Shown: positions 1 to 64,000 of the stretch, piece by piece | How positions within the stretch are numbered: the first letter of the stretch is position 1 | Layout: each line of letters opens with the position of its first letter | Assembly (NCBI GenBank): GCA_030526485.1 | Contig: JAUNCS010000001.1 | Location: forward strand, 62,001-126,000 | DNA: 64,000 bases | Reading direction: 5' to 3' | Origin: Erysipelotrichaceae bacterium | GTDB lineage: Bacteria; Bacillota_I; Bacilli_A; Erysipelotrichales; Erysipelotrichaceae | The notes under the pieces: model-generated | What the model was told of the DNA's origin: nothing | Seen by the model: the letters and a program-made list of their open reading frames with translations, nothing else | Databases searched by the model: none | Translations under genes and position numbers: made by a program

Positions 1-1006
1 CTACCGGTGTAAGATTTGAATCATATTCATTCTTATAACAATCAAAGTCTGTGATTAGTGGGTAGAAGTACTTTCTTGCGAATACACCATTAGCTTTTAA
101 GAATTCGAAGATTTCATCTCTTGTATATCCAGCATTTTCTTTTTGAATTACCACAGGGAAATAACAGTAATTTTCTGTAGTATCTGGATTGATAGGATTT
201 AATTTAACACCTGGTAGATCTTTTAATAATTCTCTATATAATTCAACAAGTTTCTTTCTTTTTGCGATAGTTTCATCAAAGTGACGAAGATTACATAGGC
301 CCATAGCTGCGCAGAATTCATTCATTTTGGTATTTGTACCAGCTATTTCAACTGTTTCTTCATCCTTGATACCGAAGTCGCGCATTAAGAAAAGAGGTTG
401 AACCAAGGCATCGTCGTTATAGCAAAGTGCACCACCTTCAATTGTGTGGTAAACCTTTGTAGCGTGGAAACTCAACATAGAAATATCGCCATAGTTTAAT
501 ACGCCCTTGCCCTTATATGTTTCGCCGAAAGCATGAGCAGCGTCATATATTACTTTTAAATTATGCTTCTTTGCGATTTCTTCAATTCTTTCAACATCAC
601 AGATATTGCCATATACATGTACAGGCATAATAGCGCATGTTTTATCAGTGATTAGTTCTTCGATTTTATCTACATCCATTGTGTAATCGTATGGGTTGAT
701 ATCACAAAAAACTGGCTTTAAGCCACATCTGACAATTGCGTGCGTTGTTGATGCAAAAGTATATGGGGTAGTGATTACTTCGCCTTTTAGGCCTAGAGTC
801 TGTAAGGCGATTTCTAAGCCCTGATGGCCATTAACCACTAAAGATACATGCTTAACACCAAGGAAATCCTGTAACTTTGACTCCAGTTCGTTATGTTTAG
901 CACCCATATTTGTTAACCATCTAGATTCCCAGATAGGTTTTATTTCTTCTATAAATTCTTCAAAACTAGGTAATGAAGATTTGATTACTGGTATTTTTCT
1001 ATTCAT
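1..1006 (-). CDS. DegT/DnrJ/EryC1/StrS sugar aminotransferase, 3' end beyond window
   Basis: PLP-dependent aminotransferase of the nucleotide-sugar family, acting in the cytosol on a keto-sugar nucleotide, probably dTDP-linked given rmlA and rmlB in this locus. About 335 codons are visible. The start is ATG at 1006, preceded on the minus strand by GAGAGG at a good distance. The N-terminus (MNRKIPVIKSSLPSFEEF, then SRWLTNMG at residues 28-35) resembles VioA/FdtB-type enzymes. The PLP-phosphate region is PYTFAST (81-87), the cofactor Asp lies in YDAAH (D155), and the Schiff-base Lys is K184 in SFHATKVYHT. It is divergent from the polymerase gene at 1157. The exact sugar product cannot be read from sequence. 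The C-terminus lies outside the window, so the end is unknown; the visible frame is intact. Confidence 0.9.
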   Translation of the reverse strand, partial: MNRKIPVIKSSLPSFEEFIEEIKPIWESRWLTNMGAKHNELESKLQDFLGVKHVSLVVNGHQGLEIALQTLGLKGEVITTPYTFASTTHAIVRCGLKPVFCDINPYDYTMDVDKIEELITDKTCAIMPVHVYGNICDVERIEEIAKKHNLKVIYDAAHAFGETYKGKGVLNYGDISMLSFHATKVYHTIEGGALCYNDDALVQPLFLMRDFGIKDEETVEIAGTNTKMNEFCAAMGLCNLRHFDETIAKRKKLVELYRELLKDLPGVKLNPINPDTTENYCYFPVVIQKENAGYTRDEIFEFLKANGVFARKYFYPLITDFDCYKNEYDSNLTPV

Positions 1007-1114
1007 ATGTAGCCTCTCTTTTAAAGTTCATACATATTAATTCTACTACATTTATATTATTGCCGTTTAGAAGAGGGTGGTTCTTTGCGTGATAGAATAT
1101 ATAAAGTAATGAAT

Positions 1115-1143
1115 AATCATATATTTCATGAAAATATATGATT
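1115..1143. promoter_or_regulatory. Near-perfect dyad in the divergent 1007-1156 intergenic region
   Basis: AATCATATATTTC and GAAAATATATGATT are inverted repeats with a one-base bulge. They are centred on CATG and end 13 bases before the start at 1157, just upstream of the GAGGTGAG ribosome-binding site. The dyad could be an operator or a leader hairpin. No convincing -35/-10 pair was found on either strand of this 150-base gap. Confidence 0.35.
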
Positions 1144-1156
1144 TATGAGGTGAGAT

Positions 1157-2374
1157 ATGAGGAAAAAGATTAGCGACTTAATATTGTTAATTGCCTTAGC
1201 GATATATCCATTTTTATATGTCTTTGATGTCATTCAAGGCATGCTACCTTTGAATGTTGAAAGATATGTCTGTGCTTTTATATTTGTGATGACCATAATA
1301 TATGTGGTTTTAAATATTTCTAAATTTAAAAAGAATAATTATCTATATTTGTTCTTACTATATCTTGTTTATATTGGACTTCAAACATTCAACACAGACA
1401 AAGAAGTTTTCATATTTTTCATTTCAAAAATATTATTAACAATCTGTCTGGTTATTCTTTGTTTAAGTACCGGAACAGATGATAGTAATAAAAAGAAAAG
1501 CATATATTTTTCAGAGATTATCATGGTTGCCTTAGCTTTGATAGTTGATGTCTTAAGTATTAAAAATTTAAATATGCACAATCCTGGTGGAATTACAATC
1601 AACCAGAATTACCTGGGCTTTCTAAATTCAATTTCGGCCATTATTTGCTTGAACTACGTTATAAGAACAAAGAGTGGAAAAATAAATAGGGTCATAGGAA
1701 TTCTACTTGCAATAATCTTGTTGTATTTTATGATTCGTTCTGAATGTAGATCGGCTTTATTAGCTGTCATTGTATATGTGTTGATGTTTGTCCCTAATAT
1801 TTATAAGAAGAATAAGAAAATGTTTTTAATAGGCGGTGGAATCTGCTTGCTGGTTTCATTAGTCTTTATTAAAAAAATATTATTCTTTGTATTTACTGTT
1901 ACCAGTTTTGATCCAGAAACATTCATAGGTATTTTCACATCAGGTAGAGATGATATCTGGTTTAGAGCTTTCCCACATTTCTTTAAAACCAACTGGTTGT
2001 TTGGAAACGGCATCATGGCGCTACAAAATGTATGTTTCGATAATATGATTTTTATCGAAGAGAAAGTAGTGTATTCAACTATATCGTATTGTCATAATAT
2101 TTTCTTGGATATTTTAAATAATGGTGGCTTTGTCGGTACAATCCTGTTGATTTCAGGTATAGTGCCTATTGTTAAGGAAATTAGAAAAAGATCTATAAAA
2201 AATAATGTAGTTATCAAAACAGCTTTATTTACGATTGCCGGAATACTGGTTGCGATGATATTCGATAATATGTTTATTTGGGGATACTTCTATACAAACC
2301 TGCTGATGTTCCTGGAACTGGGCAACATTATATGTGAAACAAAGAAAACGGAGGTAGCTAATGATGAAAAATAA
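1157..2374 (+). CDS. O-antigen polymerase/ligase-like membrane protein (Wzy type)
   Basis: Integral membrane protein of 405 residues with about ten hydrophobic segments over nearly the whole length. It shows the O-antigen ligase/polymerase signature: a loop around residues 270-330 with FGNG and then CHNIFLDILNNGGFVGT, where the His-Asn pair and the following glycine-rich membrane segment are typical of the family. Its likely role is polymerising or transferring lipid-linked oligosaccharide at the outer face of the membrane. The start at 1157 has GAGGTGAG seven bases upstream. The 3' end overlaps the next gene by 14 bases, so the two are translationally coupled. Family members are too divergent to tell polymerase from ligase by eye. 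Confidence 0.75.
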   Translation: MRKKISDLILLIALAIYPFLYVFDVIQGMLPLNVERYVCAFIFVMTIIYVVLNISKFKKNNYLYLFLLYLVYIGLQTFNTDKEVFIFFISKILLTICLVILCLSTGTDDSNKKKSIYFSEIIMVALALIVDVLSIKNLNMHNPGGITINQNYLGFLNSISAIICLNYVIRTKSGKINRVIGILLAIILLYFMIRSECRSALLAVIVYVLMFVPNIYKKNKKMFLIGGGICLLVSLVFIKKILFFVFTVTSFDPETFIGIFTSGRDDIWFRAFPHFFKTNWLFGNGIMALQNVCFDNMIFIEEKVVYSTISYCHNIFLDILNNGGFVGTILLISGIVPIVKEIRKRSIKNNVVIKTALFTIAGILVAMIFDNMFIWGYFYTNLLMFLELGNIICETKKTEVANDEK

Positions 2375-4037
2375 ATATATATTAGCTGATTTGATTTTCT
2401 TTGTAATAAACAGTTTAATTCTTTTAGCCTTTGAAGTATCAAGAGTAAACCCTATACATAATGATTTATTCCTGGTATTTGCCTTCCTGTTCTTTTTGCT
2501 GTTTATACTGCTGGTTGGTGGTCCTTGTTTTGGTAAGATAGGTCTTTCTCTTGTGGCGGCATTAGCTTATGTATATGTTGGTCGAGGAGTTAATCTGTTT
2601 GCTTTATTAAGCATCCTTATTTTGATACTGTTTATTCTTTACTATTTCAAGAACTATAAGGATTATTACAGAATGCCTCTAAGTGTCAGAATAAGTGGTT
2701 TGATGTGCCTGTTGATCGCATATTCGCTTTCTTTAAATTATGAAAAGAAGATATATGAAGCTGATGATGGCTTCAGTATCAATCTTTCAGATGGTGAATA
2801 TTATGACTACGTTCACTTTGGTGTAAATGATGAAGAATTTGTTGAAAGATTTGGTATGTGGTCTTATTTAGACAAGAAAGTAAAAAATACATTTGATTAC
2901 CTGAACTACAAAAACAAAGTTAATAAAGATGTTAATAGCTTTATAGAAAGAGAAACTTATAAAGAGACAAACGAATATACAAGTGTAATTAGTGATTCTA
3001 ATATCTTGATTATTCAGGTTCCAAGTCTGAATAATTGTTATATTTCAAAAGATCTAACACCAACTATTTATCGTTTACAAAATGAAGGCCTAAATTTTAG
3101 TGGCTTCGATAACCTGGCATCAAAGTATGATAGTAACAACTATGAAATAATGACTAATTTATCACTATTCCCAACTAATAAAGATGGAAGCGAGTCTTAT
3201 TTGTATGATAACGACACCTTCTTTACAACTTTGCCAGGGGTATTTGCCGAGAATGGTTATTCTACAGTTATGTATGTTAATGATTATGCTGTTTTCTATA
3301 ACCGTGAAAAAATGGCTATGGCATACGGCTATAACGAATTAAAATCTTCCTACAATCTGGGTTTGGATGGAAAAATAAATGACGATATTATCTTAAGTGA
3401 CATTGAGTACAAGTTATCTGCAGAAGACAAAGCGATGGTATTTTATACCTCAACAGGCAATTCTTATATTGATGGCTCAATAAAGGAAAGCGTGTTAAAC
3501 AAGTTCCCTAATTCATCAAATATCGATGTTGAAAGCATTTCAAATCTTATCTTATTGGATGAAAAATTGGGTGAAATCTTAAGTGATATTGATTCAAATA
3601 TAACTGTAGTTCTATATGGCTGTAATAATGATTTATCAATGTCTAATGTGAATTTTGCTATGGCAAATGATTCAACCAGCAATAGTTCAATGATTATCTA
3701 CAACAAGTCATTAAAACATTTTGAAACAAATAAAAAATGTTCATCATTAGATATCTTGCCAACTTTGGCAAATCTGTATGGATTTGAAATTGATGATAGA
3801 TTTATTGTCGGTCGAGATATTCTGGATAATTCTTACAATGGTATGATTGTTTCAACAGATTATGAACACAATTATTTCTGGTATACAGATAATATCAAGT
3901 TCAATTTCTGGAGTGGACAGTATGACTGTGCGGATTCTGAATTAGCTAAAGAAGAAATCAAGGATATGAAGGCCAGATTACGTTTTTCAGATTACTGGTT
4001 TAAATATAATAAATATTTAATTGGAATGTATGAATAG
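2361..4037 (+). CDS. LtaS/MdoB-like alkaline-phosphatase-superfamily membrane protein lacking the metal ligands
   Basis: 558 residues. Five hydrophobic segments (about 7-25, 34-53, 58-74, 77-97, 110-124) are followed by a soluble extracytoplasmic domain, the architecture of lipoteichoic acid synthases. From about 214 the domain follows the LtaS order: ILIIQVPSL, LTPTIYRLQNEG, GFDN, a short acceptor-site motif, LFP, then VVLYG and LDILPTLANLYG near the end. The key residues differ: the metal-binding Glu of the QxES motif is Pro221, the catalytic Thr position appears to be Ser258, the His after the conserved SNH-like site is Ser368, and the Asp-His pair of YGDH is Cys421-Asn422. The frame is open and full length, so this looks like a maintained but catalytically inactive homologue (inference). 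The start at 2361 has GGAGG six bases upstream; Met2 at 2364 is an alternative. Confidence 0.7.
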   Translation: MMKNKYILADLIFFVINSLILLAFEVSRVNPIHNDLFLVFAFLFFLLFILLVGGPCFGKIGLSLVAALAYVYVGRGVNLFALLSILILILFILYYFKNYKDYYRMPLSVRISGLMCLLIAYSLSLNYEKKIYEADDGFSINLSDGEYYDYVHFGVNDEEFVERFGMWSYLDKKVKNTFDYLNYKNKVNKDVNSFIERETYKETNEYTSVISDSNILIIQVPSLNNCYISKDLTPTIYRLQNEGLNFSGFDNLASKYDSNNYEIMTNLSLFPTNKDGSESYLYDNDTFFTTLPGVFAENGYSTVMYVNDYAVFYNREKMAMAYGYNELKSSYNLGLDGKINDDIILSDIEYKLSAEDKAMVFYTSTGNSYIDGSIKESVLNKFPNSSNIDVESISNLILLDEKLGEILSDIDSNITVVLYGCNNDLSMSNVNFAMANDSTSNSSMIIYNKSLKHFETNKKCSSLDILPTLANLYGFEIDDRFIVGRDILDNSYNGMIVSTDYEHNYFWYTDNIKFNFWSGQYDCADSELAKEEIKDMKARLRFSDYWFKYNKYLIGMYE

Positions 4038-4068
4038 GATTGCCTACTTTTGAGGTAATCCTTTATTC
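4036..4068 (+). terminator. Rho-independent terminator overlapping the stop codon
   Basis: AGGATTGCC (4036-4044) pairs with GGTAATCCT (4054-4062) with one G-T wobble, has a 9-base loop and is followed by TTTATT. The left arm starts inside the TAG stop of the LtaS-like gene. It separates that gene from the next unit. Confidence 0.65.
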
Positions 4069-4077
4069 GGTTATAAT
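4050..4077 (+). promoter_or_regulatory. Promoter with no room for a leader
   Basis: TTGAGG (4050-4055), a 16-base spacer, then a perfect TATAAT (4072-4077). The likely transcription start (6-8 bases after the hexamer) coincides with the ATG at 4085. The -35 lies inside the preceding terminator hairpin. No Shine-Dalgarno exists before 4085. Confidence 0.55.
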
Positions 4078-4084
4078 AAATAAG

Positions 4085-5644
4085 ATGCGAAAACTATTTA
4101 AAAAAGAAAACATATTCACATTACTGTTTGTATTAATTGCTTTACATCCGGTAATTGAACTAGATTATTTAATTGGAAATTTAATAAGTATACCTAGACT
4201 TACAACTATCGTTGATTTCCTGGTATTACCTTTTATTGTTTTATTGGCTTTTTATTTCTTTGATAAGAATAAGAAAAGAACTTTAATTTTATTTGGCATA
4301 TATGCCGTTATATTTGGCGTCTATTTCTTGCTTCATATAAAGAATGCGGTGGTGATTGCTGATAGCATACACTTAACAGAAAACTTCTTTTTCTCAATTG
4401 GTGATGAAGTTATTTATACCATCACTATGCTGTTACCTTTGGTATATGTCTATGTTTTCTGTTTATCAGATATTGGCGAAACAATAATTAAAAAGATTAC
4501 GATATCTTTATCTTGTTTTATTGCGATTCCAATCTTTATTTCAAATTTATTTGTGTTTGGTAAATCTACTTATGTAGGTTATACCTATGATAATTTCTTG
4601 TCTTGGTTCTCATTGCCATTTGATATGTATGATTTCCATCCAAGAAAGTATGCAACCAAGTTCTTCTTTGAAGAAGGTAATACTATCGGTATCTTGATGC
4701 TGATGATCTTACCTTTCTTGTATTACTTCTTATATAAGGAAACTAATAATAAGAAAAAAGTTGCTTTAGGTTCATTGATAGTCATTCAGAGCTTAGCAAT
4801 GATTATGTTATCAACCAGAATTGCTACATACTGCAGTGCTCTAATTCCGGCGGCAATGCTGGCTATTTATATTGTGTTATTGTTGTTGAAGATTGAGAAA
4901 GTTCAGAAACTGTATATCTGTTTCTTAATCTTTGTAACTGTACTTAGTGGATGTATCATTCCATTTGGTCCTGCTTATCAGAATCAGTTGATTGATGCCT
5001 ATGATTATGGCTTTATCAAAAATGAAGAAGATCAGCGTACTGAAGCTCGTGATTTATTGAAAGATGCTGAAGGACTGGTTAAGTGGACTGATGAATGGCG
5101 TGATTTCTATGTTTATATGTTTGAGGACTACAGTTTCTTAATCAATGTAACGCCACCTATTTATTACACTACCTGGTATAGTTATGAACACGACCCTGAA
5201 TTCTGGGTAGACTTAATCTTTGATTATGAACTTGAAGAAAGAGTCAGTGGTCGTCAGATTGAAACCATCTTCACTAAATACAAGTGGGATGAATTAAACA
5301 ATAATCAGAAGCTAACTGGTTTTAGTTTTGGCACTTTCATGCGAGGTGGCATTCTGATTGAAAGAGACTTTGTTCAACAGTATTACAGCTATGGTCCCGT
5401 TGGTGTTGTCTTACTGATGGGTGCCTGGATGGTTTTGGTTGCTTATTGTGGCTTAAAATTATTGTTTGGCTTTAAAAAGGGTCATTGGACTTACTTTAAT
5501 ATCATCACTATGATGTCTATCTGTATGGGCTTCTTAAGTTCATATATGAGTGGTCATGTATTTGATGAATTAACTACTTCGTTATTTATCAGCTTATTAT
5601 TTGCTTATTTATTAAAGACTTTTAACAGAAAACAAAATGGATAG
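4085..5644 (+). CDS. Wzy/O-antigen-ligase-like membrane protein, copy 1
   Basis: 519 residues from ATG 4085, with about 11 hydrophobic segments and one large polar loop in the C-terminal half. It is clearly paralogous to 7081-8655: both carry YATKFFFEEGNTIG, a DLIFDYELEERV block, a KYKW element, and a Tyr-Gly turn before the last membrane segments. The layout (large outer loop with Arg/Tyr-Gly, then membrane) fits O-antigen polymerase or ligase proteins. A TTG at 4040 in frame would add 15 residues, but it lies inside a terminator hairpin, and the paralogue begins at the position equivalent to 4085. There is no ribosome-binding site, so translation may be leaderless. The 3' end overlaps the flippase by 8 bases. 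Gln codons are mostly CAG (8 CAG, 2 CAA). Confidence 0.65.
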   Translation: MRKLFKKENIFTLLFVLIALHPVIELDYLIGNLISIPRLTTIVDFLVLPFIVLLAFYFFDKNKKRTLILFGIYAVIFGVYFLLHIKNAVVIADSIHLTENFFFSIGDEVIYTITMLLPLVYVYVFCLSDIGETIIKKITISLSCFIAIPIFISNLFVFGKSTYVGYTYDNFLSWFSLPFDMYDFHPRKYATKFFFEEGNTIGILMLMILPFLYYFLYKETNNKKKVALGSLIVIQSLAMIMLSTRIATYCSALIPAAMLAIYIVLLLLKIEKVQKLYICFLIFVTVLSGCIIPFGPAYQNQLIDAYDYGFIKNEEDQRTEARDLLKDAEGLVKWTDEWRDFYVYMFEDYSFLINVTPPIYYTTWYSYEHDPEFWVDLIFDYELEERVSGRQIETIFTKYKWDELNNNQKLTGFSFGTFMRGGILIERDFVQQYYSYGPVGVVLLMGAWMVLVAYCGLKLLFGFKKGHWTYFNIITMMSICMGFLSSYMSGHVFDELTTSLFISLLFAYLLKTFNRKQNG

Positions 5645-7088
5645 AAAAATAGTAATAAATTATATCTATAGTACTTTATATCAGCTCATTAAACTTGTGC
5701 TGCCTTTCTTCTTGGTTCCATATACTATGGGTCATCTTGGAGAAAGTGTTTTAGGTATTAGTGACTTTGCGAATAATATTGTTGCCTGGTTTATCTTCTT
5801 TGGCTTATTGGGTGTTGATATTTATGGTAAAAGAGAAATTGCCAAGGTTAGAGATGATAAGGATAAATTGAGTAAGACTTTCTTTGAACTGTTCTCAATG
5901 CAGCTTATCAATATGTCTATTGCCTTAGTGGCTTATCTTTTATATACAACTTTCTTTGTGACTAAGGATCAGTTAATTTACTACATCGTATGTATGGTTC
6001 TAATGTCATTTATGTTTGATATTTCCTGGTTCTATTCAGGAGTGGAAAACTTTAAGATTGTTTCGATTAGAAATATGGCAGTAAAGATTATTGGTGTAGC
6101 TTTAATCTTTATCTTTGTTAAAACACCGGCGGACTTATGGAAGTTTGCAGTGATTAATTCAGCTACTGACTTTATTGGTCAGCTGTTCACTTTCCCTGAA
6201 TTAAAGAGATATATTCATAAGGTTCCTTTCTCTATTAAGGAAGCTTATAAGAATCATTTATTAGGTACTTTCATTCTGTTTGTACCTACAATTTCAATGA
6301 CTGTTTATACAACTCTGGACCAGACTATGCTTGGTGCCATGATCGAAGATAAGGGTCAGGTATCTTTATATAAGACTGCCCTAAACTTCACCAGAATGTT
6401 CCAGTATATGATTACTTCAATTGACTTGGTAGTAATGCCTAGGGTTGCGAATGCTTTCGCTAATAATAGTGATCAAAGCGAAATCAATAAATATATCAAT
6501 ATTACTTTAAGATTCTCGGTTTTACTGGCGATTCCAGCTATTGCGGCTATGTTGACAGTTTCTCCATACTTCTTCCCTTGGTATCTGCCAGGACAGTATG
6601 AAGCGATGATTATCTTGGTAGCTTGTGTCAGTCCAGTAATCTTATTTAACTCAGTGAATAATGTCTTTGGTATCGAGTATCTGGTACCAACTGGTAAGAA
6701 CAGCAAGTATACAATTTCAGTAATTATTGGTGCGGTTGTCAGCGTTCTGGTTAACTTCTACACTATCCCTAGATGGCAGGGTATTGGCGCTTGTATTGGC
6801 GCTTGTATCGCTGAATTTACTGTTGCCTTTGTGCAGTGGATCTTTGTTAGAAAAGAAGTACAGATTGATGCTTTCCCAACTGTTATTAAGTCAGTAATCG
6901 CCAGTGCCATCATGGGTGTAGTTATCTATAATATTGGCGCTTTACTTGGTGGTTACAATATCCTGGTTAATGGTGTGCAGGCAATCTGTGGCATCCTTAT
7001 CTATGGCGTTGTCTTGATTCTTTTAAAAGAAAAGACTTTAACCGGTGTGCTTAATAGTTATATTTTGAAAAAGGATAAAAATGTTTAA
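5637..7088 (+). CDS. Polysaccharide flippase (Wzx/PST family), copy 1
   Basis: 483 residues, about 12-14 membrane segments, no soluble domain. The N-terminus (INYIYSTLYQLIKLVLPFFL, then LGESVLGISDFANNI) is typical of RfbX/Wzx exporters of the MOP superfamily, which move undecaprenyl-linked repeat units across the membrane. It is closely related to 53148-54590, with matching blocks such as GREIAKVRD-type sequence (residues about 65-75), ISWFY, DQTMLG and FPWYLP. It overlaps both neighbours by 8 bases and sits between two paralogous Wzy-like genes, so it is probably the exporter for the polymer that these proteins process. No strong Shine-Dalgarno is seen; coupling to the upstream gene is likely. 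Confidence 0.88.
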   Translation: MDRKIVINYIYSTLYQLIKLVLPFFLVPYTMGHLGESVLGISDFANNIVAWFIFFGLLGVDIYGKREIAKVRDDKDKLSKTFFELFSMQLINMSIALVAYLLYTTFFVTKDQLIYYIVCMVLMSFMFDISWFYSGVENFKIVSIRNMAVKIIGVALIFIFVKTPADLWKFAVINSATDFIGQLFTFPELKRYIHKVPFSIKEAYKNHLLGTFILFVPTISMTVYTTLDQTMLGAMIEDKGQVSLYKTALNFTRMFQYMITSIDLVVMPRVANAFANNSDQSEINKYINITLRFSVLLAIPAIAAMLTVSPYFFPWYLPGQYEAMIILVACVSPVILFNSVNNVFGIEYLVPTGKNSKYTISVIIGAVVSVLVNFYTIPRWQGIGACIGACIAEFTVAFVQWIFVRKEVQIDAFPTVIKSVIASAIMGVVIYNIGALLGGYNILVNGVQAICGILIYGVVLILLKEKTLTGVLNSYILKKDKNV

Positions 7089-8655
7089 AAAATATCTTAC
7101 AAAAGAAAATTTCTTTGCATTATTATTTGTTTTGGTAGCTCTTCATCCCTTCTATGAGATGGACTACCTTTTTTCATCATTTCTAAACAGTTTTGGTGGA
7201 TTTAGACCATCAGTCTTCATTGACTATATTCTGTTTCCTTTAATGGTTCTAATTGCCTTCTTGTGCTTTGAAAAGAATAAGAAGAAGGTTTTAACTTTTG
7301 TGGGTATCTATGCGGTATTGCTAATCGCTTATTTTATTCCACACTGCAAAACAGGTTTATATTTACAGGACAATATCCATTTAGGTTATACATTTATGTT
7401 TACCTATAAGGATGAAATCATCTATTTGATGTGTCTGTTGTTGCCGTTGGCCTATATCTATGTTTATAACTTTACAGAAATTACTGAATCTATCATCAAA
7501 AAGATTTCGGTTGTAATATCTGCATTTGTTTCATTGCCTATCGTTATTTCCAATTTCTTGCAGGTAGGTTATACAACTTATCTTGATGTGATGGCCGGCA
7601 GTTTCTTTGACTGGTTTTCATTACCATTCAATGATACAGATAAGCATCCAAGAAGATATGCAACAAAGTTCTTCTTTGAAGAAGGTAATACTATTGGCGT
7701 CTTAATGGTTATCGTCCTTCCTTTTATGTATTATTTCTTTTTAAAGGAAACAGATAAAAGAAAAAAGGCTTTACTTGGTTTCTTGATATTAAGTGACAGC
7801 TTATCAATGATGATGCTGGGTACCAGAATTGCTTCATATTGTGCAATTCTGATTCCAATCACCGTCTTAGCTGTACATGTATTTACAGCTGTTATCAAAA
7901 CTGAAAAGTTTAAGGTCTGGTTTGCTGGTTTCTGTGTATTACTGACTTTAATTAATGCAGGTATTTTGCCTTACTGTCCAGCTTATCAGAATCAGAAGTT
8001 TGATGCCTCAGACTTCTCGACACTAAAACTAAATGATGATATTCGTGAAGGTTTTAGAAAAGGTATTGAAGAAGGTGCAGAAGGTATGGAACCATTTGGC
8101 CCAGCCTGGATTGATTATTACTGTTATATGTTCTTGCAGTATAAGTTCCTGGTTGGTGTTACACCAGCTGTTTACTATGAATACTGGTATGATTATCGTG
8201 TCGATCCTAAGTTCTGGGTTGATTTGATTTTTGATTATGAATTGGAAGAAAGAGTAAATGCCAGACAGCTTGAAACTATCTTCTATAAATATAAATGGGA
8301 TTTATTAACACCTGCCCAAAAGCTGACAGGCTTTACCTGGAGCTTGTTTATGTGGGGTGGTATCACAATTGAAAAGGACTTCCTGGTTCATTTCTATACC
8401 TATGGTTATCTTGGTTTCCCACTAATAATGGGTCCTTGGGTTGTAATGTTCCTATATATGATTTATAAGTTCTTGAGGTCTTATAAATATGGAAAGTGGA
8501 ATATGTTTAATTTCACGCTGATGATGTCAGTGGCTTTATCGGTAGTAGCTTCATATGCTTCAGGGCATGGTTATGATGAATTAACCGTAACGATGTTTGT
8601 GGCACTTTGCTGCACCGCGATTATTCAGAGGATGAGAAACAATGAACAAGCTTAG
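7081..8655 (+). CDS. Wzy/O-antigen-ligase-like membrane protein, copy 2
   Basis: 524 residues, about 11 membrane segments with a large extracytoplasmic loop at roughly residues 300-430. It is a paralogue of 4085-5644 along the full length: the shared N-terminus is KENFFALLFVLVALHP, and the shared blocks are FFFEEGNTIG, NQK/NQL after PAYQ, FWVDLIFDYELEERV and the KYKWD element. The family assignment (O-antigen polymerase or ligase-like) rests on topology and the loop motifs, not on a decisive catalytic residue. It starts at 7081 with AAAGGA upstream and overlaps the flippase by 8 bases and the following GT2 by 14 bases. Two copies around one flippase may be polymerases of different linkage, or a polymerase and a ligase. 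Confidence 0.65.
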   Translation: MFKKYLTKENFFALLFVLVALHPFYEMDYLFSSFLNSFGGFRPSVFIDYILFPLMVLIAFLCFEKNKKKVLTFVGIYAVLLIAYFIPHCKTGLYLQDNIHLGYTFMFTYKDEIIYLMCLLLPLAYIYVYNFTEITESIIKKISVVISAFVSLPIVISNFLQVGYTTYLDVMAGSFFDWFSLPFNDTDKHPRRYATKFFFEEGNTIGVLMVIVLPFMYYFFLKETDKRKKALLGFLILSDSLSMMMLGTRIASYCAILIPITVLAVHVFTAVIKTEKFKVWFAGFCVLLTLINAGILPYCPAYQNQKFDASDFSTLKLNDDIREGFRKGIEEGAEGMEPFGPAWIDYYCYMFLQYKFLVGVTPAVYYEYWYDYRVDPKFWVDLIFDYELEERVNARQLETIFYKYKWDLLTPAQKLTGFTWSLFMWGGITIEKDFLVHFYTYGYLGFPLIMGPWVVMFLYMIYKFLRSYKYGKWNMFNFTLMMSVALSVVASYASGHGYDELTVTMFVALCCTAIIQRMRNNEQA

Positions 8656-9613
8656 TATTATTGTCCCTGTCTATAATGGAGAAAAAACAATAGAGAAATC
8701 TATTGTTTCTTTGCTTAAGCAGACTATCCCTGTAGATATTATTGTGGTTAATGATGGTTCTAAAGATAAGACTGAAGAGATTATCTTAAAACTAAAAGAG
8801 AACAATGATAATATTCATTACTTCCACAAAGAAAATGGCGGCATTGCCAATACCCGTAACTATGGTGTTGATAGGGTTGAAACTGATTTCTTTGGTTTCT
8901 TAGACGCGGATGACACGGTTAGGGAAGATATGGCAGAGAAAATGCTTAAGTGTATTGAAGAAAATAAAGCGGATATCTGTTTATCTAATTTCACTTGGGT
9001 ATTTGAAGATGGCAATACAAGACACCAGAAAGATGTTTTCTATAAAGATAAACATGAAATTCTGGAAAAGATGTTTGCAGTTCTATGGAATAAGGTTTAT
9101 CGCACCGAATGGTTTAGAAATACGGGCCTAAGATTTCCTGAAGGTCTAAGATATGAAGATGCTTCTCTTTTATATAGACTGGCTTACTTTATGGATAAGG
9201 TTTGCTATGTCGATGAAACCTTCGTTGATTACTATCAGATACAGGGGTCTATTACGCATACCTTTGGTATTAATATCAACGATATGATTTTAGTCTTCAA
9301 GGGTATTAAAGAGTTCTATATTGAAAAAGGTGCCTTTGATGAGTATAAAGATGAAATTGAATACTTATATATCAGATTCTTCCTGGGTAATTCTTATTTA
9401 AGAGCTTGTCGAATCATTGATAAAGAGGTTAGAAAAGATACCTTGAATAAGGGCTGGAATATCTTAATGGAAAACTTTCCTGACTTTAAAAAGAATAAGT
9501 ATTTAAAGAACAGTGGAATGAAAAATAAATACTACAGTTTAATGAATAGACAGATGTATTTTTCAAATGTTTATTTATTTAAGCTTTTATATAAACTGGG
9601 AATAATGAAGTAA
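8642..9613 (+). CDS. GT2 glycosyltransferase
   Basis: 323 residues, GT-A fold family 2. N-terminus LSIIVPVYNGEKTIEKS, VVNDGSKDKTEE for nucleotide binding, ENGGIANTRNYG, and a DADD metal-binding motif in FLDADDTV. An acceptor-side element follows (WNKVYRTEWF, then RYEDASL around residues 160-170). It adds a sugar from an activated donor to the growing lipid-linked repeat unit in the cytosol. Its C-terminus is basic and aromatic and may touch the membrane. It has GAGG upstream and overlaps the Wzy-like gene. It is related to 36349, 37305 and 49410 but has IANTRNYG where those have LSDARNYG. Donor and acceptor are unknown. Confidence 0.9.
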   Translation: MNKLSIIVPVYNGEKTIEKSIVSLLKQTIPVDIIVVNDGSKDKTEEIILKLKENNDNIHYFHKENGGIANTRNYGVDRVETDFFGFLDADDTVREDMAEKMLKCIEENKADICLSNFTWVFEDGNTRHQKDVFYKDKHEILEKMFAVLWNKVYRTEWFRNTGLRFPEGLRYEDASLLYRLAYFMDKVCYVDETFVDYYQIQGSITHTFGININDMILVFKGIKEFYIEKGAFDEYKDEIEYLYIRFFLGNSYLRACRIIDKEVRKDTLNKGWNILMENFPDFKKNKYLKNSGMKNKYYSLMNRQMYFSNVYLFKLLYKLGIMK

Positions 9614-11416
9614 ATGTTAACTTTATTGATATCGATATTATTTATATTTGGGATAACTGGAATATTAGTTAATTTTTCGAATCGCAAGTTTGAAGAAATG
9701 CTTCCGTTTACCTTAATCACATCAGTATTTGTACTGATGTTTTTCGGTTTTTTGAGACATTTGAAATATGGCTATTATTTTCTTTGCTTATTAATTGTTA
9801 TTTTCTATGTGTATTTATTATTGAAAAAGAAAATTGATAAGGAATTCTTAAAACGTTTTATAACAGTTGGTTCAATGGTGTTCCTGGTACTAATGGTAAT
9901 CATTTATTTTGTCCAGATTACTCGTGGCTTTAATTTCTGGGATGAATTTGGGCATTGGGGACCAATGGTTAAGGAAAGTTTAAGACTAAATAAGTTCTAT
10001 TCTGTTCCGGAATCAACTTTGCAAAGACATAAGGATTATCCACCTTTCTTCACAATGTTGGAACTGTTGTGGTGTTATTTTAATGATTCATACAGCGAAG
10101 GTATTATCTTTGTGGCTACAACTACTTTCTCTGTATCTTTGTTTATGCCACTGTTTAAGAAATATGGTTTCAATAAAAAGGGAATTATCAATTCAATAAT
10201 TACGGTAGCAATATTATTTTTCCTTTTACTGACAATCGGATTAACCCCTAATGCGTCAGATACAGCTCATTTCTTTAATTCAGTCTATATGGACTGGCCA
10301 ATGGCCATCTTTTTAGCATTTACTTTTTATCTTATCTATACAGATAAAAAAGAATTTGTTGATGATTTAATGATTTCCTCTTGTTTTGTTTCGTTATTAA
10401 TGATGAAACAGATGGGCCTACCATTTTATCTTTTGTGTTTATTCTTACTGATATTAAATCGTTTTGTTATATCTGATGATAAGAAATTTAAAATAAGATA
10501 TTTATTACTATTTATCATCATTCCAATTGCATTCTATTTTGGCTGGGACTTCTATATAAAAAGTGTTGGCTTAGCTAATTATGCTCAGTTCAAAATCAGC
10601 GATATCAGTGTTTCGAGAATGCTGGAAATTGTGCAAAACAATGGTGAAACTAACTGGCAGACGATATCTTTTGTGAATTATCTTGATGCTATCTTGAATA
10701 GAAAACTGGTTGTTCATCCTGTTAGTGTTTCATACTTCATTTATGCGATATTCATAAGTTTATGCGTATTGTTTACTGGGTATAAGGATCATAAAAAATG
10801 GTCTATATCAATAAGCTACTTACTTGGCTCAGCTGGTTATGCTTTAGCAATGATGTTGTTGTACTGTTTCTGTTTTGGTCCAAGTGAAGGACCACAGCTT
10901 GCATCGTTTGATAGATATCTAATCACTTATTTATTCTTTGGAAACTGTCTGCTAATTTATTTGCTTGTAGATAAATATTACGATAGTCTATTAATTCTGA
11001 TTGTTGTTTTGGTATTAGTGTTGCCATTTGTTGAGTTTGAAGATCTTAAGAACTTTAACTATAGAGAATGTCTATTTGGTGATAATGCAATTGCGAATTA
11101 TTTGGATTATCCAATTGAAGAAGATAAACAAACACTCGTAATTCAACAGAATATTGAAGATGTTAATGATTATGCAATTTTCGGCTATATAAATGGCAAT
11201 AATGTCGATGTATATAAGTTTGGCATCCCTGAATGGGAAGGTGATAGAACGGTAAATATTGATATAAATGAATTTAATGAATTTTTAGGAACTTATGATT
11301 ATGTTTATATCGAATCTATAAACGAATATTTCGACATCTATTACAACGAAACTTTGCATTTTGTTGCAGGAAGTTTGTACAAAAATAGTGAAGGCGATTT
11401 TATTAGGGTAAATTAG
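9614..11416 (+). CDS. GT-C-fold membrane glycosyltransferase, copy 1
   Basis: 600 residues with about 11-12 membrane segments and a soluble C-terminal part (about 500-600). The first outer loop has an acidic motif typical of GT-C enzymes, which use lipid-phosphate sugars: FWDEFGHWGP with D110-E111 and H114-W115, followed by HKDYPPFFT at about 139-147. It is paralogous to 12436-14265 throughout. Its likely role is transferring a sugar from undecaprenyl phosphate to the polymer outside the cell. It begins directly after the preceding stop (TAA then ATG) without a clear Shine-Dalgarno. Together with its paralogue it brackets a DPM-synthase-like GT2 that could make the donor. The specific acceptor is not inferable. 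Confidence 0.65.
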   Translation: MLTLLISILFIFGITGILVNFSNRKFEEMLPFTLITSVFVLMFFGFLRHLKYGYYFLCLLIVIFYVYLLLKKKIDKEFLKRFITVGSMVFLVLMVIIYFVQITRGFNFWDEFGHWGPMVKESLRLNKFYSVPESTLQRHKDYPPFFTMLELLWCYFNDSYSEGIIFVATTTFSVSLFMPLFKKYGFNKKGIINSIITVAILFFLLLTIGLTPNASDTAHFFNSVYMDWPMAIFLAFTFYLIYTDKKEFVDDLMISSCFVSLLMMKQMGLPFYLLCLFLLILNRFVISDDKKFKIRYLLLFIIIPIAFYFGWDFYIKSVGLANYAQFKISDISVSRMLEIVQNNGETNWQTISFVNYLDAILNRKLVVHPVSVSYFIYAIFISLCVLFTGYKDHKKWSISISYLLGSAGYALAMMLLYCFCFGPSEGPQLASFDRYLITYLFFGNCLLIYLLVDKYYDSLLILIVVLVLVLPFVEFEDLKNFNYRECLFGDNAIANYLDYPIEEDKQTLVIQQNIEDVNDYAIFGYINGNNVDVYKFGIPEWEGDRTVNIDINEFNEFLGTYDYVYIESINEYFDIYYNETLHFVAGSLYKNSEGDFIRVN

Positions 11417-11452
11417 TTTGATTAGTAAAAAGGTTATAAATGCCTTGTATTG

Positions 11453-11458
11453 TATAAT
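11453..11458 (+). promoter_or_regulatory. Possible -10 element before the DPM-like GT2 gene
   Basis: TATAAT preceded directly by TG, 14 bases before the first ATG at 11473. No good -35 is seen, so confidence is low. It would give a very short leader carrying AAGAGGG. Confidence 0.3.
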
Positions 11459-11478
11459 TGATAAGAAGAGGGATGAGT

Positions 11479-12435
11479 ATGCCTATGAATAATGATAGAA
11501 AAGAAAAAATTGCGGTTTTAATACCGTGTTATAACGAAGAATTAACAGTTACTAATGTAGTTAGTGATTTTAAGAGGGTATTACCTGAAGCAGATATCTA
11601 TGTCTACAACAATAATTCTAAAGATAAGACAAAGGAACTGGCTTTAAAGGCTGGCGCTATTGTAAGAGATGAATTTGCTCAGGGTAAGGGTAATGTTGTC
11701 AGATCAATGTTTAGAGATATTGATGCGGATGTGTATATCATGGTTGATGGTGATGACACTTATCCAGCCGAAGAAGTTGAAGCTTTAATCGCTCCAGTTC
11801 TTGAAGGAAAAGCGGATATGGTTATTGGTGATAGACTGTCTTCAACATATTATGAAGAAAATAAGCGCCCTTTCCATAACTTTGGTAATTCGCTGGTTAA
11901 GGGTTTAATTAATTTCTTATTTAAGTCAGATCTAGAAGATATCATGACTGGTTATCGTGCTTTCTCTAAGAAGTTTGTTAAGACTATGCCGGTTATGTCT
12001 GATGGTTTCCAGATTGAAACAGAAATGACTATCTTTGCCTTAACTAATAATATGAAGGTTGTGAATGTTCCAATCACTTATCGTGATAGACCGGCTGGTT
12101 CAGAATCTAAGTTAAATACTGTATCTGATGGTATTAAGGTATTATTGACTTTATTTAATTTGTTTAAGGATAATAGACCGTTCCTTTTATTTGGAATTCT
12201 ATCTTTTGTAGTATTCGTACTTGGATTAATTATTGGTATTCCAGTTATCAGCGAATTTGTAAAAACAGCTTATATTACAAAAGTACCTAGTGCTGTTCTA
12301 GCTGCTGCATTAGTGATTAACTCATTCTTATTCTTAAGTGTTGGTATTATTTTGGATGCGATTAAGAATCAGAAACATTATCTGTTCCAGTGCTATGTGA
12401 ATCAGGTAGTAGAAAGAATTAATAAGGAAAAATAA
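11479..12435 (+). CDS. Polyprenyl-phosphate sugar synthase-like GT2 (DPM1/GtrB type)
   Basis: About 319 residues: a GT2 domain (AVLIPCYNEELTV, NNNSKDKT, DGDDTYPAEE as the DxD region, IMTGYRAFSKKFV, and a YRDRPAGSESK acceptor loop) followed by two C-terminal membrane segments (about residues 232-255 and 270-292). This is the architecture of enzymes that put a hexose on undecaprenyl or dolichyl phosphate at the inner membrane face. Three in-frame ATGs exist at 11473, 11479 and 11485. GAGGG at 11468-11472 has the best spacing to 11479, so that start was chosen. The frame is also open back to a TTG at 11458. It sits between two paralogous GT-C genes, which would use its product. The donor sugar is unknown. 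Confidence 0.85.
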   Translation: MPMNNDRKEKIAVLIPCYNEELTVTNVVSDFKRVLPEADIYVYNNNSKDKTKELALKAGAIVRDEFAQGKGNVVRSMFRDIDADVYIMVDGDDTYPAEEVEALIAPVLEGKADMVIGDRLSSTYYEENKRPFHNFGNSLVKGLINFLFKSDLEDIMTGYRAFSKKFVKTMPVMSDGFQIETEMTIFALTNNMKVVNVPITYRDRPAGSESKLNTVSDGIKVLLTLFNLFKDNRPFLLFGILSFVVFVLGLIIGIPVISEFVKTAYITKVPSAVLAAALVINSFLFLSVGIILDAIKNQKHYLFQCYVNQVVERINKEK

Positions 12436-14265
12436 ATGTTTTATTTAACTTCTATATTTTGGTTATTATCGATATCGGGGTTACTGACAATAGTGTTCAA
12501 AAGAAGATTTGAAATGGTCTTAACCATTTCAATGATTCTGGGAACACTTTTGTTGTTTTTCTTCGGGTTTTTAGGGCATATCAGCTATGGCTATTATTTT
12601 TCGTGGGTTTTTGTAACCTTATTTTATTTGATAGTTCTTTATTGGCTAATCAAAAGAGATTATCAAAAGCTAAGAGAATTAAAAGACAACTTATTTACTT
12701 TTGGTACCTTAGCTTTCGCTATCCTTTGTGTGTTTATTTTTGTTTTATATCGATATCAGGGCTTTAGTAATTGCGATGAATTTACACATTGGGGACCGAT
12801 GCTTAAAGAAACTCTAAGATTAGATGGCTTTTACACCCAAGAAGCTTCAAAATTGATTATGCACAAAGACTATCCACCTTTCTTTACATTGGTAGAAATG
12901 TTGTGGCTGGGTTTTGGCGGCTTTGTTTATCACGAGGGTTATGCCTATGTAGCCTTGGTGGCTTTTATGTTTTCAATGTTTATGCCTGTTTACCATGGTT
13001 TAAAATTTAACAAGAAGGAAGATTGGTTAAAGGCATTGCTTATTACTTTAAGTATTCTACTGGTTGGTCTAACGATTGATAAAACAATAACAGCTTCCGA
13101 TTATGCCTTTGTTTACAATTCGATCTATGTAGACTGGGCATTAGCTTTGTTTTGCTCATACGCCTTGTATGTGACTTATAAAGAATCTGATTGGGGCTTT
13201 TATCAGTTAAGTTTTTTATCATTAGTATTAATTACTTTCATTCTAATGAAGCAGATGGGCTTGGTTTATTACATCGTTGTTTTATTCTTTGCTTTCTTAA
13301 AGGTGTTACTCATTGATAAAAAACTTGATGTAAAAATGCTAATCAAGGGAGTAGTTTTATTAATTGTAATTCCACTATGCTTTTATGTTTTGTGGAAGAA
13401 GTATGTCAATATCTATGAAATTGATAGACAGTTTGAAATTGGTGAATTAAGTTTAAAAACTTTCGTAAATATAATTACAGGTAATACAGAAATAGGTTGG
13501 AAATATCAGGCTTTCAGAAATTACTGCAGCGCTTTAATTAAAAGGCCATTGATATTGCATCCCTTCAAGATGACTTACTTTGTTTATGTGTTGTTAGTTG
13601 ATTTGATTATTCTGTTAATTAACAGATTCAAAAAAGAATCTATCTATATTTCTGGTGTATACACAATCGGCGCTATTGGATATTCTGTAGCGATGCTATT
13701 GTTGTATACGTTGGCATTCACTGTGGATGAGGCGCCATATTTAGCTTCTTTTGATAGGTACATGGTTTCTTATTTGTATGCTGGTACAACTATAGTTACG
13801 ATGTTGGCTATAGATAAATATAGCAATTCAACTTTGAAAGAAACTATGGTATTGCTGGCGATATTGCTTTTTGTCGAACCCGAAACCTTAGAACATCTTA
13901 TTCCAAAACCATATGATGAAAACCAACCAACTTTAAAGATATTGGTTGTTGAACAATATAACGATGGAATTGATTTTGGCAGAGAAAAAGTTAATGGGTT
14001 TAATCTTGAATTTGATCGTATCGGCTATGTTGAAGAGAGTGAAGAAAATTTTGAATTATTTAAGTCAAAATTAATGGAAGATGATGACTTGTACATTATT
14101 GGTTACGACGATACCATCTATCATTTTTGGCAAAGATTAGGCGTTGAAGATTATCTCTTTAATGAAGCGTTTTATGATTTGAATAAAACAAATGGTTTGA
14201 GTGTCAAATGGGATGCGTATTCGTTTATTCACTACGTAATAATGTACTACCAACTGGGTATATAA
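12436..14265 (+). CDS. GT-C-fold membrane glycosyltransferase, copy 2
   Basis: 609 residues with about 11-12 membrane segments. It is a paralogue of 9614-11416, sharing the first-loop acidic motif CDEFTHWGPMLKE (D114-E115, H118) and HKDYPPFFT, as well as SFDRYMVSYLY near the last membrane segments. The soluble C-terminal part (about 500-609) is less conserved. Its presumed role is extracytoplasmic sugar transfer from an undecaprenyl-phosphate donor, possibly that made by the gene immediately upstream. It starts directly after the upstream stop with AAGGA eight or so bases before ATG. The two copies may add sugars at different positions of the repeat unit. Substrate specificity cannot be seen. 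Confidence 0.65.
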   Translation: MFYLTSIFWLLSISGLLTIVFKRRFEMVLTISMILGTLLLFFFGFLGHISYGYYFSWVFVTLFYLIVLYWLIKRDYQKLRELKDNLFTFGTLAFAILCVFIFVLYRYQGFSNCDEFTHWGPMLKETLRLDGFYTQEASKLIMHKDYPPFFTLVEMLWLGFGGFVYHEGYAYVALVAFMFSMFMPVYHGLKFNKKEDWLKALLITLSILLVGLTIDKTITASDYAFVYNSIYVDWALALFCSYALYVTYKESDWGFYQLSFLSLVLITFILMKQMGLVYYIVVLFFAFLKVLLIDKKLDVKMLIKGVVLLIVIPLCFYVLWKKYVNIYEIDRQFEIGELSLKTFVNIITGNTEIGWKYQAFRNYCSALIKRPLILHPFKMTYFVYVLLVDLIILLINRFKKESIYISGVYTIGAIGYSVAMLLLYTLAFTVDEAPYLASFDRYMVSYLYAGTTIVTMLAIDKYSNSTLKETMVLLAILLFVEPETLEHLIPKPYDENQPTLKILVVEQYNDGIDFGREKVNGFNLEFDRIGYVEESEENFELFKSKLMEDDDLYIIGYDDTIYHFWQRLGVEDYLFNEAFYDLNKTNGLSVKWDAYSFIHYVIMYYQLGI

Positions 14266-14287
14266 TGTTTAGGGGAGATGTTTATCT

Positions 14288-15415
14288 ATGATTAAATTTA
14301 ATGTTCCACCTCATTTAGAGGACAGCGATAAGTATGTACTAGATTCAATGGCTAGTGGCGATATTGCTGGCGATAATAAATATACAAAACTATGTGAAGA
14401 AATATTAGCTAAGAAGTTTGGTTCACCAAAAGTACATTTAACTACTTCTGGTACTACTGCTTTAGAAATGGCTTGTATGCTGGCTGATATTGGCCCAGGC
14501 GATGAAGTAATTCTTCCTTCATATACTTTCTCAAGCACAGCTAATGCGATTGTTATTTTTGGTGGTACGCCAGTATTTGTTGATATTCGTCCAGATACAA
14601 TGAATATCGATGAAACAAAGATTGAAGCTGCTATCACACCTAAGACTAAGGCTATTATGGTAGTTCACTATGCTGGTGTTGGCTGTAATATGGAAGTTAT
14701 CTGTGATATCGCAAAAAGACATAATCTGATTCTATTAGAAGATGCTGCTCAGGTAGTAAATGCTACATATAAGGGTAAGTATTTAGGTACATTTGGTGAT
14801 GTTGGCTGTTATTCGTTCCATGAAACAAAGAACTATTCAATGGGTGAAGGTGGCGCAGTTTCTATTAATAATCCAGCATTAATTGATAGAACAGATATCA
14901 TCAGAGAAAAGGGTACAAATAGAACACAGTTCTTTAATGGTCAGGTAGATAAGTATACCTGGGTTGATAAGGGTTCTAGTTACTTGCCAAGTGATATCCT
15001 GGCTGCTTATTTATATCCACAGTTATTAATTATGGATGAAATGAGACAGGATAGAATTGATACTTTTAATCTGTACTATGAATTATTAAAACCATTAAAG
15101 GATGCTGGCAAGATTGATCTTCCAGTTATTCCTGAGGGTTGTGTACATAATGGTCATATGTTCTATGTTAAGACTAAGAACCTGGAAGAAAGATGTGCAT
15201 TGCAGACTTTCTTAAGAGAAAAGGGTGTTGGTACTGCTTTCCACTATGTTCCATTACATAGTGCTCCTGAAGGTTTAAAAGTAGGCAGAATGTCTGGCGA
15301 AGATGTATATACCACAAAGGAATTTGAAAGACTGTTAAGAATGCCTATGTACTATAAACTAGGCAAAGAAAACACAGAATATATCTGTGATATGATTAAG
15401 GAATTTTATAAATAA
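14288..15415 (+). CDS. rffA: dTDP-4-amino-4,6-dideoxygalactose transaminase (RffA/WecE)
   Basis: 375 residues, the same size as E. coli WecE and similar along the whole chain. Diagnostic blocks are VILPSYTFSSTANA (75-88), VDIRPDTMNIDET (98-110), PVHYAG-like VVHYAGVGCNME, EDAAQ with the cofactor Asp (D152), and the PLP Lys K181 in SFHETKNYSMGEGGA, then REKGTNRTQFF and GQVDKYTWVDKGSSYL. The enzyme converts dTDP-4-keto-6-deoxyglucose, the product of RmlB (encoded at 35275 here), to dTDP-Fuc4N using glutamate. GGGGAG lies about 12 bases before the ATG. It is the last gene of the unit that begins at 4085 and is followed by a strong terminator. No RffC-type N-acetyltransferase is seen, so the sugar may stay as free amine or be modified by another protein. 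Confidence 0.93.
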   Translation: MIKFNVPPHLEDSDKYVLDSMASGDIAGDNKYTKLCEEILAKKFGSPKVHLTTSGTTALEMACMLADIGPGDEVILPSYTFSSTANAIVIFGGTPVFVDIRPDTMNIDETKIEAAITPKTKAIMVVHYAGVGCNMEVICDIAKRHNLILLEDAAQVVNATYKGKYLGTFGDVGCYSFHETKNYSMGEGGAVSINNPALIDRTDIIREKGTNRTQFFNGQVDKYTWVDKGSSYLPSDILAAYLYPQLLIMDEMRQDRIDTFNLYYELLKPLKDAGKIDLPVIPEGCVHNGHMFYVKTKNLEERCALQTFLREKGVGTAFHYVPLHSAPEGLKVGRMSGEDVYTTKEFERLLRMPMYYKLGKENTEYICDMIKEFYK

Positions 15416-15421
15416 GAATTT

Positions 15422-15467
15422 AAGAGCTATATTTGCCATAAAACAGTTAGAATATAGCTCTTTTTTA
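15422..15467 (+). terminator. Strong Rho-independent terminator
   Basis: AAGAGCTATATT (15422-15433) pairs with AATATAGCTCTT (15451-15462), 12 bp without mismatch, loop of 17, then TTTTTTAA. It ends the 4085-15415 unit. Confidence 0.85.
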
Positions 15468-15496
15468 ATGCGTTGAAAAATGTTCAATAGAAAGCT

Positions 15497-15505
15497 TGGT
15501 ATAAT
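15497..15505 (+). promoter_or_regulatory. Extended -10 promoter for the 15552 unit
   Basis: TGGTATAAT is a perfect extended -10 (TGn plus TATAAT). A weak TTGAAA at 15473 is too far (21 bases). The predicted start is near 15512, giving a leader of about 40 bases. This leader contains a small AAGGA/TCCTT hairpin (15517-15531) and no normal Shine-Dalgarno before ATG 15552. Confidence 0.55.
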
Positions 15506-15551
15506 TATGGTAGATTAAGGAATCCATCCTTTTTGTGATGCAAAAATTATT

Positions 15552-17492
15552 ATGAAAAATAAGAAAACTATATTTGAACATTGGCATTTAATTTCAGTAC
15601 TGCTTGTAGCATACGATTATTTTTCAATTGTTCTGGCATATTTTTTAGCACTGTTCATTCGCTTTGATGGTCGTTTTAGTTTGATACCATCACAATATTT
15701 TGAGCCATATAAACAAACAATTTTTATATATGCAGTATTGTGTATTGTTGTTTTTTGGTTAATGAGACTTTATAAGAGTATTTGGCGCTTTGCGAGCTAT
15801 AACGAATTAATTAGAGTTATTAATTCTACCGCAATCACTATTGTTCTATATGTTGTATACATGTCTATCTTTGTATGCAGAATGCCTATCTCTTATTATT
15901 TCTTTGGCGGTTTAACACAGTTCGCTCTTGTATTGGCAATCCGTTTCTCATATCGTTTTGTTTTACTTTTAAGAAGTAAACAGAACTCAAAAGATAAAAA
16001 GAATGTAATGATCATTGGCGCTGGTTCGGCAGGACAAATGATTTATCGCGATATTAAAATGTCTTCTTATCTTGAAGAAAAGGTCTGCTGCTTTATTGAT
16101 GACAATACAAATAAACACGGAAGAGATATTGATGGCGTACCAGTTTTTGGTGGAAGAGATAGAATTCTTGAAGCTGTTAATACATTTGAAATAAAGAAGA
16201 TTTACCTGGCTATTCCTAGTGCTGATGCACATACAAAAAGAGACTTGTTAAATATCTGTAATGAAACTTCTTGTGAACTGATGAACTTACCAGGCATCTA
16301 TCAGTTGGCTACTGGCCAGGTAACAGTTAATCAGATGAAAAAGGTATCTGTTGAAGATTTGCTTGGCAGAGATCCAATCAAAGCAGATATGCATCAGATT
16401 TATGAACAGCTAAATGGCAAAGTTATTTTAGTAACAGGTGGTGGCGGTTCCATTGGTTCTGAATTATGCAGACAGATTGCTGCCCATGGTCCAAAGCAAT
16501 TAATTATCTTTGATGTTTATGAAAACAATGCCTATGATATTCAGCTTGAACTTAAGAGAAAGTATCCTAACCTTAATTTGGTTACTTTAATAGGATCTGT
16601 TAGAGACAGTCGAAGAATTATGGGCGTCTTTGAAAAATACAGACCTGATATCGTATACCACGCAGCAGCTCATAAGTATGTACCATTAATGGAAGATTCT
16701 CCTTGTGAGGCAATCAAAAATAATACTATTGGCACTTATAAGACAGCTTTTGCGGCGATGGTTTATGGCTGTAAGAGATTTGTGCTTATCAGCACTGATA
16801 AGGCAGTTAATCCAACCAATATTATGGGCGCAACCAAGAGAACCTGTGAAATGATTTGTCAGTCTTTTAATCAAAAGATTAAGGATGGAAAAGCTGAAGA
16901 AATCTCCCAGTTATTTACCCATGAAAATGAATCTGATAAAGACTATTTAAGCGAATTAAGAAACGCAAAAACAGAATTTGTTGCTGTTAGATTTGGCAAC
17001 GTTTTAGGAAGTAATGGTTCAGTTATTCCGCTGTTTAAAAAGCAGATTGAAAATGGTGGCCCGGTAACAGTAACCCATCCTGATATCATCAGATACTTTA
17101 TGACAATACCGGAAGCGGTTGGCTTAGTCTTACAGGCTGGTTATTACGCCAAGGGTGGAGAAATATTTGTCCTGGATATGGGTGAACCAGTAAAGATAGA
17201 CACTTTAGCTAGAAACTTAATTAGATTATCTGGTTATAAACCAGATGTTGATATTAAGGTTGAATACTCGGGATTAAGGCCTGGTGAAAAGTTGTTTGAA
17301 GAAAAACTGATGGCTGAAGAAGGTTTGACTAAAACGGAAAATGATTTAATTCATATTGGCCGTCCAATTCCTTTTGATATCGATAATTATCTAAAACAAT
17401 TGGATGAACTGATGGATGTAGCTTATAACAATGATGAATTAAAAATAAGAGAAATGATGCAAGAAGTGGTGAATACTTATCACCCGGCATAA
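15552..17492 (+). CDS. Membrane-bound UDP-sugar 4,6-dehydratase (WbpM/PglF/CapD family)
   Basis: 646 residues. Four membrane segments (about 15-37, 55-71, 88-108, 118-140) precede a first Rossmann region (GAGSAG at 156-161) and the catalytic short-chain dehydrogenase-type domain (GGGGSIGSE at 296-304). The active site shows D416-K417 and the family's characteristic Met in place of Tyr: STDKAVNPTNIMGATKR with M425 and K429. Such enzymes convert UDP-GlcNAc to UDP-4-keto-6-deoxy-GlcNAc, the first step to bacillosamine-type sugars. The next two genes supply the transaminase and the phosphoglycosyl transferase, so this is an initiating-sugar module. It has its own promoter after a terminator. Gln codons are mainly CAG, as in the flanks. 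Confidence 0.93.
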   Translation: MKNKKTIFEHWHLISVLLVAYDYFSIVLAYFLALFIRFDGRFSLIPSQYFEPYKQTIFIYAVLCIVVFWLMRLYKSIWRFASYNELIRVINSTAITIVLYVVYMSIFVCRMPISYYFFGGLTQFALVLAIRFSYRFVLLLRSKQNSKDKKNVMIIGAGSAGQMIYRDIKMSSYLEEKVCCFIDDNTNKHGRDIDGVPVFGGRDRILEAVNTFEIKKIYLAIPSADAHTKRDLLNICNETSCELMNLPGIYQLATGQVTVNQMKKVSVEDLLGRDPIKADMHQIYEQLNGKVILVTGGGGSIGSELCRQIAAHGPKQLIIFDVYENNAYDIQLELKRKYPNLNLVTLIGSVRDSRRIMGVFEKYRPDIVYHAAAHKYVPLMEDSPCEAIKNNTIGTYKTAFAAMVYGCKRFVLISTDKAVNPTNIMGATKRTCEMICQSFNQKIKDGKAEEISQLFTHENESDKDYLSELRNAKTEFVAVRFGNVLGSNGSVIPLFKKQIENGGPVTVTHPDIIRYFMTIPEAVGLVLQAGYYAKGGEIFVLDMGEPVKIDTLARNLIRLSGYKPDVDIKVEYSGLRPGEKLFEEKLMAEEGLTKTENDLIHIGRPIPFDIDNYLKQLDELMDVAYNNDELKIREMMQEVVNTYHPA

Positions 17493-17501
17493 GGGGAAAC
17501 T

Positions 17502-18782
17502 ATGTATATAAATGATGGTTCTATAAAGAAATTTGAAAAGAAAGTCTGGTTGTCTTCTCCAACAATGCATGGAGATGAACTTAAATATGTTCAAGAAGCA
17601 TATGAAACAAACTGGATGTCTACTGTAGGAAAGAATATCAATGAAGTAGAAAAGCAGATTGCTGAGTATGTAGGCTGCAAGTATGCGGTTGCCTTATCGG
17701 CTGGTACTGCATCTTTACACTTGGCTATGAAGCTAGCTGGTGAAGCTATATATGGACAGACAGAAACAGGTAAAGGTGCTTTAAATGGACATAAAGTATT
17801 CTGTTCGGATGTTACCTTTGACGCAACAGTAAACCCAGTAGTTTATGAAGGTGGTATTCCAGTATTTATTGATACTGAATATGATTCATGGAATATGGAT
17901 CCTGTAGCTCTAGAAAAGGCTTTTGAAATCTATCCAGAAGTAAAACTGGTGGTGGCAGCTCACTTATATGGAACTCCTGCCAAGATTGATGAATTAAAAG
18001 CTGTTTGTCAAAAACATGGAGCTTTATTTGTAGAGGATGCTGCTGAATCTTTAGGTGCAACTTACAAAGGTGTGCAGACAGGCACTTTTGGTGATTATGC
18101 TTGTATTAGTTTTAATGGCAATAAGATTATTACAGGCTCATCTGGCGGCGCATTCCTAACTGATTCATTAGAAGATGCAAACAAGGTTAGAAAGTGGTCT
18201 ACTCAAAGTAGAGAAGCCGCTGACTGGTATCAGCACGAAGAACTTGGCTACAATTACAGAATGTCTAATGTGATAGCTGGTGTAGTCAGAGGGCAGATGC
18301 CTTATCTGAATGAACATATCGCTCAGAAAAAGGCTATTTATGAAAGATATAAAGAAGGATTAAAGGATTTACCTGTAAGTATGAATCCAATTCCTGAAAA
18401 TGTAGAAGCTAACTATTGGCTAAGTTGCATGATTATTGATAAAGATGCAATGTGTAAGCAGGTTAGAGGTGAACAGGATGCTGCTTATAATAGTGAACAC
18501 GGCAAGTCTTGTCCTACTGAAATTTTGGAAGCCATTTATTCTATTAATGCTGAAGGAAGACCGATCTGGAAGCCAATGCACATGCAGCCAATTTATAGAA
18601 TGAATGCATTTATCACAAGAAACGGTAATGGTAGAGCACAAACAAATGCTTATATTGCCGGTGAATGTAACGATGTTGGTATGGATATCTTCAATAGAGG
18701 TTTATGCTTACCTTCAGATAATAAGATGACAATTGAGGAACAAGATAGAATTATCGAAGTAATTAAAGCTTGTTTTAAATAA
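17502..18782 (+). CDS. UDP-4-keto-6-deoxy-sugar aminotransferase (PglE-like)
   Basis: 426 residues, DegT/DnrJ/EryC1/StrS family. Motifs: NWMSTVGKNINEVE (37-50), SAGTASLHLA, DVTFDATVNPVVYEGG, AHLYGTPA, VEDAAESLGATYKG with the cofactor Asp (D179), and the PLP Lys K208 in SFNGNKIITGSSGG. It is about 40 residues longer than PglE because of insertions near 82-98 and in the C-terminal third (about 315-350). It should aminate the 4-keto group made by the upstream dehydratase to give UDP-4-amino-4,6-dideoxy-GlcNAc. GGGG lies seven bases before ATG 17502, and the dehydratase stop is ten bases upstream. No PglD-type acetyltransferase follows, unlike in many bacillosamine clusters. Confidence 0.88.
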   Translation: MYINDGSIKKFEKKVWLSSPTMHGDELKYVQEAYETNWMSTVGKNINEVEKQIAEYVGCKYAVALSAGTASLHLAMKLAGEAIYGQTETGKGALNGHKVFCSDVTFDATVNPVVYEGGIPVFIDTEYDSWNMDPVALEKAFEIYPEVKLVVAAHLYGTPAKIDELKAVCQKHGALFVEDAAESLGATYKGVQTGTFGDYACISFNGNKIITGSSGGAFLTDSLEDANKVRKWSTQSREAADWYQHEELGYNYRMSNVIAGVVRGQMPYLNEHIAQKKAIYERYKEGLKDLPVSMNPIPENVEANYWLSCMIIDKDAMCKQVRGEQDAAYNSEHGKSCPTEILEAIYSINAEGRPIWKPMHMQPIYRMNAFITRNGNGRAQTNAYIAGECNDVGMDIFNRGLCLPSDNKMTIEEQDRIIEVIKACFK

Positions 18783-18802
18783 GATAAGAAAGGGGATTAA
18801 CA

Positions 18803-19438
18803 ATGTACGAACATGTATTTAAACGACTAATAGATTTTACTTTAAGTTTATGTGCAATCGTTGTGCTGTCTCCTGTTTTTTTAATATTGATGTTTCTTGG
18901 TGCTATTTTCATGGGCGGTAATCCTTTCTTTACTCAAGATAGACCAGGAAAGGATGAAAAGATTTTTAAATTAATTAAATTCCGTTCTATGGATAACAGA
19001 AAAGATAAGAATGGAAATCTATTACCTGATGATATTAGATTGAATAAGTACGGAAGAATTCTTAGGAGCACAAGCTTAGATGAACTTCCGGAATTATTCA
19101 ACATCTTAAAAGGCGATATGTCCATAGTTGGTCCTAGACCTCTTCTTGTACGCTACTTAGATAGATACAATGATGAACAAAAACATAGGCATGATGTTAG
19201 ACCTGGATTAACCGGTTATGCGCAAGCTCATGGAAGGAATACAGTTTCTTGGGAAGATAAGTTTGCAATGGATGTCTGGTATACAAAACACGTAACATTT
19301 AAGACTGATGTGCAGATAATTATTGATACTGTTAAGTGCGTTTTAAAAAGAGATGGTATCAGTTCAGAAACATCATCTACAATGGAAGAATTTATGGGTT
19401 CAGGCAATGCGATTGCAAATTGGAAAGAACCGTACTAA
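18803..19438 (+). CDS. Initiating phosphoglycosyl transferase (PglC-like, monotopic)
   Basis: 211 residues. One N-terminal re-entrant hydrophobic helix (about 11-36, with a Ser-Pro break at 23-24) precedes the catalytic domain. The dyad is D93-E94 in SLDELPEL, with KFRSM at 59-63, GDMSIVGPRP and RPGLTGYAQ downstream; these define the monotopic phosphoglycosyl transferase family. It transfers a phospho-sugar from UDP-sugar to undecaprenyl phosphate. The small size and the adjacent dehydratase and transaminase genes match PglC rather than the large WbaP form. The likely donor is the UDP-amino sugar made by the two upstream genes. GGGG is well spaced before ATG 18803. A Ser/Thr/Glu-rich tail (about 186-205) follows the catalytic core. 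Confidence 0.93.
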   Translation: MYEHVFKRLIDFTLSLCAIVVLSPVFLILMFLGAIFMGGNPFFTQDRPGKDEKIFKLIKFRSMDNRKDKNGNLLPDDIRLNKYGRILRSTSLDELPELFNILKGDMSIVGPRPLLVRYLDRYNDEQKHRHDVRPGLTGYAQAHGRNTVSWEDKFAMDVWYTKHVTFKTDVQIIIDTVKCVLKRDGISSETSSTMEEFMGSGNAIANWKEPY

Positions 19439-19448
19439 TGAGGTAGTT

Positions 19449-21053
19449 ATGAAAGAAGTTAAGATATTGGTTACAGGAATAGGACGAAGAATTGAACTTA
19501 TGCAAGCCTTTCGTCAAGCCGCATTAAAACTCGATGTTTCGTTAATAATATATGGTGCAGATATGGCTGGAAACGCACCAGCATTAGCATATTGTGATTA
19601 TGTTAGGAAAGTCTGTTCAATGAAAGATCCTCTATATATTAGTGAATTGTTAAAAATATGTAGGGAAGATGGTATTGATTTGGTGATTCCTACAATAGAT
19701 ACAGATCTTTTGGTATTATCAGAAAATGTCGAGAAATTTGAAGAGATTAGGGTAAAGGTTTTAATCAGCAAGAAAGACAAAATATTGATTTGTCGTGATA
19801 AAAACTATACCGGTAATTTTTTTGAATCTTGTGGATTAAAAGCACCAAGAACTTATTCTAATTATCTAGAATACGATGGACCATATCCATGTTTTATAAA
19901 ACCTAAAGATGGTAGTAGTTCTATAAATGCTTTTAAAGTAGATGATTTTCAAAAATTGGAAGTTTATGCGAAACAAATTGATGATTATATTGTCCAGCCA
20001 TTTATTTCGGGTAAAGAATATACAATTGATGTTTTCTGTGATTTTGATGGCAACCCGATATTCATAACTCCACGTGAACGTTTACAAGTTAGAGCTGGAG
20101 AAGTATTAAAAACCAGAATATGTATGGATCAAGTGATGATTGATGAGGCGAAAATTATTTGTGAAAAATTCAAGCCATGTGGTCCTTTGACAGTGCAGTT
20201 AATTCAGGACGAAAAAACTGGAGATAATTATTATATAGAAATTAATCCGAGATTTGGTGGTGGCTCTCCGTTAAGTATGAAGGCTGGGGCAAGAAGCGCT
20301 GAAGCTTTAATCAAACTGATGAAAAACGAAGCCATAGATACTAAAGAAGTCCATATTTGTGACGGTGCTGTTTATAGTAGATTTGACCAAAGCGTATGTG
20401 TCTCTGAAGGCAATTTTTCAAGCACAATTAAAGGTGTAATCTTTGATTTGGATGATACTTTGTATAGCGAAAAACAATACATAAAAAGCGGATATAAAAA
20501 AATCGCCGAATACTTAGGCAAGCCCGAGGCAGCTGAAATGTTGTGGGCATATTTTGAGAAGGGTGTGCCAGCTATAGATGTATATTTAACTGAAATTGGC
20601 GAAATAAATAAAAAGGAAGCTTGCGTAAAGATTTATAGAGAACAAAATCCGGATATACATTTATACGACAGTGTAATAGAACTGATAAATGACTTGAGAG
20701 AAAAACATATAAAAATAGGAATCATAACCGATGGAAGGCCGGAAGGACAAAAAGCCAAACTAAAAGCGTTAGGCTTATATGAACTGGTTGATGATGTGAT
20801 TATTACAGATGAATTAGGTGGCATTCAATTCAGAAAACCATGTGATATAGCATATAGAATAATGTGTACAAAATGGAAACTGCCATACGAAGAAGTTATC
20901 TATATTGGCGATAATATGAAGAAAGATTTTCAGGCTTGTAAACAGCTAGGAATGCATTGGAAATGTTTTGAAAATGTGGATGGAATTTATTACACATCAA
21001 AGGAATGCTGTGATAACAAGATTTTCAATTTGCGTGACTTTATGACAAAATAG
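19449..21053 (+). CDS. ATP-grasp and HAD hydrolase fusion protein
   Basis: 534 residues from ATG 19449, which has GAGG at the right distance. The open frame extends back to 19353, but that part overlaps the PglC-like gene. The N-terminal half (1 to about 300) is a carbamoyl-phosphate-synthase-like ATP-grasp: VTGIGRR, CFIKPKDGSSS (148-158), VQPFISGKEYTIDVF and a metal-binding EINPRFGGG (264-272). The C-terminal half is a HAD domain with FDLDDTLY (nucleophile D333, acid/base D335), GIITDGRPEGQKAK and YIGDNMKKDFQA. ATP-grasp enzymes join a carboxylate to an amine. The position after the amino-sugar genes suggests acylation of the amino sugar by an amino or other carboxylic acid, with the HAD domain removing a phosphate (inference). 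Gln codons are mostly CAA. Confidence 0.85.
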   Translation: MKEVKILVTGIGRRIELMQAFRQAALKLDVSLIIYGADMAGNAPALAYCDYVRKVCSMKDPLYISELLKICREDGIDLVIPTIDTDLLVLSENVEKFEEIRVKVLISKKDKILICRDKNYTGNFFESCGLKAPRTYSNYLEYDGPYPCFIKPKDGSSSINAFKVDDFQKLEVYAKQIDDYIVQPFISGKEYTIDVFCDFDGNPIFITPRERLQVRAGEVLKTRICMDQVMIDEAKIICEKFKPCGPLTVQLIQDEKTGDNYYIEINPRFGGGSPLSMKAGARSAEALIKLMKNEAIDTKEVHICDGAVYSRFDQSVCVSEGNFSSTIKGVIFDLDDTLYSEKQYIKSGYKKIAEYLGKPEAAEMLWAYFEKGVPAIDVYLTEIGEINKKEACVKIYREQNPDIHLYDSVIELINDLREKHIKIGIITDGRPEGQKAKLKALGLYELVDDVIITDELGGIQFRKPCDIAYRIMCTKWKLPYEEVIYIGDNMKKDFQACKQLGMHWKCFENVDGIYYTSKECCDNKIFNLRDFMTK

Positions 21054-21085
21054 CAGGTTCAACTGTTGAAACAAGGATTTATAAA

Positions 21086-22168
21086 ATGAGAATTTTGATA
21101 CTAGCTAATGATGCAGTGGGTCTCTACCAGTTTAGAAGCGAATTAATAGAAGAACTATTAATAAATAACACAGTTTATATTTCTTCTCCGAATGGTGAAA
21201 TGATAAGAAAACTAGAAAAAATGGGTTGTGAATATATCGAAACATCCATTGATAGAAGGGGAATTAATCCGAAAACTGACTTAAAACTTCTTAAAAAATA
21301 TATATGTATTGTAAAAGAATTAAAACCTGATTTAGTTATTACTTATACAGTAAAACCAAATATTTATGGTGGTTTGGCGTGCTCTTTGTTGAAAACAAAA
21401 TATGCTGTAAATATAACGGGCTTAGGAACGGCTTTTGAAAAACAAGGGCTATTACGAAAAATTGTAGTTACTTTATATAAATTAAGTTCCAGAAATGCAA
21501 AAATAGTATTCTTTGAAAATGAAGAAAATCGCCAGATATTTATATCGGAAGGTATTGTTAAAGAAGAAAAAACTCATAGATTAAATGGCGCAGGTGTAAA
21601 TTTGGATAAGTACCAGCTTAGCGAATATCCTGATGGTGAAATTACAAAATTCCTTTTTATGGGAAGAATAATGGCTGAAAAAGGAATTGACGAATTATTA
21701 AATTCAATGAAAAGACTAATTGCGGATGGTGAAAAATGCGAATTGCACGTAGTAGGAACTTTTGAAGAAGACTACAAGTATTTAATTGAAAAATATCAAA
21801 AAGAAGGATGGCTTATTTATCACGGATATCAAAAAGATGTCAGACCATTTATTAAAGAATCTCATTGCTTTGTTTTACCTAGTTGGCACGAAGGTATGGC
21901 AAATACCAATTTAGAAAGTGCCGCTTCTGGAAGACCGGTAATTACCACAAACATCCATGGTTGTTTAGAAGCTGTGATTGATGGGAAAACTGGTTATTTA
22001 GTTGAAAAAAAGAATTCTGATGATTTGTATAAAACTATGAAAAAATTTATCAGACTCCCATACGAAACAAAAAGAGAAATGGGATTAAAAGGCAGAGAGC
22101 ACATGGAAAATGTTTTTGATAAGAAAAAGGTAATAGAAGATACATTGAAAGGTTTAGGGGTACATTAA
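21086..22168 (+). CDS. GT4 glycosyltransferase (PglA/CapM-like)
   Basis: 360 residues, GT-B fold family 4. The N-terminal domain starts RILILANDAVGLYQFR and contains TYTVKPNIYGGLA and NITGLGTAFE, a signature of PglA/CapM-type transferases acting on the first lipid-linked sugar. The C-terminal donor-binding domain has FMGRIMAEKGIDELL and the E-x7-E region SWHEGMANTNLESAASGRP. By analogy with pgl clusters it would add the second sugar to the undecaprenyl-diphosphate-linked amino sugar on the cytosolic face. AAGGA lies about ten bases before ATG 21086. It belongs to the AAA/CAA-rich group of genes. The donor sugar is not determined by sequence. Confidence 0.9.
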   Translation: MRILILANDAVGLYQFRSELIEELLINNTVYISSPNGEMIRKLEKMGCEYIETSIDRRGINPKTDLKLLKKYICIVKELKPDLVITYTVKPNIYGGLACSLLKTKYAVNITGLGTAFEKQGLLRKIVVTLYKLSSRNAKIVFFENEENRQIFISEGIVKEEKTHRLNGAGVNLDKYQLSEYPDGEITKFLFMGRIMAEKGIDELLNSMKRLIADGEKCELHVVGTFEEDYKYLIEKYQKEGWLIYHGYQKDVRPFIKESHCFVLPSWHEGMANTNLESAASGRPVITTNIHGCLEAVIDGKTGYLVEKKNSDDLYKTMKKFIRLPYETKREMGLKGREHMENVFDKKKVIEDTLKGLGVH

Positions 22169-22169
22169 A

Positions 22170-23300
22170 ATGGAAGAACCAGTTAGAGTTTTGCATGTTG
22201 TGACCCATATGAATTGTGGTGGTTTAGAAAACATGATAATGAATTATTACCGCAATATCGATAGATCCAAAGTTCAGTTTGATTTTCTAACCCATAGACC
22301 GGCAAATGAAAAGAAATTTTTTGATGATGAAATATTAGAAATGGGTGGAAAAATATTTCATTTGCCTAAACTTAATCCATTTTCTCCTTACTATTTACAT
22401 AGTTTAGATAATTTTTTTAAGGTTCATAAAGAGTACAAGATAATACATGTTCACCAAGACTGTTTAAGTGGAATTATCTTAAAGGCAGCTAAGAAGAATA
22501 ATGTACCTGTAAGAATTGCGCATTGCCATAATAGCAATCAGGATAAGGGGCTTAAATATTTTATAAAAGAGTATTTTAAAAAGGATATCGTAAAGTATGC
22601 AACCAAACTATATGCGTGTGGCCTACAATCTGGAGAATGGATGTTTAAAACAAAGAATTTTGAAGTATTTCCAAACGCTATTGATGCAAAAAAATATCAA
22701 TACGATGTAAAAATAAGGGAAGAAATGCGAAACGAACTAGATTTAGGATCTTCTATTGTTCTGGGCCATGTTGGACGTTTTTCTAATGTAAAAAACCATA
22801 AGTTCATTGTTGATATCTTTACCAAGATGGTTGATATGGGGAAAGATGCCAAACTCTTATTAGTGGGGCAAGGTGAATTGTTTGAAGAAATAAAAACAAT
22901 TGTAGAATCAAGACAATTGTCTGATAGAGTGATTTTCACAGGACTAAGAAGCGATATTAATAAAATAATGCAAGCTATGGATGTGTTTTTGCTTCCATCG
23001 CTGTTTGAAGGTTTTCCAGTAACGATGGTTGAGGCACAGGCGGCAGGCTTACCTTGTGTTATATCGGATAAAGTTCCTCTGGAATGTAAAATCACTAATG
23101 ACGTAGCACAAATATCATTAAACGAGTCTAAAGAGGTGTGGATAGAAACTATAGAGGAATTATTAACAAAAGAACGCTGCGATGTGCACGAAGAAGTTGT
23201 TTTGAAAGGATATGACGTTAAAGAGAACACAAAAAAAATTGAAAATTACTATATCGAATGTGTAAATTTAATAAAAGAACGCAAGATTAACAAAAGATAA
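22170..23300 (+). CDS. GT4 glycosyltransferase (EpsF-like)
   Basis: 376 residues, GT-B fold. Motifs: VLHVVTHMNCGGLENMIMNY (residues 6-25), HVHQDCLSGI, RIAHCHNSNQ, and in the C-terminal domain GHVGRFSNVKNHKF and PSLFEGFPVTMVEAQAAGLP with the catalytic-site E-x7-E. The N-terminal GGLE and HCHNS motifs match the EpsF/CapH group of Bacillota polysaccharide transferases. It starts one base after the preceding stop, so it is transcribed and probably translated with the PglA-like gene. It would add the third sugar (order inferred from gene order only). A 217-base gap follows, the longest in this unit. Confidence 0.9.
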   Translation: MEEPVRVLHVVTHMNCGGLENMIMNYYRNIDRSKVQFDFLTHRPANEKKFFDDEILEMGGKIFHLPKLNPFSPYYLHSLDNFFKVHKEYKIIHVHQDCLSGIILKAAKKNNVPVRIAHCHNSNQDKGLKYFIKEYFKKDIVKYATKLYACGLQSGEWMFKTKNFEVFPNAIDAKKYQYDVKIREEMRNELDLGSSIVLGHVGRFSNVKNHKFIVDIFTKMVDMGKDAKLLLVGQGELFEEIKTIVESRQLSDRVIFTGLRSDINKIMQAMDVFLLPSLFEGFPVTMVEAQAAGLPCVISDKVPLECKITNDVAQISLNESKEVWIETIEELLTKERCDVHEEVVLKGYDVKENTKKIENYYIECVNLIKERKINKR

Positions 23301-23517
23301 ATTTTTCTTGGTTTTTATGCGTATCGTGTATTGTTAATTATTAAAGAAGGAACAGAAACATTTCGGAATTTGTATCTGAAGCTTTTAAACACAGAATTAG
23401 ATGAGCAAATATGTTTACCAATAATAATTGATTATTTCATTTATAAAACAATTATTTAATATGCTGCAAGTTCCTAGTTAAGGGATAGATTACAAAATAA
23501 AGGGAGAAAACGAAATT
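23301..23517 (+). other. 217-base gap within the glycosyltransferase run
   Basis: Very AT-rich. After the upstream stop the same frame stays open for about 55 codons (to a TAA near 23458) and reads LLNTELDEQI and LPIIIDYF, but it has no ATG or Shine-Dalgarno and matches no family I recognise; it may be a gene remnant. GGGAG lies before the next start at 23518. No clear terminator or promoter is seen. Confidence 0.3.
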
Positions 23518-24606
23518 ATGAAAATATTGTTTTATATAAATGTTTTATATGGTGGAGGAGCAGAGAGGGTACTTTCAAATTTAGCGAATCATTTTTGCCA
23601 AAGCGGAGATAATGTTGTGCTGTGTACAACATTTGCTTCAGAAAAAGATTATCCTGTTTCGAAGAATATAAAAAGAATTGTTTTTGAAGATGAAAGGTAT
23701 GTGTGCCGAAACGTTTTTAAAAGAAATGTTGGTAGAATAACCAAATTAAGAGAAACCATTAAAAACGAAAGACCAGATATTGTTGTGTCTTTTATGGGGG
23801 AACCAAACTTTAGAAGCATAATCGCAACCAGAGGTCTAAAAACTAAGATAGTAGTATCTGTAAGAAATGATCCGAAAAGAGAGTATCCGGGGGCAATTGG
23901 AAAATTTATATCACATTGTTTGATGCCTTTATCAGACGGTTGTGTTTTTCAAACAAAAGAAGCTCAGCAATATTTTCCTAAGAAATTAATTAATAAATCA
24001 AAAATCATATTAAATGATGTAAAAGAAGAATTCTTTAATGTTGAAAGAAAACCTGAGTTCGGGAAAATCGTTAGTTTAGGCAGATTATCACCTCAAAAAA
24101 ACCAAGTTTTATTGTTAGAAGCATTTGAAAAATTATCAAAAAAATACAATGATATTTCTTTAGAAATATATGGTGATGGTGAACTCAAAACTGATTTGGA
24201 AGGTAAAATTAAAGAATACGGTTTACAAAATAAAGCTTTCTTAAAAGGTAATACTAACGATGTAACAAGTGTACTAAGTAAAGCTGATATTTTTGTTTTG
24301 ACATCAAATTTTGAAGGATTGCCAAATGCATTAATGGAAGCAATGGCGGTTGGAGTTCCGTCAATCTCCACAGATTGTCCATGTGGAGGGCCAAAAACGC
24401 TAATACAGAATGGTGCAAACGGGATTTTAATACCTGTTAATGATCTGGATGGTTTGGTGAATAATATAGAAAAATTACTTTTAGACAAAGAATTAAAAAT
24501 ATCATTAGGTGAAAATGCCAAAAAACGTTCACAAGATTTTACTACTGATAAAGTCTTTGAACAGTGGAAAGAATATTTAGAAGAAATTGTGAATAGCAGA
24601 AATTAA
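23518..24606 (+). CDS. GT4 glycosyltransferase (PglJ-like)
   Basis: 362 residues, GT-B fold family 4. The N-terminal motif LYGGGAERVLSNLANHF is the glycine-rich acceptor-domain loop seen in PglJ/PglH-type enzymes; VVSFMGEPNFRS and VVSVRNDPKREY follow. The donor domain has SLGRLSPQKNQVLLLEAFEKL, LKGNTNDV, and TSNFEGLPNALMEAMAVGVP (E-x7-E), ending in STDCPCGGPKTLI. It is paralogous to 27027-28103, which shares the DCPxGG block and overall length. It adds a sugar to the lipid-linked oligosaccharide. GGGAG is about 12 bases before ATG 23518. The gene is AAA/CAA-rich. Confidence 0.9.
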   Translation: MKILFYINVLYGGGAERVLSNLANHFCQSGDNVVLCTTFASEKDYPVSKNIKRIVFEDERYVCRNVFKRNVGRITKLRETIKNERPDIVVSFMGEPNFRSIIATRGLKTKIVVSVRNDPKREYPGAIGKFISHCLMPLSDGCVFQTKEAQQYFPKKLINKSKIILNDVKEEFFNVERKPEFGKIVSLGRLSPQKNQVLLLEAFEKLSKKYNDISLEIYGDGELKTDLEGKIKEYGLQNKAFLKGNTNDVTSVLSKADIFVLTSNFEGLPNALMEAMAVGVPSISTDCPCGGPKTLIQNGANGILIPVNDLDGLVNNIEKLLLDKELKISLGENAKKRSQDFTTDKVFEQWKEYLEEIVNSRN

Positions 24607-24619
24607 ACGAGGTAGTCAA

Positions 24620-25546
24620 ATGAAAAGAGACTTGATTCAATATATCATTCATCCAACTAGGCTTTTAGTGCGTTTGGATCAAATAGGTTTAATTAGATTA
24701 GATGATGTTACTTATTTAAGGTGGATGTTTAAGCAACGTGTAGGTTATGATTTGAATCTAAAAAATCCTAAATCTTTTAATGAAAAAATCCAATGGTTAA
24801 AACTTAACGACAAAAATGATAGATATACTGATTTGGTTGATAAACTAAAAGCTAAAGAAGTTATCTCAAAGATTATTGGAGATGAATATATTATTCCAAC
24901 AATTGGAGTTTGGGATAAATTTGATGATATTGATTTCGATGCTCTTCCAGATAAGTTTGTGCTAAAAACAACTCATGATTCTGGAGGGGTTGTGGTTGTA
25001 AAAGACAAGAATAGTCTTGATGTAAAAAAAGCAAAGAAAAAAATAAATAAATCACTTCGAAAGAACTATTTTTATAACGGAAGAGAATGGCCTTACTTCA
25101 ATATTGAAAAAAAGATTATAGCCGAACCATTTGTTGAATCAGAAAGTGAAGAACTAATGGATTATAAATTGATGGTTTTTAATGGCAAAGTAAAGTGTTC
25201 TTTCACATGCACTGAACGTTTCAGTGAGGGCGGATTGCATGTTACTTTCTTTGATAATAACTGGGAAGTAATGCCGTTTGAAAGGCATTATCCTAAAAGT
25301 GAAACAAAAATCGATAAACCTGTTAACTTTGAAAAAATGATTGAATTATCAGAAAAGCTTGCGAAAGATATCAGGTTTGTGAGAATAGATTTTTATGAGG
25401 CTTTTGGAAAACTATATTTTGGTGAAATGACATTCTATCCTGGTAGCGGAATAGAAGAGTTTACGCCTGTATCGTGGGATTACAAACTAGGTGATTGGCT
25501 TGATTTGAATGAATCTAATTACTTAAATGAAAACTTGGAGAACTAA
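24620..25546 (+). CDS. TupA-like ATP-grasp protein
   Basis: 308 residues. Motifs: LKNPKSFNEKIQWLKLND (about residues 49-66), VDKLKAKEV, PDKFVLKTTHDSGGVVVV, IIAEPFVE, DYKLMVFNGKVKC, and a C-terminal FVRIDFYEAFGKLYFGEMTF with the acidic metal-binding site. This is the family named after TupA of teichuronopeptide synthesis. ATP-grasp proteins form amide or peptide-type bonds, so it may attach an amino acid or amino-acid-like group to a uronic acid or amino sugar of the repeat unit. GAGG precedes ATG 24620. It is the second ATP-grasp protein in this operon. One base separates it from the DUF362 gene, suggesting a joint step. Confidence 0.85.
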   Translation: MKRDLIQYIIHPTRLLVRLDQIGLIRLDDVTYLRWMFKQRVGYDLNLKNPKSFNEKIQWLKLNDKNDRYTDLVDKLKAKEVISKIIGDEYIIPTIGVWDKFDDIDFDALPDKFVLKTTHDSGGVVVVKDKNSLDVKKAKKKINKSLRKNYFYNGREWPYFNIEKKIIAEPFVESESEELMDYKLMVFNGKVKCSFTCTERFSEGGLHVTFFDNNWEVMPFERHYPKSETKIDKPVNFEKMIELSEKLAKDIRFVRIDFYEAFGKLYFGEMTFYPGSGIEEFTPVSWDYKLGDWLDLNESNYLNENLEN

Positions 25547-25547
25547 C

Positions 25548-27002
25548 ATGAATAATGTCGTAATAGAACATAGAGAAAATGTTCACTACACAAAAAGCAA
25601 AAACTTTAGACCATCAACTAGGTATCCTGAATATCTTTTTGAAGAAATAAATTTAGAAAAAAACGATGTATATGACATGGTTCGCGAGTGTTTTCATAAT
25701 GCAGGCTATGATAAAGAAAATTACAATTCACCATCATGGAATCCTTTGTCAACATGTATAAAACCTGGGGATGTTGTTTTGATTAAACCTAATATGGTGA
25801 TGGATGTAAATGTTGGTGGATATGGCGAAGAATGCTTGTATACACAACCATCTGTAGTTGCTGCGGTGCTAGATTATGTATATATAGCTCTTAAAGGAAA
25901 AGGCACCATTGTGGTTGGGGATGCCCCGATGCAGGAGTGTAACTTTGTAAAACTTATTGAGGATAGCGGTTATAAAAGTTTAATTGAATGGTGTAAAGAA
26001 AAGTATGAAGGTGTTGACGTTCAATTAATCGACTTTAGAGGTGTGAGATCTGAAGTTGTTAATGGCGTACATGTTTATTATGAAAATCCTCAATCTAGTA
26101 CTACGATTGATTTAGGAGCTGATAGCGAGTTTTCGGCATTGACAGATAAACAGATGAGAAATGTAAGAATTACTAATTACGACCCAGATTTATTACAGTC
26201 TCACCATAATAAAAATAAGCACGAATACATAATAAGTAATTATGTTCTAAAAGCTGATGTAATTATTAATATGCCAAAACCAAAAACTCACAGAAATGCC
26301 GGAGTTACAATTTCTTTAAAAAATCTTGTAGGTATCAATACGAGAAAAGAATATTTGCCTCACCATACAAATGGTTCTATTGGCGAAGGTGGCGACGAAT
26401 ATCTTAATAAATCGATTATAAAAAGAATAAAAGCAGTATGTCTTGATAATACAAACAGAGAGGCACAAACCAAAAAGAATATTATGATGGCAAGATTCTG
26501 GAGGTTTTGTACAAGATGTTGGTCTTATGCGTCATTACTGATGGATAAAGACAGGTATTCTGAGGGAAGCTGGTATGGCAATAATACAATCAGTAAAACT
26601 ATTCTAGATTTAAATAAAATAGTTTTTTATGCAGATAAATCAGGAAAAATGCAGAATACAAAACAGAGAAGGTATCTGATAGTTGCTGATATGGTGATTT
26701 CTGGTGAAAAAGAGGGTCCCCTTTTGCCAACTCCAAAGCCACTCGGGATTGTTGCAATCGGAGAAAATCCTGTAACATTCGATAAAACAATCGCAACATT
26801 GATGGGAGCGGATATCTCAAAAATCCCGACCTTAGCACAATTGAAATCAAAAAAAGTTAAATATGTGATTGGTGATAATTGCGATGGTGTCATTATCTCA
26901 AATGATAGCGATTTAAATAACAAATCATTAGTTGAATTACAAAGAATGACAGACTTTTCATTTGTGCCGGCTGATGGTTGGAAAGAGAGTTTTAATAAAT
27001 AA
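25548..27002 (+). CDS. DUF362 family protein
   Basis: 484 residues from ATG 25548, with GGAG eight bases upstream. An in-frame ATG at 25527 lies inside the upstream gene and is less likely. DUF362 hallmarks: DVVLIKPNMVMDVN (about residues 75-88), VVGDAPMQECNF, and INMPKPKTHRNAGVTIS followed by LKNLVGIN, the conserved Lys-rich core; the C-terminal part has GPLLPTPKPLG. There is no signal peptide or membrane segment and no cysteine-rich ferredoxin domain, unlike the iron-sulfur versions. The molecular function of this family is not established. Its place between a TupA-like ATP-grasp gene and a GT4 gene suggests a role in modifying the sugar unit, but that is inference. Confidence 0.8.
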   Translation: MNNVVIEHRENVHYTKSKNFRPSTRYPEYLFEEINLEKNDVYDMVRECFHNAGYDKENYNSPSWNPLSTCIKPGDVVLIKPNMVMDVNVGGYGEECLYTQPSVVAAVLDYVYIALKGKGTIVVGDAPMQECNFVKLIEDSGYKSLIEWCKEKYEGVDVQLIDFRGVRSEVVNGVHVYYENPQSSTTIDLGADSEFSALTDKQMRNVRITNYDPDLLQSHHNKNKHEYIISNYVLKADVIINMPKPKTHRNAGVTISLKNLVGINTRKEYLPHHTNGSIGEGGDEYLNKSIIKRIKAVCLDNTNREAQTKKNIMMARFWRFCTRCWSYASLLMDKDRYSEGSWYGNNTISKTILDLNKIVFYADKSGKMQNTKQRRYLIVADMVISGEKEGPLLPTPKPLGIVAIGENPVTFDKTIATLMGADISKIPTLAQLKSKKVKYVIGDNCDGVIISNDSDLNNKSLVELQRMTDFSFVPADGWKESFNK

Positions 27003-27026
27003 TTATTAAGATAACATTGTAAAAAT

Positions 27027-28103
27027 ATGAAAAAAAGAATACTTATGATAAACAGTAGCCTTACTAATGGCGGCTCTGAGCATGTAATGGTATTGTTGGC
27101 GAATGAATTATCTAACCGCGATTATGTTGTGGATATGGTGATTTGTAATAAAGATTTACCAGAAACATACATTTTAAACGACAAAGTAAATAAATTAAAA
27201 TACGATCCTAAAAATTTAAAAGGTCATGCTTTTGTAATAGGTTTAATTCTTTTTATAAGAAAATGTATGAAACAAAAAAAATATCACACTGTTATATCGT
27301 TTATGATGAATTACAATGTGTTAACTTTGATTGCTGGTCTTGGTCTAAAACAAAAAATAATTGTATCTGAAAGAGCAAATCCTAAACTAGTTGATGATTA
27401 TGGTGTTTTGTTTAAAACAGCAGAACAACTTTTATATCCTTTAGCTTCAAAAATAGTATTTCAAACAGAGGAGGTAAAAGATTACTATAAAAAATCAATT
27501 AAGAAATTAGGCGTTGTTATTCCTAATCCAGTAAATCCAGATATAGTTGAGGAATGGGTTGGAGAAGATAGTAAAACTATTACTTCTATCGGCAGATTAA
27601 CAACTCAAAAAAACTACCCCCTGCTGTTGAGGGCATTTTCTATTTATTCAAAACAGTATCCAGATTACAATCTAAAAATTTATGGCCAAGGTCCTCTTTT
27701 AAACGAATTAAAAGAGTATGCTAAGGAATTAAAAATAGATAGCAAAGTAAGCTTTGAAGGATTTACAACTCAAGTTTATAAACATTTGCGTGAGTCAAAA
27801 ATGTTTGTTATGTCTTCGGATTATGAAGGAATATCTAACACAATGATTGAGGCATTAGCTATGGGTGTTCCTACTATATGCACAGATTGCCCGGTTGGCG
27901 GCGCAAGAATGATGATAGAAGATGGAAAAAATGGATTTTTGGTACCTGTTGGAGATGAAACTTCTTTATCTCAAAAAATGGTCATTATTTCATCAGATTC
28001 TAAACTATCAAAGAAGATAAGTGAAGAAGCTTTAAAAATCAAAAACTATTATAGTATAAAAGAAATAACCAATTTGTGGGAGAAAATAATTACTGATTTT
28101 TGA
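27027..28103 (+). CDS. GT4 glycosyltransferase
   Basis: 358 residues, GT-B fold family 4. N-terminal SSLTNGGSEHVMVLLANEL (acceptor loop), VISFMMNYNVLTL and SERANPKLVDD; C-terminal SIGRLTTQKNYPLLLRAF, GFTTQVYKHL, and SSDYEGISNTMIEALAMGVP with the E-x7-E pair, then TDCPVGGARMMI. It is paralogous to 23518-24606 and probably adds the fourth or last sugar of the unit before export by the flippase encoded next. There is no Shine-Dalgarno before ATG 27027 in the short AT-rich gap. Gln codons are 1 CAG to 8 CAA, the opposite of the genes near 4-8 kb. Confidence 0.9.
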   Translation: MKKRILMINSSLTNGGSEHVMVLLANELSNRDYVVDMVICNKDLPETYILNDKVNKLKYDPKNLKGHAFVIGLILFIRKCMKQKKYHTVISFMMNYNVLTLIAGLGLKQKIIVSERANPKLVDDYGVLFKTAEQLLYPLASKIVFQTEEVKDYYKKSIKKLGVVIPNPVNPDIVEEWVGEDSKTITSIGRLTTQKNYPLLLRAFSIYSKQYPDYNLKIYGQGPLLNELKEYAKELKIDSKVSFEGFTTQVYKHLRESKMFVMSSDYEGISNTMIEALAMGVPTICTDCPVGGARMMIEDGKNGFLVPVGDETSLSQKMVIISSDSKLSKKISEEALKIKNYYSIKEITNLWEKIITDF

Positions 28104-28122
28104 TAATTAATATAGGAGAGGA

Positions 28123-29625
28123 ATGCGAAAAAAACTATTATTGTTAAATACAATCACGTCATTATTACTTCAGATAGTAACATTGATATGTGGTTTCATT
28201 TTGCCAAAATTTACAATGTCTTATTTTGGCTCGGATGTTAATGGATTGGTTAATTCTTTAAACCAATTTTTAAGCGTTATTGCCTTTATGGAATTGGGTG
28301 TGGGCGCAGTGGTTCAATCCGCATTATATAAACCACTGGCATTTAAAGATAACGAAGAAATAAATTCCATTGTATCAAGTGCATCGCGATTCTTTAAAAA
28401 GATTGCTATATTACTTTTATTCTACATAGGCATCTTACTGATTGTTTACCCGTTATTTGTTAATAAGGCCTTTTCTCCGCTTTTTGTTGACTCATTGCTT
28501 TTGATAATGTGCATAGGATCATTTGTGCAATATTATTTTGGCATTGTAGACAAAATAGTTTTAAACTCGGATCAACACGGATACGTTCATTATTTGGTAC
28601 AGATTTGTTGCGTATTGTTAAATACAATAATTTGTGTAGTTTTAATTAGACTTAAAAAAACAATTCACATAGTTAAATTAGCTACATCTATCATATATTT
28701 AATACAGCCAATATGTATTCGTTATTTTTTAAAGAAAAAATATAATTTATCCTACAATGTGAAAAATGTTATTGAACCAATTAAACAAAAATGGAACGGG
28801 GTTGCACAACATATTTCGGCTATCATATTAGACTCGACAGATATGATAATATTAACTGTTTTTTCTAGTTTAGCAAATGTATCAATCTACTCTGTTTATA
28901 ACATGATTGTGAACGGCTTGAGGACACTGTTGATGTTCGTTTCAAATAGTACGCAGGCTTTAATAGGCGAGTTATGGGCAAAAAAAGAGATTGATAATTT
29001 AAAGAATTTCGTTACTTTTTATGAATGGGCGATTAATGTTGTAGTGGTTTTTATTTTTGGAGTCACCTCGGTATTAATTGTAGAATTTGTCTCAATATAT
29101 ACGTTAAATATTGTAGATGCAGATTATTATCAGCCATTGTTTTCTTCAATATTGACATTGGCGAGCGCTGCTTATTGTTTAAGATTTCCTTATTTATGTA
29201 CGGTTTTAGCTGCTGGTCATTATAAAGAAACGCAAAATAGTTTCGTTATTTCAGCCGTATTAAATGTATTTATTTCAATTTTTGCAGTAAAGAGTTATGG
29301 CCTTATAGGTGTTGCTATCGGAACACTAATTTCGATGAGTTATCAAACTATTTGGTTAGCATTTTATGTATCTAAAAAGTTGAAAGTTACAAAATTTGCT
29401 ACTTTTATTAAAAATATTGCTGTAGATTTAGTGATTGTGGTATTTTCTACCTTAATATGTAAAGCATTTATAAATATTGGGACTACATATGTTTCGTGGA
29501 TAATTAACGCTTTTATTGCGTCGATTATTTGGGCACTGATTTTATTAATTGTAAATGCGCTTCTAAATAGAAAAATGTTAAGTACAGCAACAAAAAAGAT
29601 TGTTCGAACAACACAAAATTCATAG
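28123..29625 (+). CDS. Polysaccharide flippase (Wzx/PST family), unrelated subtype
   Basis: 500 residues with about 14 membrane segments. N-terminus LLQIVTLICGFILPKFTMSYF, then GSDVNGLVNSLNQFLSVIAF and GAVVQSALYKPLAF, typical of MOP-superfamily lipid-linked oligosaccharide exporters. It is only distantly similar to the two flippases at 5637 and 53148, which are close to each other, so it probably carries a different substrate: the product of the PglC-started pathway. GGAGAGG precedes ATG 28123 closely. It is the last of the CAA-rich genes. Codon preference changes in the following genes. Confidence 0.87.
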   Translation: MRKKLLLLNTITSLLLQIVTLICGFILPKFTMSYFGSDVNGLVNSLNQFLSVIAFMELGVGAVVQSALYKPLAFKDNEEINSIVSSASRFFKKIAILLLFYIGILLIVYPLFVNKAFSPLFVDSLLLIMCIGSFVQYYFGIVDKIVLNSDQHGYVHYLVQICCVLLNTIICVVLIRLKKTIHIVKLATSIIYLIQPICIRYFLKKKYNLSYNVKNVIEPIKQKWNGVAQHISAIILDSTDMIILTVFSSLANVSIYSVYNMIVNGLRTLLMFVSNSTQALIGELWAKKEIDNLKNFVTFYEWAINVVVVFIFGVTSVLIVEFVSIYTLNIVDADYYQPLFSSILTLASAAYCLRFPYLCTVLAAGHYKETQNSFVISAVLNVFISIFAVKSYGLIGVAIGTLISMSYQTIWLAFYVSKKLKVTKFATFIKNIAVDLVIVVFSTLICKAFINIGTTYVSWIINAFIASIIWALILLIVNALLNRKMLSTATKKIVRTTQNS

Positions 29626-29631
29626 TATAAG

Positions 29632-31152
29632 ATGAGTTTTTTGGTATTTATATGTAGAATGTTTAATATGGGAACAAAAATTTTAAAAAAACAAAATTTA
29701 TATAAACTTATTGTCCTTTTTGTATTTATTGTTTTTTGTTATATAACCATCAAAACGCCTTTGGCAGGAGATGACTGGGGTTATGCATTAAATGGTTCTC
29801 AAGGATCACCTATTTTGATGACTATTGAATTCTATAAGGGATGGTCTGGCAGGTTCTTTAGTGAATTATGGGGAATGCTGATTCCTAAGAATAAGATACT
29901 TTGGAATATCATTAATCCATTATTATTTACCGGCATTTATGTTTTCTTATATAAATTGACAGATGTTAAAAAGAAACCAGTTTTAAATGCTCTTTTGATA
30001 TTGGCTTTTATATTATCTGTTGATGATAATCTGCGAATGGAAACATATACCTGGATTATGGGTACAACTTATATTATTCCTTTGTTGTTCTCGCTGGTTT
30101 ATTTTTATATTGCTGAAAGAATAGTGGTTACTAAAGAATACGACAAGAACATCAAAATATTCAGTTATTTAAGCAATGTTCTTTTGTTCATTATCGGTTT
30201 AATGATGGAAAATATTGCAGCTGTAATGATTGGTTCAATTGCTATTCTTATCATCTATTGTTTCTTCAATAATAAAAACGCTTTAAAGTATCTAGTTATT
30301 AATTTGTTCTTTAGTTCAATCAGTTTCCTTATTATGCGTATGTCTCCAGGCAGTGCGTATCGTCTAATGAATGACAATGCTGTGTGGGCTAATTTATCTG
30401 TAATCGAAAAGATCGTTGGAGCTTATCCTAATTTCTTACAGATGACATTTATAAATAATAATTATGCGATTGCTTTATTCTCTATTGTTTTAATCGGTTT
30501 AGCAATAAACAAAAAGAATAAATATAAATATGTTTCAGTAATTGTTTCAATGTTTGGCATTTTTACTGTTTTCTCTTTTGTATTAGGCAGCAATATGTTC
30601 AATGATTGTAGTTCTATATATTCAATGATTTTCTGGCCTCTATATGTAATTAATGCGTTTGCAAGTATCTTCTTATTTATTGAAGATACATATCAAAGAG
30701 ATAAAACTATTTTCTTATTGATTGTTGCTGGTGCGGCAGCGGTAGTGATGTTGATGTCACCGATTTATGGTTCAAGAAGTGCTATCTATACAGTTTATTA
30801 TCTGATTGCTGTTTCGGTGGTGATTTTAGAAAATATTGATATCGATTATAAATATGTATCTATTGTTTTCTTATTGATTCTATTATTTATCATTGGCGAT
30901 AGAACTGTTGAATATATCAATAAGTATCATCTTGTTGGCTTAAGAAATAATGAAAGAATGGAAGTAATAAAGTATTATCAGGAACATCCAGAGGATGAAG
31001 AGGTCTGGATTCCTCGATTCCCAGTTTATTCAATTCATGGTGCCGATATAGAGCCTGGCGATACTTATCATTTTGAAACTTTCAAGGAATACTATGGTTT
31101 GCCACAGGATGCCGATAAAATACATTTCTACTTTGTGGAGGATAATTATTAA
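29632..31152 (+). CDS. Multi-pass membrane protein, GT-C/DUF6056-like
   Basis: 506 residues with about 11 membrane segments. The first outer loop has TPLAGDDWGYALN (D47-D48), then GWSGRFFSE, an acidic loop reminiscent of GT-C transferases and of the DUF6056 group. There is no soluble domain except a short tail (about 440-506). It could transfer a sugar from a lipid carrier outside the membrane, but no catalytic proof is visible; the assignment is tentative. The start is uncertain: ATG 29632 has no Shine-Dalgarno, and ATG 29659 or 29668 would shorten it by 9-12 residues. It lies six bases after the flippase and overlaps the acyltransferase by one base. Confidence 0.5.
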   Translation: MSFLVFICRMFNMGTKILKKQNLYKLIVLFVFIVFCYITIKTPLAGDDWGYALNGSQGSPILMTIEFYKGWSGRFFSELWGMLIPKNKILWNIINPLLFTGIYVFLYKLTDVKKKPVLNALLILAFILSVDDNLRMETYTWIMGTTYIIPLLFSLVYFYIAERIVVTKEYDKNIKIFSYLSNVLLFIIGLMMENIAAVMIGSIAILIIYCFFNNKNALKYLVINLFFSSISFLIMRMSPGSAYRLMNDNAVWANLSVIEKIVGAYPNFLQMTFINNNYAIALFSIVLIGLAINKKNKYKYVSVIVSMFGIFTVFSFVLGSNMFNDCSSIYSMIFWPLYVINAFASIFLFIEDTYQRDKTIFLLIVAGAAAVVMLMSPIYGSRSAIYTVYYLIAVSVVILENIDIDYKYVSIVFLLILLFIIGDRTVEYINKYHLVGLRNNERMEVIKYYQEHPEDEEVWIPRFPVYSIHGADIEPGDTYHFETFKEYYGLPQDADKIHFYFVEDNY

Positions 31153-32105
31153 TGACTATTAATCTACTAAGTAAACATCGAAACAGTTTAATGGCTATTG
31201 CGATGATTTGGGTGGCAATAAGACACTCAAATTTTCCAATGATTATAAATAAGGCTGTTAATTTTGTCCTGGTTCATTGTGGGTATGCTGGAGCGGATGC
31301 CTTTGTGTTTTTATCGGGCTTTGGCATTTACTATGCATGTAAGAAAGAACCAAAATATTGGGATTTTATTAAAAGAAGATTAATCAGAATTCTTCCATAT
31401 AGCGTTGCCGTATGCTTACTGCTATTTGCGATTGGAAGCATCAGCTTGAAAGATGTTTTTGTAAACGGCTTTGGCTTAGCTATCTGGTTTAGAATTGACT
31501 GGGTATACTGGTATGTTTCATTTATTCTTTTAATGTATCTTTTAACCCCGTTCTATATGAAACTGTTTAAAAAGAATCCATATCTGGTAACGGTGTTGGG
31601 TATCGGTTTGGTTTCTTTATTATGCTGCTTTTTAAGTTCAAGAAATGTTTATATTTTCTTTAGAACCAATTTATATTTACTGGGCATATTGTTTGCTCAT
31701 ATCAATGATAAAAAACCAGAAACTAAGATGTGGTGGACTTTAATACCTATGGTATTTGGTTTTGTACTTCAGTATTATTTGATTCATTATGTTGGAAATA
31801 ACACCTTATATACACCGCCATTTTTGTTAGCTATACCAGGCGTAATGTGTTTATCTGCCTGGATAATAGATAAATTAAAATTTGTTCAAAAACCGTTAGC
31901 GTGGTTATCTAAATATTCTTTTCTGTTTTATTTAATACATGAAGAAATTGTTTCTCTTTTGTATTTAAATTACGCTGTTTTATATAGACCAGGAATATAC
32001 TTTGACTGGCTTATAAACATTGTAGCTATCGTAATAGCTCTGCTTATTTCGATTCTTATAAAGAAAGTAATAGATTATTCTATTAAAATAATAATGAGGA
32101 CATAG
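31152..32105 (+). CDS. Acyltransferase 3 family membrane protein
   Basis: 317 residues with about 9-10 membrane segments. N-terminal SLMAIAMIWVAIRHSNFP contains the conserved Arg-His of the OafA/WecH-type acyltransferase-3 family, followed by AGADAFVFLSGFGIYYA, the second family signature. Such proteins transfer acyl (often acetyl) groups to sugars at the membrane. The terminal SGNH domain found in some OafA proteins is absent, so it is a stand-alone membrane unit. GGAGG lies upstream, and the ATG overlaps the preceding stop (TAATG). A second family member is at 48233-49318. Confidence 0.85.
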   Translation: MTINLLSKHRNSLMAIAMIWVAIRHSNFPMIINKAVNFVLVHCGYAGADAFVFLSGFGIYYACKKEPKYWDFIKRRLIRILPYSVAVCLLLFAIGSISLKDVFVNGFGLAIWFRIDWVYWYVSFILLMYLLTPFYMKLFKKNPYLVTVLGIGLVSLLCCFLSSRNVYIFFRTNLYLLGILFAHINDKKPETKMWWTLIPMVFGFVLQYYLIHYVGNNTLYTPPFLLAIPGVMCLSAWIIDKLKFVQKPLAWLSKYSFLFYLIHEEIVSLLYLNYAVLYRPGIYFDWLINIVAIVIALLISILIKKVIDYSIKIIMRT

Positions 32106-32108
32106 TTT

Positions 32109-33008
32109 ATGAAAGGTATTATTTTAGCTGGTGGATCAGGTACAAGACTTTATCCACTTACAATGGTTACATCTAAACAGTTATTACCAATTTATGATAA
32201 GCCAATGGTTTATTATCCACTTAGTACATTAATGCTTGCTGGTATTAAAGATATTTTAATTATCTCAACTCCACAGGACTTACCTAACTTTGAAAGATTA
32301 TTGGGTGATGGAAAGGACTATGGTATTAACCTGTCTTATAAAGTTCAACCATCTCCCGATGGTTTAGCTCAGGCTTTTATAATTGGCGAAGAATTTATTG
32401 GTAAAGACAGCTGCTGTATGGTTTTGGGAGATAATATCTTCTATGGCAATGGCTTCTCAAACATCCTGGTAAAAGCACGTGAAAAAGCTGAAAAGAAGGG
32501 TATCGCTTCAATATTTGGCTATTATGTAAATGATCCAGAAAGATTTGGTGTGGTTGAATTTGATGAAAAGGGCAAGGTTATTTCTATTGAAGAAAAGCCT
32601 AAACATCCTAAGTCAAATTATGCCGCTACTGGTTTATATTTCTATCCTAAGGGTATCGCTAAGAAGGCTAAGGAAGTTAAGCCTTCTGCCAGAGGTGAGT
32701 TAGAAATCACAACATTAAATCAGATGTATCTGGAAGCTAATAAATTGGATGTAGAACTTCTTGGTAGAGGTTGTACATGGTTAGATACCGGTACTATGGA
32801 TTCTTTAGCGGAAGCTACAAACTTTGTTAGAACAGTACAGAATCTTCAGGGCGTAGGTATTAGTGTAATTGAAGAAATCGCATATAGAAATGGCTGGATT
32901 GATAAGACTCAGCTATTAAAGGCTGCCAGCAAATATGGCAAGTCTGAATATGGCAAATATTTAAGAAAGGTTGCCGAAAACAAATACTATTCAGATCGAA
33001 TTAAATAA
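32109..33008 (+). CDS. rmlA: Glucose-1-phosphate thymidylyltransferase (RmlA)
   Basis: 299 residues, the normal length. Nucleotidyltransferase signature [16 protein letters not shown] (3-18), then [23 protein letters not shown] (D near 110, metal binding), [19 protein letters not shown], and [12 protein letters not shown]. It makes dTDP-glucose from dTTP and glucose 1-phosphate, the entry to all dTDP-deoxysugars. RmlB is encoded two genes downstream and RffA at 14288; rmlC and rmlD are not in this window. GAGG precedes ATG 32109. Confidence 0.97.
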
Positions 33009-35278
33009 TGATAGATAAATTAAAAAAACATAAATATTTTATCGCAATGACATCGCTAATTTTATTAGCGATTTTTGCTATGATGGCACCATCTTTTATA
33101 CAAGGCAAATACTTTGTTGGTGGTGGCGATGTTAAGACGCAGTGGTTTCCGTTTTATACACTAAATAGAAGAACTACAATAAATGCTTTAAGAAATAGAA
33201 CCTTACCGTTCTATTCTTTTGTGTTGTTTTTGGGAAACAATATCTGGGCGTCTAAATCAAGCTATGGCTTATTTGATATCTATAATGTAATAACTTATTT
33301 AATTGATAAGGATTATTTCTTTATTTACAACCTGCAAGTTGCCACAAAAATACTGGCATCTGGTATCGCAATGTATTTGTTAATTAAGTACATTTATCAG
33401 AACAAGAAAACAGCTATGATTGCAGGTTTATGTTATGGACTATCAAGCTTTGCGATTTACTTTACATCGCAACCCGGATTCTTGTCTTTTTATTCATTGG
33501 CACCTTTTTATTTTTTAGGAATTGAACATTATTTAAAAGAAAACAGAAAACTGTTATTTATTTTTACGGTATTCATATTGTTAATAACTAATTATTATTT
33601 CTTCTATTCTTGTTCAGCTTTAACGCCAATTTACTTTATATATCGTTATCTAAACATTAATAAGAAGTTTAAGGGATTAATTAAGAGTGCTCTGATATTA
33701 ATTGCCTATTATTTTATTGGTGTATTAATGTCGGGAGTTGTAGTGGTCCCAGCTTTCTTATATGTTTTACAAAATGAAAGAGTTGGTGGTTTAAACACAA
33801 GTTTAACTTTTAGGGATCTGAATACTTATTTCCACTTATTCATTTCAACATTTGTACCAAGTCAAACCTATATTTATGGAAATAATATCTTTGATGATCC
33901 TTCGCATAATATAAAAGAAGTATGTCTATTCTCAGGAACAGTAGTTTCTGTTTTGATTCCACAGTTCTTGTCTGATAAAGACAAACTATTTAAATTCTCT
34001 ACACTAGCGGTTTACTTAATACTAATTTCAATAGCGGTATTACCGGTGTGTGGCTCTATTATGAATGGTTTGAGTGATCCATGTTTTAGATGGTTCTTTG
34101 TGTTTATTATCTTTAATATTATTGTGACTTCCAGATACTTGTCTGGAGAAGAGTTGAATAAGAAAACATTAGTCATATCTCTGGCTGTTGAAACGGTGAT
34201 TATTGTGTTGTTATTTGCTTTAGGCATTCTAAACAGACAGGCAAATGTATTTGATTATAGTAAACAGTTGAGTACATTTGTTTTAACAATCTTTTTTATG
34301 ATTGCTGTTGTTATATCTTTAATCAAGGGATTTAAATATTTCTGGGTAATCACTTTTATTGAACTTACATTATTTGCTTATATGAATGGTGTTAAGTCTA
34401 CGATTACGGCAGTCAGTGAAGAAGATATTGATGCAGTAACAAGTGTCTTGGCTGATAATGATAGTTTCTATAATCTGCAAGATTATCTGATTAGCCTTGA
34501 AGAAGGCAACGAAAACGAATACTATCGCATATATGTTCCTTATGACAGCCTGTATTGGGCTTTCTCGCATGACTTGCAGGCTATTTATAATGTGAATGGA
34601 CTAATGTCTTATGACTCTACTTATGCTCAGAGTTTTAATAAGATGAAGTATCTAAACTATCGTGGGGTAGTTGATATTATTGACTGGGAATTTAATATCA
34701 AAGATGTAAATATCATGAACTTCCTTTCAACCAAATACTCTATTACGGCGACAGCTAATGAAATACCTTTTACAGATTATGAAATCTTAGATAGTGAATA
34801 TAGAGGAACACTGGTTGTTGCGAAGAATAATAATTATCGACAAATTGGTTCTACTTACAACAAATCGATTACCTACTATCAGTTAAGAGAAGAATTTAAT
34901 AATGATACAAGTAAATTGAATGAATACCTAATCAGTAACGAGCATGTTGAATGTGAAGGTAGTGACATTTCATCAGTGTATGATATTTCTTACTACAATA
35001 ACTGTTTCAATGGAGCTATTGACGTTAATGCTGGTTCTGTACTGGTGATTGGTCTACCATATGATAAGGGCTGGAAAATAAATATAAATGGTGAAGCTAC
35101 TGATTATTTTGAATGTAATGGTGGTTTTATTGGCTTAAATATTAATGAAGGCCACAATGAAATCAACATGTATTTTATGCCAGAGGGCTTTAAAGCTGGC
35201 GCTTTAATGACGGGAGTTGGCTTTATTAGCTATTTAGGAATTATAATAGTAGAGATAAGAAAGAGAAAAAGTTTATGA
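33008..35278 (+). CDS. YfhO family membrane glycosyltransferase
   Basis: 756 residues: about 12 membrane segments in the first 480 residues, then an extracytoplasmic C-terminal domain and one last membrane segment (about 730-750). The first outer loop has GGGDVKTQWFPFY (38-50), the acidic family motif of YfhO, a GT-C protein that adds sugars to teichoic acids or related polymers using undecaprenyl-phosphate donors. The C-terminal part contains GLPYDKGWKININGE and INEGHNEINMYF, which recur in YfhO proteins. Its donor may come from the GtrB-type enzyme at 41148 or the DPM-like enzyme at 11479. It overlaps rmlA by one base and rmlB by four. Confidence 0.87.
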   Translation: MIDKLKKHKYFIAMTSLILLAIFAMMAPSFIQGKYFVGGGDVKTQWFPFYTLNRRTTINALRNRTLPFYSFVLFLGNNIWASKSSYGLFDIYNVITYLIDKDYFFIYNLQVATKILASGIAMYLLIKYIYQNKKTAMIAGLCYGLSSFAIYFTSQPGFLSFYSLAPFYFLGIEHYLKENRKLLFIFTVFILLITNYYFFYSCSALTPIYFIYRYLNINKKFKGLIKSALILIAYYFIGVLMSGVVVVPAFLYVLQNERVGGLNTSLTFRDLNTYFHLFISTFVPSQTYIYGNNIFDDPSHNIKEVCLFSGTVVSVLIPQFLSDKDKLFKFSTLAVYLILISIAVLPVCGSIMNGLSDPCFRWFFVFIIFNIIVTSRYLSGEELNKKTLVISLAVETVIIVLLFALGILNRQANVFDYSKQLSTFVLTIFFMIAVVISLIKGFKYFWVITFIELTLFAYMNGVKSTITAVSEEDIDAVTSVLADNDSFYNLQDYLISLEEGNENEYYRIYVPYDSLYWAFSHDLQAIYNVNGLMSYDSTYAQSFNKMKYLNYRGVVDIIDWEFNIKDVNIMNFLSTKYSITATANEIPFTDYEILDSEYRGTLVVAKNNNYRQIGSTYNKSITYYQLREEFNNDTSKLNEYLISNEHVECEGSDISSVYDISYYNNCFNGAIDVNAGSVLVIGLPYDKGWKININGEATDYFECNGGFIGLNINEGHNEINMYFMPEGFKAGALMTGVGFISYLGIIIVEIRKRKSL

Positions 35279-36294
35279 AAATATTAGTAACAGGCGCTGC
35301 CGGCTTTATTGGCACAAACTTCGTATATTACGAATTAGAAAATCATCCAGAAGATCAGATTGTTGCGTTAGACTTATTAACTTACGCTGGCAATTTAAAG
35401 AATCTTGATGGCTGTAAGGATAACCCAAACTTTAAGTTTGTAAAGATGGATATCAGAGATAGAGAAGCTATCTATAAATTATTTGAAGAAGAACAGTTTG
35501 ATATTGTAGCTAACTTCGCTGCAGAATCACATGTTGATAGAAGTATTGAAGATCCTGAAGTTTTCTTAAGAACTAATATCATTGGTACTGAAGTATTAAT
35601 GGATGCTTCTTTAAAATATGGTGTAAAAAGATACCACCAGGTTTCTACTGATGAAGTATATGGTGATCTTCCTCTGGAAGCTACTGACTTATTCTTTACT
35701 GAAAGCACACCTTTACATACAAGTTCTCCATACTCTGCTTCAAAGGCTAGTGGAGACTTACTTGTAATGGCATACCATAGAACATTTGGTTTAAATATGT
35801 CTATTTCAAGATGTTCAAATAACTATGGACCTTACCAGTTCCCTGAAAAGTTAATTCCATTAATGATTAATAATGCTAGACACGATAAGAACTTACCGGT
35901 TTATGGTGAAGGTTTAAATGTCAGAGACTGGTTACATGTCTATGACCATTGTTCAGGCATTGATCTGGTTATGAGAAATGGTGAAAATGGCGAAGTTTAC
36001 AATATTGGCGGTCATAATGAAAGACACAATATCGATGTTGTTAAGACTATCTTAAAGGAACTTGATAAGCCTGAATCTTTGATTACTTATGTAACCGATA
36101 GAAAGGGCCATGACTTAAGATACGCTATTGATCCAACCAAGATTGAAACTAAGTTGGGTTGGAAGCCTAAATACAACTTTGAATCTGGTATCAAGGAAAC
36201 TATCAACTGGTATTTAAATAACCAGCAGTGGATGGATGAGGTTACCAGTGGTGATTATTTAAAGTATTATGAAGAAATGTATGGCAATCGTTAA
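35275..36294 (+). CDS. rmlB: dTDP-glucose 4,6-dehydratase (RmlB)
   Basis: 339 residues, extended short-chain dehydrogenase. NAD-binding GAAGFIGTNF (7-16), NFAAESHVDRS, STDEVYGDL with the catalytic Thr-Asp-Glu, and the YSASKA Tyr-Lys pair (about residues 157-161), then RCSNNYGPYQFPEKLIP and GLNVRDWLHVYDH. It forms dTDP-4-keto-6-deoxyglucose for RffA and possibly the aminotransferase at 1-1006. It overlaps YfhO by 4 bases (ATGA). The stop codon lies within a terminator hairpin that ends the long unit from 15552. Confidence 0.97.
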   Translation: MKILVTGAAGFIGTNFVYYELENHPEDQIVALDLLTYAGNLKNLDGCKDNPNFKFVKMDIRDREAIYKLFEEEQFDIVANFAAESHVDRSIEDPEVFLRTNIIGTEVLMDASLKYGVKRYHQVSTDEVYGDLPLEATDLFFTESTPLHTSSPYSASKASGDLLVMAYHRTFGLNMSISRCSNNYGPYQFPEKLIPLMINNARHDKNLPVYGEGLNVRDWLHVYDHCSGIDLVMRNGENGEVYNIGGHNERHNIDVVKTILKELDKPESLITYVTDRKGHDLRYAIDPTKIETKLGWKPKYNFESGIKETINWYLNNQQWMDEVTSGDYLKYYEEMYGNR

Positions 36295-36309
36295 GATTGC
36301 CTTTTCTTT
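36283..36309 (+). terminator. Terminator containing the rmlB stop codon in its loop
   Basis: GGCAATC (36283-36289) pairs with GATTGCC (36295-36301), 7 bp, loop GTTAA that contains the stop TAA, then TTTTCTTT. Confidence 0.65.
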
Positions 36310-36313
36310 GGCG

Positions 36314-36322
36314 TGATATAAT
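36314..36322 (+). promoter_or_regulatory. Extended -10 promoter for the 36349 unit
   Basis: TGATATAAT is a perfect extended -10, placed immediately behind the rmlB terminator. The predicted start is near 36329 and the leader about 20 bases, without an obvious Shine-Dalgarno before ATG 36349. Confidence 0.55.
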
Positions 36323-36348
36323 TCTAAAGACTGATAAAAGTAATTAAT

Positions 36349-37308
36349 ATGAAATTAAGCGTTATTGTACCTGTTTATAATGTAGAAAAATATCTGGACA
36401 AATGTCTGGATTCTTTAGTATGTCAGGGAATAGATGATTATGAAATCATTGTCGTAAATGACGGTACTAAAGATAACAGTCAAGATATTATTGACAGATA
36501 CGTTAAAGAATATCCAAATATCGTTAGATCATTTATTAAAGAAAATGGTGGCTTAAGTGATGCCAGAAACTATGGTATTAAACACGCTACTGGTGAGTAT
36601 ATTACTTTCCTTGATAGTGATGACTATGTTGAAAAAGATTTATATAAGAATATGTTGGCTCTAACCAATGATGGAGAAGCAGACCTAGTAGTAGCTGATC
36701 TTCAATATGAATTTGAAGATGGTTCTGAAGAAAGCTTTGTCAAAGAAGGTTTAAACAGAGTTGATGATAACGATATTAACAGTTTATTCCTGTCTCCATT
36801 ATTTTCGTGGAATAAATTGTATAAGAAAGAACTGTTTGATGAATTAAAATGCCAGTACCCGGTTGGTTTATGGTATGAAGATATTCCGGTAACTCTAAAG
36901 TTTTTCTCAAGCATTAAAAATGTGGCTTACTATAGTGGTACTGCTTATCACTATCTTCAAAGAAGTTCCTCAATTATGGGTTCTTCATATAATGACAAGA
37001 TGTATGATATCTTCACTATTTTTGAAGGTGTAGTGAAAGATTTTAAAGAAAGAAATGTCTATGATAAGTTCCATGATGAACTGGAATATCTGCTTGTGGA
37101 ACATTTCCTGGTGTATGGTGCTTTCAGATTCCTTAGAACTGAGCACTATAAGGAAATGATGCCTAAGGCATTTAAGTTTGTTAAGGAATATTTTCCTGGC
37201 TATAAAAAGAATAAGTATATTAAGACATTAGGTAAGAAAAACGAAATCTTCTTAATGACAAATAATAAATTAACTATGCCTTTCTGGCACTGGTATCTGA
37301 CAAAATGA
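36349..37308 (+). CDS. GT2 glycosyltransferase
   Basis: 319 residues, GT-A fold. LSVIVPVYNVEKYLDKCLDS (residues 3-22), VVNDGTKDNSQD, KENGGLSDARNYGIKHATGE, DSDDYVEKDLY (metal-binding Asp pair), WNKLYKKELF, WYEDIPV. It is very similar to the next gene and to 49410; a 37-base stretch is identical to 49604-49640. It adds a sugar to the lipid-linked unit in the cytosol. It is the first gene of a three-gene transferase unit with its own promoter. The last four bases overlap the next gene. Confidence 0.92.
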   Translation: MKLSVIVPVYNVEKYLDKCLDSLVCQGIDDYEIIVVNDGTKDNSQDIIDRYVKEYPNIVRSFIKENGGLSDARNYGIKHATGEYITFLDSDDYVEKDLYKNMLALTNDGEADLVVADLQYEFEDGSEESFVKEGLNRVDDNDINSLFLSPLFSWNKLYKKELFDELKCQYPVGLWYEDIPVTLKFFSSIKNVAYYSGTAYHYLQRSSSIMGSSYNDKMYDIFTIFEGVVKDFKERNVYDKFHDELEYLLVEHFLVYGAFRFLRTEHYKEMMPKAFKFVKEYFPGYKKNKYIKTLGKKNEIFLMTNNKLTMPFWHWYLTK

Positions 37309-38252
37309 GTAAAGTAAGTGTAATTGTACCGATATATAACGTAGAGAAGTACGTTGAGAAGTGTTTAAAATCCATTCAAGGCCAATCCTTGAATGATTTT
37401 GAATGTCTTGTAATAAATGATGGTACAAAAGATAACAGCGTAGAAGTGGCTAAAAAAGCCGTAGAAGGTGATGATCGTTTCATCTTCTTTGATAAAGAAA
37501 ATGGTGGCTTAAGCGATGCCAGAAACTATGGCGTAGCCAGAGCTAAAGGTGAATATATCTGCTTTGTAGATAGTGATGACTATATTGATGAACATCTATT
37601 AGAAGAAACTTATAATGCAGGTGTTGAAAATAATAGCGACATCGTATGTTTTGATATGTATTATGATTTCATTAATACCGGTAAACTTGAATACTCTGAT
37701 GGTGCCAACTTTGAAGGTACTTCAAGCTATAAAGATAATAAAGAAATCATCTTTATCAATAACAGTGCCAACAATAAACTGTATAAAAGAGAATTTCTAA
37801 GTGATAAGAAGTTCTTTAAAGGTATGTGGTATGAAGATATGGCAATGATTCCTAGCTGGTTGGCTATGGCTAACCAGGTAACTCATGTATCTAAGCCGCT
37901 TTATTATTATGTTCAAAGAGAAGGTTCAATTACCCATAAGGCTGATGACAGATTATTTGATATCTACAAGGCTATGAACATGATTAAGGAAAGTCTGCAC
38001 ATCGATTCTTATGGAATCAGAGGCCTATACTTTGATAACTGTCTGGTAATGACTACTTTAAGAATCAAAGATATTGATGATAAGAATACCCGTTTCCAGT
38101 ACTACAAAAAGAATATGGAATTATTAAACAGGGATTATCCTAACTGGTATGAAGACGTTAAGAAAGAAGATTACAGCTTTAAGCAGAGAACTATCTTCTT
38201 ATCATTAAAATTAAAGATGTTTAAACTGGTAGACTATATCTACAATAAATAA
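37305..38252 (+). CDS. GT2 glycosyltransferase, tandem paralogue
   Basis: 315 residues. VSVIVPIYNVEKYVEKCLKS (residues 3-22), VINDGTKDNSVE, ENGGLSDARNYGVARAKGE, DSDDYIDEHLL, NKLYKREFL, WYEDMAMIP. It arose by duplication with the upstream gene: same length, same motif order, and near-identical NGGLSDARNYG block. Start ATGA overlaps the upstream stop by four bases. The two may act in sequence or on different acceptors; donor sugars are unknown. Its C-terminal 80 residues, which differ from the upstream copy, are rich in Lys and Tyr. Confidence 0.92.
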   Translation: MSKVSVIVPIYNVEKYVEKCLKSIQGQSLNDFECLVINDGTKDNSVEVAKKAVEGDDRFIFFDKENGGLSDARNYGVARAKGEYICFVDSDDYIDEHLLEETYNAGVENNSDIVCFDMYYDFINTGKLEYSDGANFEGTSSYKDNKEIIFINNSANNKLYKREFLSDKKFFKGMWYEDMAMIPSWLAMANQVTHVSKPLYYYVQREGSITHKADDRLFDIYKAMNMIKESLHIDSYGIRGLYFDNCLVMTTLRIKDIDDKNTRFQYYKKNMELLNRDYPNWYEDVKKEDYSFKQRTIFLSLKLKMFKLVDYIYNK

Positions 38253-38254
38253 AA

Positions 38255-39388
38255 ATGAAAAAGAAAATACTATTTGTAAATGATGAAATGACCATGGGTG
38301 GTGTAGCACGTATACTTAATACTTTCTTAAAGATGATTGACAAAGAAAAGTACGAAGTAGATCTTTTGGTGTTGCATAAAAGAGGTGAACTGTTGGCTGA
38401 GATTCCTGATGGAATAAATGTAATTGGTGGCAGTGACTTCTTTAACGCAATTGATATTCCTTTAAAACAGTGCAAAGGAAACATTTTATTATCAAAGCTA
38501 AGATTGCTGTTTTATATGAAAACAGGTCTTATCAAAAATAAGATAGCTAAAGAAAGAAAAAAGATTTTAAATAAACACTACGATATTGAATTCAGTGCCA
38601 AAGAAGGTTTCTGTACCATCTTTACTGGCTATGGCGATTCTGATAAGAAAGTAAACTGGGTGCAGGTAGACTATAAAGAATCTAACTACTCAAGCAATCA
38701 TATGGGCTTAGTTAAAGATGCACTAAGTCATATCGATATGAATATCGCCTGTTCAGAAAAGGTAATGGAATCTTATAAAGAACTGTTTGGTGTAAAAAGA
38801 ATCTGTGTTATTCACAATCTTGTGGATGAAGAAAGAATCAGAAATTTAAGTCTTCAAGCTAAAACAATTGAAACAGAAGATAAGAAAATCAATCTTATTA
38901 CTGTTGCCAGATTCCACAGACAAAAAGCCGTTGATCGCTTAATTAATATCCAGGCTAAATTAAAAGATTATTACAGTCTGATAATTATTGGCGATGGTGA
39001 ATTAAGAGAAGAATTATATGAACTGGCAAAGTCAAAAGGTGTCTATGATGACATTAAGTGGTTAGGCATCAGATCTAATCCATATCCGGATGTTAGAGAA
39101 TGTGACTTATTTGTAATGTCGAGTTTATATGAAGGTTATCCAACCATGACCGTAGAATCATTAATCAGTGATACCCCAGTTCTTACAACAAGAGTTGCGG
39201 GCGTAAATGAACAGATTAATGATACAAATGGCTGGATTGTTGAAAACAGCGAAGAAGCCTTATATGAAAAGTTAAATGAATTAAAGAATTCAAAAGACTT
39301 GTTAAGACAAATGAAAAACGATTTATTCAACTATCATTATGATAATGAAAGTATCTTAAATCGTTATTATGAAATATTTGAGAATTAA
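38255..39388 (+). CDS. GT4 glycosyltransferase
   Basis: 377 residues, GT-B fold family 4. N-terminal FVNDEMTMGGVARILNTFL, VNWVQVDYKESNY, and NIACSEKVMESY; C-terminal TVARFHRQKAVDRL, IGDGELREEL, WLGIRSNPYPDVRECDLFV, and SSLYEGYPTMTVESLISDTP with the E-x7-E region. It is the last gene of the 36349 unit. The stop TAA (39386-39388) overlaps the stop of the convergent gene (39385-39387), so the bases TTAA end both genes. No terminator hairpin is visible between them. Upstream spacing is two bases, without a clear Shine-Dalgarno. Confidence 0.9.
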   Translation: MKKKILFVNDEMTMGGVARILNTFLKMIDKEKYEVDLLVLHKRGELLAEIPDGINVIGGSDFFNAIDIPLKQCKGNILLSKLRLLFYMKTGLIKNKIAKERKKILNKHYDIEFSAKEGFCTIFTGYGDSDKKVNWVQVDYKESNYSSNHMGLVKDALSHIDMNIACSEKVMESYKELFGVKRICVIHNLVDEERIRNLSLQAKTIETEDKKINLITVARFHRQKAVDRLINIQAKLKDYYSLIIIGDGELREELYELAKSKGVYDDIKWLGIRSNPYPDVRECDLFVMSSLYEGYPTMTVESLISDTPVLTTRVAGVNEQINDTNGWIVENSEEALYEKLNELKNSKDLLRQMKNDLFNYHYDNESILNRYYEIFEN

Positions 39389-41067
39389 TCTAAGATATAA
39401 CTAAAATAATCCGCTTTATCAGGATAGTACTTCAACATTTCATTGTAGAAGTACTTTTTCATTTCAGGCGTATAATCGCTAATTCTTTCATAAACAGTTA
39501 TGTTGTGTCCTGTTTCCAAAGTGTTTTCATAAATTGGATGATAGATAGAAGAAATTAGTTCGTAGTTTATAATCGCGTCAGAAATTATGTCAAACATGTG
39601 CTGATAATTTCTATCGGTATAAACCATTGGATCAACAGTAATGATGTATTTAATGTACTGGTAATCTTTAGGGAAACCATCTCTAATATCAAAGACTGCT
39701 GAATCGATATTAGGGAAGTCAATATCTGGCAACATTGCGTTTCTTAATAAGTCGTCAGTAATAATACCGTACGCTCCACCACTTAAGAAAGCGGTGAAAG
39801 TATCATCTGGTTCTACTGACTTAATATATTCAGATATTTCCATCAGTTTATATTTATTCTCAAGAACTTCAGGATTCTTTCGAATATTGGTAAAGATGTA
39901 ATTATTACCCATATAAGTAAATATTGTAAGTGGTTGAATTAGTAACAATACAATAAGTAAATATTGAGCATATTTAACTTTAGATAGGTATTCAATGCCG
40001 ATCACAAACAGAATAATGATATTCAATAAGAATATGTAGTAATGATGGTATTCAAATGACTGAATCTTCCAGATCATCAGACATGGTACTACGATAGATA
40101 CAATATTTATTACTAATAGACTTCTATCTTTTTTAAATAAAACAAATAGTCCAATAACGGATATAACACAGATTATTGGTGAGATATTATTGATGAAAGA
40201 TAGAATCTTGCCATCGTGATTATAGAAGGCATAAGCCTCATCAAAATTATTTGTAAGAGTATTAATCATAAATGGTCTAAAGAATAATAGGCACACAATC
40301 AATAAAACAATTCCAGATGACAGAAGTTTAAATAAATCAGTAAACTTCTTTTCTTTATGGAATAACCATTTAATGAAATATGAAAGATAGAAACAGACAG
40401 CTGAATACAGATACCATCTTCTTAAAAAGATGGCTAAAAACATAAACAGATTGACTGCCAAATTATCAACGTTATCTATTTCTTTGAAATCAGGAAGAAT
40501 GACCAGTAAATATCCTAATGTGATAAATAGCAATCCTGAACAGTCAACCTTGCCATAAAACAATGTCAGATACAAAGGATAAACAACCAGCAAGGTGACT
40601 AATGGAATGTATCTGTTCTTGTTTAAATATTTAAAGTAGGCAATCTGCAATAAGACAAATGTTGGTAATAAGAATATTAGTAAATTTGTTAATGCGAAAA
40701 AGGTATATGACTGATTAAGTAATATAAAAGGCAGTCCAAAAAGAGCTGGCAGAAAACTGTAATCCATATTATTCATTGAAGAATAAACAAGTGGTAGTAT
40801 CTCTTTTGGATTTTCAAAGAATTTTAATCTTAAAGTTAAGGCTCTGATCCAATGACCGGCATAGTCGTAGGCATAAATAGTATTCTCTTTTTTGAAGAAA
40901 ACAACTAAACCAACCGCAATGATTATTGCAGCTAAAAGCGAATTAAATAGTATATTTTTATAGTTATTTCTTAAAGTATCTTTATACTTTCTATAAACTA
41001 TTAATCCTGATAAAAGAATGATTATAGGATAAATGGATAATAGTAACAGTCTAATAATGTTGTTCAT
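39385..41067 (-). CDS. GT-C-like membrane glycosyltransferase
   Basis: 560 residues with about 11 membrane segments and a soluble C-terminal domain (about 400-560). The first outer loop has YAYDYAGHW (D68, H72-W73), recalling the DEFxHW motif of the GT-C proteins at 9614 and 12436. It probably uses an undecaprenyl-phosphate sugar outside the cell. It is divergent from the GtrB-type enzyme at 41148, a natural donor source. The start ATG 41067 has no Shine-Dalgarno; TATAAT lies only eight bases upstream on the minus strand. The family assignment rests on topology and the loop motif. Confidence 0.6.
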   Translation of the reverse strand: MNNIIRLLLLSIYPIIILLSGLIVYRKYKDTLRNNYKNILFNSLLAAIIIAVGLVVFFKKENTIYAYDYAGHWIRALTLRLKFFENPKEILPLVYSSMNNMDYSFLPALFGLPFILLNQSYTFFALTNLLIFLLPTFVLLQIAYFKYLNKNRYIPLVTLLVVYPLYLTLFYGKVDCSGLLFITLGYLLVILPDFKEIDNVDNLAVNLFMFLAIFLRRWYLYSAVCFYLSYFIKWLFHKEKKFTDLFKLLSSGIVLLIVCLLFFRPFMINTLTNNFDEAYAFYNHDGKILSFINNISPIICVISVIGLFVLFKKDRSLLVINIVSIVVPCLMIWKIQSFEYHHYYIFLLNIIILFVIGIEYLSKVKYAQYLLIVLLLIQPLTIFTYMGNNYIFTNIRKNPEVLENKYKLMEISEYIKSVEPDDTFTAFLSGGAYGIITDDLLRNAMLPDIDFPNIDSAVFDIRDGFPKDYQYIKYIITVDPMVYTDRNYQHMFDIISDAIINYELISSIYHPIYENTLETGHNITVYERISDYTPEMKKYFYNEMLKYYPDKADYFSYILD

Positions 41068-41075
41068 ATGTGTTA

Positions 41076-41081
41076 ATTATA
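41076..41081 (-). promoter_or_regulatory. -10 element eight bases before the 41067 start
   Basis: On the minus strand TATAAT is followed by TAACACAT and ATG. No good -35 is visible. TATAAA at 41084-41089 is an alternative -10 that would leave a leader of about ten bases. Confidence 0.4.
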
Positions 41082-41100
41082 ACTTTATACCCCATAAAAA

Positions 41101-41130
41101 TGGACTAAGTATCTATTTATTAGGTAAAAT
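41101..41130 (+). promoter_or_regulatory. Probable promoter for the GtrB-like unit
   Basis: TGGACT (41101-41106), 18-base spacer, TAAAAT (41125-41130). GTGGAG follows at 41135-41140 as the ribosome-binding site for ATG 41148. Confidence 0.4.
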
Positions 41131-41147
41131 TGAAGTGGAGAATTTAA

Positions 41148-42065
41148 ATGATTAGTATTATTGTACCTTGTAAAAATGAAGAACAGGCTATCCCACTTTT
41201 TTATCCTGTTTTAATAGAAAACTTAAAGAATCTTAATCAGGATTATGAACTGATTATTGTGGATGATGGTTCAACTGATAAAACGGTTGAAGTCTGCATG
41301 GATTTAAAGAAAAAAGACCCTAATATCAAAGTTATCAGTTTTTCTAGAAACTTTGGTAAGGAAGCTGGTATGCTTGCTGGTTTAAAAGAATCAAAGGGTG
41401 ACTATGTCGCTATTATGGATGCTGACTTACAGGATCCACCTGCATTACTTGAAGAAATGTATCGATACGTAACTGAAGAAGGTTATGACAGCGCAGCTAC
41501 TTATCGTGTTGATAGAAAAGGTGAACCACCTATCAGATCTTTCTTTGCCAGACAGTTCTATCGCTTAATTAATTCAATGATTGATGTAGAAATTGTTGAT
41601 GGTGCCAGAGATTATCGATTGATGAGCAGAAAAATGGTTGATGCGATCATTTCACTTCCTGAATATAACCGTTTCTCAAAGGGTATTTTCTCTTGGGTTG
41701 GTTTCAAGACTAAATATGTAGAATTTGAAAATGTTGAAAGAGTGGCTGGTGAGACTAAATGGTCTTTCTGGAAACTGTTTGCTTATGCGATTGATGGAAT
41801 TGTTGGCTTTACAACAGCTCCACTTAGAATTGCGACTTACTCAGGTTTGACTGTATCGGTATTTGGCTTCTTATATATGCTTTATATCGTAATTAAAGCT
41901 TTAACTATTGGTGATCCGGTTGCCGGTTATCCAAGTCTAATTGCGATTATCTGCTTACTTGGCGGTATTCAGTTAATTGTAATTGGTATTATGGGTGAAT
42001 ATATTGCCAAGACTTATCTGGAATCTAAGAGAAGACCCCATTACATTATTAAGGAGATTAAATAG
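41148..42065 (+). CDS. Undecaprenyl-phosphate glycosyltransferase (GtrB type)
   Basis: 305 residues: GT2 catalytic domain plus two C-terminal membrane segments (about 226-250 and 262-285). Motifs: ISIIVPCKNEEQAIPLF, VDDGSTDKT, FSRNFGKEAGMLAGL, DADLQDPP (metal binding), DGARDYRLMSRKMVD, and VAGETKWSFWKL, which together define GtrB/CsbB-type enzymes that put glucose or a related sugar on undecaprenyl phosphate. The product would feed the divergent GT-C protein (39385), YfhO (33008) or another GT-C. No GtrA-type small flippase gene is present. GTGGAG is seven bases before ATG. Confidence 0.93.
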   Translation: MISIIVPCKNEEQAIPLFYPVLIENLKNLNQDYELIIVDDGSTDKTVEVCMDLKKKDPNIKVISFSRNFGKEAGMLAGLKESKGDYVAIMDADLQDPPALLEEMYRYVTEEGYDSAATYRVDRKGEPPIRSFFARQFYRLINSMIDVEIVDGARDYRLMSRKMVDAIISLPEYNRFSKGIFSWVGFKTKYVEFENVERVAGETKWSFWKLFAYAIDGIVGFTTAPLRIATYSGLTVSVFGFLYMLYIVIKALTIGDPVAGYPSLIAIICLLGGIQLIVIGIMGEYIAKTYLESKRRPHYIIKEIK

Positions 42066-43489
42066 TGCTGATAGGCGATTTCTATTACGAAATACCTAAA
42101 ACATTGCCACAATTAAATGCCACTTCGTTTTACTTTGTGGCATTTTGTTTTGTGGTTTTTTGTCTGTGTCGACCTTTTAAATCTTTCTTTAGACCTTATG
42201 TATTGTTGCTAGCAAATACAGTATTTGCCTATTCATTCGGTTTATACAATTTAAAGTGGTTACTGGCTTTATCTGTACTGAGCTATTTAATTAGCATATT
42301 AATTAATAAAATAAAGAATAAACATATTCTTTATGCATCCAATCTATTCTTTATTGGCATGCTGTTTGTTTTTAAATATGATTCAACTTTTGTTGGAAGA
42401 CTTATTATGCCATTAGGCATCTCTTTCTACATCTTTAAGATTGTTTCTTATTTGAATGATATTTATAAAGAAAAAATTGAGTGTGAATTTAATCCAATCC
42501 TATATCTTGATTATGTAATGTTTTTCCCTTGTATTACCGCAGGACCTATCAATAGAGCTAAAGACTTTTTTGAAGAATTAAAGAGTAAACATGAATTTGA
42601 ATATACCGATATCTCAACTGGTTTCTTTATGCTGGCGGTTGGTTTATTTGAAAAAGTTGTTGTCTGCGATTTTATAAAAACAGTAACTATTAGATGTTTG
42701 GACAATGTTGAACTTACGGGTATTAATGTTTTACTTGGTGTAATTCTTTATTCTTTTGAAATCTATCTGGATTTTGATTCGTATTCTAATATCGCAATCG
42801 GTATTGCCAGAATGCTAGGCTTCAAACTTAAAAAGAATTTCAATGTCCCTTATTTATCTGCTGGTATTAAGGATTTCTGGAATAGATGGCATATATCTTT
42901 ATCTTCATGGTTAAAGGATTATATCTATATTCCATTAGGTGGCAGCAGAAAAGGAATTGTAAGACAATATTTAAATATTTTAATTGTCTTCTTATTCTCT
43001 TCTTTATGGCATGGTATGACTGTTAACTTTGTTATCTGGGGTATGGGTCATGCGGTATTCAGAGTATTGGAAGATACTTTTGAAAGATATGTATATCCAG
43101 GAAGCAAAAATAAGTTTATTGCTTTATTTGAAAAACTATTAAAGATTGTGCTTACATTTGTTTTGGTTACAATTCTTTGGGTGTTCTTCAGATATCAGAA
43201 TGTAAATGACGCCTTAGCTGTCTTTAATAGAATTATTGATGGAGGCTCATTTAGTTATGAAACAATTGGTTTAACCCTAATGGAATTCAAGTGGTTAGTG
43301 ATTCTGGTTGTTAGTGTTATCTTGTCTGATTTGATCAGATATTTTACAGATATATTTGAATTTATGGGAAAGAGAATCTTTATTCTTCGCTGGGCATTAT
43401 ATGTAGTGATGATTCTTGTTTTCCTTGTATTTGGCGTATATGGTGGCGGTGCCTTTGAGGCAGGAGACTTTATTTATAAATGGTTCTAA
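42065..43489 (+). CDS. MBOAT family O-acyltransferase, copy 1
   Basis: 474 residues with about 11 membrane segments. The MBOAT core is clear: GPINRAKDFFEEL, DFDSYSNIAIGIARMLGF, NFNVPYLSAGIKDFWNRWH, SSWLKDYIYIPLGGSRKG, and SSLWHG with the invariant His. Such proteins take acyl groups (acetyl in alginate AlgI; D-alanine in DltB) and pass them outward. The start is GTG 42065, overlapping the preceding TAG by one base; no later ATG would keep the first segment. The partner SGNH protein begins ten bases before its end. Three MBOAT genes lie in this window, each next to a lumen-side partner. Confidence 0.92.
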   Translation: MLIGDFYYEIPKTLPQLNATSFYFVAFCFVVFCLCRPFKSFFRPYVLLLANTVFAYSFGLYNLKWLLALSVLSYLISILINKIKNKHILYASNLFFIGMLFVFKYDSTFVGRLIMPLGISFYIFKIVSYLNDIYKEKIECEFNPILYLDYVMFFPCITAGPINRAKDFFEELKSKHEFEYTDISTGFFMLAVGLFEKVVVCDFIKTVTIRCLDNVELTGINVLLGVILYSFEIYLDFDSYSNIAIGIARMLGFKLKKNFNVPYLSAGIKDFWNRWHISLSSWLKDYIYIPLGGSRKGIVRQYLNILIVFLFSSLWHGMTVNFVIWGMGHAVFRVLEDTFERYVYPGSKNKFIALFEKLLKIVLTFVLVTILWVFFRYQNVNDALAVFNRIIDGGSFSYETIGLTLMEFKWLVILVVSVILSDLIRYFTDIFEFMGKRIFILRWALYVVMILVFLVFGVYGGGAFEAGDFIYKWF

Positions 43490-44835
43490 AGATTATTAAA
43501 AAGTTCTGGCAATTGATTAAGATTTGCTTATGCATCTGTTTATTAACAGGAACTTTTTACTATGGCTATAACTATTTAAACGACAGTTTTAGAACCAAAG
43601 GTGTTGAATATAATGAATCATTCCACAATCTTCCTGAAAACAGTATGGACATTATTGTGCTAGGCTCAAGTCATGCACAATATTCTTATGTACCATCTTT
43701 TGTATATCAGAACACTGGCTTATATTCATATGTTCTAGGAAGTGCATGCCAGCCTTTAAAGGTTTCTTATGAAATGCTTAAGGAAGCTTTAAAGACACAA
43801 AGTCCTGAATTGATTATTTTAGAAGTTTATACTGCCACTCCTCTTAAATTATGGTGTATGGCAGACAGTTGCTATGTATTGGCTGAATATCAGATGCGTG
43901 GTGAAGAAAAACAGAATGTCATAAATATGCTTCCAGAAGAAAAAGCTGAGTTATATAAAAATGAATTCCTGGTTAATCATAATAACTGGAAGGATTTAAA
44001 TGATTTTAAGGAAATTCTAAATCAGCCAGATAGAGAATTCATTGATCCGACATTTGGTTTTGTCTGTCAGGATCCTCCAGAATATGTTGATAACTGGTGG
44101 TATCCAAATGTATTTAAAGAAACAGTAGATGTTGAACTCGATGAAGAAGATTTAACAGCTTTAAATAATATCTATAATTTGTGTAATGAGAATAATATTG
44201 AAATATTGCTGTACATGATGCCGATGGATGGCTTGGATGTAGAAAACCAGTCTTATAGATATAAAGTTTGGCAGTGGGCAGAAGAAAGAAATATTAAATA
44301 TTTGGATTTTGTAGATTTAGCTGAAAAGTTGGATTATAAAATGAGAATTCACAACGATGGTGCGCATTCTCTGATTAATGGTTCGAGTTACATTAGTGAT
44401 TATTTAAGTGAATATGTTGCAAATGAATATAAGTTTAATAATCATAATAATGATGATTTCCTGAATACTTTGTACAACAAATACGTAAATATGTATTCTT
44501 ATAAAGTATTTAAATCAGAGCCGGTATTTTCTAAGTATAAGAACAGATTAGAAAAATATTCTGGTTTACTTGTTGTGGGTATTTATAATCACAATGAACA
44601 AATTGATACTTTTGTTAGAACAGTTTGTAATGAAGAAGAATATATCAAAAATAGATATGTAATTTATAAAAACGAAATTATTGCCAGTGGAGATGACTAT
44701 CTGTGGTGTGAAGTAAATGGCAGATATATTGAAATTGTTGGAAATTCATTGAGAATTGATAACGAAACAATGAACTGCAATCGTAATACCATAGTCATCT
44801 TTGATGAAAATGGTTCAGGATATGTTGTTAAATAG
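43480..44835 (+). CDS. Membrane-anchored SGNH-like acyl-transfer partner, copy 1
   Basis: 451 residues. A single N-terminal membrane anchor (about 11-33) precedes an outside domain. DIIVLGSSHAQYSY (57-70) carries the GxSH variant of the SGNH serine block (S63/S64-H65). A C-terminal Asp-His is plausible at HNDGAHSL (about 288-295), where H and D lie close together. Such proteins accept acyl groups from the adjacent MBOAT and place them on polysaccharide. It overlaps the MBOAT gene by 10 bases. The region after residue 300 is not recognised and might bind the polymer. Confidence 0.75.
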   Translation: MVLKIIKKFWQLIKICLCICLLTGTFYYGYNYLNDSFRTKGVEYNESFHNLPENSMDIIVLGSSHAQYSYVPSFVYQNTGLYSYVLGSACQPLKVSYEMLKEALKTQSPELIILEVYTATPLKLWCMADSCYVLAEYQMRGEEKQNVINMLPEEKAELYKNEFLVNHNNWKDLNDFKEILNQPDREFIDPTFGFVCQDPPEYVDNWWYPNVFKETVDVELDEEDLTALNNIYNLCNENNIEILLYMMPMDGLDVENQSYRYKVWQWAEERNIKYLDFVDLAEKLDYKMRIHNDGAHSLINGSSYISDYLSEYVANEYKFNNHNNDDFLNTLYNKYVNMYSYKVFKSEPVFSKYKNRLEKYSGLLVVGIYNHNEQIDTFVRTVCNEEEYIKNRYVIYKNEIIASGDDYLWCEVNGRYIEIVGNSLRIDNETMNCNRNTIVIFDENGSGYVVK

Positions 44836-44892
44836 ATGGAGTTTGAGAACATGTGCAATAAGGTCCTGTTCATTTAAGTAATTTGTTTTTGA

Positions 44893-44901
44893 TGATAAAA
44901 T
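44893..44901 (+). promoter_or_regulatory. Possible extended -10 before the LCP unit
   Basis: TGATAAAAT matches TGn plus TAAAAT in the 109-base gap after the SGNH gene. No good -35. AAAGGA (44931-44936) serves ATG 44945. Confidence 0.3.
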
Positions 44902-44944
44902 AAAAAAGTATGTGTTTTTAGATTACAACAGAAAGGAAATGAGG

Positions 44945-45628
44945 ATGAAACTTTTTAAAAGTAGAAGAAAAAGAGTAAAACGTTTATTATTGGTTATCTT
45001 ACCTTTCTTTTTAATGATGTTAATATTTGCCTTCTGTGCTTATAGAACTATTTCTGGAAAAGTTAGTGATGCGACAGGTACAAACAATTCACCAACAAGT
45101 TCCAAGAACGTGATTGATTCTATGGGTTATAAACTGAGAGACAATGCAACAGATTTACAAAAAGAATACTTTGCAGAATTGAAAAAAGCTGTAGAAGACG
45201 GTACAGATAAGGGTGAAATCGCAAGACAGGTTGCTAAAAACTATGTCGCTGATTTCTATACATGGTCAAATAAAAGAGGTTCTTATGATGTTGGCGGTTT
45301 ATGCTATGTTCATGCAGAGTCTACTGGCAATGTTTATGCCCGTGCTAAAGACGGCTATTACAAATATGTTACTTATTACATCAATGAACTAGGTGCTAAG
45401 AATTTACTTGAAGTATCTAGTGTTGAAGTGAGTGGTGGCGACAAGACTGGTACATTTGAATTAAATGGAAAAGTGTATGACAGTTACTTCATTACTTGTG
45501 ACTGGACTTATGATAATGAAGATAATTTAGCTCCAGTAACAAGAAACTTTGTGAAAAGAGAATACTTTAACGTAATTGAAAGAGAAGATGGACGCTTTGA
45601 AATCGTTGAAGCGTATGGTGATAACTAA
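44945..45628 (+). CDS. Membrane-anchored extracellular protein of unknown function
   Basis: 227 residues from ATG 44945, eight bases after AAAGGA; an ATG at 44939 is too close to it. A strongly basic N-terminus (KLFKSRRKRVKR) and one membrane helix (about 14-33) are followed by a Ser/Asn/Thr-rich linker (about 43-55) and a soluble domain with an alpha-helical part (60-100) and a beta-rich part (110-227). I do not recognise the family; the helix-then-sheet pattern resembles NTF2-like or TcpC-like accessory domains, but this is a guess. The stop overlaps the LCP start (TAATG). The operon position suggests an extracellular partner of the LCP protein. Confidence 0.85.
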   Translation: MKLFKSRRKRVKRLLLVILPFFLMMLIFAFCAYRTISGKVSDATGTNNSPTSSKNVIDSMGYKLRDNATDLQKEYFAELKKAVEDGTDKGEIARQVAKNYVADFYTWSNKRGSYDVGGLCYVHAESTGNVYARAKDGYYKYVTYYINELGAKNLLEVSSVEVSGGDKTGTFELNGKVYDSYFITCDWTYDNEDNLAPVTRNFVKREYFNVIEREDGRFEIVEAYGDN

Positions 45629-48162
45629 TGGAAAATAATAATCACGTAAAAAAGAAAATGCCTCCAAAAGTGAAGGCTGTTAGATATATTTCTGTTATTA
45701 CTACAATACTTGCTTATGCAATGGTAGCGGTTTTTATCTTACTTTCATATAGATATTACACTATCGAATTAAAAACCATCATGTTCATTATCGGTGCTAT
45801 TATCTGCTTATTATTGATAATCGGCATTATGTTCTATGTTGGTTTTAGATATAAAGACTTCCGTATCGGTATTGCAACTGTAGTTTTATCTTTGCTGGTA
45901 ACAGTGTTTGCTGCAAGCGGTGTAGTTGTTATTAATAAGGTGAATAAAACTGTAGACAACATTATTGATAACTCAGGTAAAGAACAGTATGAAATCGTTG
46001 GTGGCGTCTTCACTTATTATCAAAAGAATGCAAACTCAACTATTTATACAGACTTTGACGATATTAAAAATGCAAAGAATTTAACAGTTGGTGTTCTTTA
46101 TGATAACGGTGTTGGTACCGGTACAATGGCAAAAGAACTTTTAGAAAAAGAAAATGTTGATGCCAAGATTGTACAGTTCAACACAACAGATGATTTATTA
46201 TCTGCTTTAGTTGGTGAAGAAGAAAAAACATCAGTAGATTTAGCAGTATTCCCTGCTTCTTATAGACAGAGATTATTAAACGATGACAATGTTGACTATA
46301 GTCAGTATTTAGATCGCATGGTTGATTTCTATTCTTTCGAAGAAAAAGTATTAACCGGTGAAAACGAAAATGCGAATAAGGATTTATCTGGTGAACCTTT
46401 CAATATCTTGTTAATTGGTTTCGCTCCAGAAAATGAAGCAATGACATACGGCTTAGCTGACTCGATTATTGTTGCGACAGTAAATCCGCAGACATTAACA
46501 GTGGTAATGACTTCAATTGCCAGAGACTCATTTGTACCAATCAGCTGTTATGGTGGCAGCAGAGATAAGATTAATGCTGCTCGTGGTACATCTAGAGCCT
46601 GCTTAATGGAAACTGTTGGTAACCTATTGGATATGAAAATTGACTATTACATGGAAGTTAACTTCCTTGGTGTAGTACAGATTGTAGATGCTATTGGTGG
46701 TATCTTAATCAATAACCCAGTAGAATTCGTTGGTCAAAGTGCTTCTACAAATAGAGGCGAATATACAGTACTTGTTCCAGCTGGTGAAGCAGTACCAGCC
46801 GATGGTGAAATGGCTTTGGCTTTCGCAAGAGAAAGACATGCAATGCCAGGTGGTGACTTTGATAGACAGAAACACCAGCAGGAAGTTATTGCAGAAATTG
46901 TTAGAGGCTTACTTGAACTTAGAGATGTAAATAAAGCTTTAAAGGTAATGGAAGCTGCTGGTAACAATATCAGTACTAACCTGAGCCTAAATCAGTTAAC
47001 TGGTGTATTTAATTATTTATTAAGTATTAAGAATGAAAATAACTTCTCAACTTTTAACATGATCGATATTCAAAGTATGAGAGTTACTGGTTATTCTTCT
47101 TGGACTTATAACCAGTCAATGAAACTTCCTTTATGGATTTATAAACTGTATAACGGTTCTATTAAGGAAGCAACAGATAGAATTGATGATGTTATGAATG
47201 AATATGGCGGAATTCAGAATATCAGTGACCAGCACTCATATATGAAATTCCAGGTTCAATTCCCATATAACAGGGGCTTATTGTACAGCACATATTTCAA
47301 TGAAGAACAGGTACATGAGCAATTGCCAACATACTATCCATTCTTAACAAAGTATTCTTATGAAGAAGCTGTATCTTGGGCAGTAAGCAATGGTGTAACA
47401 CTAAACATTACATTCATTGACGAAGATAGTCCTAACTATATTGAAAGCCAAAGAGGTAGAGTTGTTGACCAATTCCCTAGACAGGGTTCACTTGTTTCAG
47501 AATATCCTACAGGTTCAATTACAGTTATGGGTTCTATGGATCCAAATTATGCTCCATCATACACTGTTGAAAACTGTAATGATTTAGATTCTTGTAAGGC
47601 ATTTGCTGATAGCAAGGGTATCAGTATGTCTATTGAATATAAGACAACTACTGATGCAAGCCTTGATGGTAAATTTATTGAAACCAACTATAAGAATGGC
47701 GATAAGATCAAAAAGAATCAGACATTGGTTGTATATATTTGGAAACTGAAAGAACAGGTTGAAGTTCCTGATTACACCGGAATGAAACCTTCAGATTACA
47801 TGTCACTTCTAACAGGTAAGAAGTTGAATCCTGTAATTGTTGAAATTGAAGAAGGTGCTACTGAATTGAATAATGGCACAATAGCCAAAACAAATCCAGC
47901 GGTAGGACAAATGTCGGATGGTAAAGTAACTATTTATGTATATAAATATGTTGCTCCAAAGGAACCGCTTCCTGGTGATACTGATAAACCAAATACAGGT
48001 GATGGCACTGGTGATGGAGAAAACCCTGGTACAACACCGGGTGGTGAAGACAAGCCAAATACAGGCGGTGAAACTGGAGGTGGCGGTAATACCGAAACAC
48101 CACCAACCCCAGACCAACCTCAAACTCCAGATTCTGGAGAACAATCTGGCGAAGGACAATAA
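45628..48162 (+). CDS. LCP-family glycopolymer ligase with PASTA-like repeats
   Basis: 844 residues. Three membrane segments (about 19-40, 49-71, 79-102), an outside accessory domain (about 120-245), then the LytR-CpsA-Psr domain (about 258-430): FNILLIGFAPENE, ADSIIVATVNPQT, TSIARDSFVPISCYGG with the catalytic-region Arg, KINAA, and GGDFDRQKHQQEVI (about 407-420). LCP proteins transfer undecaprenyl-linked glycopolymers to peptidoglycan. From about 560 three PASTA-like units follow, each with a D/NY...A-type helix and a Val-rich strand pair (the third begins VEVPDYTGMKPSDYM), and then a Gly/Pro/Thr/Glu-rich tail (about 775-844). PASTA modules bind peptidoglycan. The LCP start overlaps the upstream gene; a strong terminator follows. 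Confidence 0.93.
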   Translation: MENNNHVKKKMPPKVKAVRYISVITTILAYAMVAVFILLSYRYYTIELKTIMFIIGAIICLLLIIGIMFYVGFRYKDFRIGIATVVLSLLVTVFAASGVVVINKVNKTVDNIIDNSGKEQYEIVGGVFTYYQKNANSTIYTDFDDIKNAKNLTVGVLYDNGVGTGTMAKELLEKENVDAKIVQFNTTDDLLSALVGEEEKTSVDLAVFPASYRQRLLNDDNVDYSQYLDRMVDFYSFEEKVLTGENENANKDLSGEPFNILLIGFAPENEAMTYGLADSIIVATVNPQTLTVVMTSIARDSFVPISCYGGSRDKINAARGTSRACLMETVGNLLDMKIDYYMEVNFLGVVQIVDAIGGILINNPVEFVGQSASTNRGEYTVLVPAGEAVPADGEMALAFARERHAMPGGDFDRQKHQQEVIAEIVRGLLELRDVNKALKVMEAAGNNISTNLSLNQLTGVFNYLLSIKNENNFSTFNMIDIQSMRVTGYSSWTYNQSMKLPLWIYKLYNGSIKEATDRIDDVMNEYGGIQNISDQHSYMKFQVQFPYNRGLLYSTYFNEEQVHEQLPTYYPFLTKYSYEEAVSWAVSNGVTLNITFIDEDSPNYIESQRGRVVDQFPRQGSLVSEYPTGSITVMGSMDPNYAPSYTVENCNDLDSCKAFADSKGISMSIEYKTTTDASLDGKFIETNYKNGDKIKKNQTLVVYIWKLKEQVEVPDYTGMKPSDYMSLLTGKKLNPVIVEIEEGATELNNGTIAKTNPAVGQMSDGKVTIYVYKYVAPKEPLPGDTDKPNTGDGTGDGENPGTTPGGEDKPNTGGETGGGGNTETPPTPDQPQTPDSGEQSGEGQ

Positions 48163-48176
48163 AATATATAACAAAT

Positions 48177-48220
48177 AAATCCCACTATCATGGCTCACAA
48201 ACCTGATAATGGGATTTTTT
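48177..48220 (+). terminator. Terminator after the LCP gene, possibly bidirectional
   Basis: Left arm 48177-48190 pairs with 48204-48217 (14 positions, one mismatch), followed by a T run to 48220. It separates the LCP gene from the convergent acyltransferase gene. Confidence 0.8.
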
Positions 48221-48232
48221 AATTAAGATAAG

Positions 48233-49318
48233 TTATTTGTTATTAAGCAATTTGTTATCAATATAGTTTTGAAATTTATCTATTATAGCTAAATATGGTT
48301 TTTCAATTGTTTTCTGTCTAATTAGATCAATTATTGAACAAAATGCAAATAAACCAATTACTGCGAATATTGAATATGGAATCAATCCATAGCTTCCTTT
48401 GTAATATGATCCTTTTAATACTTGCTGCCACCAGATAGGTCTGAAGAACTCAGTATCGTGAATTAGATAAACGCCAAATATAGTAGATGCGACAGTATTA
48501 ATGAATTTGTTGTAAGGAATCTTGATATTAACAAATGTCATGAAGATACATATTGCCAGTATCAACATTAACGGATGCCTCATTTCATTAAATCTATAAA
48601 CTCTGCCAGCCCAGTATTCACTTTTTGTACCAATGAACAGAAGTACTACACTAAGCAAGAAAGCAGTTAACGTAAGGATTACTGAAGCGGATAAATAGTG
48701 TTTTAACTTTAACTTTGGAGACAGACCATATAATCTAATGTACCCCGCGATGCTATATAGTAAGATGAACCAGATTAATTCGTTTGATTGGTATTTGTCT
48801 CTAAATATAGAAGGTAATAATACCCATAAACCTAATATGAATAACAGATAATTCTGATATTCTTTCTTTGTAAAAGACAACAGTAATCGATTGATATATG
48901 GATGTAATAAATACATTACAAAGTAAGTAGAAACAAACCACCATCGTTGTGAGGCTATCGGTAAGAAGCTATAAATTATTTCTGTTTTGCTTAAAGTTCC
49001 TTTACAAACAAACAGGTAGATTGCCGCCATTCCAATAGAATAGAAAACTACCTGACCCCAGAATTTAGCTATTCTCTTAAAATTCTGTTTTAATGATTTA
49101 TTAGTTATTAAGTAGTAACCAGAAATAAGTACAAAGATATTAACACCAAGTTTGCCTCCTATTGTAAGTAAGCTTAACCACAACCTTGTTTTCATCACAT
49201 AAGAGTTATCAAAATAGAAGCCGCTATGTACCGTAAAGTGATGAAACATGATCATCAGCATAGTCACTATTCTCAAAAGTTCTATATTAGAATCTCTATT
49301 CTTTTTTGTATTAGTCAT
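48233..49318 (-). CDS. Acyltransferase 3 family membrane protein
   Basis: 361 residues with about 10 membrane segments. N-terminal RDSNIELLRIVTMLMIMFHHF holds the family His pair, followed by GGKLGVNIFVLISGYYLI, the second conserved segment of acyltransferase-3 proteins. It probably acylates the polymer or its precursor at the membrane. On the minus strand GGGGA lies about six bases before ATG, and a TATAAT at 49346-49351 would start transcription about 20 bases further upstream, so this gene has a normal leader, unlike the divergent GT2. It is a single-gene unit placed between two forward operons. Confidence 0.87.
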   Translation of the reverse strand: MTNTKKNRDSNIELLRIVTMLMIMFHHFTVHSGFYFDNSYVMKTRLWLSLLTIGGKLGVNIFVLISGYYLITNKSLKQNFKRIAKFWGQVVFYSIGMAAIYLFVCKGTLSKTEIIYSFLPIASQRWWFVSTYFVMYLLHPYINRLLLSFTKKEYQNYLLFILGLWVLLPSIFRDKYQSNELIWFILLYSIAGYIRLYGLSPKLKLKHYLSASVILTLTAFLLSVVLLFIGTKSEYWAGRVYRFNEMRHPLMLILAICIFMTFVNIKIPYNKFINTVASTIFGVYLIHDTEFFRPIWWQQVLKGSYYKGSYGLIPYSIFAVIGLFAFCSIIDLIRQKTIEKPYLAIIDKFQNYIDNKLLNNK

Positions 49319-49395
49319 AAAAAATCCCCATTGATTAACGCTCTAATTATATTAAATAAAGGCAGAGATATAAAAGCTTGGTATAGCTCATGGGT

Positions 49396-49401
49396 TATAA
49401 T
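49396..49401 (+). promoter_or_regulatory. -10 element eight bases before the 49410 start
   Basis: GGTTATAATTAATAAGT precedes ATG 49410 directly. It is almost the same string as before ATG 4085 (GGTTATAATAAATAAG). There is no Shine-Dalgarno, and no convincing -35 was found. Confidence 0.45.
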
Positions 49402-49409
49402 TAATAAGT

Positions 49410-50378
49410 ATGGAAAAATTAACTGTGGTTGTAGCTATCTACAACGTTGAAAACTATTTAGACAAATGTTTACAGTCTTTAAAAGAACAGACTTGTAACG
49501 ATTATAAAGTATATTGTGTAAATGATGGTTCTACTGATGGCAGTAGAGATATCATCATGAAATATGTGAATGTTGATCCGAAGTTTATTGTTTTGGATAA
49601 ACCAAATGGTGGCTTAAGTGATGCCAGAAACTATGGTATTGAAAGATGTGTTACTGAATATATTTCTTTTATTGATGGCGATGACTTTGTTTCTTATGAC
49701 TATGTGGAAAGAAGTCTTAAGGAAATGGAAGAAAAGAAACTGGACATGTTAGTGTTTGCTTATAACCAGTATTATCTGGCTACTAACAGCAATGAAAAAG
49801 TAAATCTTAGAATTGCAAATGGTGTTTATAACCTTAAGGATAAAAAAGACTTGCTAGCTTATACACCTAATGCTGCCTGGAACAAGGTTTATAGAACTTC
49901 TTTATTTACTGATAACAACATCACCTATCCATTTGGGTACAGACATCAGGATTTAGGCACTACACCTAAGTTACTATTGAAGTCTAATAGAGTGGGCTAT
50001 ATTAATGATGCTTTATATAACTACTTAATTGATAGACCTAATAACATTACTGCGCAAATCGATAAAAAGTTATATCACATTATCGACATGTCAAAAGAAG
50101 TGATGGATTACTATATTGAAAATCATGATTTTGATAACTATGTTAATGAATATGACTATCTGGTTAAGAGAAACTTTATTCAGTCATTAAGAAAAGCAAT
50201 GAAACTTGAAGATAAGAAATTCGTCTTAAAATTCATTGACGATATTTTCGATACATCTGATAAATATTTTAAAAAGAGTAAACATACCTATCAGATTGCT
50301 GAAGAAGATGGTGATTCTGTATATTTATCTAGATTTAAATGTAAGGCTTACTACATCTTAAGAAAGTTGAAGGGATAA
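49410..50378 (+). CDS. GT2 glycosyltransferase
   Basis: 322 residues, GT-A fold. LTVVVAIYNVENYLDKCLQS (residues 4-23), VNDGSTDGSRD, KPNGGLSDARNYGIERCVTE, DGDDFVSYDYVE (metal-binding), WNKVYRTSLF, YRHQDLGTTP. It is closely related to 36349 and 37305. The acceptor-side motif HQDLGTTP replaces YEDI/MxxP of those copies, which suggests a different acceptor or donor. It is the first gene of the 49410-55785 unit with MBOAT, DHHW and flippase genes. It carries a 37-base stretch identical to 36543-36579. The start at 49410 may be leaderless. Confidence 0.92.
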   Translation: MEKLTVVVAIYNVENYLDKCLQSLKEQTCNDYKVYCVNDGSTDGSRDIIMKYVNVDPKFIVLDKPNGGLSDARNYGIERCVTEYISFIDGDDFVSYDYVERSLKEMEEKKLDMLVFAYNQYYLATNSNEKVNLRIANGVYNLKDKKDLLAYTPNAAWNKVYRTSLFTDNNITYPFGYRHQDLGTTPKLLLKSNRVGYINDALYNYLIDRPNNITAQIDKKLYHIIDMSKEVMDYYIENHDFDNYVNEYDYLVKRNFIQSLRKAMKLEDKKFVLKFIDDIFDTSDKYFKKSKHTYQIAEEDGDSVYLSRFKCKAYYILRKLKG

Positions 50379-51770
50379 ATGAATTTTTCTTCATTAACTT
50401 TTGTTTTATATTTTCTGCCGCTTAGTATTCTGCTTTTTCAATTAGTTGATAAGTATTTATCTAAAGCGGTAAATATATATCTAATATTAGTTAGTATCTT
50501 TTTCTATGCCTGGAGCGATATTAAAATCACAATAATTTTCTTATTGTCGTGCATAGGTATTTTTATAATTGGAAAAATAATAGAAAGAACAAAATCTAAA
50601 GTTTTATTGACTGCATCAATCGCGATTATTGTGGGTGTCTTGTGCTTCTATAAATATGTTGATTTTTCTATTGGGATAGTTAACAAGTTACTTCATTATG
50701 AAATTGATTTGCTGTATCTTGTTTTGCCATTAGGTATATCATTTGCTTCATTTGAAGCTATATCTTATTTGGTTGATATCTATAACGGAAATAAAAGTGG
50801 TTCATTAACAGAGACATTATTGTTTTTATTATTCTTTCCCAAGGTTTGTTCTGGCCCAATAGTGACCTGGAAAAGATTCAAAGTTGCGTTAAAAAACAGA
50901 GAAAGCAATTTTAATAATCTTGTAAGTGGTGCTGAAAAAATAGTTATTGGTCTGGGCAAAAAGGTAATTCTTGCTGATTCTTTAGGAACAATTGTGGCAA
51001 CTGTTTCGGCCAATTATTTAAAAATCGATAGTATAAGCGCAATGCTTTGTGCCTTATGTTTTATGCTGCAACTTTATTTGGATTTCTCAGGTTATTCAGA
51101 TATGGCGATAGGTATATCCAGAATTTTTGGCTTTAGTTTCGCTGAAAACTTTAATTATCCATATCTCTCTAAATCAGTTGGTGAATTCTATAGAAGATGG
51201 CATATTTCACTGGGTACATTTTTAAAAGAATATATTTATATTCCTCTTGGTGGTTCTAGAAAAGGTAATGTATATCTGCATTTACTGATTGTCTTCCTTG
51301 TTTCTGGTATCTGGCATGGTAATGGCACATCATATATTGTCTGGGGTCTTTTAATCGGTTTAGCTGTCTGCCTGGAGAGAAAATTATCTGATGAGTTAGC
51401 TAAAGTTCCTGATGTTATTAGATGGCTTTTGACAATGGTTTTCATTTATTTCACCTGGATATTGTTTATGATGCCTAGTCTTAGCACGTCAGTTGCCTTT
51501 GTAAAAACGATGTTTGCTGGAATATCAGGCAACAGTGTTCTATTAACGTATAAATATTATTTCAATTTAAGAATAATAATTATCATGCTTATTTCTATTG
51601 TTGTGTCAGTTTGCAACTATAAAGATATTAAGTATAAAATCGTTTTAATTATCAACAACAGAAAGTTTTTATCACTGTTAAAGTATTCTTTCTTGTTGCT
51701 TGTCTTTGTTGTGTCAATTGTGTTCATTGTTAACTCAACTTACTCACCATTCTTATATTTCAGGTTCTAA
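50379..51770 (+). CDS. MBOAT family O-acyltransferase, copy 2
   Basis: 463 residues with about 11 membrane segments. N-terminus FSSLTFVLYFLPLSILLFQL is the AlgI-type start. Core motifs: FFPKVCSGPIVTWKRF, LDFSGYSDMAIGISRIFGF, NFNYPYLSKSVGEFYRRWH, LKEYIYIPLGGSRKG, and VSGIWHGNGTSYIVWG with the invariant His. It starts immediately after the GT2 stop and ends one base before the DHHW-type partner gene. It should supply acyl groups to that partner outside the cell. Confidence 0.93.
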   Translation: MNFSSLTFVLYFLPLSILLFQLVDKYLSKAVNIYLILVSIFFYAWSDIKITIIFLLSCIGIFIIGKIIERTKSKVLLTASIAIIVGVLCFYKYVDFSIGIVNKLLHYEIDLLYLVLPLGISFASFEAISYLVDIYNGNKSGSLTETLLFLLFFPKVCSGPIVTWKRFKVALKNRESNFNNLVSGAEKIVIGLGKKVILADSLGTIVATVSANYLKIDSISAMLCALCFMLQLYLDFSGYSDMAIGISRIFGFSFAENFNYPYLSKSVGEFYRRWHISLGTFLKEYIYIPLGGSRKGNVYLHLLIVFLVSGIWHGNGTSYIVWGLLIGLAVCLERKLSDELAKVPDVIRWLLTMVFIYFTWILFMMPSLSTSVAFVKTMFAGISGNSVLLTYKYYFNLRIIIIMLISIVVSVCNYKDIKYKIVLIINNRKFLSLLKYSFLLLVFVVSIVFIVNSTYSPFLYFRF

Positions 51771-51771
51771 T

Positions 51772-53145
51772 ATGAAGAAAATTAAGACTTTATTTTTAGT
51801 ATCTATATTATTAGTAATTACTGTCTTAACAGTAAGTTTTGATTTTGAAAAAAATAAGGTATCCTTGCTAGATAATAGAATGCTGACTGAACTCAATGTG
51901 ATTAGCTCGGATAATATCGATAACTATATCAGTGATAGAGTTGGCTTGCGTAAGGAAATGGTTGGAATATACAACTGGATTAATGCAAAACTATTCAATG
52001 TTTCTACCCATCCAAGTAAGCTGCTAGGCAAAGATAATAATCTATTTCCAATGCCTGATGATTATGTTGAATATGGAAGTTATCATGAGAAATTTTTGAA
52101 TTCAATAAAAATTATTCAGGATTATTGTTTAAACAGGGGTGTGGATTTCTACTTCGTATTAGATCCATCAAAGGCAGTGATTGAATCTTATTTACTTCCA
52201 GATGGTGTAAATGTAAATTCAAAATGGATTGAAGAATTTGTAGAAAAATCAAAAGAAAAAGGCATTAACATTATTGATAACTATAGTTATTTAAAAGAAA
52301 TCAGTGAAAATGGCGAAAGATTATATAACGATCAGTATGATGTATATCACTGGAGTGACTATGGTGCTTATATGGGTATAAATAATATTTTAGAAAATAT
52401 TAAAAATGACTATAACAATATTGGCGTAAATAAATTATCAGATTTTAATATTGAAAAACATAACATTAAAGGTTCTTTATTTGGTTCGCAGTTTATTGAT
52501 GAAGAAATCGATTACTATACACCGAAATTAAAAACGGATAATCATGCAGATGCTTATAAAGAAAACCTAAATTTCCATGAAGATTTTGAAGAATTTTATT
52601 ATTTTGAAACCGGTGATGAAGAAAAACCAAATGTTCTAGCTTTTGAGGGATCATATCTGATTTCTGAAGATAGAACCGAAAGATTTATAGCCAATAATTT
52701 TAATAAAACCATTGCAGTACATAACTATCAGAACATCTACAATATCGATTACTATTTCAATATCTTCCAACCAGATATCGTTATATTTGAAATAGCTGAT
52801 TATGTGCTTATTGAATACTATTTTAGTGAGTACTATATGGAAACTATGAAACTGCAGGAAGCTTATTCAGATTATTCTAGCTATAAAGTTGAGGAAATTG
52901 AATTGTCGGGATATGAAATATCTCAAAAAGGAATGTATGAAGAAATGATAGTTCCAAAGGAACTTGAGTATACATATGCCTATCTAATAACAGAAAATGG
53001 GGTATATGATTTCTATGATTTAGACAATGACTATATGGCAATAACTCTATTAAGTAATACAATAGAGAATGCTGACGAAAGCAAAATCACGTTTGTAGAC
53101 ACTGTCTCACAAATTAAATATGAATGTAAGATAAAAGGAAGTTAA
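51772..53145 (+). CDS. DHHW/AlgX-like acyl-transfer partner
   Basis: 457 residues from ATG 51772. The frame is open from 51700, but that part overlaps the MBOAT gene. One N-terminal membrane anchor (about 5-23), then LLDNRMLTELNVISSDNIDN (32-51) and DRVGLRKEM, the AlgX/AlgJ-like entry motif, and YFVLDPSKAVIESYLLPDG. YHWSDYGAY (192-200) provides the DxxHW-type active-site strand named for the DHHW family. It is thought to transfer acyl groups from the MBOAT protein to polysaccharide. The second half (about 270-457) is not recognised and is probably beta-rich. The junction TTCTAATATGAA is the same as in the minus-strand pair at 56803. Confidence 0.8.
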   Translation: MKKIKTLFLVSILLVITVLTVSFDFEKNKVSLLDNRMLTELNVISSDNIDNYISDRVGLRKEMVGIYNWINAKLFNVSTHPSKLLGKDNNLFPMPDDYVEYGSYHEKFLNSIKIIQDYCLNRGVDFYFVLDPSKAVIESYLLPDGVNVNSKWIEEFVEKSKEKGINIIDNYSYLKEISENGERLYNDQYDVYHWSDYGAYMGINNILENIKNDYNNIGVNKLSDFNIEKHNIKGSLFGSQFIDEEIDYYTPKLKTDNHADAYKENLNFHEDFEEFYYFETGDEEKPNVLAFEGSYLISEDRTERFIANNFNKTIAVHNYQNIYNIDYYFNIFQPDIVIFEIADYVLIEYYFSEYYMETMKLQEAYSDYSSYKVEEIELSGYEISQKGMYEEMIVPKELEYTYAYLITENGVYDFYDLDNDYMAITLLSNTIENADESKITFVDTVSQIKYECKIKGS

Positions 53146-53147
53146 AA

Positions 53148-54590
53148 ATGGATAAGAAAGTAATAATAAACTACATCTATAACATTCTCTACCAGGTAGC
53201 AAAGAATGTTCTATCAATTGTAATAGTTCCGTACGTATTAGGAACACTGGGTGAAAGTGTACTGGGCATCAGTGACTTCGCCAGCAATATTGCCTCATGG
53301 TTTATTCTGTTTGGTGTATTAGGCGTAAATATCTATGGTAATAGAGAAATTGCCAAGGTAAGAGACAACAAGGAAAATCTATCTAGAACTTTCTTTGAAA
53401 TCTTATTTATGCAGGTACTAAATATGGCAGTAGCTTTAACACTATTTGTTTGCTACAGCAAGTATCTGGTTACTTCAAACAACTTAATCTACTACCTTAC
53501 ATGTTTAACAATCATCTCTAATGCTATTGATATTTCCTGGTTCTACTTTGGTGTTGAATACTTCAAAATTGTTTCAATCAGAAATATTGTTATTAAGATT
53601 CTGGGTGTTGCCCTAATTATGCTGCTAGTTAAAAAGCCAGAAGATCTATGGATTTATGTAATCATCAATGGCGCTGGTGACTTACTTGGAAATATTGCAA
53701 TGTTCTTTGGCTTAAAGAAATATATTTCTAAAGTTAAATTCAGTATTATTGATGCTTATAAACATCACTTCATCTCAACATTTATTTTATTTATCCCAAC
53801 TATCGCTAATAATGTTTATAACTTATTAGATCAGACAATGCTTGGTTTCTTAATTGAAGATAAGGGTGAAGTTGCTTTATATAAGACAGCGCATAGCTTT
53901 GTTAAGATGTTTCTATACTTTACTACATCTCTAGGTGCAGCTATGCTTCCAAGAATTGCTAACACATTCTATAAAGACAATAACTATGATGAAGTAAGCA
54001 AGTATATTAACACAACATTCAAATACACATTATTTATCGCTATTCCAATGATGTGCGGTTTCTGTTTTGTGGCTCCATACTTTATCCCATGGTACCTGCC
54101 AAAACAGCCATCAATCGTCCAACTGATTCAGGTATCTTGTCCAATTATTCTTTTGATCTCTGTATCAAATGTTCTTGGTTATCAGTTCCTTATTCCAACA
54201 GGACACAATAAGGAATATACAACTTCATTGATTATTGGTGCTGTAACAAACGCAATCGCTAATTTCATCTTAATCCCTAGATTCTTAGGTATTGGTGCTG
54301 CTATCGGTAGTGTGGTGGCTGAATTTGCCGTAATGTTTACACAGTTCCTGTTTGTAAGAAATAAGCTGAAGGTTCATGCCTTAGGCAATACTATTAAATA
54401 TGCAATTGCAGCTGCTTTAATGTCAGCAATCGTCGTTGTACTTGGTAACTTCTTGGGTGCATCATTTATTACTAATGCTATTCAGGCAGTACTTGGTGCT
54501 TCTATCTATTTCATAACTCTAATTATCTTAAAAGAAGAAATGGTATTCAGTGTTGTTGAAAAATTAAAACAGCGTATCAAGAGGGCTTAA
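53148..54590 (+). CDS. Polysaccharide flippase (Wzx/PST family), copy 2
   Basis: 480 residues, about 14 membrane segments. It is a close paralogue of 5637-7088: the same start (DKKVIINYIYNILYQVAKN), LGESVLGISDFASNIASWFI, NREIAKVRDNKENLSRTFFE, ISWFYFGVEYFKIVSIRN and LDQTMLG. It probably exports a lipid-linked unit similar to that of copy 1. AAGGA lies upstream, two bases after the DHHW-type gene. A paralogous pair 46 kb apart in one locus points to duplication of a whole polymer module. Confidence 0.88.
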   Translation: MDKKVIINYIYNILYQVAKNVLSIVIVPYVLGTLGESVLGISDFASNIASWFILFGVLGVNIYGNREIAKVRDNKENLSRTFFEILFMQVLNMAVALTLFVCYSKYLVTSNNLIYYLTCLTIISNAIDISWFYFGVEYFKIVSIRNIVIKILGVALIMLLVKKPEDLWIYVIINGAGDLLGNIAMFFGLKKYISKVKFSIIDAYKHHFISTFILFIPTIANNVYNLLDQTMLGFLIEDKGEVALYKTAHSFVKMFLYFTTSLGAAMLPRIANTFYKDNNYDEVSKYINTTFKYTLFIAIPMMCGFCFVAPYFIPWYLPKQPSIVQLIQVSCPIILLISVSNVLGYQFLIPTGHNKEYTTSLIIGAVTNAIANFILIPRFLGIGAAIGSVVAEFAVMFTQFLFVRNKLKVHALGNTIKYAIAAALMSAIVVVLGNFLGASFITNAIQAVLGASIYFITLIILKEEMVFSVVEKLKQRIKRA

Positions 54591-54591
54591 G

Positions 54592-55785
54592 ATGTCTATT
54601 GTTTCTAAAATTAAAGAAAGTAAATTATACGAAGTTTATCATTTTCATGCTAAGTACTATAAAACCAGAAATGATGAAAAAATAGAACTGGCTAAAAATG
54701 TGAAATGTGAAAAATTATTCAATGATGATAAAGTTCATTTCTTTGGCTATTACGATAAACCTTGCTTTGCGTATGGAAAGTCTTTAAGCCATCGAGTAAA
54801 TGTTGATAACTTTGATTATTCACAAACTATTGATATCCTGGTTGATGATAAAAAAGTTTCTACTTCAAAAGCCTGGAATCTTCAACAGGGTTCAATGAGC
54901 ACCTGGATGGATGAAAATCATATTATTCATAATGACTTCGATGGAAATAAGTTCATCAGTAAGATTGTTGATATCAATACTTTAGAAAGCAGAATTATTG
55001 ATTTTCCAATTTATTCTGTAAGCAAGAATAAGAAGTTTGCCTTAAGTTTGAATTTCTCCAGACTTGCAAAGCTTAGAAAAGACTATGGTTATTTCAATCT
55101 TCCATATAATGATTTACCAGCTGAAAATGAAGATGGTATTTACTATGTCGATATCGAAAACAACACCAATCATCTTTGGTTAACATTAGAAGAAATAATA
55201 AACTTTAAAACCAGAGAAAATATGAAGGGCGCTGTTCACAAAGTTAACCATATTGATATCTCGCCAAATAATGATAAAGCAATCTTCTTACACAGATGGT
55301 TTGTGGGTAAAACCAAATATACCAGATTATTATGTGTAGACATCAATACTAAAGAATTACGCTTACTGGCTGACAACGATATGGTTTCTCATATGTGCTG
55401 GTATGGAAATGACAAGGTCTTTGGTTTCTTAAGAGGCAACAATAATAAAGATGGTTATTTCTTTATTGATATGAATGGCAATCAGAAGCATTTAGTACAC
55501 GACTTACTAATTGATGATGGTCATCCAACCGTTCTTAATGAAAGATATATTGTGACAGATGGCTATCCTGATTACACTTGTAAATCAAAACTGATGCTGA
55601 TAGATTTAAAAAACAACACCGTAAGTGTTGTTGGTAGATTCTATTCATATAAGAAATTCCAGGATGATAGACGCTGCGACCTTCATCCTCGATTCGATGT
55701 TGATTCCAAGTGCCTGACAATTGATTCAGTATGTTTAGGAATCAGAAATATATATCATATAGATCTAAGTGAAGTAGTAGAGTAA
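54592..55785 (+). CDS. Cytosolic protein of unknown function, possible beta-propeller
   Basis: 397 residues, no signal peptide and no membrane segment. I do not recognise the function. Repeating short strands with aromatic and Asp/Asn-Gly turns (HFFGYYDKPCF near 50-60; NLQQGSMSTWMDENHIIHND near 100-119; HMCWYGNDKVFGFLRG near 264; DGHPTVLNERYIVTDGYPDY near 305-324; RRCDLHPRFD near 362) suggest a TolB or WD40-like propeller. Several conserved-looking Asp, His and Trp residues lie in these turns. It follows the flippase by one base and is the last gene of the unit, so a role in polymer synthesis or sensing is likely. Polar, charged surface and many Lys are in keeping with the flanking genes. Confidence 0.8.
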   Translation: MSIVSKIKESKLYEVYHFHAKYYKTRNDEKIELAKNVKCEKLFNDDKVHFFGYYDKPCFAYGKSLSHRVNVDNFDYSQTIDILVDDKKVSTSKAWNLQQGSMSTWMDENHIIHNDFDGNKFISKIVDINTLESRIIDFPIYSVSKNKKFALSLNFSRLAKLRKDYGYFNLPYNDLPAENEDGIYYVDIENNTNHLWLTLEEIINFKTRENMKGAVHKVNHIDISPNNDKAIFLHRWFVGKTKYTRLLCVDINTKELRLLADNDMVSHMCWYGNDKVFGFLRGNNNKDGYFFIDMNGNQKHLVHDLLIDDGHPTVLNERYIVTDGYPDYTCKSKLMLIDLKNNTVSVVGRFYSYKKFQDDRRCDLHPRFDVDSKCLTIDSVCLGIRNIYHIDLSEVVE

Positions 55786-55800
55786 TCTGCTACTTTTTAT
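55772..55800 (+). terminator. Terminator inside the ends of two convergent genes
   Basis: AAGTAGTAG (55772-55780) pairs with CTGCTACTT (55787-55795), 9 bp with one wobble, loop of six, then TTTTTAT. The plus-strand stop (55783-55785) is in the loop, and the minus-strand stop (55790-55792) is in the right arm. Confidence 0.65.
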
Positions 55801-56803
55801 ATGCTTCAGCAGTTTCAATTAACAGATTAATAAAAGATTCTATATTATCTGAATTAACCCATTGGCCAAATCCCTGTTCATACAGATATGGATAATAGGC
55901 GTGGAAACATGTACATTCTAAAACCATATCACTTACTTCGGCATTGTAATGTGAGTTATCAATCCAGTAAGAATTATCAGTAGTAATATCATTGTAACCA
56001 GAGAAGTTACAAAACTCAGTTACTTCAGCTAATTGTCTTAAGAATTCAAAATAATTTAAATCTAATGATGCTTCATAAGTTACATAATGCATAGGGTTAG
56101 TGAAGACTGTCAGTTTGATATTATTTGAATCACATAGTTCTTTTAACTCTTTGATTTCATTGATGGTTTCTTCTAATCGGTAACTATTGCCAATGCTTGG
56201 CTCAACATTTTCAAAGTCATATTTTGAAGCTTCCTGACCATAGTCTGAGTTCCAGCCAAATTCATAGAAACGATAAGCATAGGAATCATCAAATTCATGT
56301 TTAGATATGATATTTAAATATGATTCTAAGCTCATTGCCGGGTCGATATAAAGTGAATAAAACTTTAATGGGTTATTTATCGATAATTCATAAGGTGCGT
56401 TAGAAGCACTGTTATGGCTGTCTGGATCGATGGTATAAGATAAGCTATCAACTCCTAAATAAATATTTTTGGGATAGATATCATTCTTGATTAAAGTCTT
56501 AACATTCTCCAAAGCTTCTTTTGGTGTTCCCTCAGAATAAGTCATATTGTAAGCTGTCTGACCCCAAATATTATTTACGTGGATATTGCCAACTCTGCTT
56601 GAACCAAAGACGAAGGAATCAAATTTATCAGGATTATTTAAGATGTAATTCATCTTGATATAGTTCTTGTTTGGTTCAACTCCATTGTCTTTAATGTTTA
56701 AAGAATGAAAGACATTAAATGGATCAATCGCATAAGAAAAAGCTATGGAAATTACGCCAAGTATTAAAGTAAATAATAAGACTTTAGTAACAAACTTTTT
56801 CAT
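55790..56803 (-). CDS. Membrane-anchored SGNH-like acyl-transfer partner, copy 3
   Basis: 337 residues from ATG 56803 on the minus strand; the frame is open to 56836, but that overlaps the MBOAT gene. One membrane anchor (about 5-25), then an outside domain with FDSFVFGSSRVGNI (61-74), a GSSR variant of the serine block, and a possible Asp-x-x-His in WIDNSHYNAE (about 288-297). It is the presumed partner of the upstream MBOAT at 56805. It is shorter than the partner at 43480 and shares only the SGNH layout. It ends in the shared terminator at 55772. Confidence 0.7.
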   Translation of the reverse strand: MKKFVTKVLLFTLILGVISIAFSYAIDPFNVFHSLNIKDNGVEPNKNYIKMNYILNNPDKFDSFVFGSSRVGNIHVNNIWGQTAYNMTYSEGTPKEALENVKTLIKNDIYPKNIYLGVDSLSYTIDPDSHNSASNAPYELSINNPLKFYSLYIDPAMSLESYLNIISKHEFDDSYAYRFYEFGWNSDYGQEASKYDFENVEPSIGNSYRLEETINEIKELKELCDSNNIKLTVFTNPMHYVTYEASLDLNYFEFLRQLAEVTEFCNFSGYNDITTDNSYWIDNSHYNAEVSDMVLECTCFHAYYPYLYEQGFGQWVNSDNIESFINLLIETAEAYKK

Positions 56804-56804
56804 A

Positions 56805-58238
56805 TTAGAACTGGAAATAAATAAAGTTAACTTCACCTACATAATGCAGGAATAAAATAGCTAAGACTAACACAAAGTAAATAGTATATCTAATAACGAT
56901 ATTCTGTTTACTGATATAAGCAATTACATCTGTATTCATATTGAAGATATCAAAACCGATAAGTGGTATCAGGTAAATAGCCAGGTATATTAATAATTCA
57001 ATTGCTGATTTATCAAAACTGTATAAACCAGAAACAATATAGTTCTTAGGATTAGTAATACCAGCAAACATATGCTTAATAACATATAGAGCTTCATGGA
57101 TATTCTGTGCTCTAAAGAAGACCCAGGCAAACATCATAATAATGAAGATAAGAATTACTCTGATAAACCAGATCAGGGTAAACTGTTTCTTTTCTTTTTT
57201 AATGTGGAAGATGTCTTCAATAATCTGCAATAAGCCATGAATGCCACCCCATATTACAAAGGTGATATTAGCGCCATGCCATAAGCCACTGATCAGGAAG
57301 GTAACCAAAAGGTTAAAGTAATGTCTTGGTTTTGAACATCTGTTTCCACCTAATGGAATATAGACATAATCTTTAAACCATGATGATAAAGAGATATGCC
57401 ACTTAGACCAGAATTCTTTAACAGTAGTAGAGAAATAAGGAGACTTAAAGTTATCCATTAATTTAATGCCTAAAAGTTTAGCTGAACCCTTGGCAATATC
57501 TGAGTAACCTGAGAAGTCGCAATATATTTCGATTGAAAAGAAGATAGCTGCCAAGACAAAGGCAAAGCCTTCATAGAATGATAGATTGTTGTAAACCTTA
57601 TCAACCATAACCGCTAAGTTATCCGCAATAACAATCTTTTTAAAGAAACCCCAAGCCATAAGTTTCATGCCATATGTGGCGGTATTGTAATCAAAATAAC
57701 GTTCCTTCTTTAATTGCGGTAACAGGTTTTCTGGTCTTTCGATTGGACCAGCAACAAGTTGCGGGAAGAAAGATACGAAAGTTGCATAATAACCAAAGTG
57801 TCTTTCAACTTGAATGTTGCCACGATAGACATCAATCACATAACTTAAGGTCTGAAAGGTATAGAAAGAAATACCTACCGGTAGTAATAAATTAAGTGTT
57901 GGCGTATTTAACTTGATGGCAAACAGTGAGAAAACACTGGTCATCAGATCAAAGAAGAAGTTCAGATATTTAAAGACAAAAAGAACTCCTAAACAGCTGA
58001 TTAAAGTAAATAATAAAATGATATTTTTCTTTTCGCGATACTTATCAATCAGGATAGCTGATAAGTAGGAAATGATTGTCGTAAACAAAATCAGGAATAC
58101 ATATTTCGCATTCCAGGACATATAAAAATAATAAGAAGCTACAAACAATAAAGTCCAACGATACTTGTGTGGCAGTAACCAGTACAAGGTAAATACGATC
58201 GGTAAAAATATTGCGTAGCTTAAAGAATTAAACAACAT
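56805..58238 (-). CDS. MBOAT family O-acyltransferase, copy 3
   Basis: 477 residues, about 11 membrane segments. N-terminus FNSLSYAIFLPIVFTLYWLL is the AlgI/PatA-like start. Core: FFPQLVAGPIERPENLLPQL, YCDFSGYSDIAKGSAKLLGI, NFKSPYFSTTVKEFWSKWH, SSWFKDYVYIPLGGNR, and ISGLWHGANITFVIWG with the invariant His. The start ATG 58238 has no Shine-Dalgarno; TATAAT lies six bases upstream on the minus strand, so the mRNA could be leaderless. It is followed by its SGNH-type partner (stop and start one base apart). Confidence 0.93.
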   Translation of the reverse strand: MLFNSLSYAIFLPIVFTLYWLLPHKYRWTLLFVASYYFYMSWNAKYVFLILFTTIISYLSAILIDKYREKKNIILLFTLISCLGVLFVFKYLNFFFDLMTSVFSLFAIKLNTPTLNLLLPVGISFYTFQTLSYVIDVYRGNIQVERHFGYYATFVSFFPQLVAGPIERPENLLPQLKKERYFDYNTATYGMKLMAWGFFKKIVIADNLAVMVDKVYNNLSFYEGFAFVLAAIFFSIEIYCDFSGYSDIAKGSAKLLGIKLMDNFKSPYFSTTVKEFWSKWHISLSSWFKDYVYIPLGGNRCSKPRHYFNLLVTFLISGLWHGANITFVIWGGIHGLLQIIEDIFHIKKEKKQFTLIWFIRVILIFIIMMFAWVFFRAQNIHEALYVIKHMFAGITNPKNYIVSGLYSFDKSAIELLIYLAIYLIPLIGFDIFNMNTDVIAYISKQNIVIRYTIYFVLVLAILFLHYVGEVNFIYFQF

Positions 58239-58244
58239 AAATCT

Positions 58245-58250
58245 ATTATA
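58245..58250 (-). promoter_or_regulatory. -10 element six bases before the 58238 start
   Basis: On the minus strand TATAAT is followed by AGATTT and ATG. It lies in the 18-base gap between the lipid kinase and MBOAT genes. Confidence 0.4.
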
Positions 58251-58256
58251 AATTAA

Positions 58257-59147
58257 TTATTTCTTATTAATAATCTCAATGGCTTTATTAATATTTTTGA
58301 TAGTAACTTTATTAGGATTTCCACCATATTCACCATCAAGAGTCCAGGCTAAATCACCATCAGCTTCAAAATGAATTTCGTTAGTAGTAAAAGAAAGTAC
58401 AACATCGGACTTTTTAGTTAAGCCTAAGAAATAGCGATTGATTTCATTTAGTTCCAAAAGATCCTTTGGCATCTTTACTAAAAGCACTTCAAAAAGACCA
58501 TCATCCAGTTTTACTTTCTTTCTATCTAACTGGTATACACCGCCAACCGAATATGTGTTGGTAACCATACCGTAGATAAAATCACCTTCACCACTATATT
58601 CTTTTGAATGAATCTTCAAGTGATGGGATTTGATGTCACTGATACTTTTAATCCCTTCTATTAGATAGGCTAAATGACCAAGAATGTTTTTGATATCCTG
58701 GGGCGTGGCATAAGAGACTCTGGTGAAAGCTCCAAAGGCGGCAATATAGATAAAGTGTCTTCTGTTAAACTTGCCAATATCAAAAGAATTGGCTTTGCCC
58801 TTAACCACAAATTCAGCAGCTTCTATCATATTTTTGGGTATCTTTAAACTGCTGGCAAAGTCGTTGGTGGAACCTGCTGGAATATAACCTAATAGTGGCA
58901 GTTTCTCATTCTTGGAATACATCAAACCACTGGTAACTTCATTAAGTGTTCCATCTCCTCCTGAACAGATAATCAAATCATATTTATGACAGTTCTTTTT
59001 GATATAGATAGTAGCTTCACCAGACTTTCTGGTTGGAACAACTGTTAAATCATACTCAGCTTTCGCAAAGATATTTAAAATGTCATACAGATAATTCTTA
59101 ATCTGCATTTTGCCGGCATTAGGATTATAAATAAAAAGTGTTTTCAC
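58257..59147 (-). CDS. Diacylglycerol kinase-like lipid kinase (DagK/YegS type)
   Basis: 296 residues. TLFIYNPNAGKMQ (3-15) is the family entry motif; GGDGTLNEVTSGL (63-75) is the ATP-binding signature; GYIPAGSTNDFASSL follows near 86-100; the C-terminal part has DGLFEVLLVKM and an acidic metal-binding region. It phosphorylates diacylglycerol or a similar lipid, returning it to phospholipid synthesis; lipoteichoic-acid-type polymerisation releases diacylglycerol, but no active LtaS is seen in this window. The start is GTG 59147, six bases after a TACAAT hexamer and without a Shine-Dalgarno. It is the first gene of a three-gene minus-strand unit. Confidence 0.88.
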   Translation of the reverse strand: MKTLFIYNPNAGKMQIKNYLYDILNIFAKAEYDLTVVPTRKSGEATIYIKKNCHKYDLIICSGGDGTLNEVTSGLMYSKNEKLPLLGYIPAGSTNDFASSLKIPKNMIEAAEFVVKGKANSFDIGKFNRRHFIYIAAFGAFTRVSYATPQDIKNILGHLAYLIEGIKSISDIKSHHLKIHSKEYSGEGDFIYGMVTNTYSVGGVYQLDRKKVKLDDGLFEVLLVKMPKDLLELNEINRYFLGLTKKSDVVLSFTTNEIHFEADGDLAWTLDGEYGGNPNKVTIKNINKAIEIINKK

Positions 59148-59153
59148 AACTTC

Positions 59154-59166
59154 ATTGTACTATAAT
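59154..59166. promoter_or_regulatory. Two back-to-back -10 hexamers (divergent)
   Basis: ATTGTACTATAAT: the plus strand reads TATAAT (59161-59166) toward pduL; the minus strand reads TACAAT (59154-59159) toward the GTG start at 59147. The two lie one base apart, so polymerase could use only one at a time. Confidence 0.45.
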
Positions 59167-59205
59167 AGAAATGATAAAAAATGTATTAAAAGGAGATATG
59201 AAATA

Positions 59206-59778
59206 ATGGCTAATACAGTATTAGTAGAAACTTCTGCTAGACACGTACATGTAACTAGAGAACAGGTTGAAATCCTTTTCGGTGCTGGTCATCAGCTAAC
59301 TAACAAGAAGGACTTAAGCCAGCCAGGTCAGTTCGCATGTGAAGAAAAAGTAACTATCGTTGGTCCTAAGGGTGAATTAAAGGCTTCTATCCTTGGTCCT
59401 GAAAGAGCTGCTGCTCAGGTTGAATTATCTTTAACTGATGCTAGAACTGTTGGTTTAGTAGCACAGGTTAAGGAATCAGGTGACATTGCTGGTACAGCTG
59501 GTTGTAAATTAGTTGGTCCTGCTGGTGAAGTAGAAATCGAATGTGGTGTTATCGCTGCAAAGAGACACGTACATTTAGATCCAAAGACTGCTGAAGAATT
59601 TGGTGTACAGAATGGCGAAATCATCGGTATCAAGGTTGCTTCTGAAGGCAGATCATTAACTTTCGGCGATGTAGTAGTAAGAGTATCTGAAAAGTTTGCT
59701 CCTGCAGCTCATATCGATACAGATGAAGCTAATGCAGCTGGTCTAAAGGGCGCTGTAATGGGCGAAATCGTTAAATAA
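59206..59778 (+). CDS. pduL: Phosphate propanoyltransferase (PduL type)
   Basis: 190 residues from ATG 59206, with AAGGAG about 11 bases upstream; an open frame from 59155 would overlap the promoter and is unlikely. The two zinc-site His-Val-His motifs are SARHVHVTREQ (10-20) and AKRHVHLDPKTAEEFG, with LTNKKDLSQPGQFACEE and a repeated domain layout. PduL swaps CoA and phosphate on propanoyl or acetyl groups, giving acyl phosphate for ATP generation. The short N-terminus has no encapsulation peptide, and no microcompartment genes are present, so it is probably a cytosolic phosphate acetyltransferase. A strong terminator follows. Codon choice is strongly biased, which suggests high expression. 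Confidence 0.93.
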   Translation: MANTVLVETSARHVHVTREQVEILFGAGHQLTNKKDLSQPGQFACEEKVTIVGPKGELKASILGPERAAAQVELSLTDARTVGLVAQVKESGDIAGTAGCKLVGPAGEVEIECGVIAAKRHVHLDPKTAEEFGVQNGEIIGIKVASEGRSLTFGDVVVRVSEKFAPAAHIDTDEANAAGLKGAVMGEIVK

Positions 59779-59803
59779 TCATTTAAAAATTATAAGTAAT
59801 CAT

Positions 59804-59839
59804 AAAAAAGTGTATTGCGAAGTGCGATACACTTTTTTT
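59804..59839 (+). terminator. Rho-independent terminator after pduL
   Basis: AGTGTAT...ATACACT hairpin (arms about 59809-59818 and 59823-59833) with A run before and TTTTTTT after, potentially working in both directions. Confidence 0.85.
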
Positions 59840-59892
59840 CTTACGTAAAAACAAGGTAAAATGATTATGACTCACGTGGAGGAGTTTTTATT

Positions 59893-60198
59893 ATGAAGAT
59901 TATAAACACAAAAGAATTTAATGAAATAAAAAATGAAGGAAATCTGGTTATTGATTTCTATGCTGACTGGTGTGGACCTTGTAAAATGTTAAGTCCAGTA
60001 CTGGAAAAAATCAGCGCTGATTATCCAAATGTTAACTTTGTTAAAGTAAACTGCGATAACGATGAAGAACTGGCTATGGAATTTGGTGTTATGTCTATTC
60101 CAGCTGTATTCATGCTTAAAGATGGCAAGGTAGTGAATAAGTTTGTTGGTTCTCAGCCTGAAAGCAAGATTACTCAATTACTAGACGAATCATTCTAA
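59893..60198 (+). CDS. trxA: Thioredoxin
   Basis: 101 residues, the normal thioredoxin length. FYADWCGPCKMLSPVL holds the WCGPC active site (26-30); FVKVNCDNDEELAMEFG and MSIPAVFMLKDGK supply the cis-Pro. It reduces cytosolic disulfides. GGAGGAG is well spaced before ATG 59893. It is separated from pduL by a terminator, so it has its own promoter; TAAAAT near 59858 is a weak candidate. The Na/Pi cotransporter gene starts 18 bases later, perhaps in the same transcript. Confidence 0.97.
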   Translation: MKIINTKEFNEIKNEGNLVIDFYADWCGPCKMLSPVLEKISADYPNVNFVKVNCDNDEELAMEFGVMSIPAVFMLKDGKVVNKFVGSQPESKITQLLDESF

Positions 60199-60216
60199 GA
60201 CTAAAAGGGACAATAT

Positions 60217-61971
60217 ATGACATTAACAGACGTTATTAAGTTATTGGGTGGTGTAGCCCTATTCTTATTCGGTATGACTTTAATGGGCGATAGCCTGAAG
60301 AAAGTTGCCGGAAGCAAACTGGAATTATTTCTATATAAGTTAACAGGAAATACAGTAAAAGGTATCTTACTAGGTACTGGTGTTACTGCGGTAATCCAAT
60401 CATCAAGTGCTACTTCAGCAATGGTTGTTGGTTTCGTTAACTCAGGCATGATGAAAGTTAAACAGGCCATTGGTATTATCATGGGTGCCATCATTGGTAC
60501 CAGTATCACTGGTTGGGTAATTTCACTTTCATACATTGGCAATGGTTCTAAGGGCATCTTTGAATTATTATCTACAAGCTCTTTGGCTTCAATGGTTGGT
60601 GTTATTGGTATCTTACTGATAATGACTTCAAAGAAGCGCAAATATAGAAATATCGGTGAAATCCTAATGGGCTTTGCGGTATTGATGGTGGGTATGGAAC
60701 AGATGTCTGGTTCGGTATCTGGTTTAAGAAATGATCCAAACTTCCTGGCTTTATTTACTTCATTCAATAATCCATTATTAGGTATTCTGGCTGGTGCAGG
60801 CTTTACTGCAATTATCCAATCTGCTTCAGCTGCTGTTGGTATTATCCAGGCTCTATCTACTACTGGTGTTATCAGCTTAAGCATGTCGATTCCAATTCTG
60901 ATTGGTATTGCGATTGGTGCTTCAGTTCCGGTTATTATTTCTTCAATTGGCGCAAATGCGGCAGCTAAAAAGTCTGCATTGTCATATCTGATTGTCGATG
61001 TTTTAGGTGGTACAATCGTATCAGTTCTGTTCTATGGAGGCTACATGATCTTCAAGTTCAGTTTTGCAGCTATGATTCTAAACCCTGTATCTTTAGCTTT
61101 AGTTAATACGATCATCAGAGTTATCATGGTTGTCTGCTTGGCTCCATTTATTGGCTTCCTTGAAAAGATTGTCAACTTCTTTGTTAAGGAAAACAATGAA
61201 GACGATGCTGAACTTGCTGAAGTTAAGAAACTTGAAGAAAGATTCCTTGCTTATCCGCCTTTGGCTATTGAAAACGTCTCTAATGCCGTTAATGCCATGG
61301 CCAGCAAGATGCTTAATATTCTATTTGAATCAATCGATATGATTGGCGCTTATGATGATAATAAGTTTGAAGAAATCTCTAAGATGGAAGAGATTATTGA
61401 TGAATATGAAGATAAGATTAACTTCTATTTAACTAAACTGTCTAAGAGGAGTTTGAGTGGCTATCAGTCAAGAACTGTTGGCCGTTACTTAAGAAGTATC
61501 TCTGATATTGAAAGAATTTCTGACCATGCACTAAATATTGCGCAATGTGCTGGCAAGATTAAAGAAGACAATATCGAATTTACTGACCAGAGTAAGAAAG
61601 AACTTAATATTCTATTAAGTGCAATTAAAGAAGTAAGTACTCATACTGTTGATAGCTTTACTGCTAACAGTGTTGAACTGTCATATGAAGTTGAACCACT
61701 TGAAGAAGTTATTGATAGAATCTGTGATCATATGAAAGAAAGTCATATTGAAAGATTACAGAAGGGTGAATGTAATATTAAGAGTGGTTATATCTACAAC
61801 GACTTATTAACTAATTTTGAGAGAGTATCAGACCATTGCAGTAATATCGCTATTTCAACAATCGGTTTATACCAGAAGGAATTAGATGCTCATACATATG
61901 AAATTGAAGTTGCCAAGGAAGACAAGTTCAAGGAATATGTAAAGAAATATACAGAAATGTACAAAATCTAA
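60217..61971 (+). CDS. Na/Pi cotransporter (NptA/YjbB type) with PhoU-like domain
   Basis: 584 residues. Two repeats of the transporter core: QSSSATSAMVVGFVNSG (about 64-80) and QSASAAVGIIQALSTTG (about 205-221), each the QSS motif between membrane segments, with about 9 segments overall. The C-terminal part (about 340-560) is helical and PhoU-like (ISDIERISDHALNIAQ and FERVSDHCSNIAIS are the repeated PhoU signatures). It imports phosphate with sodium and the PhoU part probably gates it. The start ATG 60217 has GGGA upstream. A terminator follows directly. Confidence 0.92.
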   Translation: MTLTDVIKLLGGVALFLFGMTLMGDSLKKVAGSKLELFLYKLTGNTVKGILLGTGVTAVIQSSSATSAMVVGFVNSGMMKVKQAIGIIMGAIIGTSITGWVISLSYIGNGSKGIFELLSTSSLASMVGVIGILLIMTSKKRKYRNIGEILMGFAVLMVGMEQMSGSVSGLRNDPNFLALFTSFNNPLLGILAGAGFTAIIQSASAAVGIIQALSTTGVISLSMSIPILIGIAIGASVPVIISSIGANAAAKKSALSYLIVDVLGGTIVSVLFYGGYMIFKFSFAAMILNPVSLALVNTIIRVIMVVCLAPFIGFLEKIVNFFVKENNEDDAELAEVKKLEERFLAYPPLAIENVSNAVNAMASKMLNILFESIDMIGAYDDNKFEEISKMEEIIDEYEDKINFYLTKLSKRSLSGYQSRTVGRYLRSISDIERISDHALNIAQCAGKIKEDNIEFTDQSKKELNILLSAIKEVSTHTVDSFTANSVELSYEVEPLEEVIDRICDHMKESHIERLQKGECNIKSGYIYNDLLTNFERVSDHCSNIAISTIGLYQKELDAHTYEIEVAKEDKFKEYVKKYTEMYKI

Positions 61972-62000
61972 GATGTTGGGTAACCAACATCTTTAATCTA
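61972..62000 (+). terminator. Rho-independent terminator after the Na/Pi gene
   Basis: GATGTTGG (61972-61979), loop GTAA, CCAACATC (61984-61991), then TTTAAT. It begins at the base after the stop codon. Confidence 0.8.
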
Positions 62001-62117
62001 ATTGGAGATTAACTATTAGAAATCAATAGTAAATTACCAAAATGTTTTAAAACACTATTAAAAGAATCATTGTTTCATGATTTTTTGAAATAGATAAATG
62101 ATATGGATAAACGAGGA
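62001..62117. other. Hairpin-rich gap at the 3' side of the transposase
   Basis: Contains ACTATT/AATAGT around 62011-62029, the perfect palindrome TGTTTTAAAACA (62043-62054), and AATCAT/ATGATT with a T run (62065-62088), which looks like a terminator. The right end of the IS110 element is probably in this stretch, but its exact border cannot be seen. The IS family lacks terminal inverted repeats, so the palindromes need not mark it. Confidence 0.3.
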
Positions 62118-63293
62118 TTAACTCATTTTGCTTATATCAAAATCCACATTGTTCTTTTCAAGGCTAAAGATAATGCGAATTAAGCGTTTTGCCACATGAC
62201 TTAATGCTACTCTATGAGCTTTGCCTGAGTTTCTTTTGCTTAAGTAATACTCATAAAGAACAGGATTATGGATTAGCGATGTTCCAGCTACATTCATAAT
62301 GTATTGCCTTAAATAAGATGAACCGTGTTTCACCATATGTCCAGTAGAATCACTTTCACCAGATTGATATCTGCTGCAGTCAAGTCCAGCGAAAGCTACA
62401 AGCTGATCAGCGTTATTGAATTTCGAGATGCTACCTATTTCAGAATAAATACCTGCAGCACTAATTAAACTTATTCCTGGAATTGAATCGATATGACTGT
62501 TCATGGTTTTGTATTCATCCGAGATTTTTGACTCGATGTCTTTAATCTTGGAATCTAGTTCTTTGAATAAATCAAGATACATATTTAACTCATATGTAAG
62601 TATTGGGTCTTCATTTCCGACAGTGTTCTTAGCCAATTCCTTTAACGCAAGAAATTTAGCGTAAGAGATTGTACTTCTGAGCTTAGAAGACATCTTTGAA
62701 TATGACTCTCTTGTCATTCTTGAAATCTTTGAAGGAGTACCATAATTCTCAAGAAGATATATGGCTGTCACTGATTTAAGACTTTTATTAAAGAATGGTT
62801 TAAATTCTGGGAATATCAAATCCAATACATTAGTAATCTTTACCAGATACAGAGATCTTTGTTTTATGAGTGTGTCTCTGCTTCTGCATAAAGACTTAAG
62901 ATTTCTTAAATGATAAGATTTAATGGGATAGGGCTTATAGCTAACCGTACATAAAAAAGATGCGATTAATCTTGCGTCTATCTTATCAGTCTTTGTTCTT
63001 CTCAGTGTGGTAGCTTTTGAAAAACGACTAATAAGGATTGGGTTGAATTCCATAAAAGAGTATCCATTCTTTTCAAGGAATATCTTGATATTAGAACCAT
63101 AATGTCCGGTAGCTTCTAGTCCTATCCTTTTTTCTTGATTAGGATCTAGATTATTAAGGGCATTAAGGAGCGTGTTGAAGCCGTTTGAATCATTGGTGAA
63201 TGAGAAGCTATCCTTGATTACTTCTCCATTTTGATCCATTATGAAACAATCGTGCTTATACTTGGCTAAATCCAAGCCAATAAAATAGGTCAT
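62118..63293 (-). CDS. IS110-family transposase
   Basis: 391 residues, intact. N-terminal RuvC-like DEDD catalytic domain: GLDLAKYKHD (D8), IGLEATGHYG (E60), and TLRRTKTDKIDARLIASFL (D103, D106). A coiled-coil middle (about 205-250) leads to the C-terminal domain: IDSIPGISLISAAGIYSEIG, FAGLDCSRYQSGES with the serine-containing motif, and KHGSSYLRQYIMN. This is the IS110 (DEDD plus serine) type, which works with a bridge RNA rather than terminal inverted repeats. AGGAGG lies seven bases before ATG 63293. The frame has no interruption, so the element may be active. Confidence 0.96.
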   Translation of the reverse strand: MTYFIGLDLAKYKHDCFIMDQNGEVIKDSFSFTNDSNGFNTLLNALNNLDPNQEKRIGLEATGHYGSNIKIFLEKNGYSFMEFNPILISRFSKATTLRRTKTDKIDARLIASFLCTVSYKPYPIKSYHLRNLKSLCRSRDTLIKQRSLYLVKITNVLDLIFPEFKPFFNKSLKSVTAIYLLENYGTPSKISRMTRESYSKMSSKLRSTISYAKFLALKELAKNTVGNEDPILTYELNMYLDLFKELDSKIKDIESKISDEYKTMNSHIDSIPGISLISAAGIYSEIGSISKFNNADQLVAFAGLDCSRYQSGESDSTGHMVKHGSSYLRQYIMNVAGTSLIHNPVLYEYYLSKRNSGKAHRVALSHVAKRLIRIIFSLEKNNVDFDISKMS

Positions 63294-63561
63294 AATGACA
63301 CCTCCTATAAATTATGTGTAACTGGGTAGGCCACTAGTCTTTAAGAAGTATTCTCGTGCTTGATAAAACGTACATATTATTGATATGTCGTTAATTAACT
63401 TAATCAACTCTGGCTATAAAAAAAGACTGTGGTAGGACTCTCCAATAATCAGTACAAAACATTGTCTGAATCAATATAACAACAAATCCACAGTACACAT
63501 TTTAAGCATATCAAGTTTGGCCGACTGATAGCTTAAATATAACGATCGGCCTAGAAAGAAA
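63294..63561 (-). ncRNA. Candidate bridge-RNA region of the IS110 element
   Basis: About 270 non-coding bases upstream of the transposase, where IS110 elements carry the bridge RNA. Inverted repeats suggest structure: ACTGTGG (63426-63432) with CCACAGT (63488-63494), enclosing 55 bases, GGCCGA (63519-63524) with TCGGCC (63546-63551), and ACATAT with ATATGT near 63372-63387. Loop sequences could be target- and donor-binding guides. Whether an RNA is made, and its ends, cannot be seen from sequence. Confidence 0.45.
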
Positions 63562-63589
63562 ATTATCTAATTAGACCTAATTAGATAAT
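63562..63589. repeat. 13-bp perfect inverted repeat beside the IS110 element
   Basis: ATTATCTAATTAG (63562-63574), two bases, then CTAATTAGATAAT (63577-63589). It overlaps the first bases of the truncated regulator. It could be the insertion target or a relic operator or terminator. Confidence 0.75.
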
Positions 63590-64000
63590 ACGAGAAGAAT
63601 ATGGTTTTCATATCGATTCTAAAAAAGGTCTAGGATATAGGCTGTGTATTGATGATAAAGAAACATTTGAACAGTGGTATACGTCTTCATCAGGAAGTAT
63701 TGATGATAGCGAAGTAAGCATAAGGCAAAAGAATATATTTTATAAACTCCTGGTTAACGACGATTATATAAACATCTATGATATTGCTGATGAATTCAAT
63801 ATTTCAGCTTCTTTAGCCAGAAAAGATATAAAGGCCTTAGAACCATTAGTGGAAAAATATGATTTGTGTCTAAAACACTCATATTCACACGGATATTTAA
63901 TTGTTGGGGAAGAAAACAATATTAGAAATGCTATTTCTAAAGAAATATCCACTGTAAATCCAGATTATTTAGATTTGTATTCAGGAAGACATAATACCGA
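63585..64000 (+). pseudogene. 5'-truncated PRD/BglG-type transcription regulator
   Basis: One open frame from after an in-frame TAG (63582-63584) to the window end, about 138 codons. EEYGFHIDSKKGLGYRL is the end of a first winged-helix domain (Mga/BglG/MtlR-type HTH_11), and YINIYDIADEFNISASLARK near residue 70 is a second helix-turn-helix, followed by YSHGYLIVGEENNIRNAI, where such regulators lead to PRD domains. The expected first helix-turn-helix and start are missing, and no ATG, GTG or TTG with a Shine-Dalgarno occurs in the visible part, so it appears to be a remnant cut at the element border. The missing 5' part is not found on the other side of the IS. Confidence 0.7.

Follow-up and report, generated by a model that had tools for sequence, protein, structure and literature searches.

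Two questions in the biology of LCP ligases are how these enzymes locate their acceptor strands and how the making of a polymer is tied to its attachment. Both arise at a locus in a stretch of 64,000 nucleotides from an Erysipelotrichaceae bacterium (hereafter the window, meaning the whole stretch analysed), where an LCP protein carries C-terminal PASTA units and is preceded by a small membrane protein gene. A ligase with a wall-binding module would offer a direct test of how attachment is placed. To our knowledge, the wall polymers of this gut lineage have been little studied. We ask here what the protein does, what its PASTA units contribute, and whether its neighbour belongs to the same system. 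The features discussed are as follows.

27027–55785, strand not specified: glycan locus around the LCP gene (Pfam of the genes tested)
44945–45628, plus strand: partner gene, 227 aa, with one membrane helix (residues 7–43) and a predicted outer NTF2/VirB8-like domain (about 60–227) (sequence, model, VIA-align)
45628–48162, plus strand: LCP-PASTA protein, 844 aa; whole open reading frame including stop, ATG start (translation, Pfam, AlphaFold)
45664–45963, plus strand: three predicted membrane helices (residues 13–43, 48–75 and 78–112) (AlphaFold)
45982–46362, plus strand: Cps2A-type accessory domain (residues about 119–245), one lobe of a type-2 substrate-binding-protein fold (VIA-align, Cps2A alignment)
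46387–47208, plus strand: LCP catalytic core (residues about 254–527) (Pfam, alignment to Cps2A, column counts)
47335–47526, plus strand: PASTA 1 (residues about 570–633) (Pfam, local HMM)
47581–47739, plus strand: PASTA 2 (residues about 652–704) (Pfam, local HMM)
47758–47946, plus strand: PASTA 3 (residues 711–773) (Pfam; low pLDDT)
47947–48159, plus strand: Gly/Pro/Thr-rich tail, predicted disordered (translation, pLDDT <50)

The gene probably encodes an enzyme that fixes sugar polymers to the cell wall. The surrounding genes that were tested include GT1 and GT2 glycosyltransferases, two MBOAT proteins, two Acyl_transf_3 proteins, sugar-nucleotide enzymes, YfhO and a flippase-like Polysacc_synt protein, with some assigned to no family. 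We propose that the LCP transferase would move a glycan, most likely the polymer made by this locus, from its undecaprenyl-pyrophosphate carrier onto peptidoglycan. The C-terminal PASTA units, an add-on that differs between species, would probably bind peptidoglycan and hold the catalytic core close to the acceptor strands. The NTF2-like membrane protein encoded beside the LCP would act together with it, probably serving as a membrane-anchored factor that gathers glycopolymer enzymes on the outer face. Taken jointly, this reading of a Cps2A-type LCP ligase, a PASTA tether as variable add-on and a co-working partner seems to us reasonably likely to be right.

The LCP core and its accessory domain

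From its N- to its C-terminus, the LCP-PASTA protein consists of three membrane helices, the accessory domain, the LCP core, three PASTA stretches and a Gly/Pro tail. An AlphaFold model built with an 81-sequence alignment reached a mean pLDDT of 80.5, falling below 50 over residues 735–844; in this model the LCP core spans residues of about 250–527. The three membrane segments and the Gly/Pro-rich tail described in an initial annotation of this DNA are both recovered, the former as the modelled helices and the latter in the translation, with pLDDT <50. Its assignment of the protein to the LCP ligases is likewise borne out. Pfam places LytR_cpsA_psr at residues 277–426 (E 6.3e-35, 121 bits against a cut-off of 24.6), Foldseek matches the model to Cps2A over 409–416 columns (E 3e-27 to 9e-27), and VIA-align superimposes model residues 122–526 on Cps2A 110–481 with a Z of 33 over 363 residues.

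The active site is strongly conserved. R299, D300, R401, R403, D410 and R413 are invariant in all 81 aligned LCP sequences, and Q417 is present in 80, the remaining one having a gap. Numbered by motif spacing and the Cps2A alignment, R299, R401, D410, R413 and Q417 are the counterparts of R267, R362, D371, R374 and Q378, which an LCP review names as active-site residues of Cps2A (PMC7831098). The second Mg-coordinating Asp (Cps2A D246) corresponds to D278 and is found in 81/81 sequences. Where Cps2A has its first Mg-binding Asp (D234), the window LCP has Ala; 62 of the 81 sequences have Ala, Ser or Asn there and 19 have Asp. Other acidic residues lie close to this replaced position in the window LCP. 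The NCBIfam model LCP_trans_Cps2A covers protein residues 15–524 on profile positions 6–476 of 477, at 143.3 bits, far under its cut-off of 650. Judged from its sequence, the window LCP thus shares the layout of the Cps2A subgroup and is no strict orthologue by this equivalog model.

The domain preceding the LCP core had been described as an extra outer domain. It is present, but it is no unusual addition: the alignment to Cps2A identifies it as the normal accessory domain of the subgroup. Compared with type-2 substrate-binding proteins (SBPs), it gives Z values of 11.1–12.7 over 92–106 residues (VIA-align). Because it comprises only about 127 residues in the model, with 92–106 of them aligned, whereas the SBP chains compared mostly have 220–280, it represents a single lobe; its model size and aligned stretch do not amount to a two-lobed SBP fold with a ligand cleft. 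At E <= 0.01, Pfam recognizes Phosphonate-bd in this domain in 10/17 genus relatives and NMT1 in 9/17, and neither family is matched in the window LCP-PASTA protein itself.

PASTA tails and what they may do

Pfam detects PASTA in three stretches of the protein (E 8.6e-17, 61.3 bits for the whole protein against a cut-off of 23.2). Taken alone, PASTA 3 exceeds the cut-off (42.2 bits) and PASTA 1 falls just under it (22.6); at 16.8 bits, PASTA 2 is the weakest unit. PASTA 1 and PASTA 2 are mostly confident in the AlphaFold model. PASTA 3, though strongest by sequence, is poorly modelled because of the low pLDDT from residue 735 onwards. Foldseek matches the tandem PASTA structures of PknB/PrkC (E 3e-5 to 8e-4). 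Pfam and Foldseek thus bear out the PASTA-like repeats of the initial annotation by the kind of check that it had suggested; the family and fold matches rule out an over-reading of weak repeats.

The architecture is no isolated oddity of one assembly, as 17/25 same-genus genomes (the window's included) and the named contigs attest. The other eight genomes, 57–90% complete, gave nothing, fragments or distant matches. A family search added three further genus genomes: G195 and G215 have LCP-PASTA, and G171, which is 95% complete, lacks it. All 17 aligned genus LCPs, window protein included, carry PASTA. For the wider family, we used the named Erysipelotrichaceae loci that formed the best 80 of 384 relatives in one contig scan. 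Leaving out seven 3'-truncated loci, 49 of the 73 3'-complete LCPs on these best-matching contigs have one to four PASTA units and 24 have none. In the cultured species Holdemania filiformis (locus L085), the LCP has a single PASTA unit and is accompanied by the partner gene. A strict local PASTA model matched 47/80 loci, and one iterated on the LCP tails themselves 50/80; Pfam PASTA was run on the window protein, the 17 aligned genus members and three named examples. One match, at residues 135–188 of locus L180, was spurious. By contrast, PASTA tails are absent from 13/13 plain LCPs tested in a sister family. Within this lineage, LCP plus PASTA is a common architecture.

On the LCP tree, PASTA presence changes at least nine times, which marks the tails as an exchangeable add-on; the tree was built without L112, L125, L129, the duplicate L088 and three LCP paralogues of the window's own genome, and the count of PASTA changes left aside another five 3'-truncated rows. 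The tails of genus relatives also hold List_Bact repeats (11/17) and divergent InlB B-repeats (3/17) according to Pfam, and Pro-rich tails occupy the place of PASTA in some relatives. When an LCP-PASTA profile was run against the window's genome, three units of PASTA-only membrane proteins ranked highest (37–44 bits, other units of these proteins 2–31); the best kinase and PBP units scored lower (21 and 19), and the window's own PASTA 3 only 13. By these scores, a direct origin of the LCP tails from the genome's own kinase or PBP units is not favoured, and domains of 64 residues give no reliable tree.

A core role for PASTA is argued against by the 24/73 relatives that lack it, 22 of which keep the partner gene, and by the repeated changes on the tree. 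Tethering of the ligase to peptidoglycan is nevertheless plausible, since the PASTA domains of Staphylococcus aureus PBP1 bind peptidoglycan (PMC9426605) and the extracytoplasmic domain of PknB binds lipid II (PMC6428115). The units could instead be mere spacers, filler that carries the C-terminal tail across the wall with no specific binding. A unit number ranging from 0 to 4, the Pro-rich, List_Bact or InlB B-repeat tails of relatives, and the at least nine changes would all suit such a role, yet P567, W584, Q615, G620 and V633, in PASTA 1 and its preceding linker, are invariant or nearly so within the genus, and the PBP1 domains do bind walls; we regard spacers as unlikely. More doubtful still is a regulatory role, in which the units, like those of PASTA kinases, would detect muropeptide or lipid II and activate the ligase instead of anchoring it. 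Foldseek does match PASTA structures from kinases, and lipid II binding by PknB governs both its location and its activity (PMC6428115). The predicted topology, however, would put the LCP core and PASTA on the same membrane side, so that no signal need cross the membrane, and the LCP-PASTA profile scores three units of PASTA-only membrane proteins above the best kinase and PBP units. The tether as variable add-on remains our preferred reading of the tails.

The partner gene and its other contexts

The gene directly upstream was passed over in the initial annotation despite its conservation. We take its start at ATG 44945, with GTG 44912 as an alternative, and it overlaps the LCP gene by a single base, common to its stop codon and the LCP start codon. 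The model is confident (pLDDT 92.5). Its predicted outer domain resembles NTF2-like structures (best Z 9.4, 2.7 Å over 110 residues; VIA-align), a common fold that points to no particular function, and Foldseek gives no significant match at E <= 0.001 (best E 0.034). Up to E 1, Pfam returns the single match tRNA_anti-like (E 0.064, below its cut-off) and no LytR_C; LytR_C is also absent among the listed 25 of 50 Pfam families for 65 partner sequences.

The partner lies directly upstream of the LCP gene in 77/80 named loci, the other three ending at a contig edge with <300 nt of upstream DNA; it is thus present in 77/77 testable loci. It is kept in 48/49 PASTA loci, the exception being a contig end, and in 22/24 non-PASTA loci, the other two lying at contig edges. 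It was not found next to any of the 13 plain sister-family LCPs. A single clade of all partner-adjacent LCPs is rejected (p-AU 2.6e-58), and adjacency changes at least twice on the LCP tree.

Elsewhere, the domain keeps other company. In a sister family it is fused to a Glycos_transf_4 (TagO/WecA-type) enzyme: eight fusion open reading frames were read, of which L214 matches Glycos_transf_4 in Pfam and the seven others are 69–90% identical to it over the N-terminal 340 residues, and PF00953 lies in the same frame in 4/4 genomes searched in family f2. In family f11, an LtaS-like sulfatase is directly upstream of the partner in 15/16 loci read; at the remaining one (L251), no gene of sulfatase size and no LCP adjoins the partner. 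In family f22, a TagF-like Glyphos_transf occupies that place in 2/3 loci read. Among 11 further partner loci of family f1, three have no LCP in the stretch read and one has an LCP 5.7 kb away. Of 14 genomes searched, one (G120) lacks a TagO-sized Glycos_transf_4 frame although it encodes the partner and LCP as a pair.

Could the partner stand in wall-polymer operons by chance, or through shared regulation alone, and contribute nothing to the LCP reaction? Its fold is common, its neighbouring enzymes differ in other families and do not always include an LCP, and some of its neighbours there have no clear wall-polymer role (a DHHA1/tRNA_SAD protein, an M29 peptidase, a PfkB kinase). Against this stand its position in every testable named locus, its retention with or without PASTA save at contig ends, and the recurrence of the same contexts, namely LCP, TagO fusion, sulfatase and Glyphos_transf; we therefore consider a bystander role improbable. 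A co-working partner, as we propose, would be a specific candidate for what connects the initiation of a polymer with its polymerisation and attachment, and the gene fusion is an independent clue to this. A broader version, which we offer tentatively as possible rather than probable, is that the partner domain acts generally in this class to couple the steps by which wall glycopolymers are assembled. By docking on, or being fused to, TagO, LtaS-like, TagF-like or LCP enzymes, it would join start, growth and attachment within a single complex at the outer face; the exchangeable PASTA tails would place the ligase on peptidoglycan.

Comparison with known systems

PASTA-LCP proteins were not found in the titles or abstract openings of the literature matches listed, nor did those matches describe partner-type membrane proteins. 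The word PASTA is absent from the LCP review PMC7831098 and from PMC12220298.

A close likeness is to Cps2A/CpsA (Wzg) of streptococci, which also run from an N-terminal membrane region through an accessory domain to the LCP core and share the conserved catalytic Arg/Asp/Gln residues, the structural match given above and a glycan locus. Compared with Cps2A, the window LCP has about 320 additional C-terminal residues that include the PASTA units, a replaced first Mg-ligand Asp and a co-encoded NTF2-like partner. PASTA-bearing PBPs (S. aureus PBP1, Streptococcus pneumoniae PBP2x) similarly place C-terminal PASTA units after an outer catalytic domain, but that domain is a transpeptidase, whereas the window protein is an LCP transferase with three units and a disordered tail.

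For the partner, VirR and Cei of mycobacteria offer one parallel: they are LytR_C-only, one-helix membrane proteins for which a role alongside LCP enzymes in ligating polymers has been proposed (PMC7831098). The partner is also a one-helix membrane protein that we propose to act with an LCP, but it differs in lacking a LytR_C match, in its NTF2-like predicted fold and in the fusion of its domain to TagO-type enzymes. VirB8/DotI/TraM-type proteins likewise combine a single membrane helix with an outer domain of the NTF2-like fold, which is predicted for the partner (Z 7–9). Type IV secretion families did not occur among the partner neighbours run through Pfam, and the partner differs from these proteins in that its identified neighbours are mostly wall-polymer enzymes.

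Architecture of the LCP-PASTA protein

A LytR-CpsA-Psr (LCP) ligase fused to PASTA-like repeats, with three membrane segments, had been proposed in the initial annotation, and this observation is real, as Pfam, an AlphaFold model and Foldseek agree on it. The protein and its upstream partner are encoded as follows.

44945-45628, + strand: partner gene (one-helix membrane protein), overlapping the LCP start codon by one base, its own last and the codon's first
45628-48162, + strand: open reading frame of the LCP-PASTA protein, 844 aa

Pfam recognizes the LCP domain (E 6.3e-35) and three PASTA stretches (E 8.6e-17) in the latter; scored singly against the Pfam cut-off of 23.2 bits, unit three is strong at 42.2 bits, unit one falls just short at 22.6 bits and unit two is weak at 16.8 bits. 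The AlphaFold model (81 related sequences as input, mean pLDDT 80.5) begins with three helices at the N-terminal end, followed by an accessory domain (~119-245) and the LCP core (~250-527), with two PASTA units mostly well modelled and the third unit and tail poorly modelled. Foldseek comparison of this model with the PDB places the streptococcal LCP Cps2A on top (E 3e-27 to 9e-27) and also returns other LCPs and the tandem PASTA domains of PknB and PrkC (E 3e-5 to 8e-4).

An outer domain ahead of the core is indeed present, but it is not the extra one initially described. Model residues 122-526 superpose on Cps2A 110-481 (VIA-align, Z 33, 363 residues), so the domain is the known accessory domain of Cps2A; a review places that domain at 111-213 and LCP at 214-481 (PMC7831098). 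The accessory stretch also matches type-2 substrate-binding proteins, including phosphate-, phosphite- and amino-acid-binding ones (VIA-align, Z 11.1-12.7, 92-106 residues). Moreover, at E <= 0.01 the Phosphonate-bd profile matches 10/17 members of the genus and 5/13 Cps2A-like LCPs without PASTA (‘plain’ LCPs) from the sister family, and NMT1 matches 9/17 and 6/13, respectively; the window protein itself matches neither profile at this threshold. By these structural matches and the relatives’ profile matches, the accessory domain in this subgroup of LCPs resembles one lobe of a type-2 substrate-binding protein, the second lobe to close a cleft being absent. No paper stating this likeness was found in our search, the range of which did not include the original Cps2A structure paper.

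Across the 81 aligned sequences, R299, R401, D410 and R413 (Cps2A R267, R362, D371 and R374) and the second Mg-binding Asp, D278, are invariant, and Q417 (Cps2A Q378) is kept in 80, the remaining one having a gap. Residue 266 (46423-46425), where Cps2A has its first Mg-binding Asp, is Ala in the window protein; Ala, Ser or Asn occupies this position in 62/81 sequences, the window protein among them. Judged from its sequence, the window LCP is likely to be enzymatically active.

Spread of the PASTA tail

The long LCP-PASTA protein is found in 17 of 25 genomes of the genus, counting the 1.95 Mb genome that carries the window, and both LCP and PASTA are present in all 17 genus proteins aligned. 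The other eight genomes, 57-90% complete, yielded nothing, fragments or distant matches, and a family search added two further genus genomes with the long protein and one (95% complete) without. Named loci were fetched with their alignment for the best 80 of 384 relatives, and the closest named contig belongs to a goat-jejunum assembly of Erysipelotrichaceae (L050). Among the 73 of these that are complete at the 3′ end, a local iterated profile detects PASTA in 49 and none in 24, with one unit in 16 loci, two in 23, three in eight and four in two. With Pfam, the LCPs of Holdemania filiformis and an Erysipelothrix assembly each show one PASTA (24.4 and 32.5 bits), and that of locus L126 shows none. 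None of the 13 LCPs examined from the order’s other family has PASTA; further out in the class, the local iterated profile finds PASTA-like units in 1/4 f12 and 5/6 f11 LCPs examined. PASTA presence changes at least nine times on a tree of 104 LCPs, and, taken with these counts, the tail is thus a lineage-wide yet exchangeable extension.

Tails with List_Bact repeats occur in 11/17 genus members and tails with divergent InlB repeats in 3/17, and some further relatives’ LCPs have Pro-rich tails. Proteins from loci L024, L029, L031 and their relatives end in List_Bact-like repeats and repeated Cys-x-x-Cys motifs, which come after two PASTA units, where the window protein has its third. Elsewhere in the window genome, contigs C43, C36 and C57 (L002, L004, L007) encode two PASTA proteins, one kinase-like and one penicillin-binding-like, together with membrane proteins that have PASTA only (612 aa in one case), labels assigned by eye from translations. 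For the LCP PASTAs, the top scores fall on units of these PASTA-only proteins.

The partner gene and its domain in other families

A profile search places a partner homologue directly upstream of LCP in 77/80 named loci (best 80 of 384 relatives), ending between 190 nt inside and 19 nt before the called LCP start; the loci with no match (L053, L094, L125) each have <300 nt of DNA upstream. The partner accompanies LCPs with PASTA (48/49) and without (22/24) alike. It was not found in the stretches read, up to 1.5 kb on each side, around 13 sister-family plain LCPs or the window genome’s three other LCPs. Three genomes (G145, G165, G179) carry the gene pair in two tandem copies.

Nothing in Pfam matches the partner protein above a cut-off (best E 0.064), nor does any NCBIfam model. 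Its AlphaFold model (65 sequences, mean pLDDT 92.5) starts with a single long helix and continues into an outer domain built from helices and four main strands, which matches NTF2/VirB8/DotI/ketosteroid-isomerase folds (VIA-align, best Z 9.4, 110 residues). Foldseek gave no match at E <= 0.001, so the domain is predicted to be NTF2-like by fold only.

Within the phylum, the partner occurs in 76/392 genomes (84 matches); by coordinates, 26/84 lie <=300 nt upstream of a same-strand LCP and one more 462 nt away, a lower bound with only two LCP candidates per genome scored. In the sister family (f2), the domain sits within a frame of 567-630 aa in 15/16 genomes. Eight such frames were read (L214-L221), ordered as a Glycos_transf_4 enzyme (Pfam, E 6.4e-40 for the N-terminal part of L214), a hydrophobic segment and, last, the partner domain; over their N-terminal 340 residues, the other seven share 69-90% identity with L214. 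In these f2 frames, the partner domain is thus part of a fusion with a TagO/WecA-type transferase. Furthermore, a PF00953 search of 14 genomes gave two matches in each of four f2 genomes, an MraY-sized frame (327-333 aa) and the fusion (569-630 aa); TagO-sized frames of other families measure 356-402 aa, and one genome (G120) has an MraY-sized frame only and no TagO-sized one. Frames were presumed to be MraY or TagO by size. Two matches per genome imply that the sole TagO/WecA-like enzyme of the four f2 genomes searched carries the partner domain.

The gene immediately before the partner belongs to the Sulfatase family, LtaS-like in our reading of its size and family, in 15/16 f11 loci read (exception L251), and is of the Glyphos_transf (TagF-type) family in 2/3 f22 loci. 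In other f1 genera, one gene of 396-416 aa separates the partner from an LCP facing it in 7/11 loci read, with no Pfam family in all five tested of the seven; of the remaining four loci, three have no LCP in the stretch and one has it 5.7 kb off. The intervening Pfam-less protein has 409-416 aa in L222, L223, L224, L247 and L249. The LCP also faces the partner in two f7 loci; in one f7 genome (L252), the partner gene (1981-2703) directly follows mreB (924-1916).

Proposed role and relation to known systems

Among the genes tested around the LCP are those for glycosyltransferases, sugar-nucleotide enzymes, two MBOAT proteins, two acyltransferases and a protein resembling flippases. A 451-aa protein (43480-44835) adjoining an MBOAT gene has no credible Pfam match and by eye resembles a DltD/SGNH-type partner of the acyltransferase.

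Sequence establishes how the ligase is built, its catalytic residues, the linkage of the partner gene and the fusion of the partner domain. The LCP would attach the polymer made by the surrounding locus. Its PASTA units would bind peptidoglycan; the models for this are S. aureus PBP1, which owes most of its wall binding to its PASTA domains (PMC9426605), and PknB with lipid II (PMC6428115). The partner would act, anchored in the membrane, as a scaffold or chaperone for the steps of glycopolymer assembly on the outer face, because its domain family is linked in different families to enzymes of initiation (the TagO fusion), of polymerisation (LtaS-like and TagF-like) and of ligation (LCP).

The word PASTA is absent from the LCP review (PMC7831098), and among the matches listed in searches of open-licence literature there was no paper on an LCP-PASTA fusion, on the partner or on LCP together with an NTF2 domain. 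The PASTA-bearing LCP is a new form of an already known class of enzymes.
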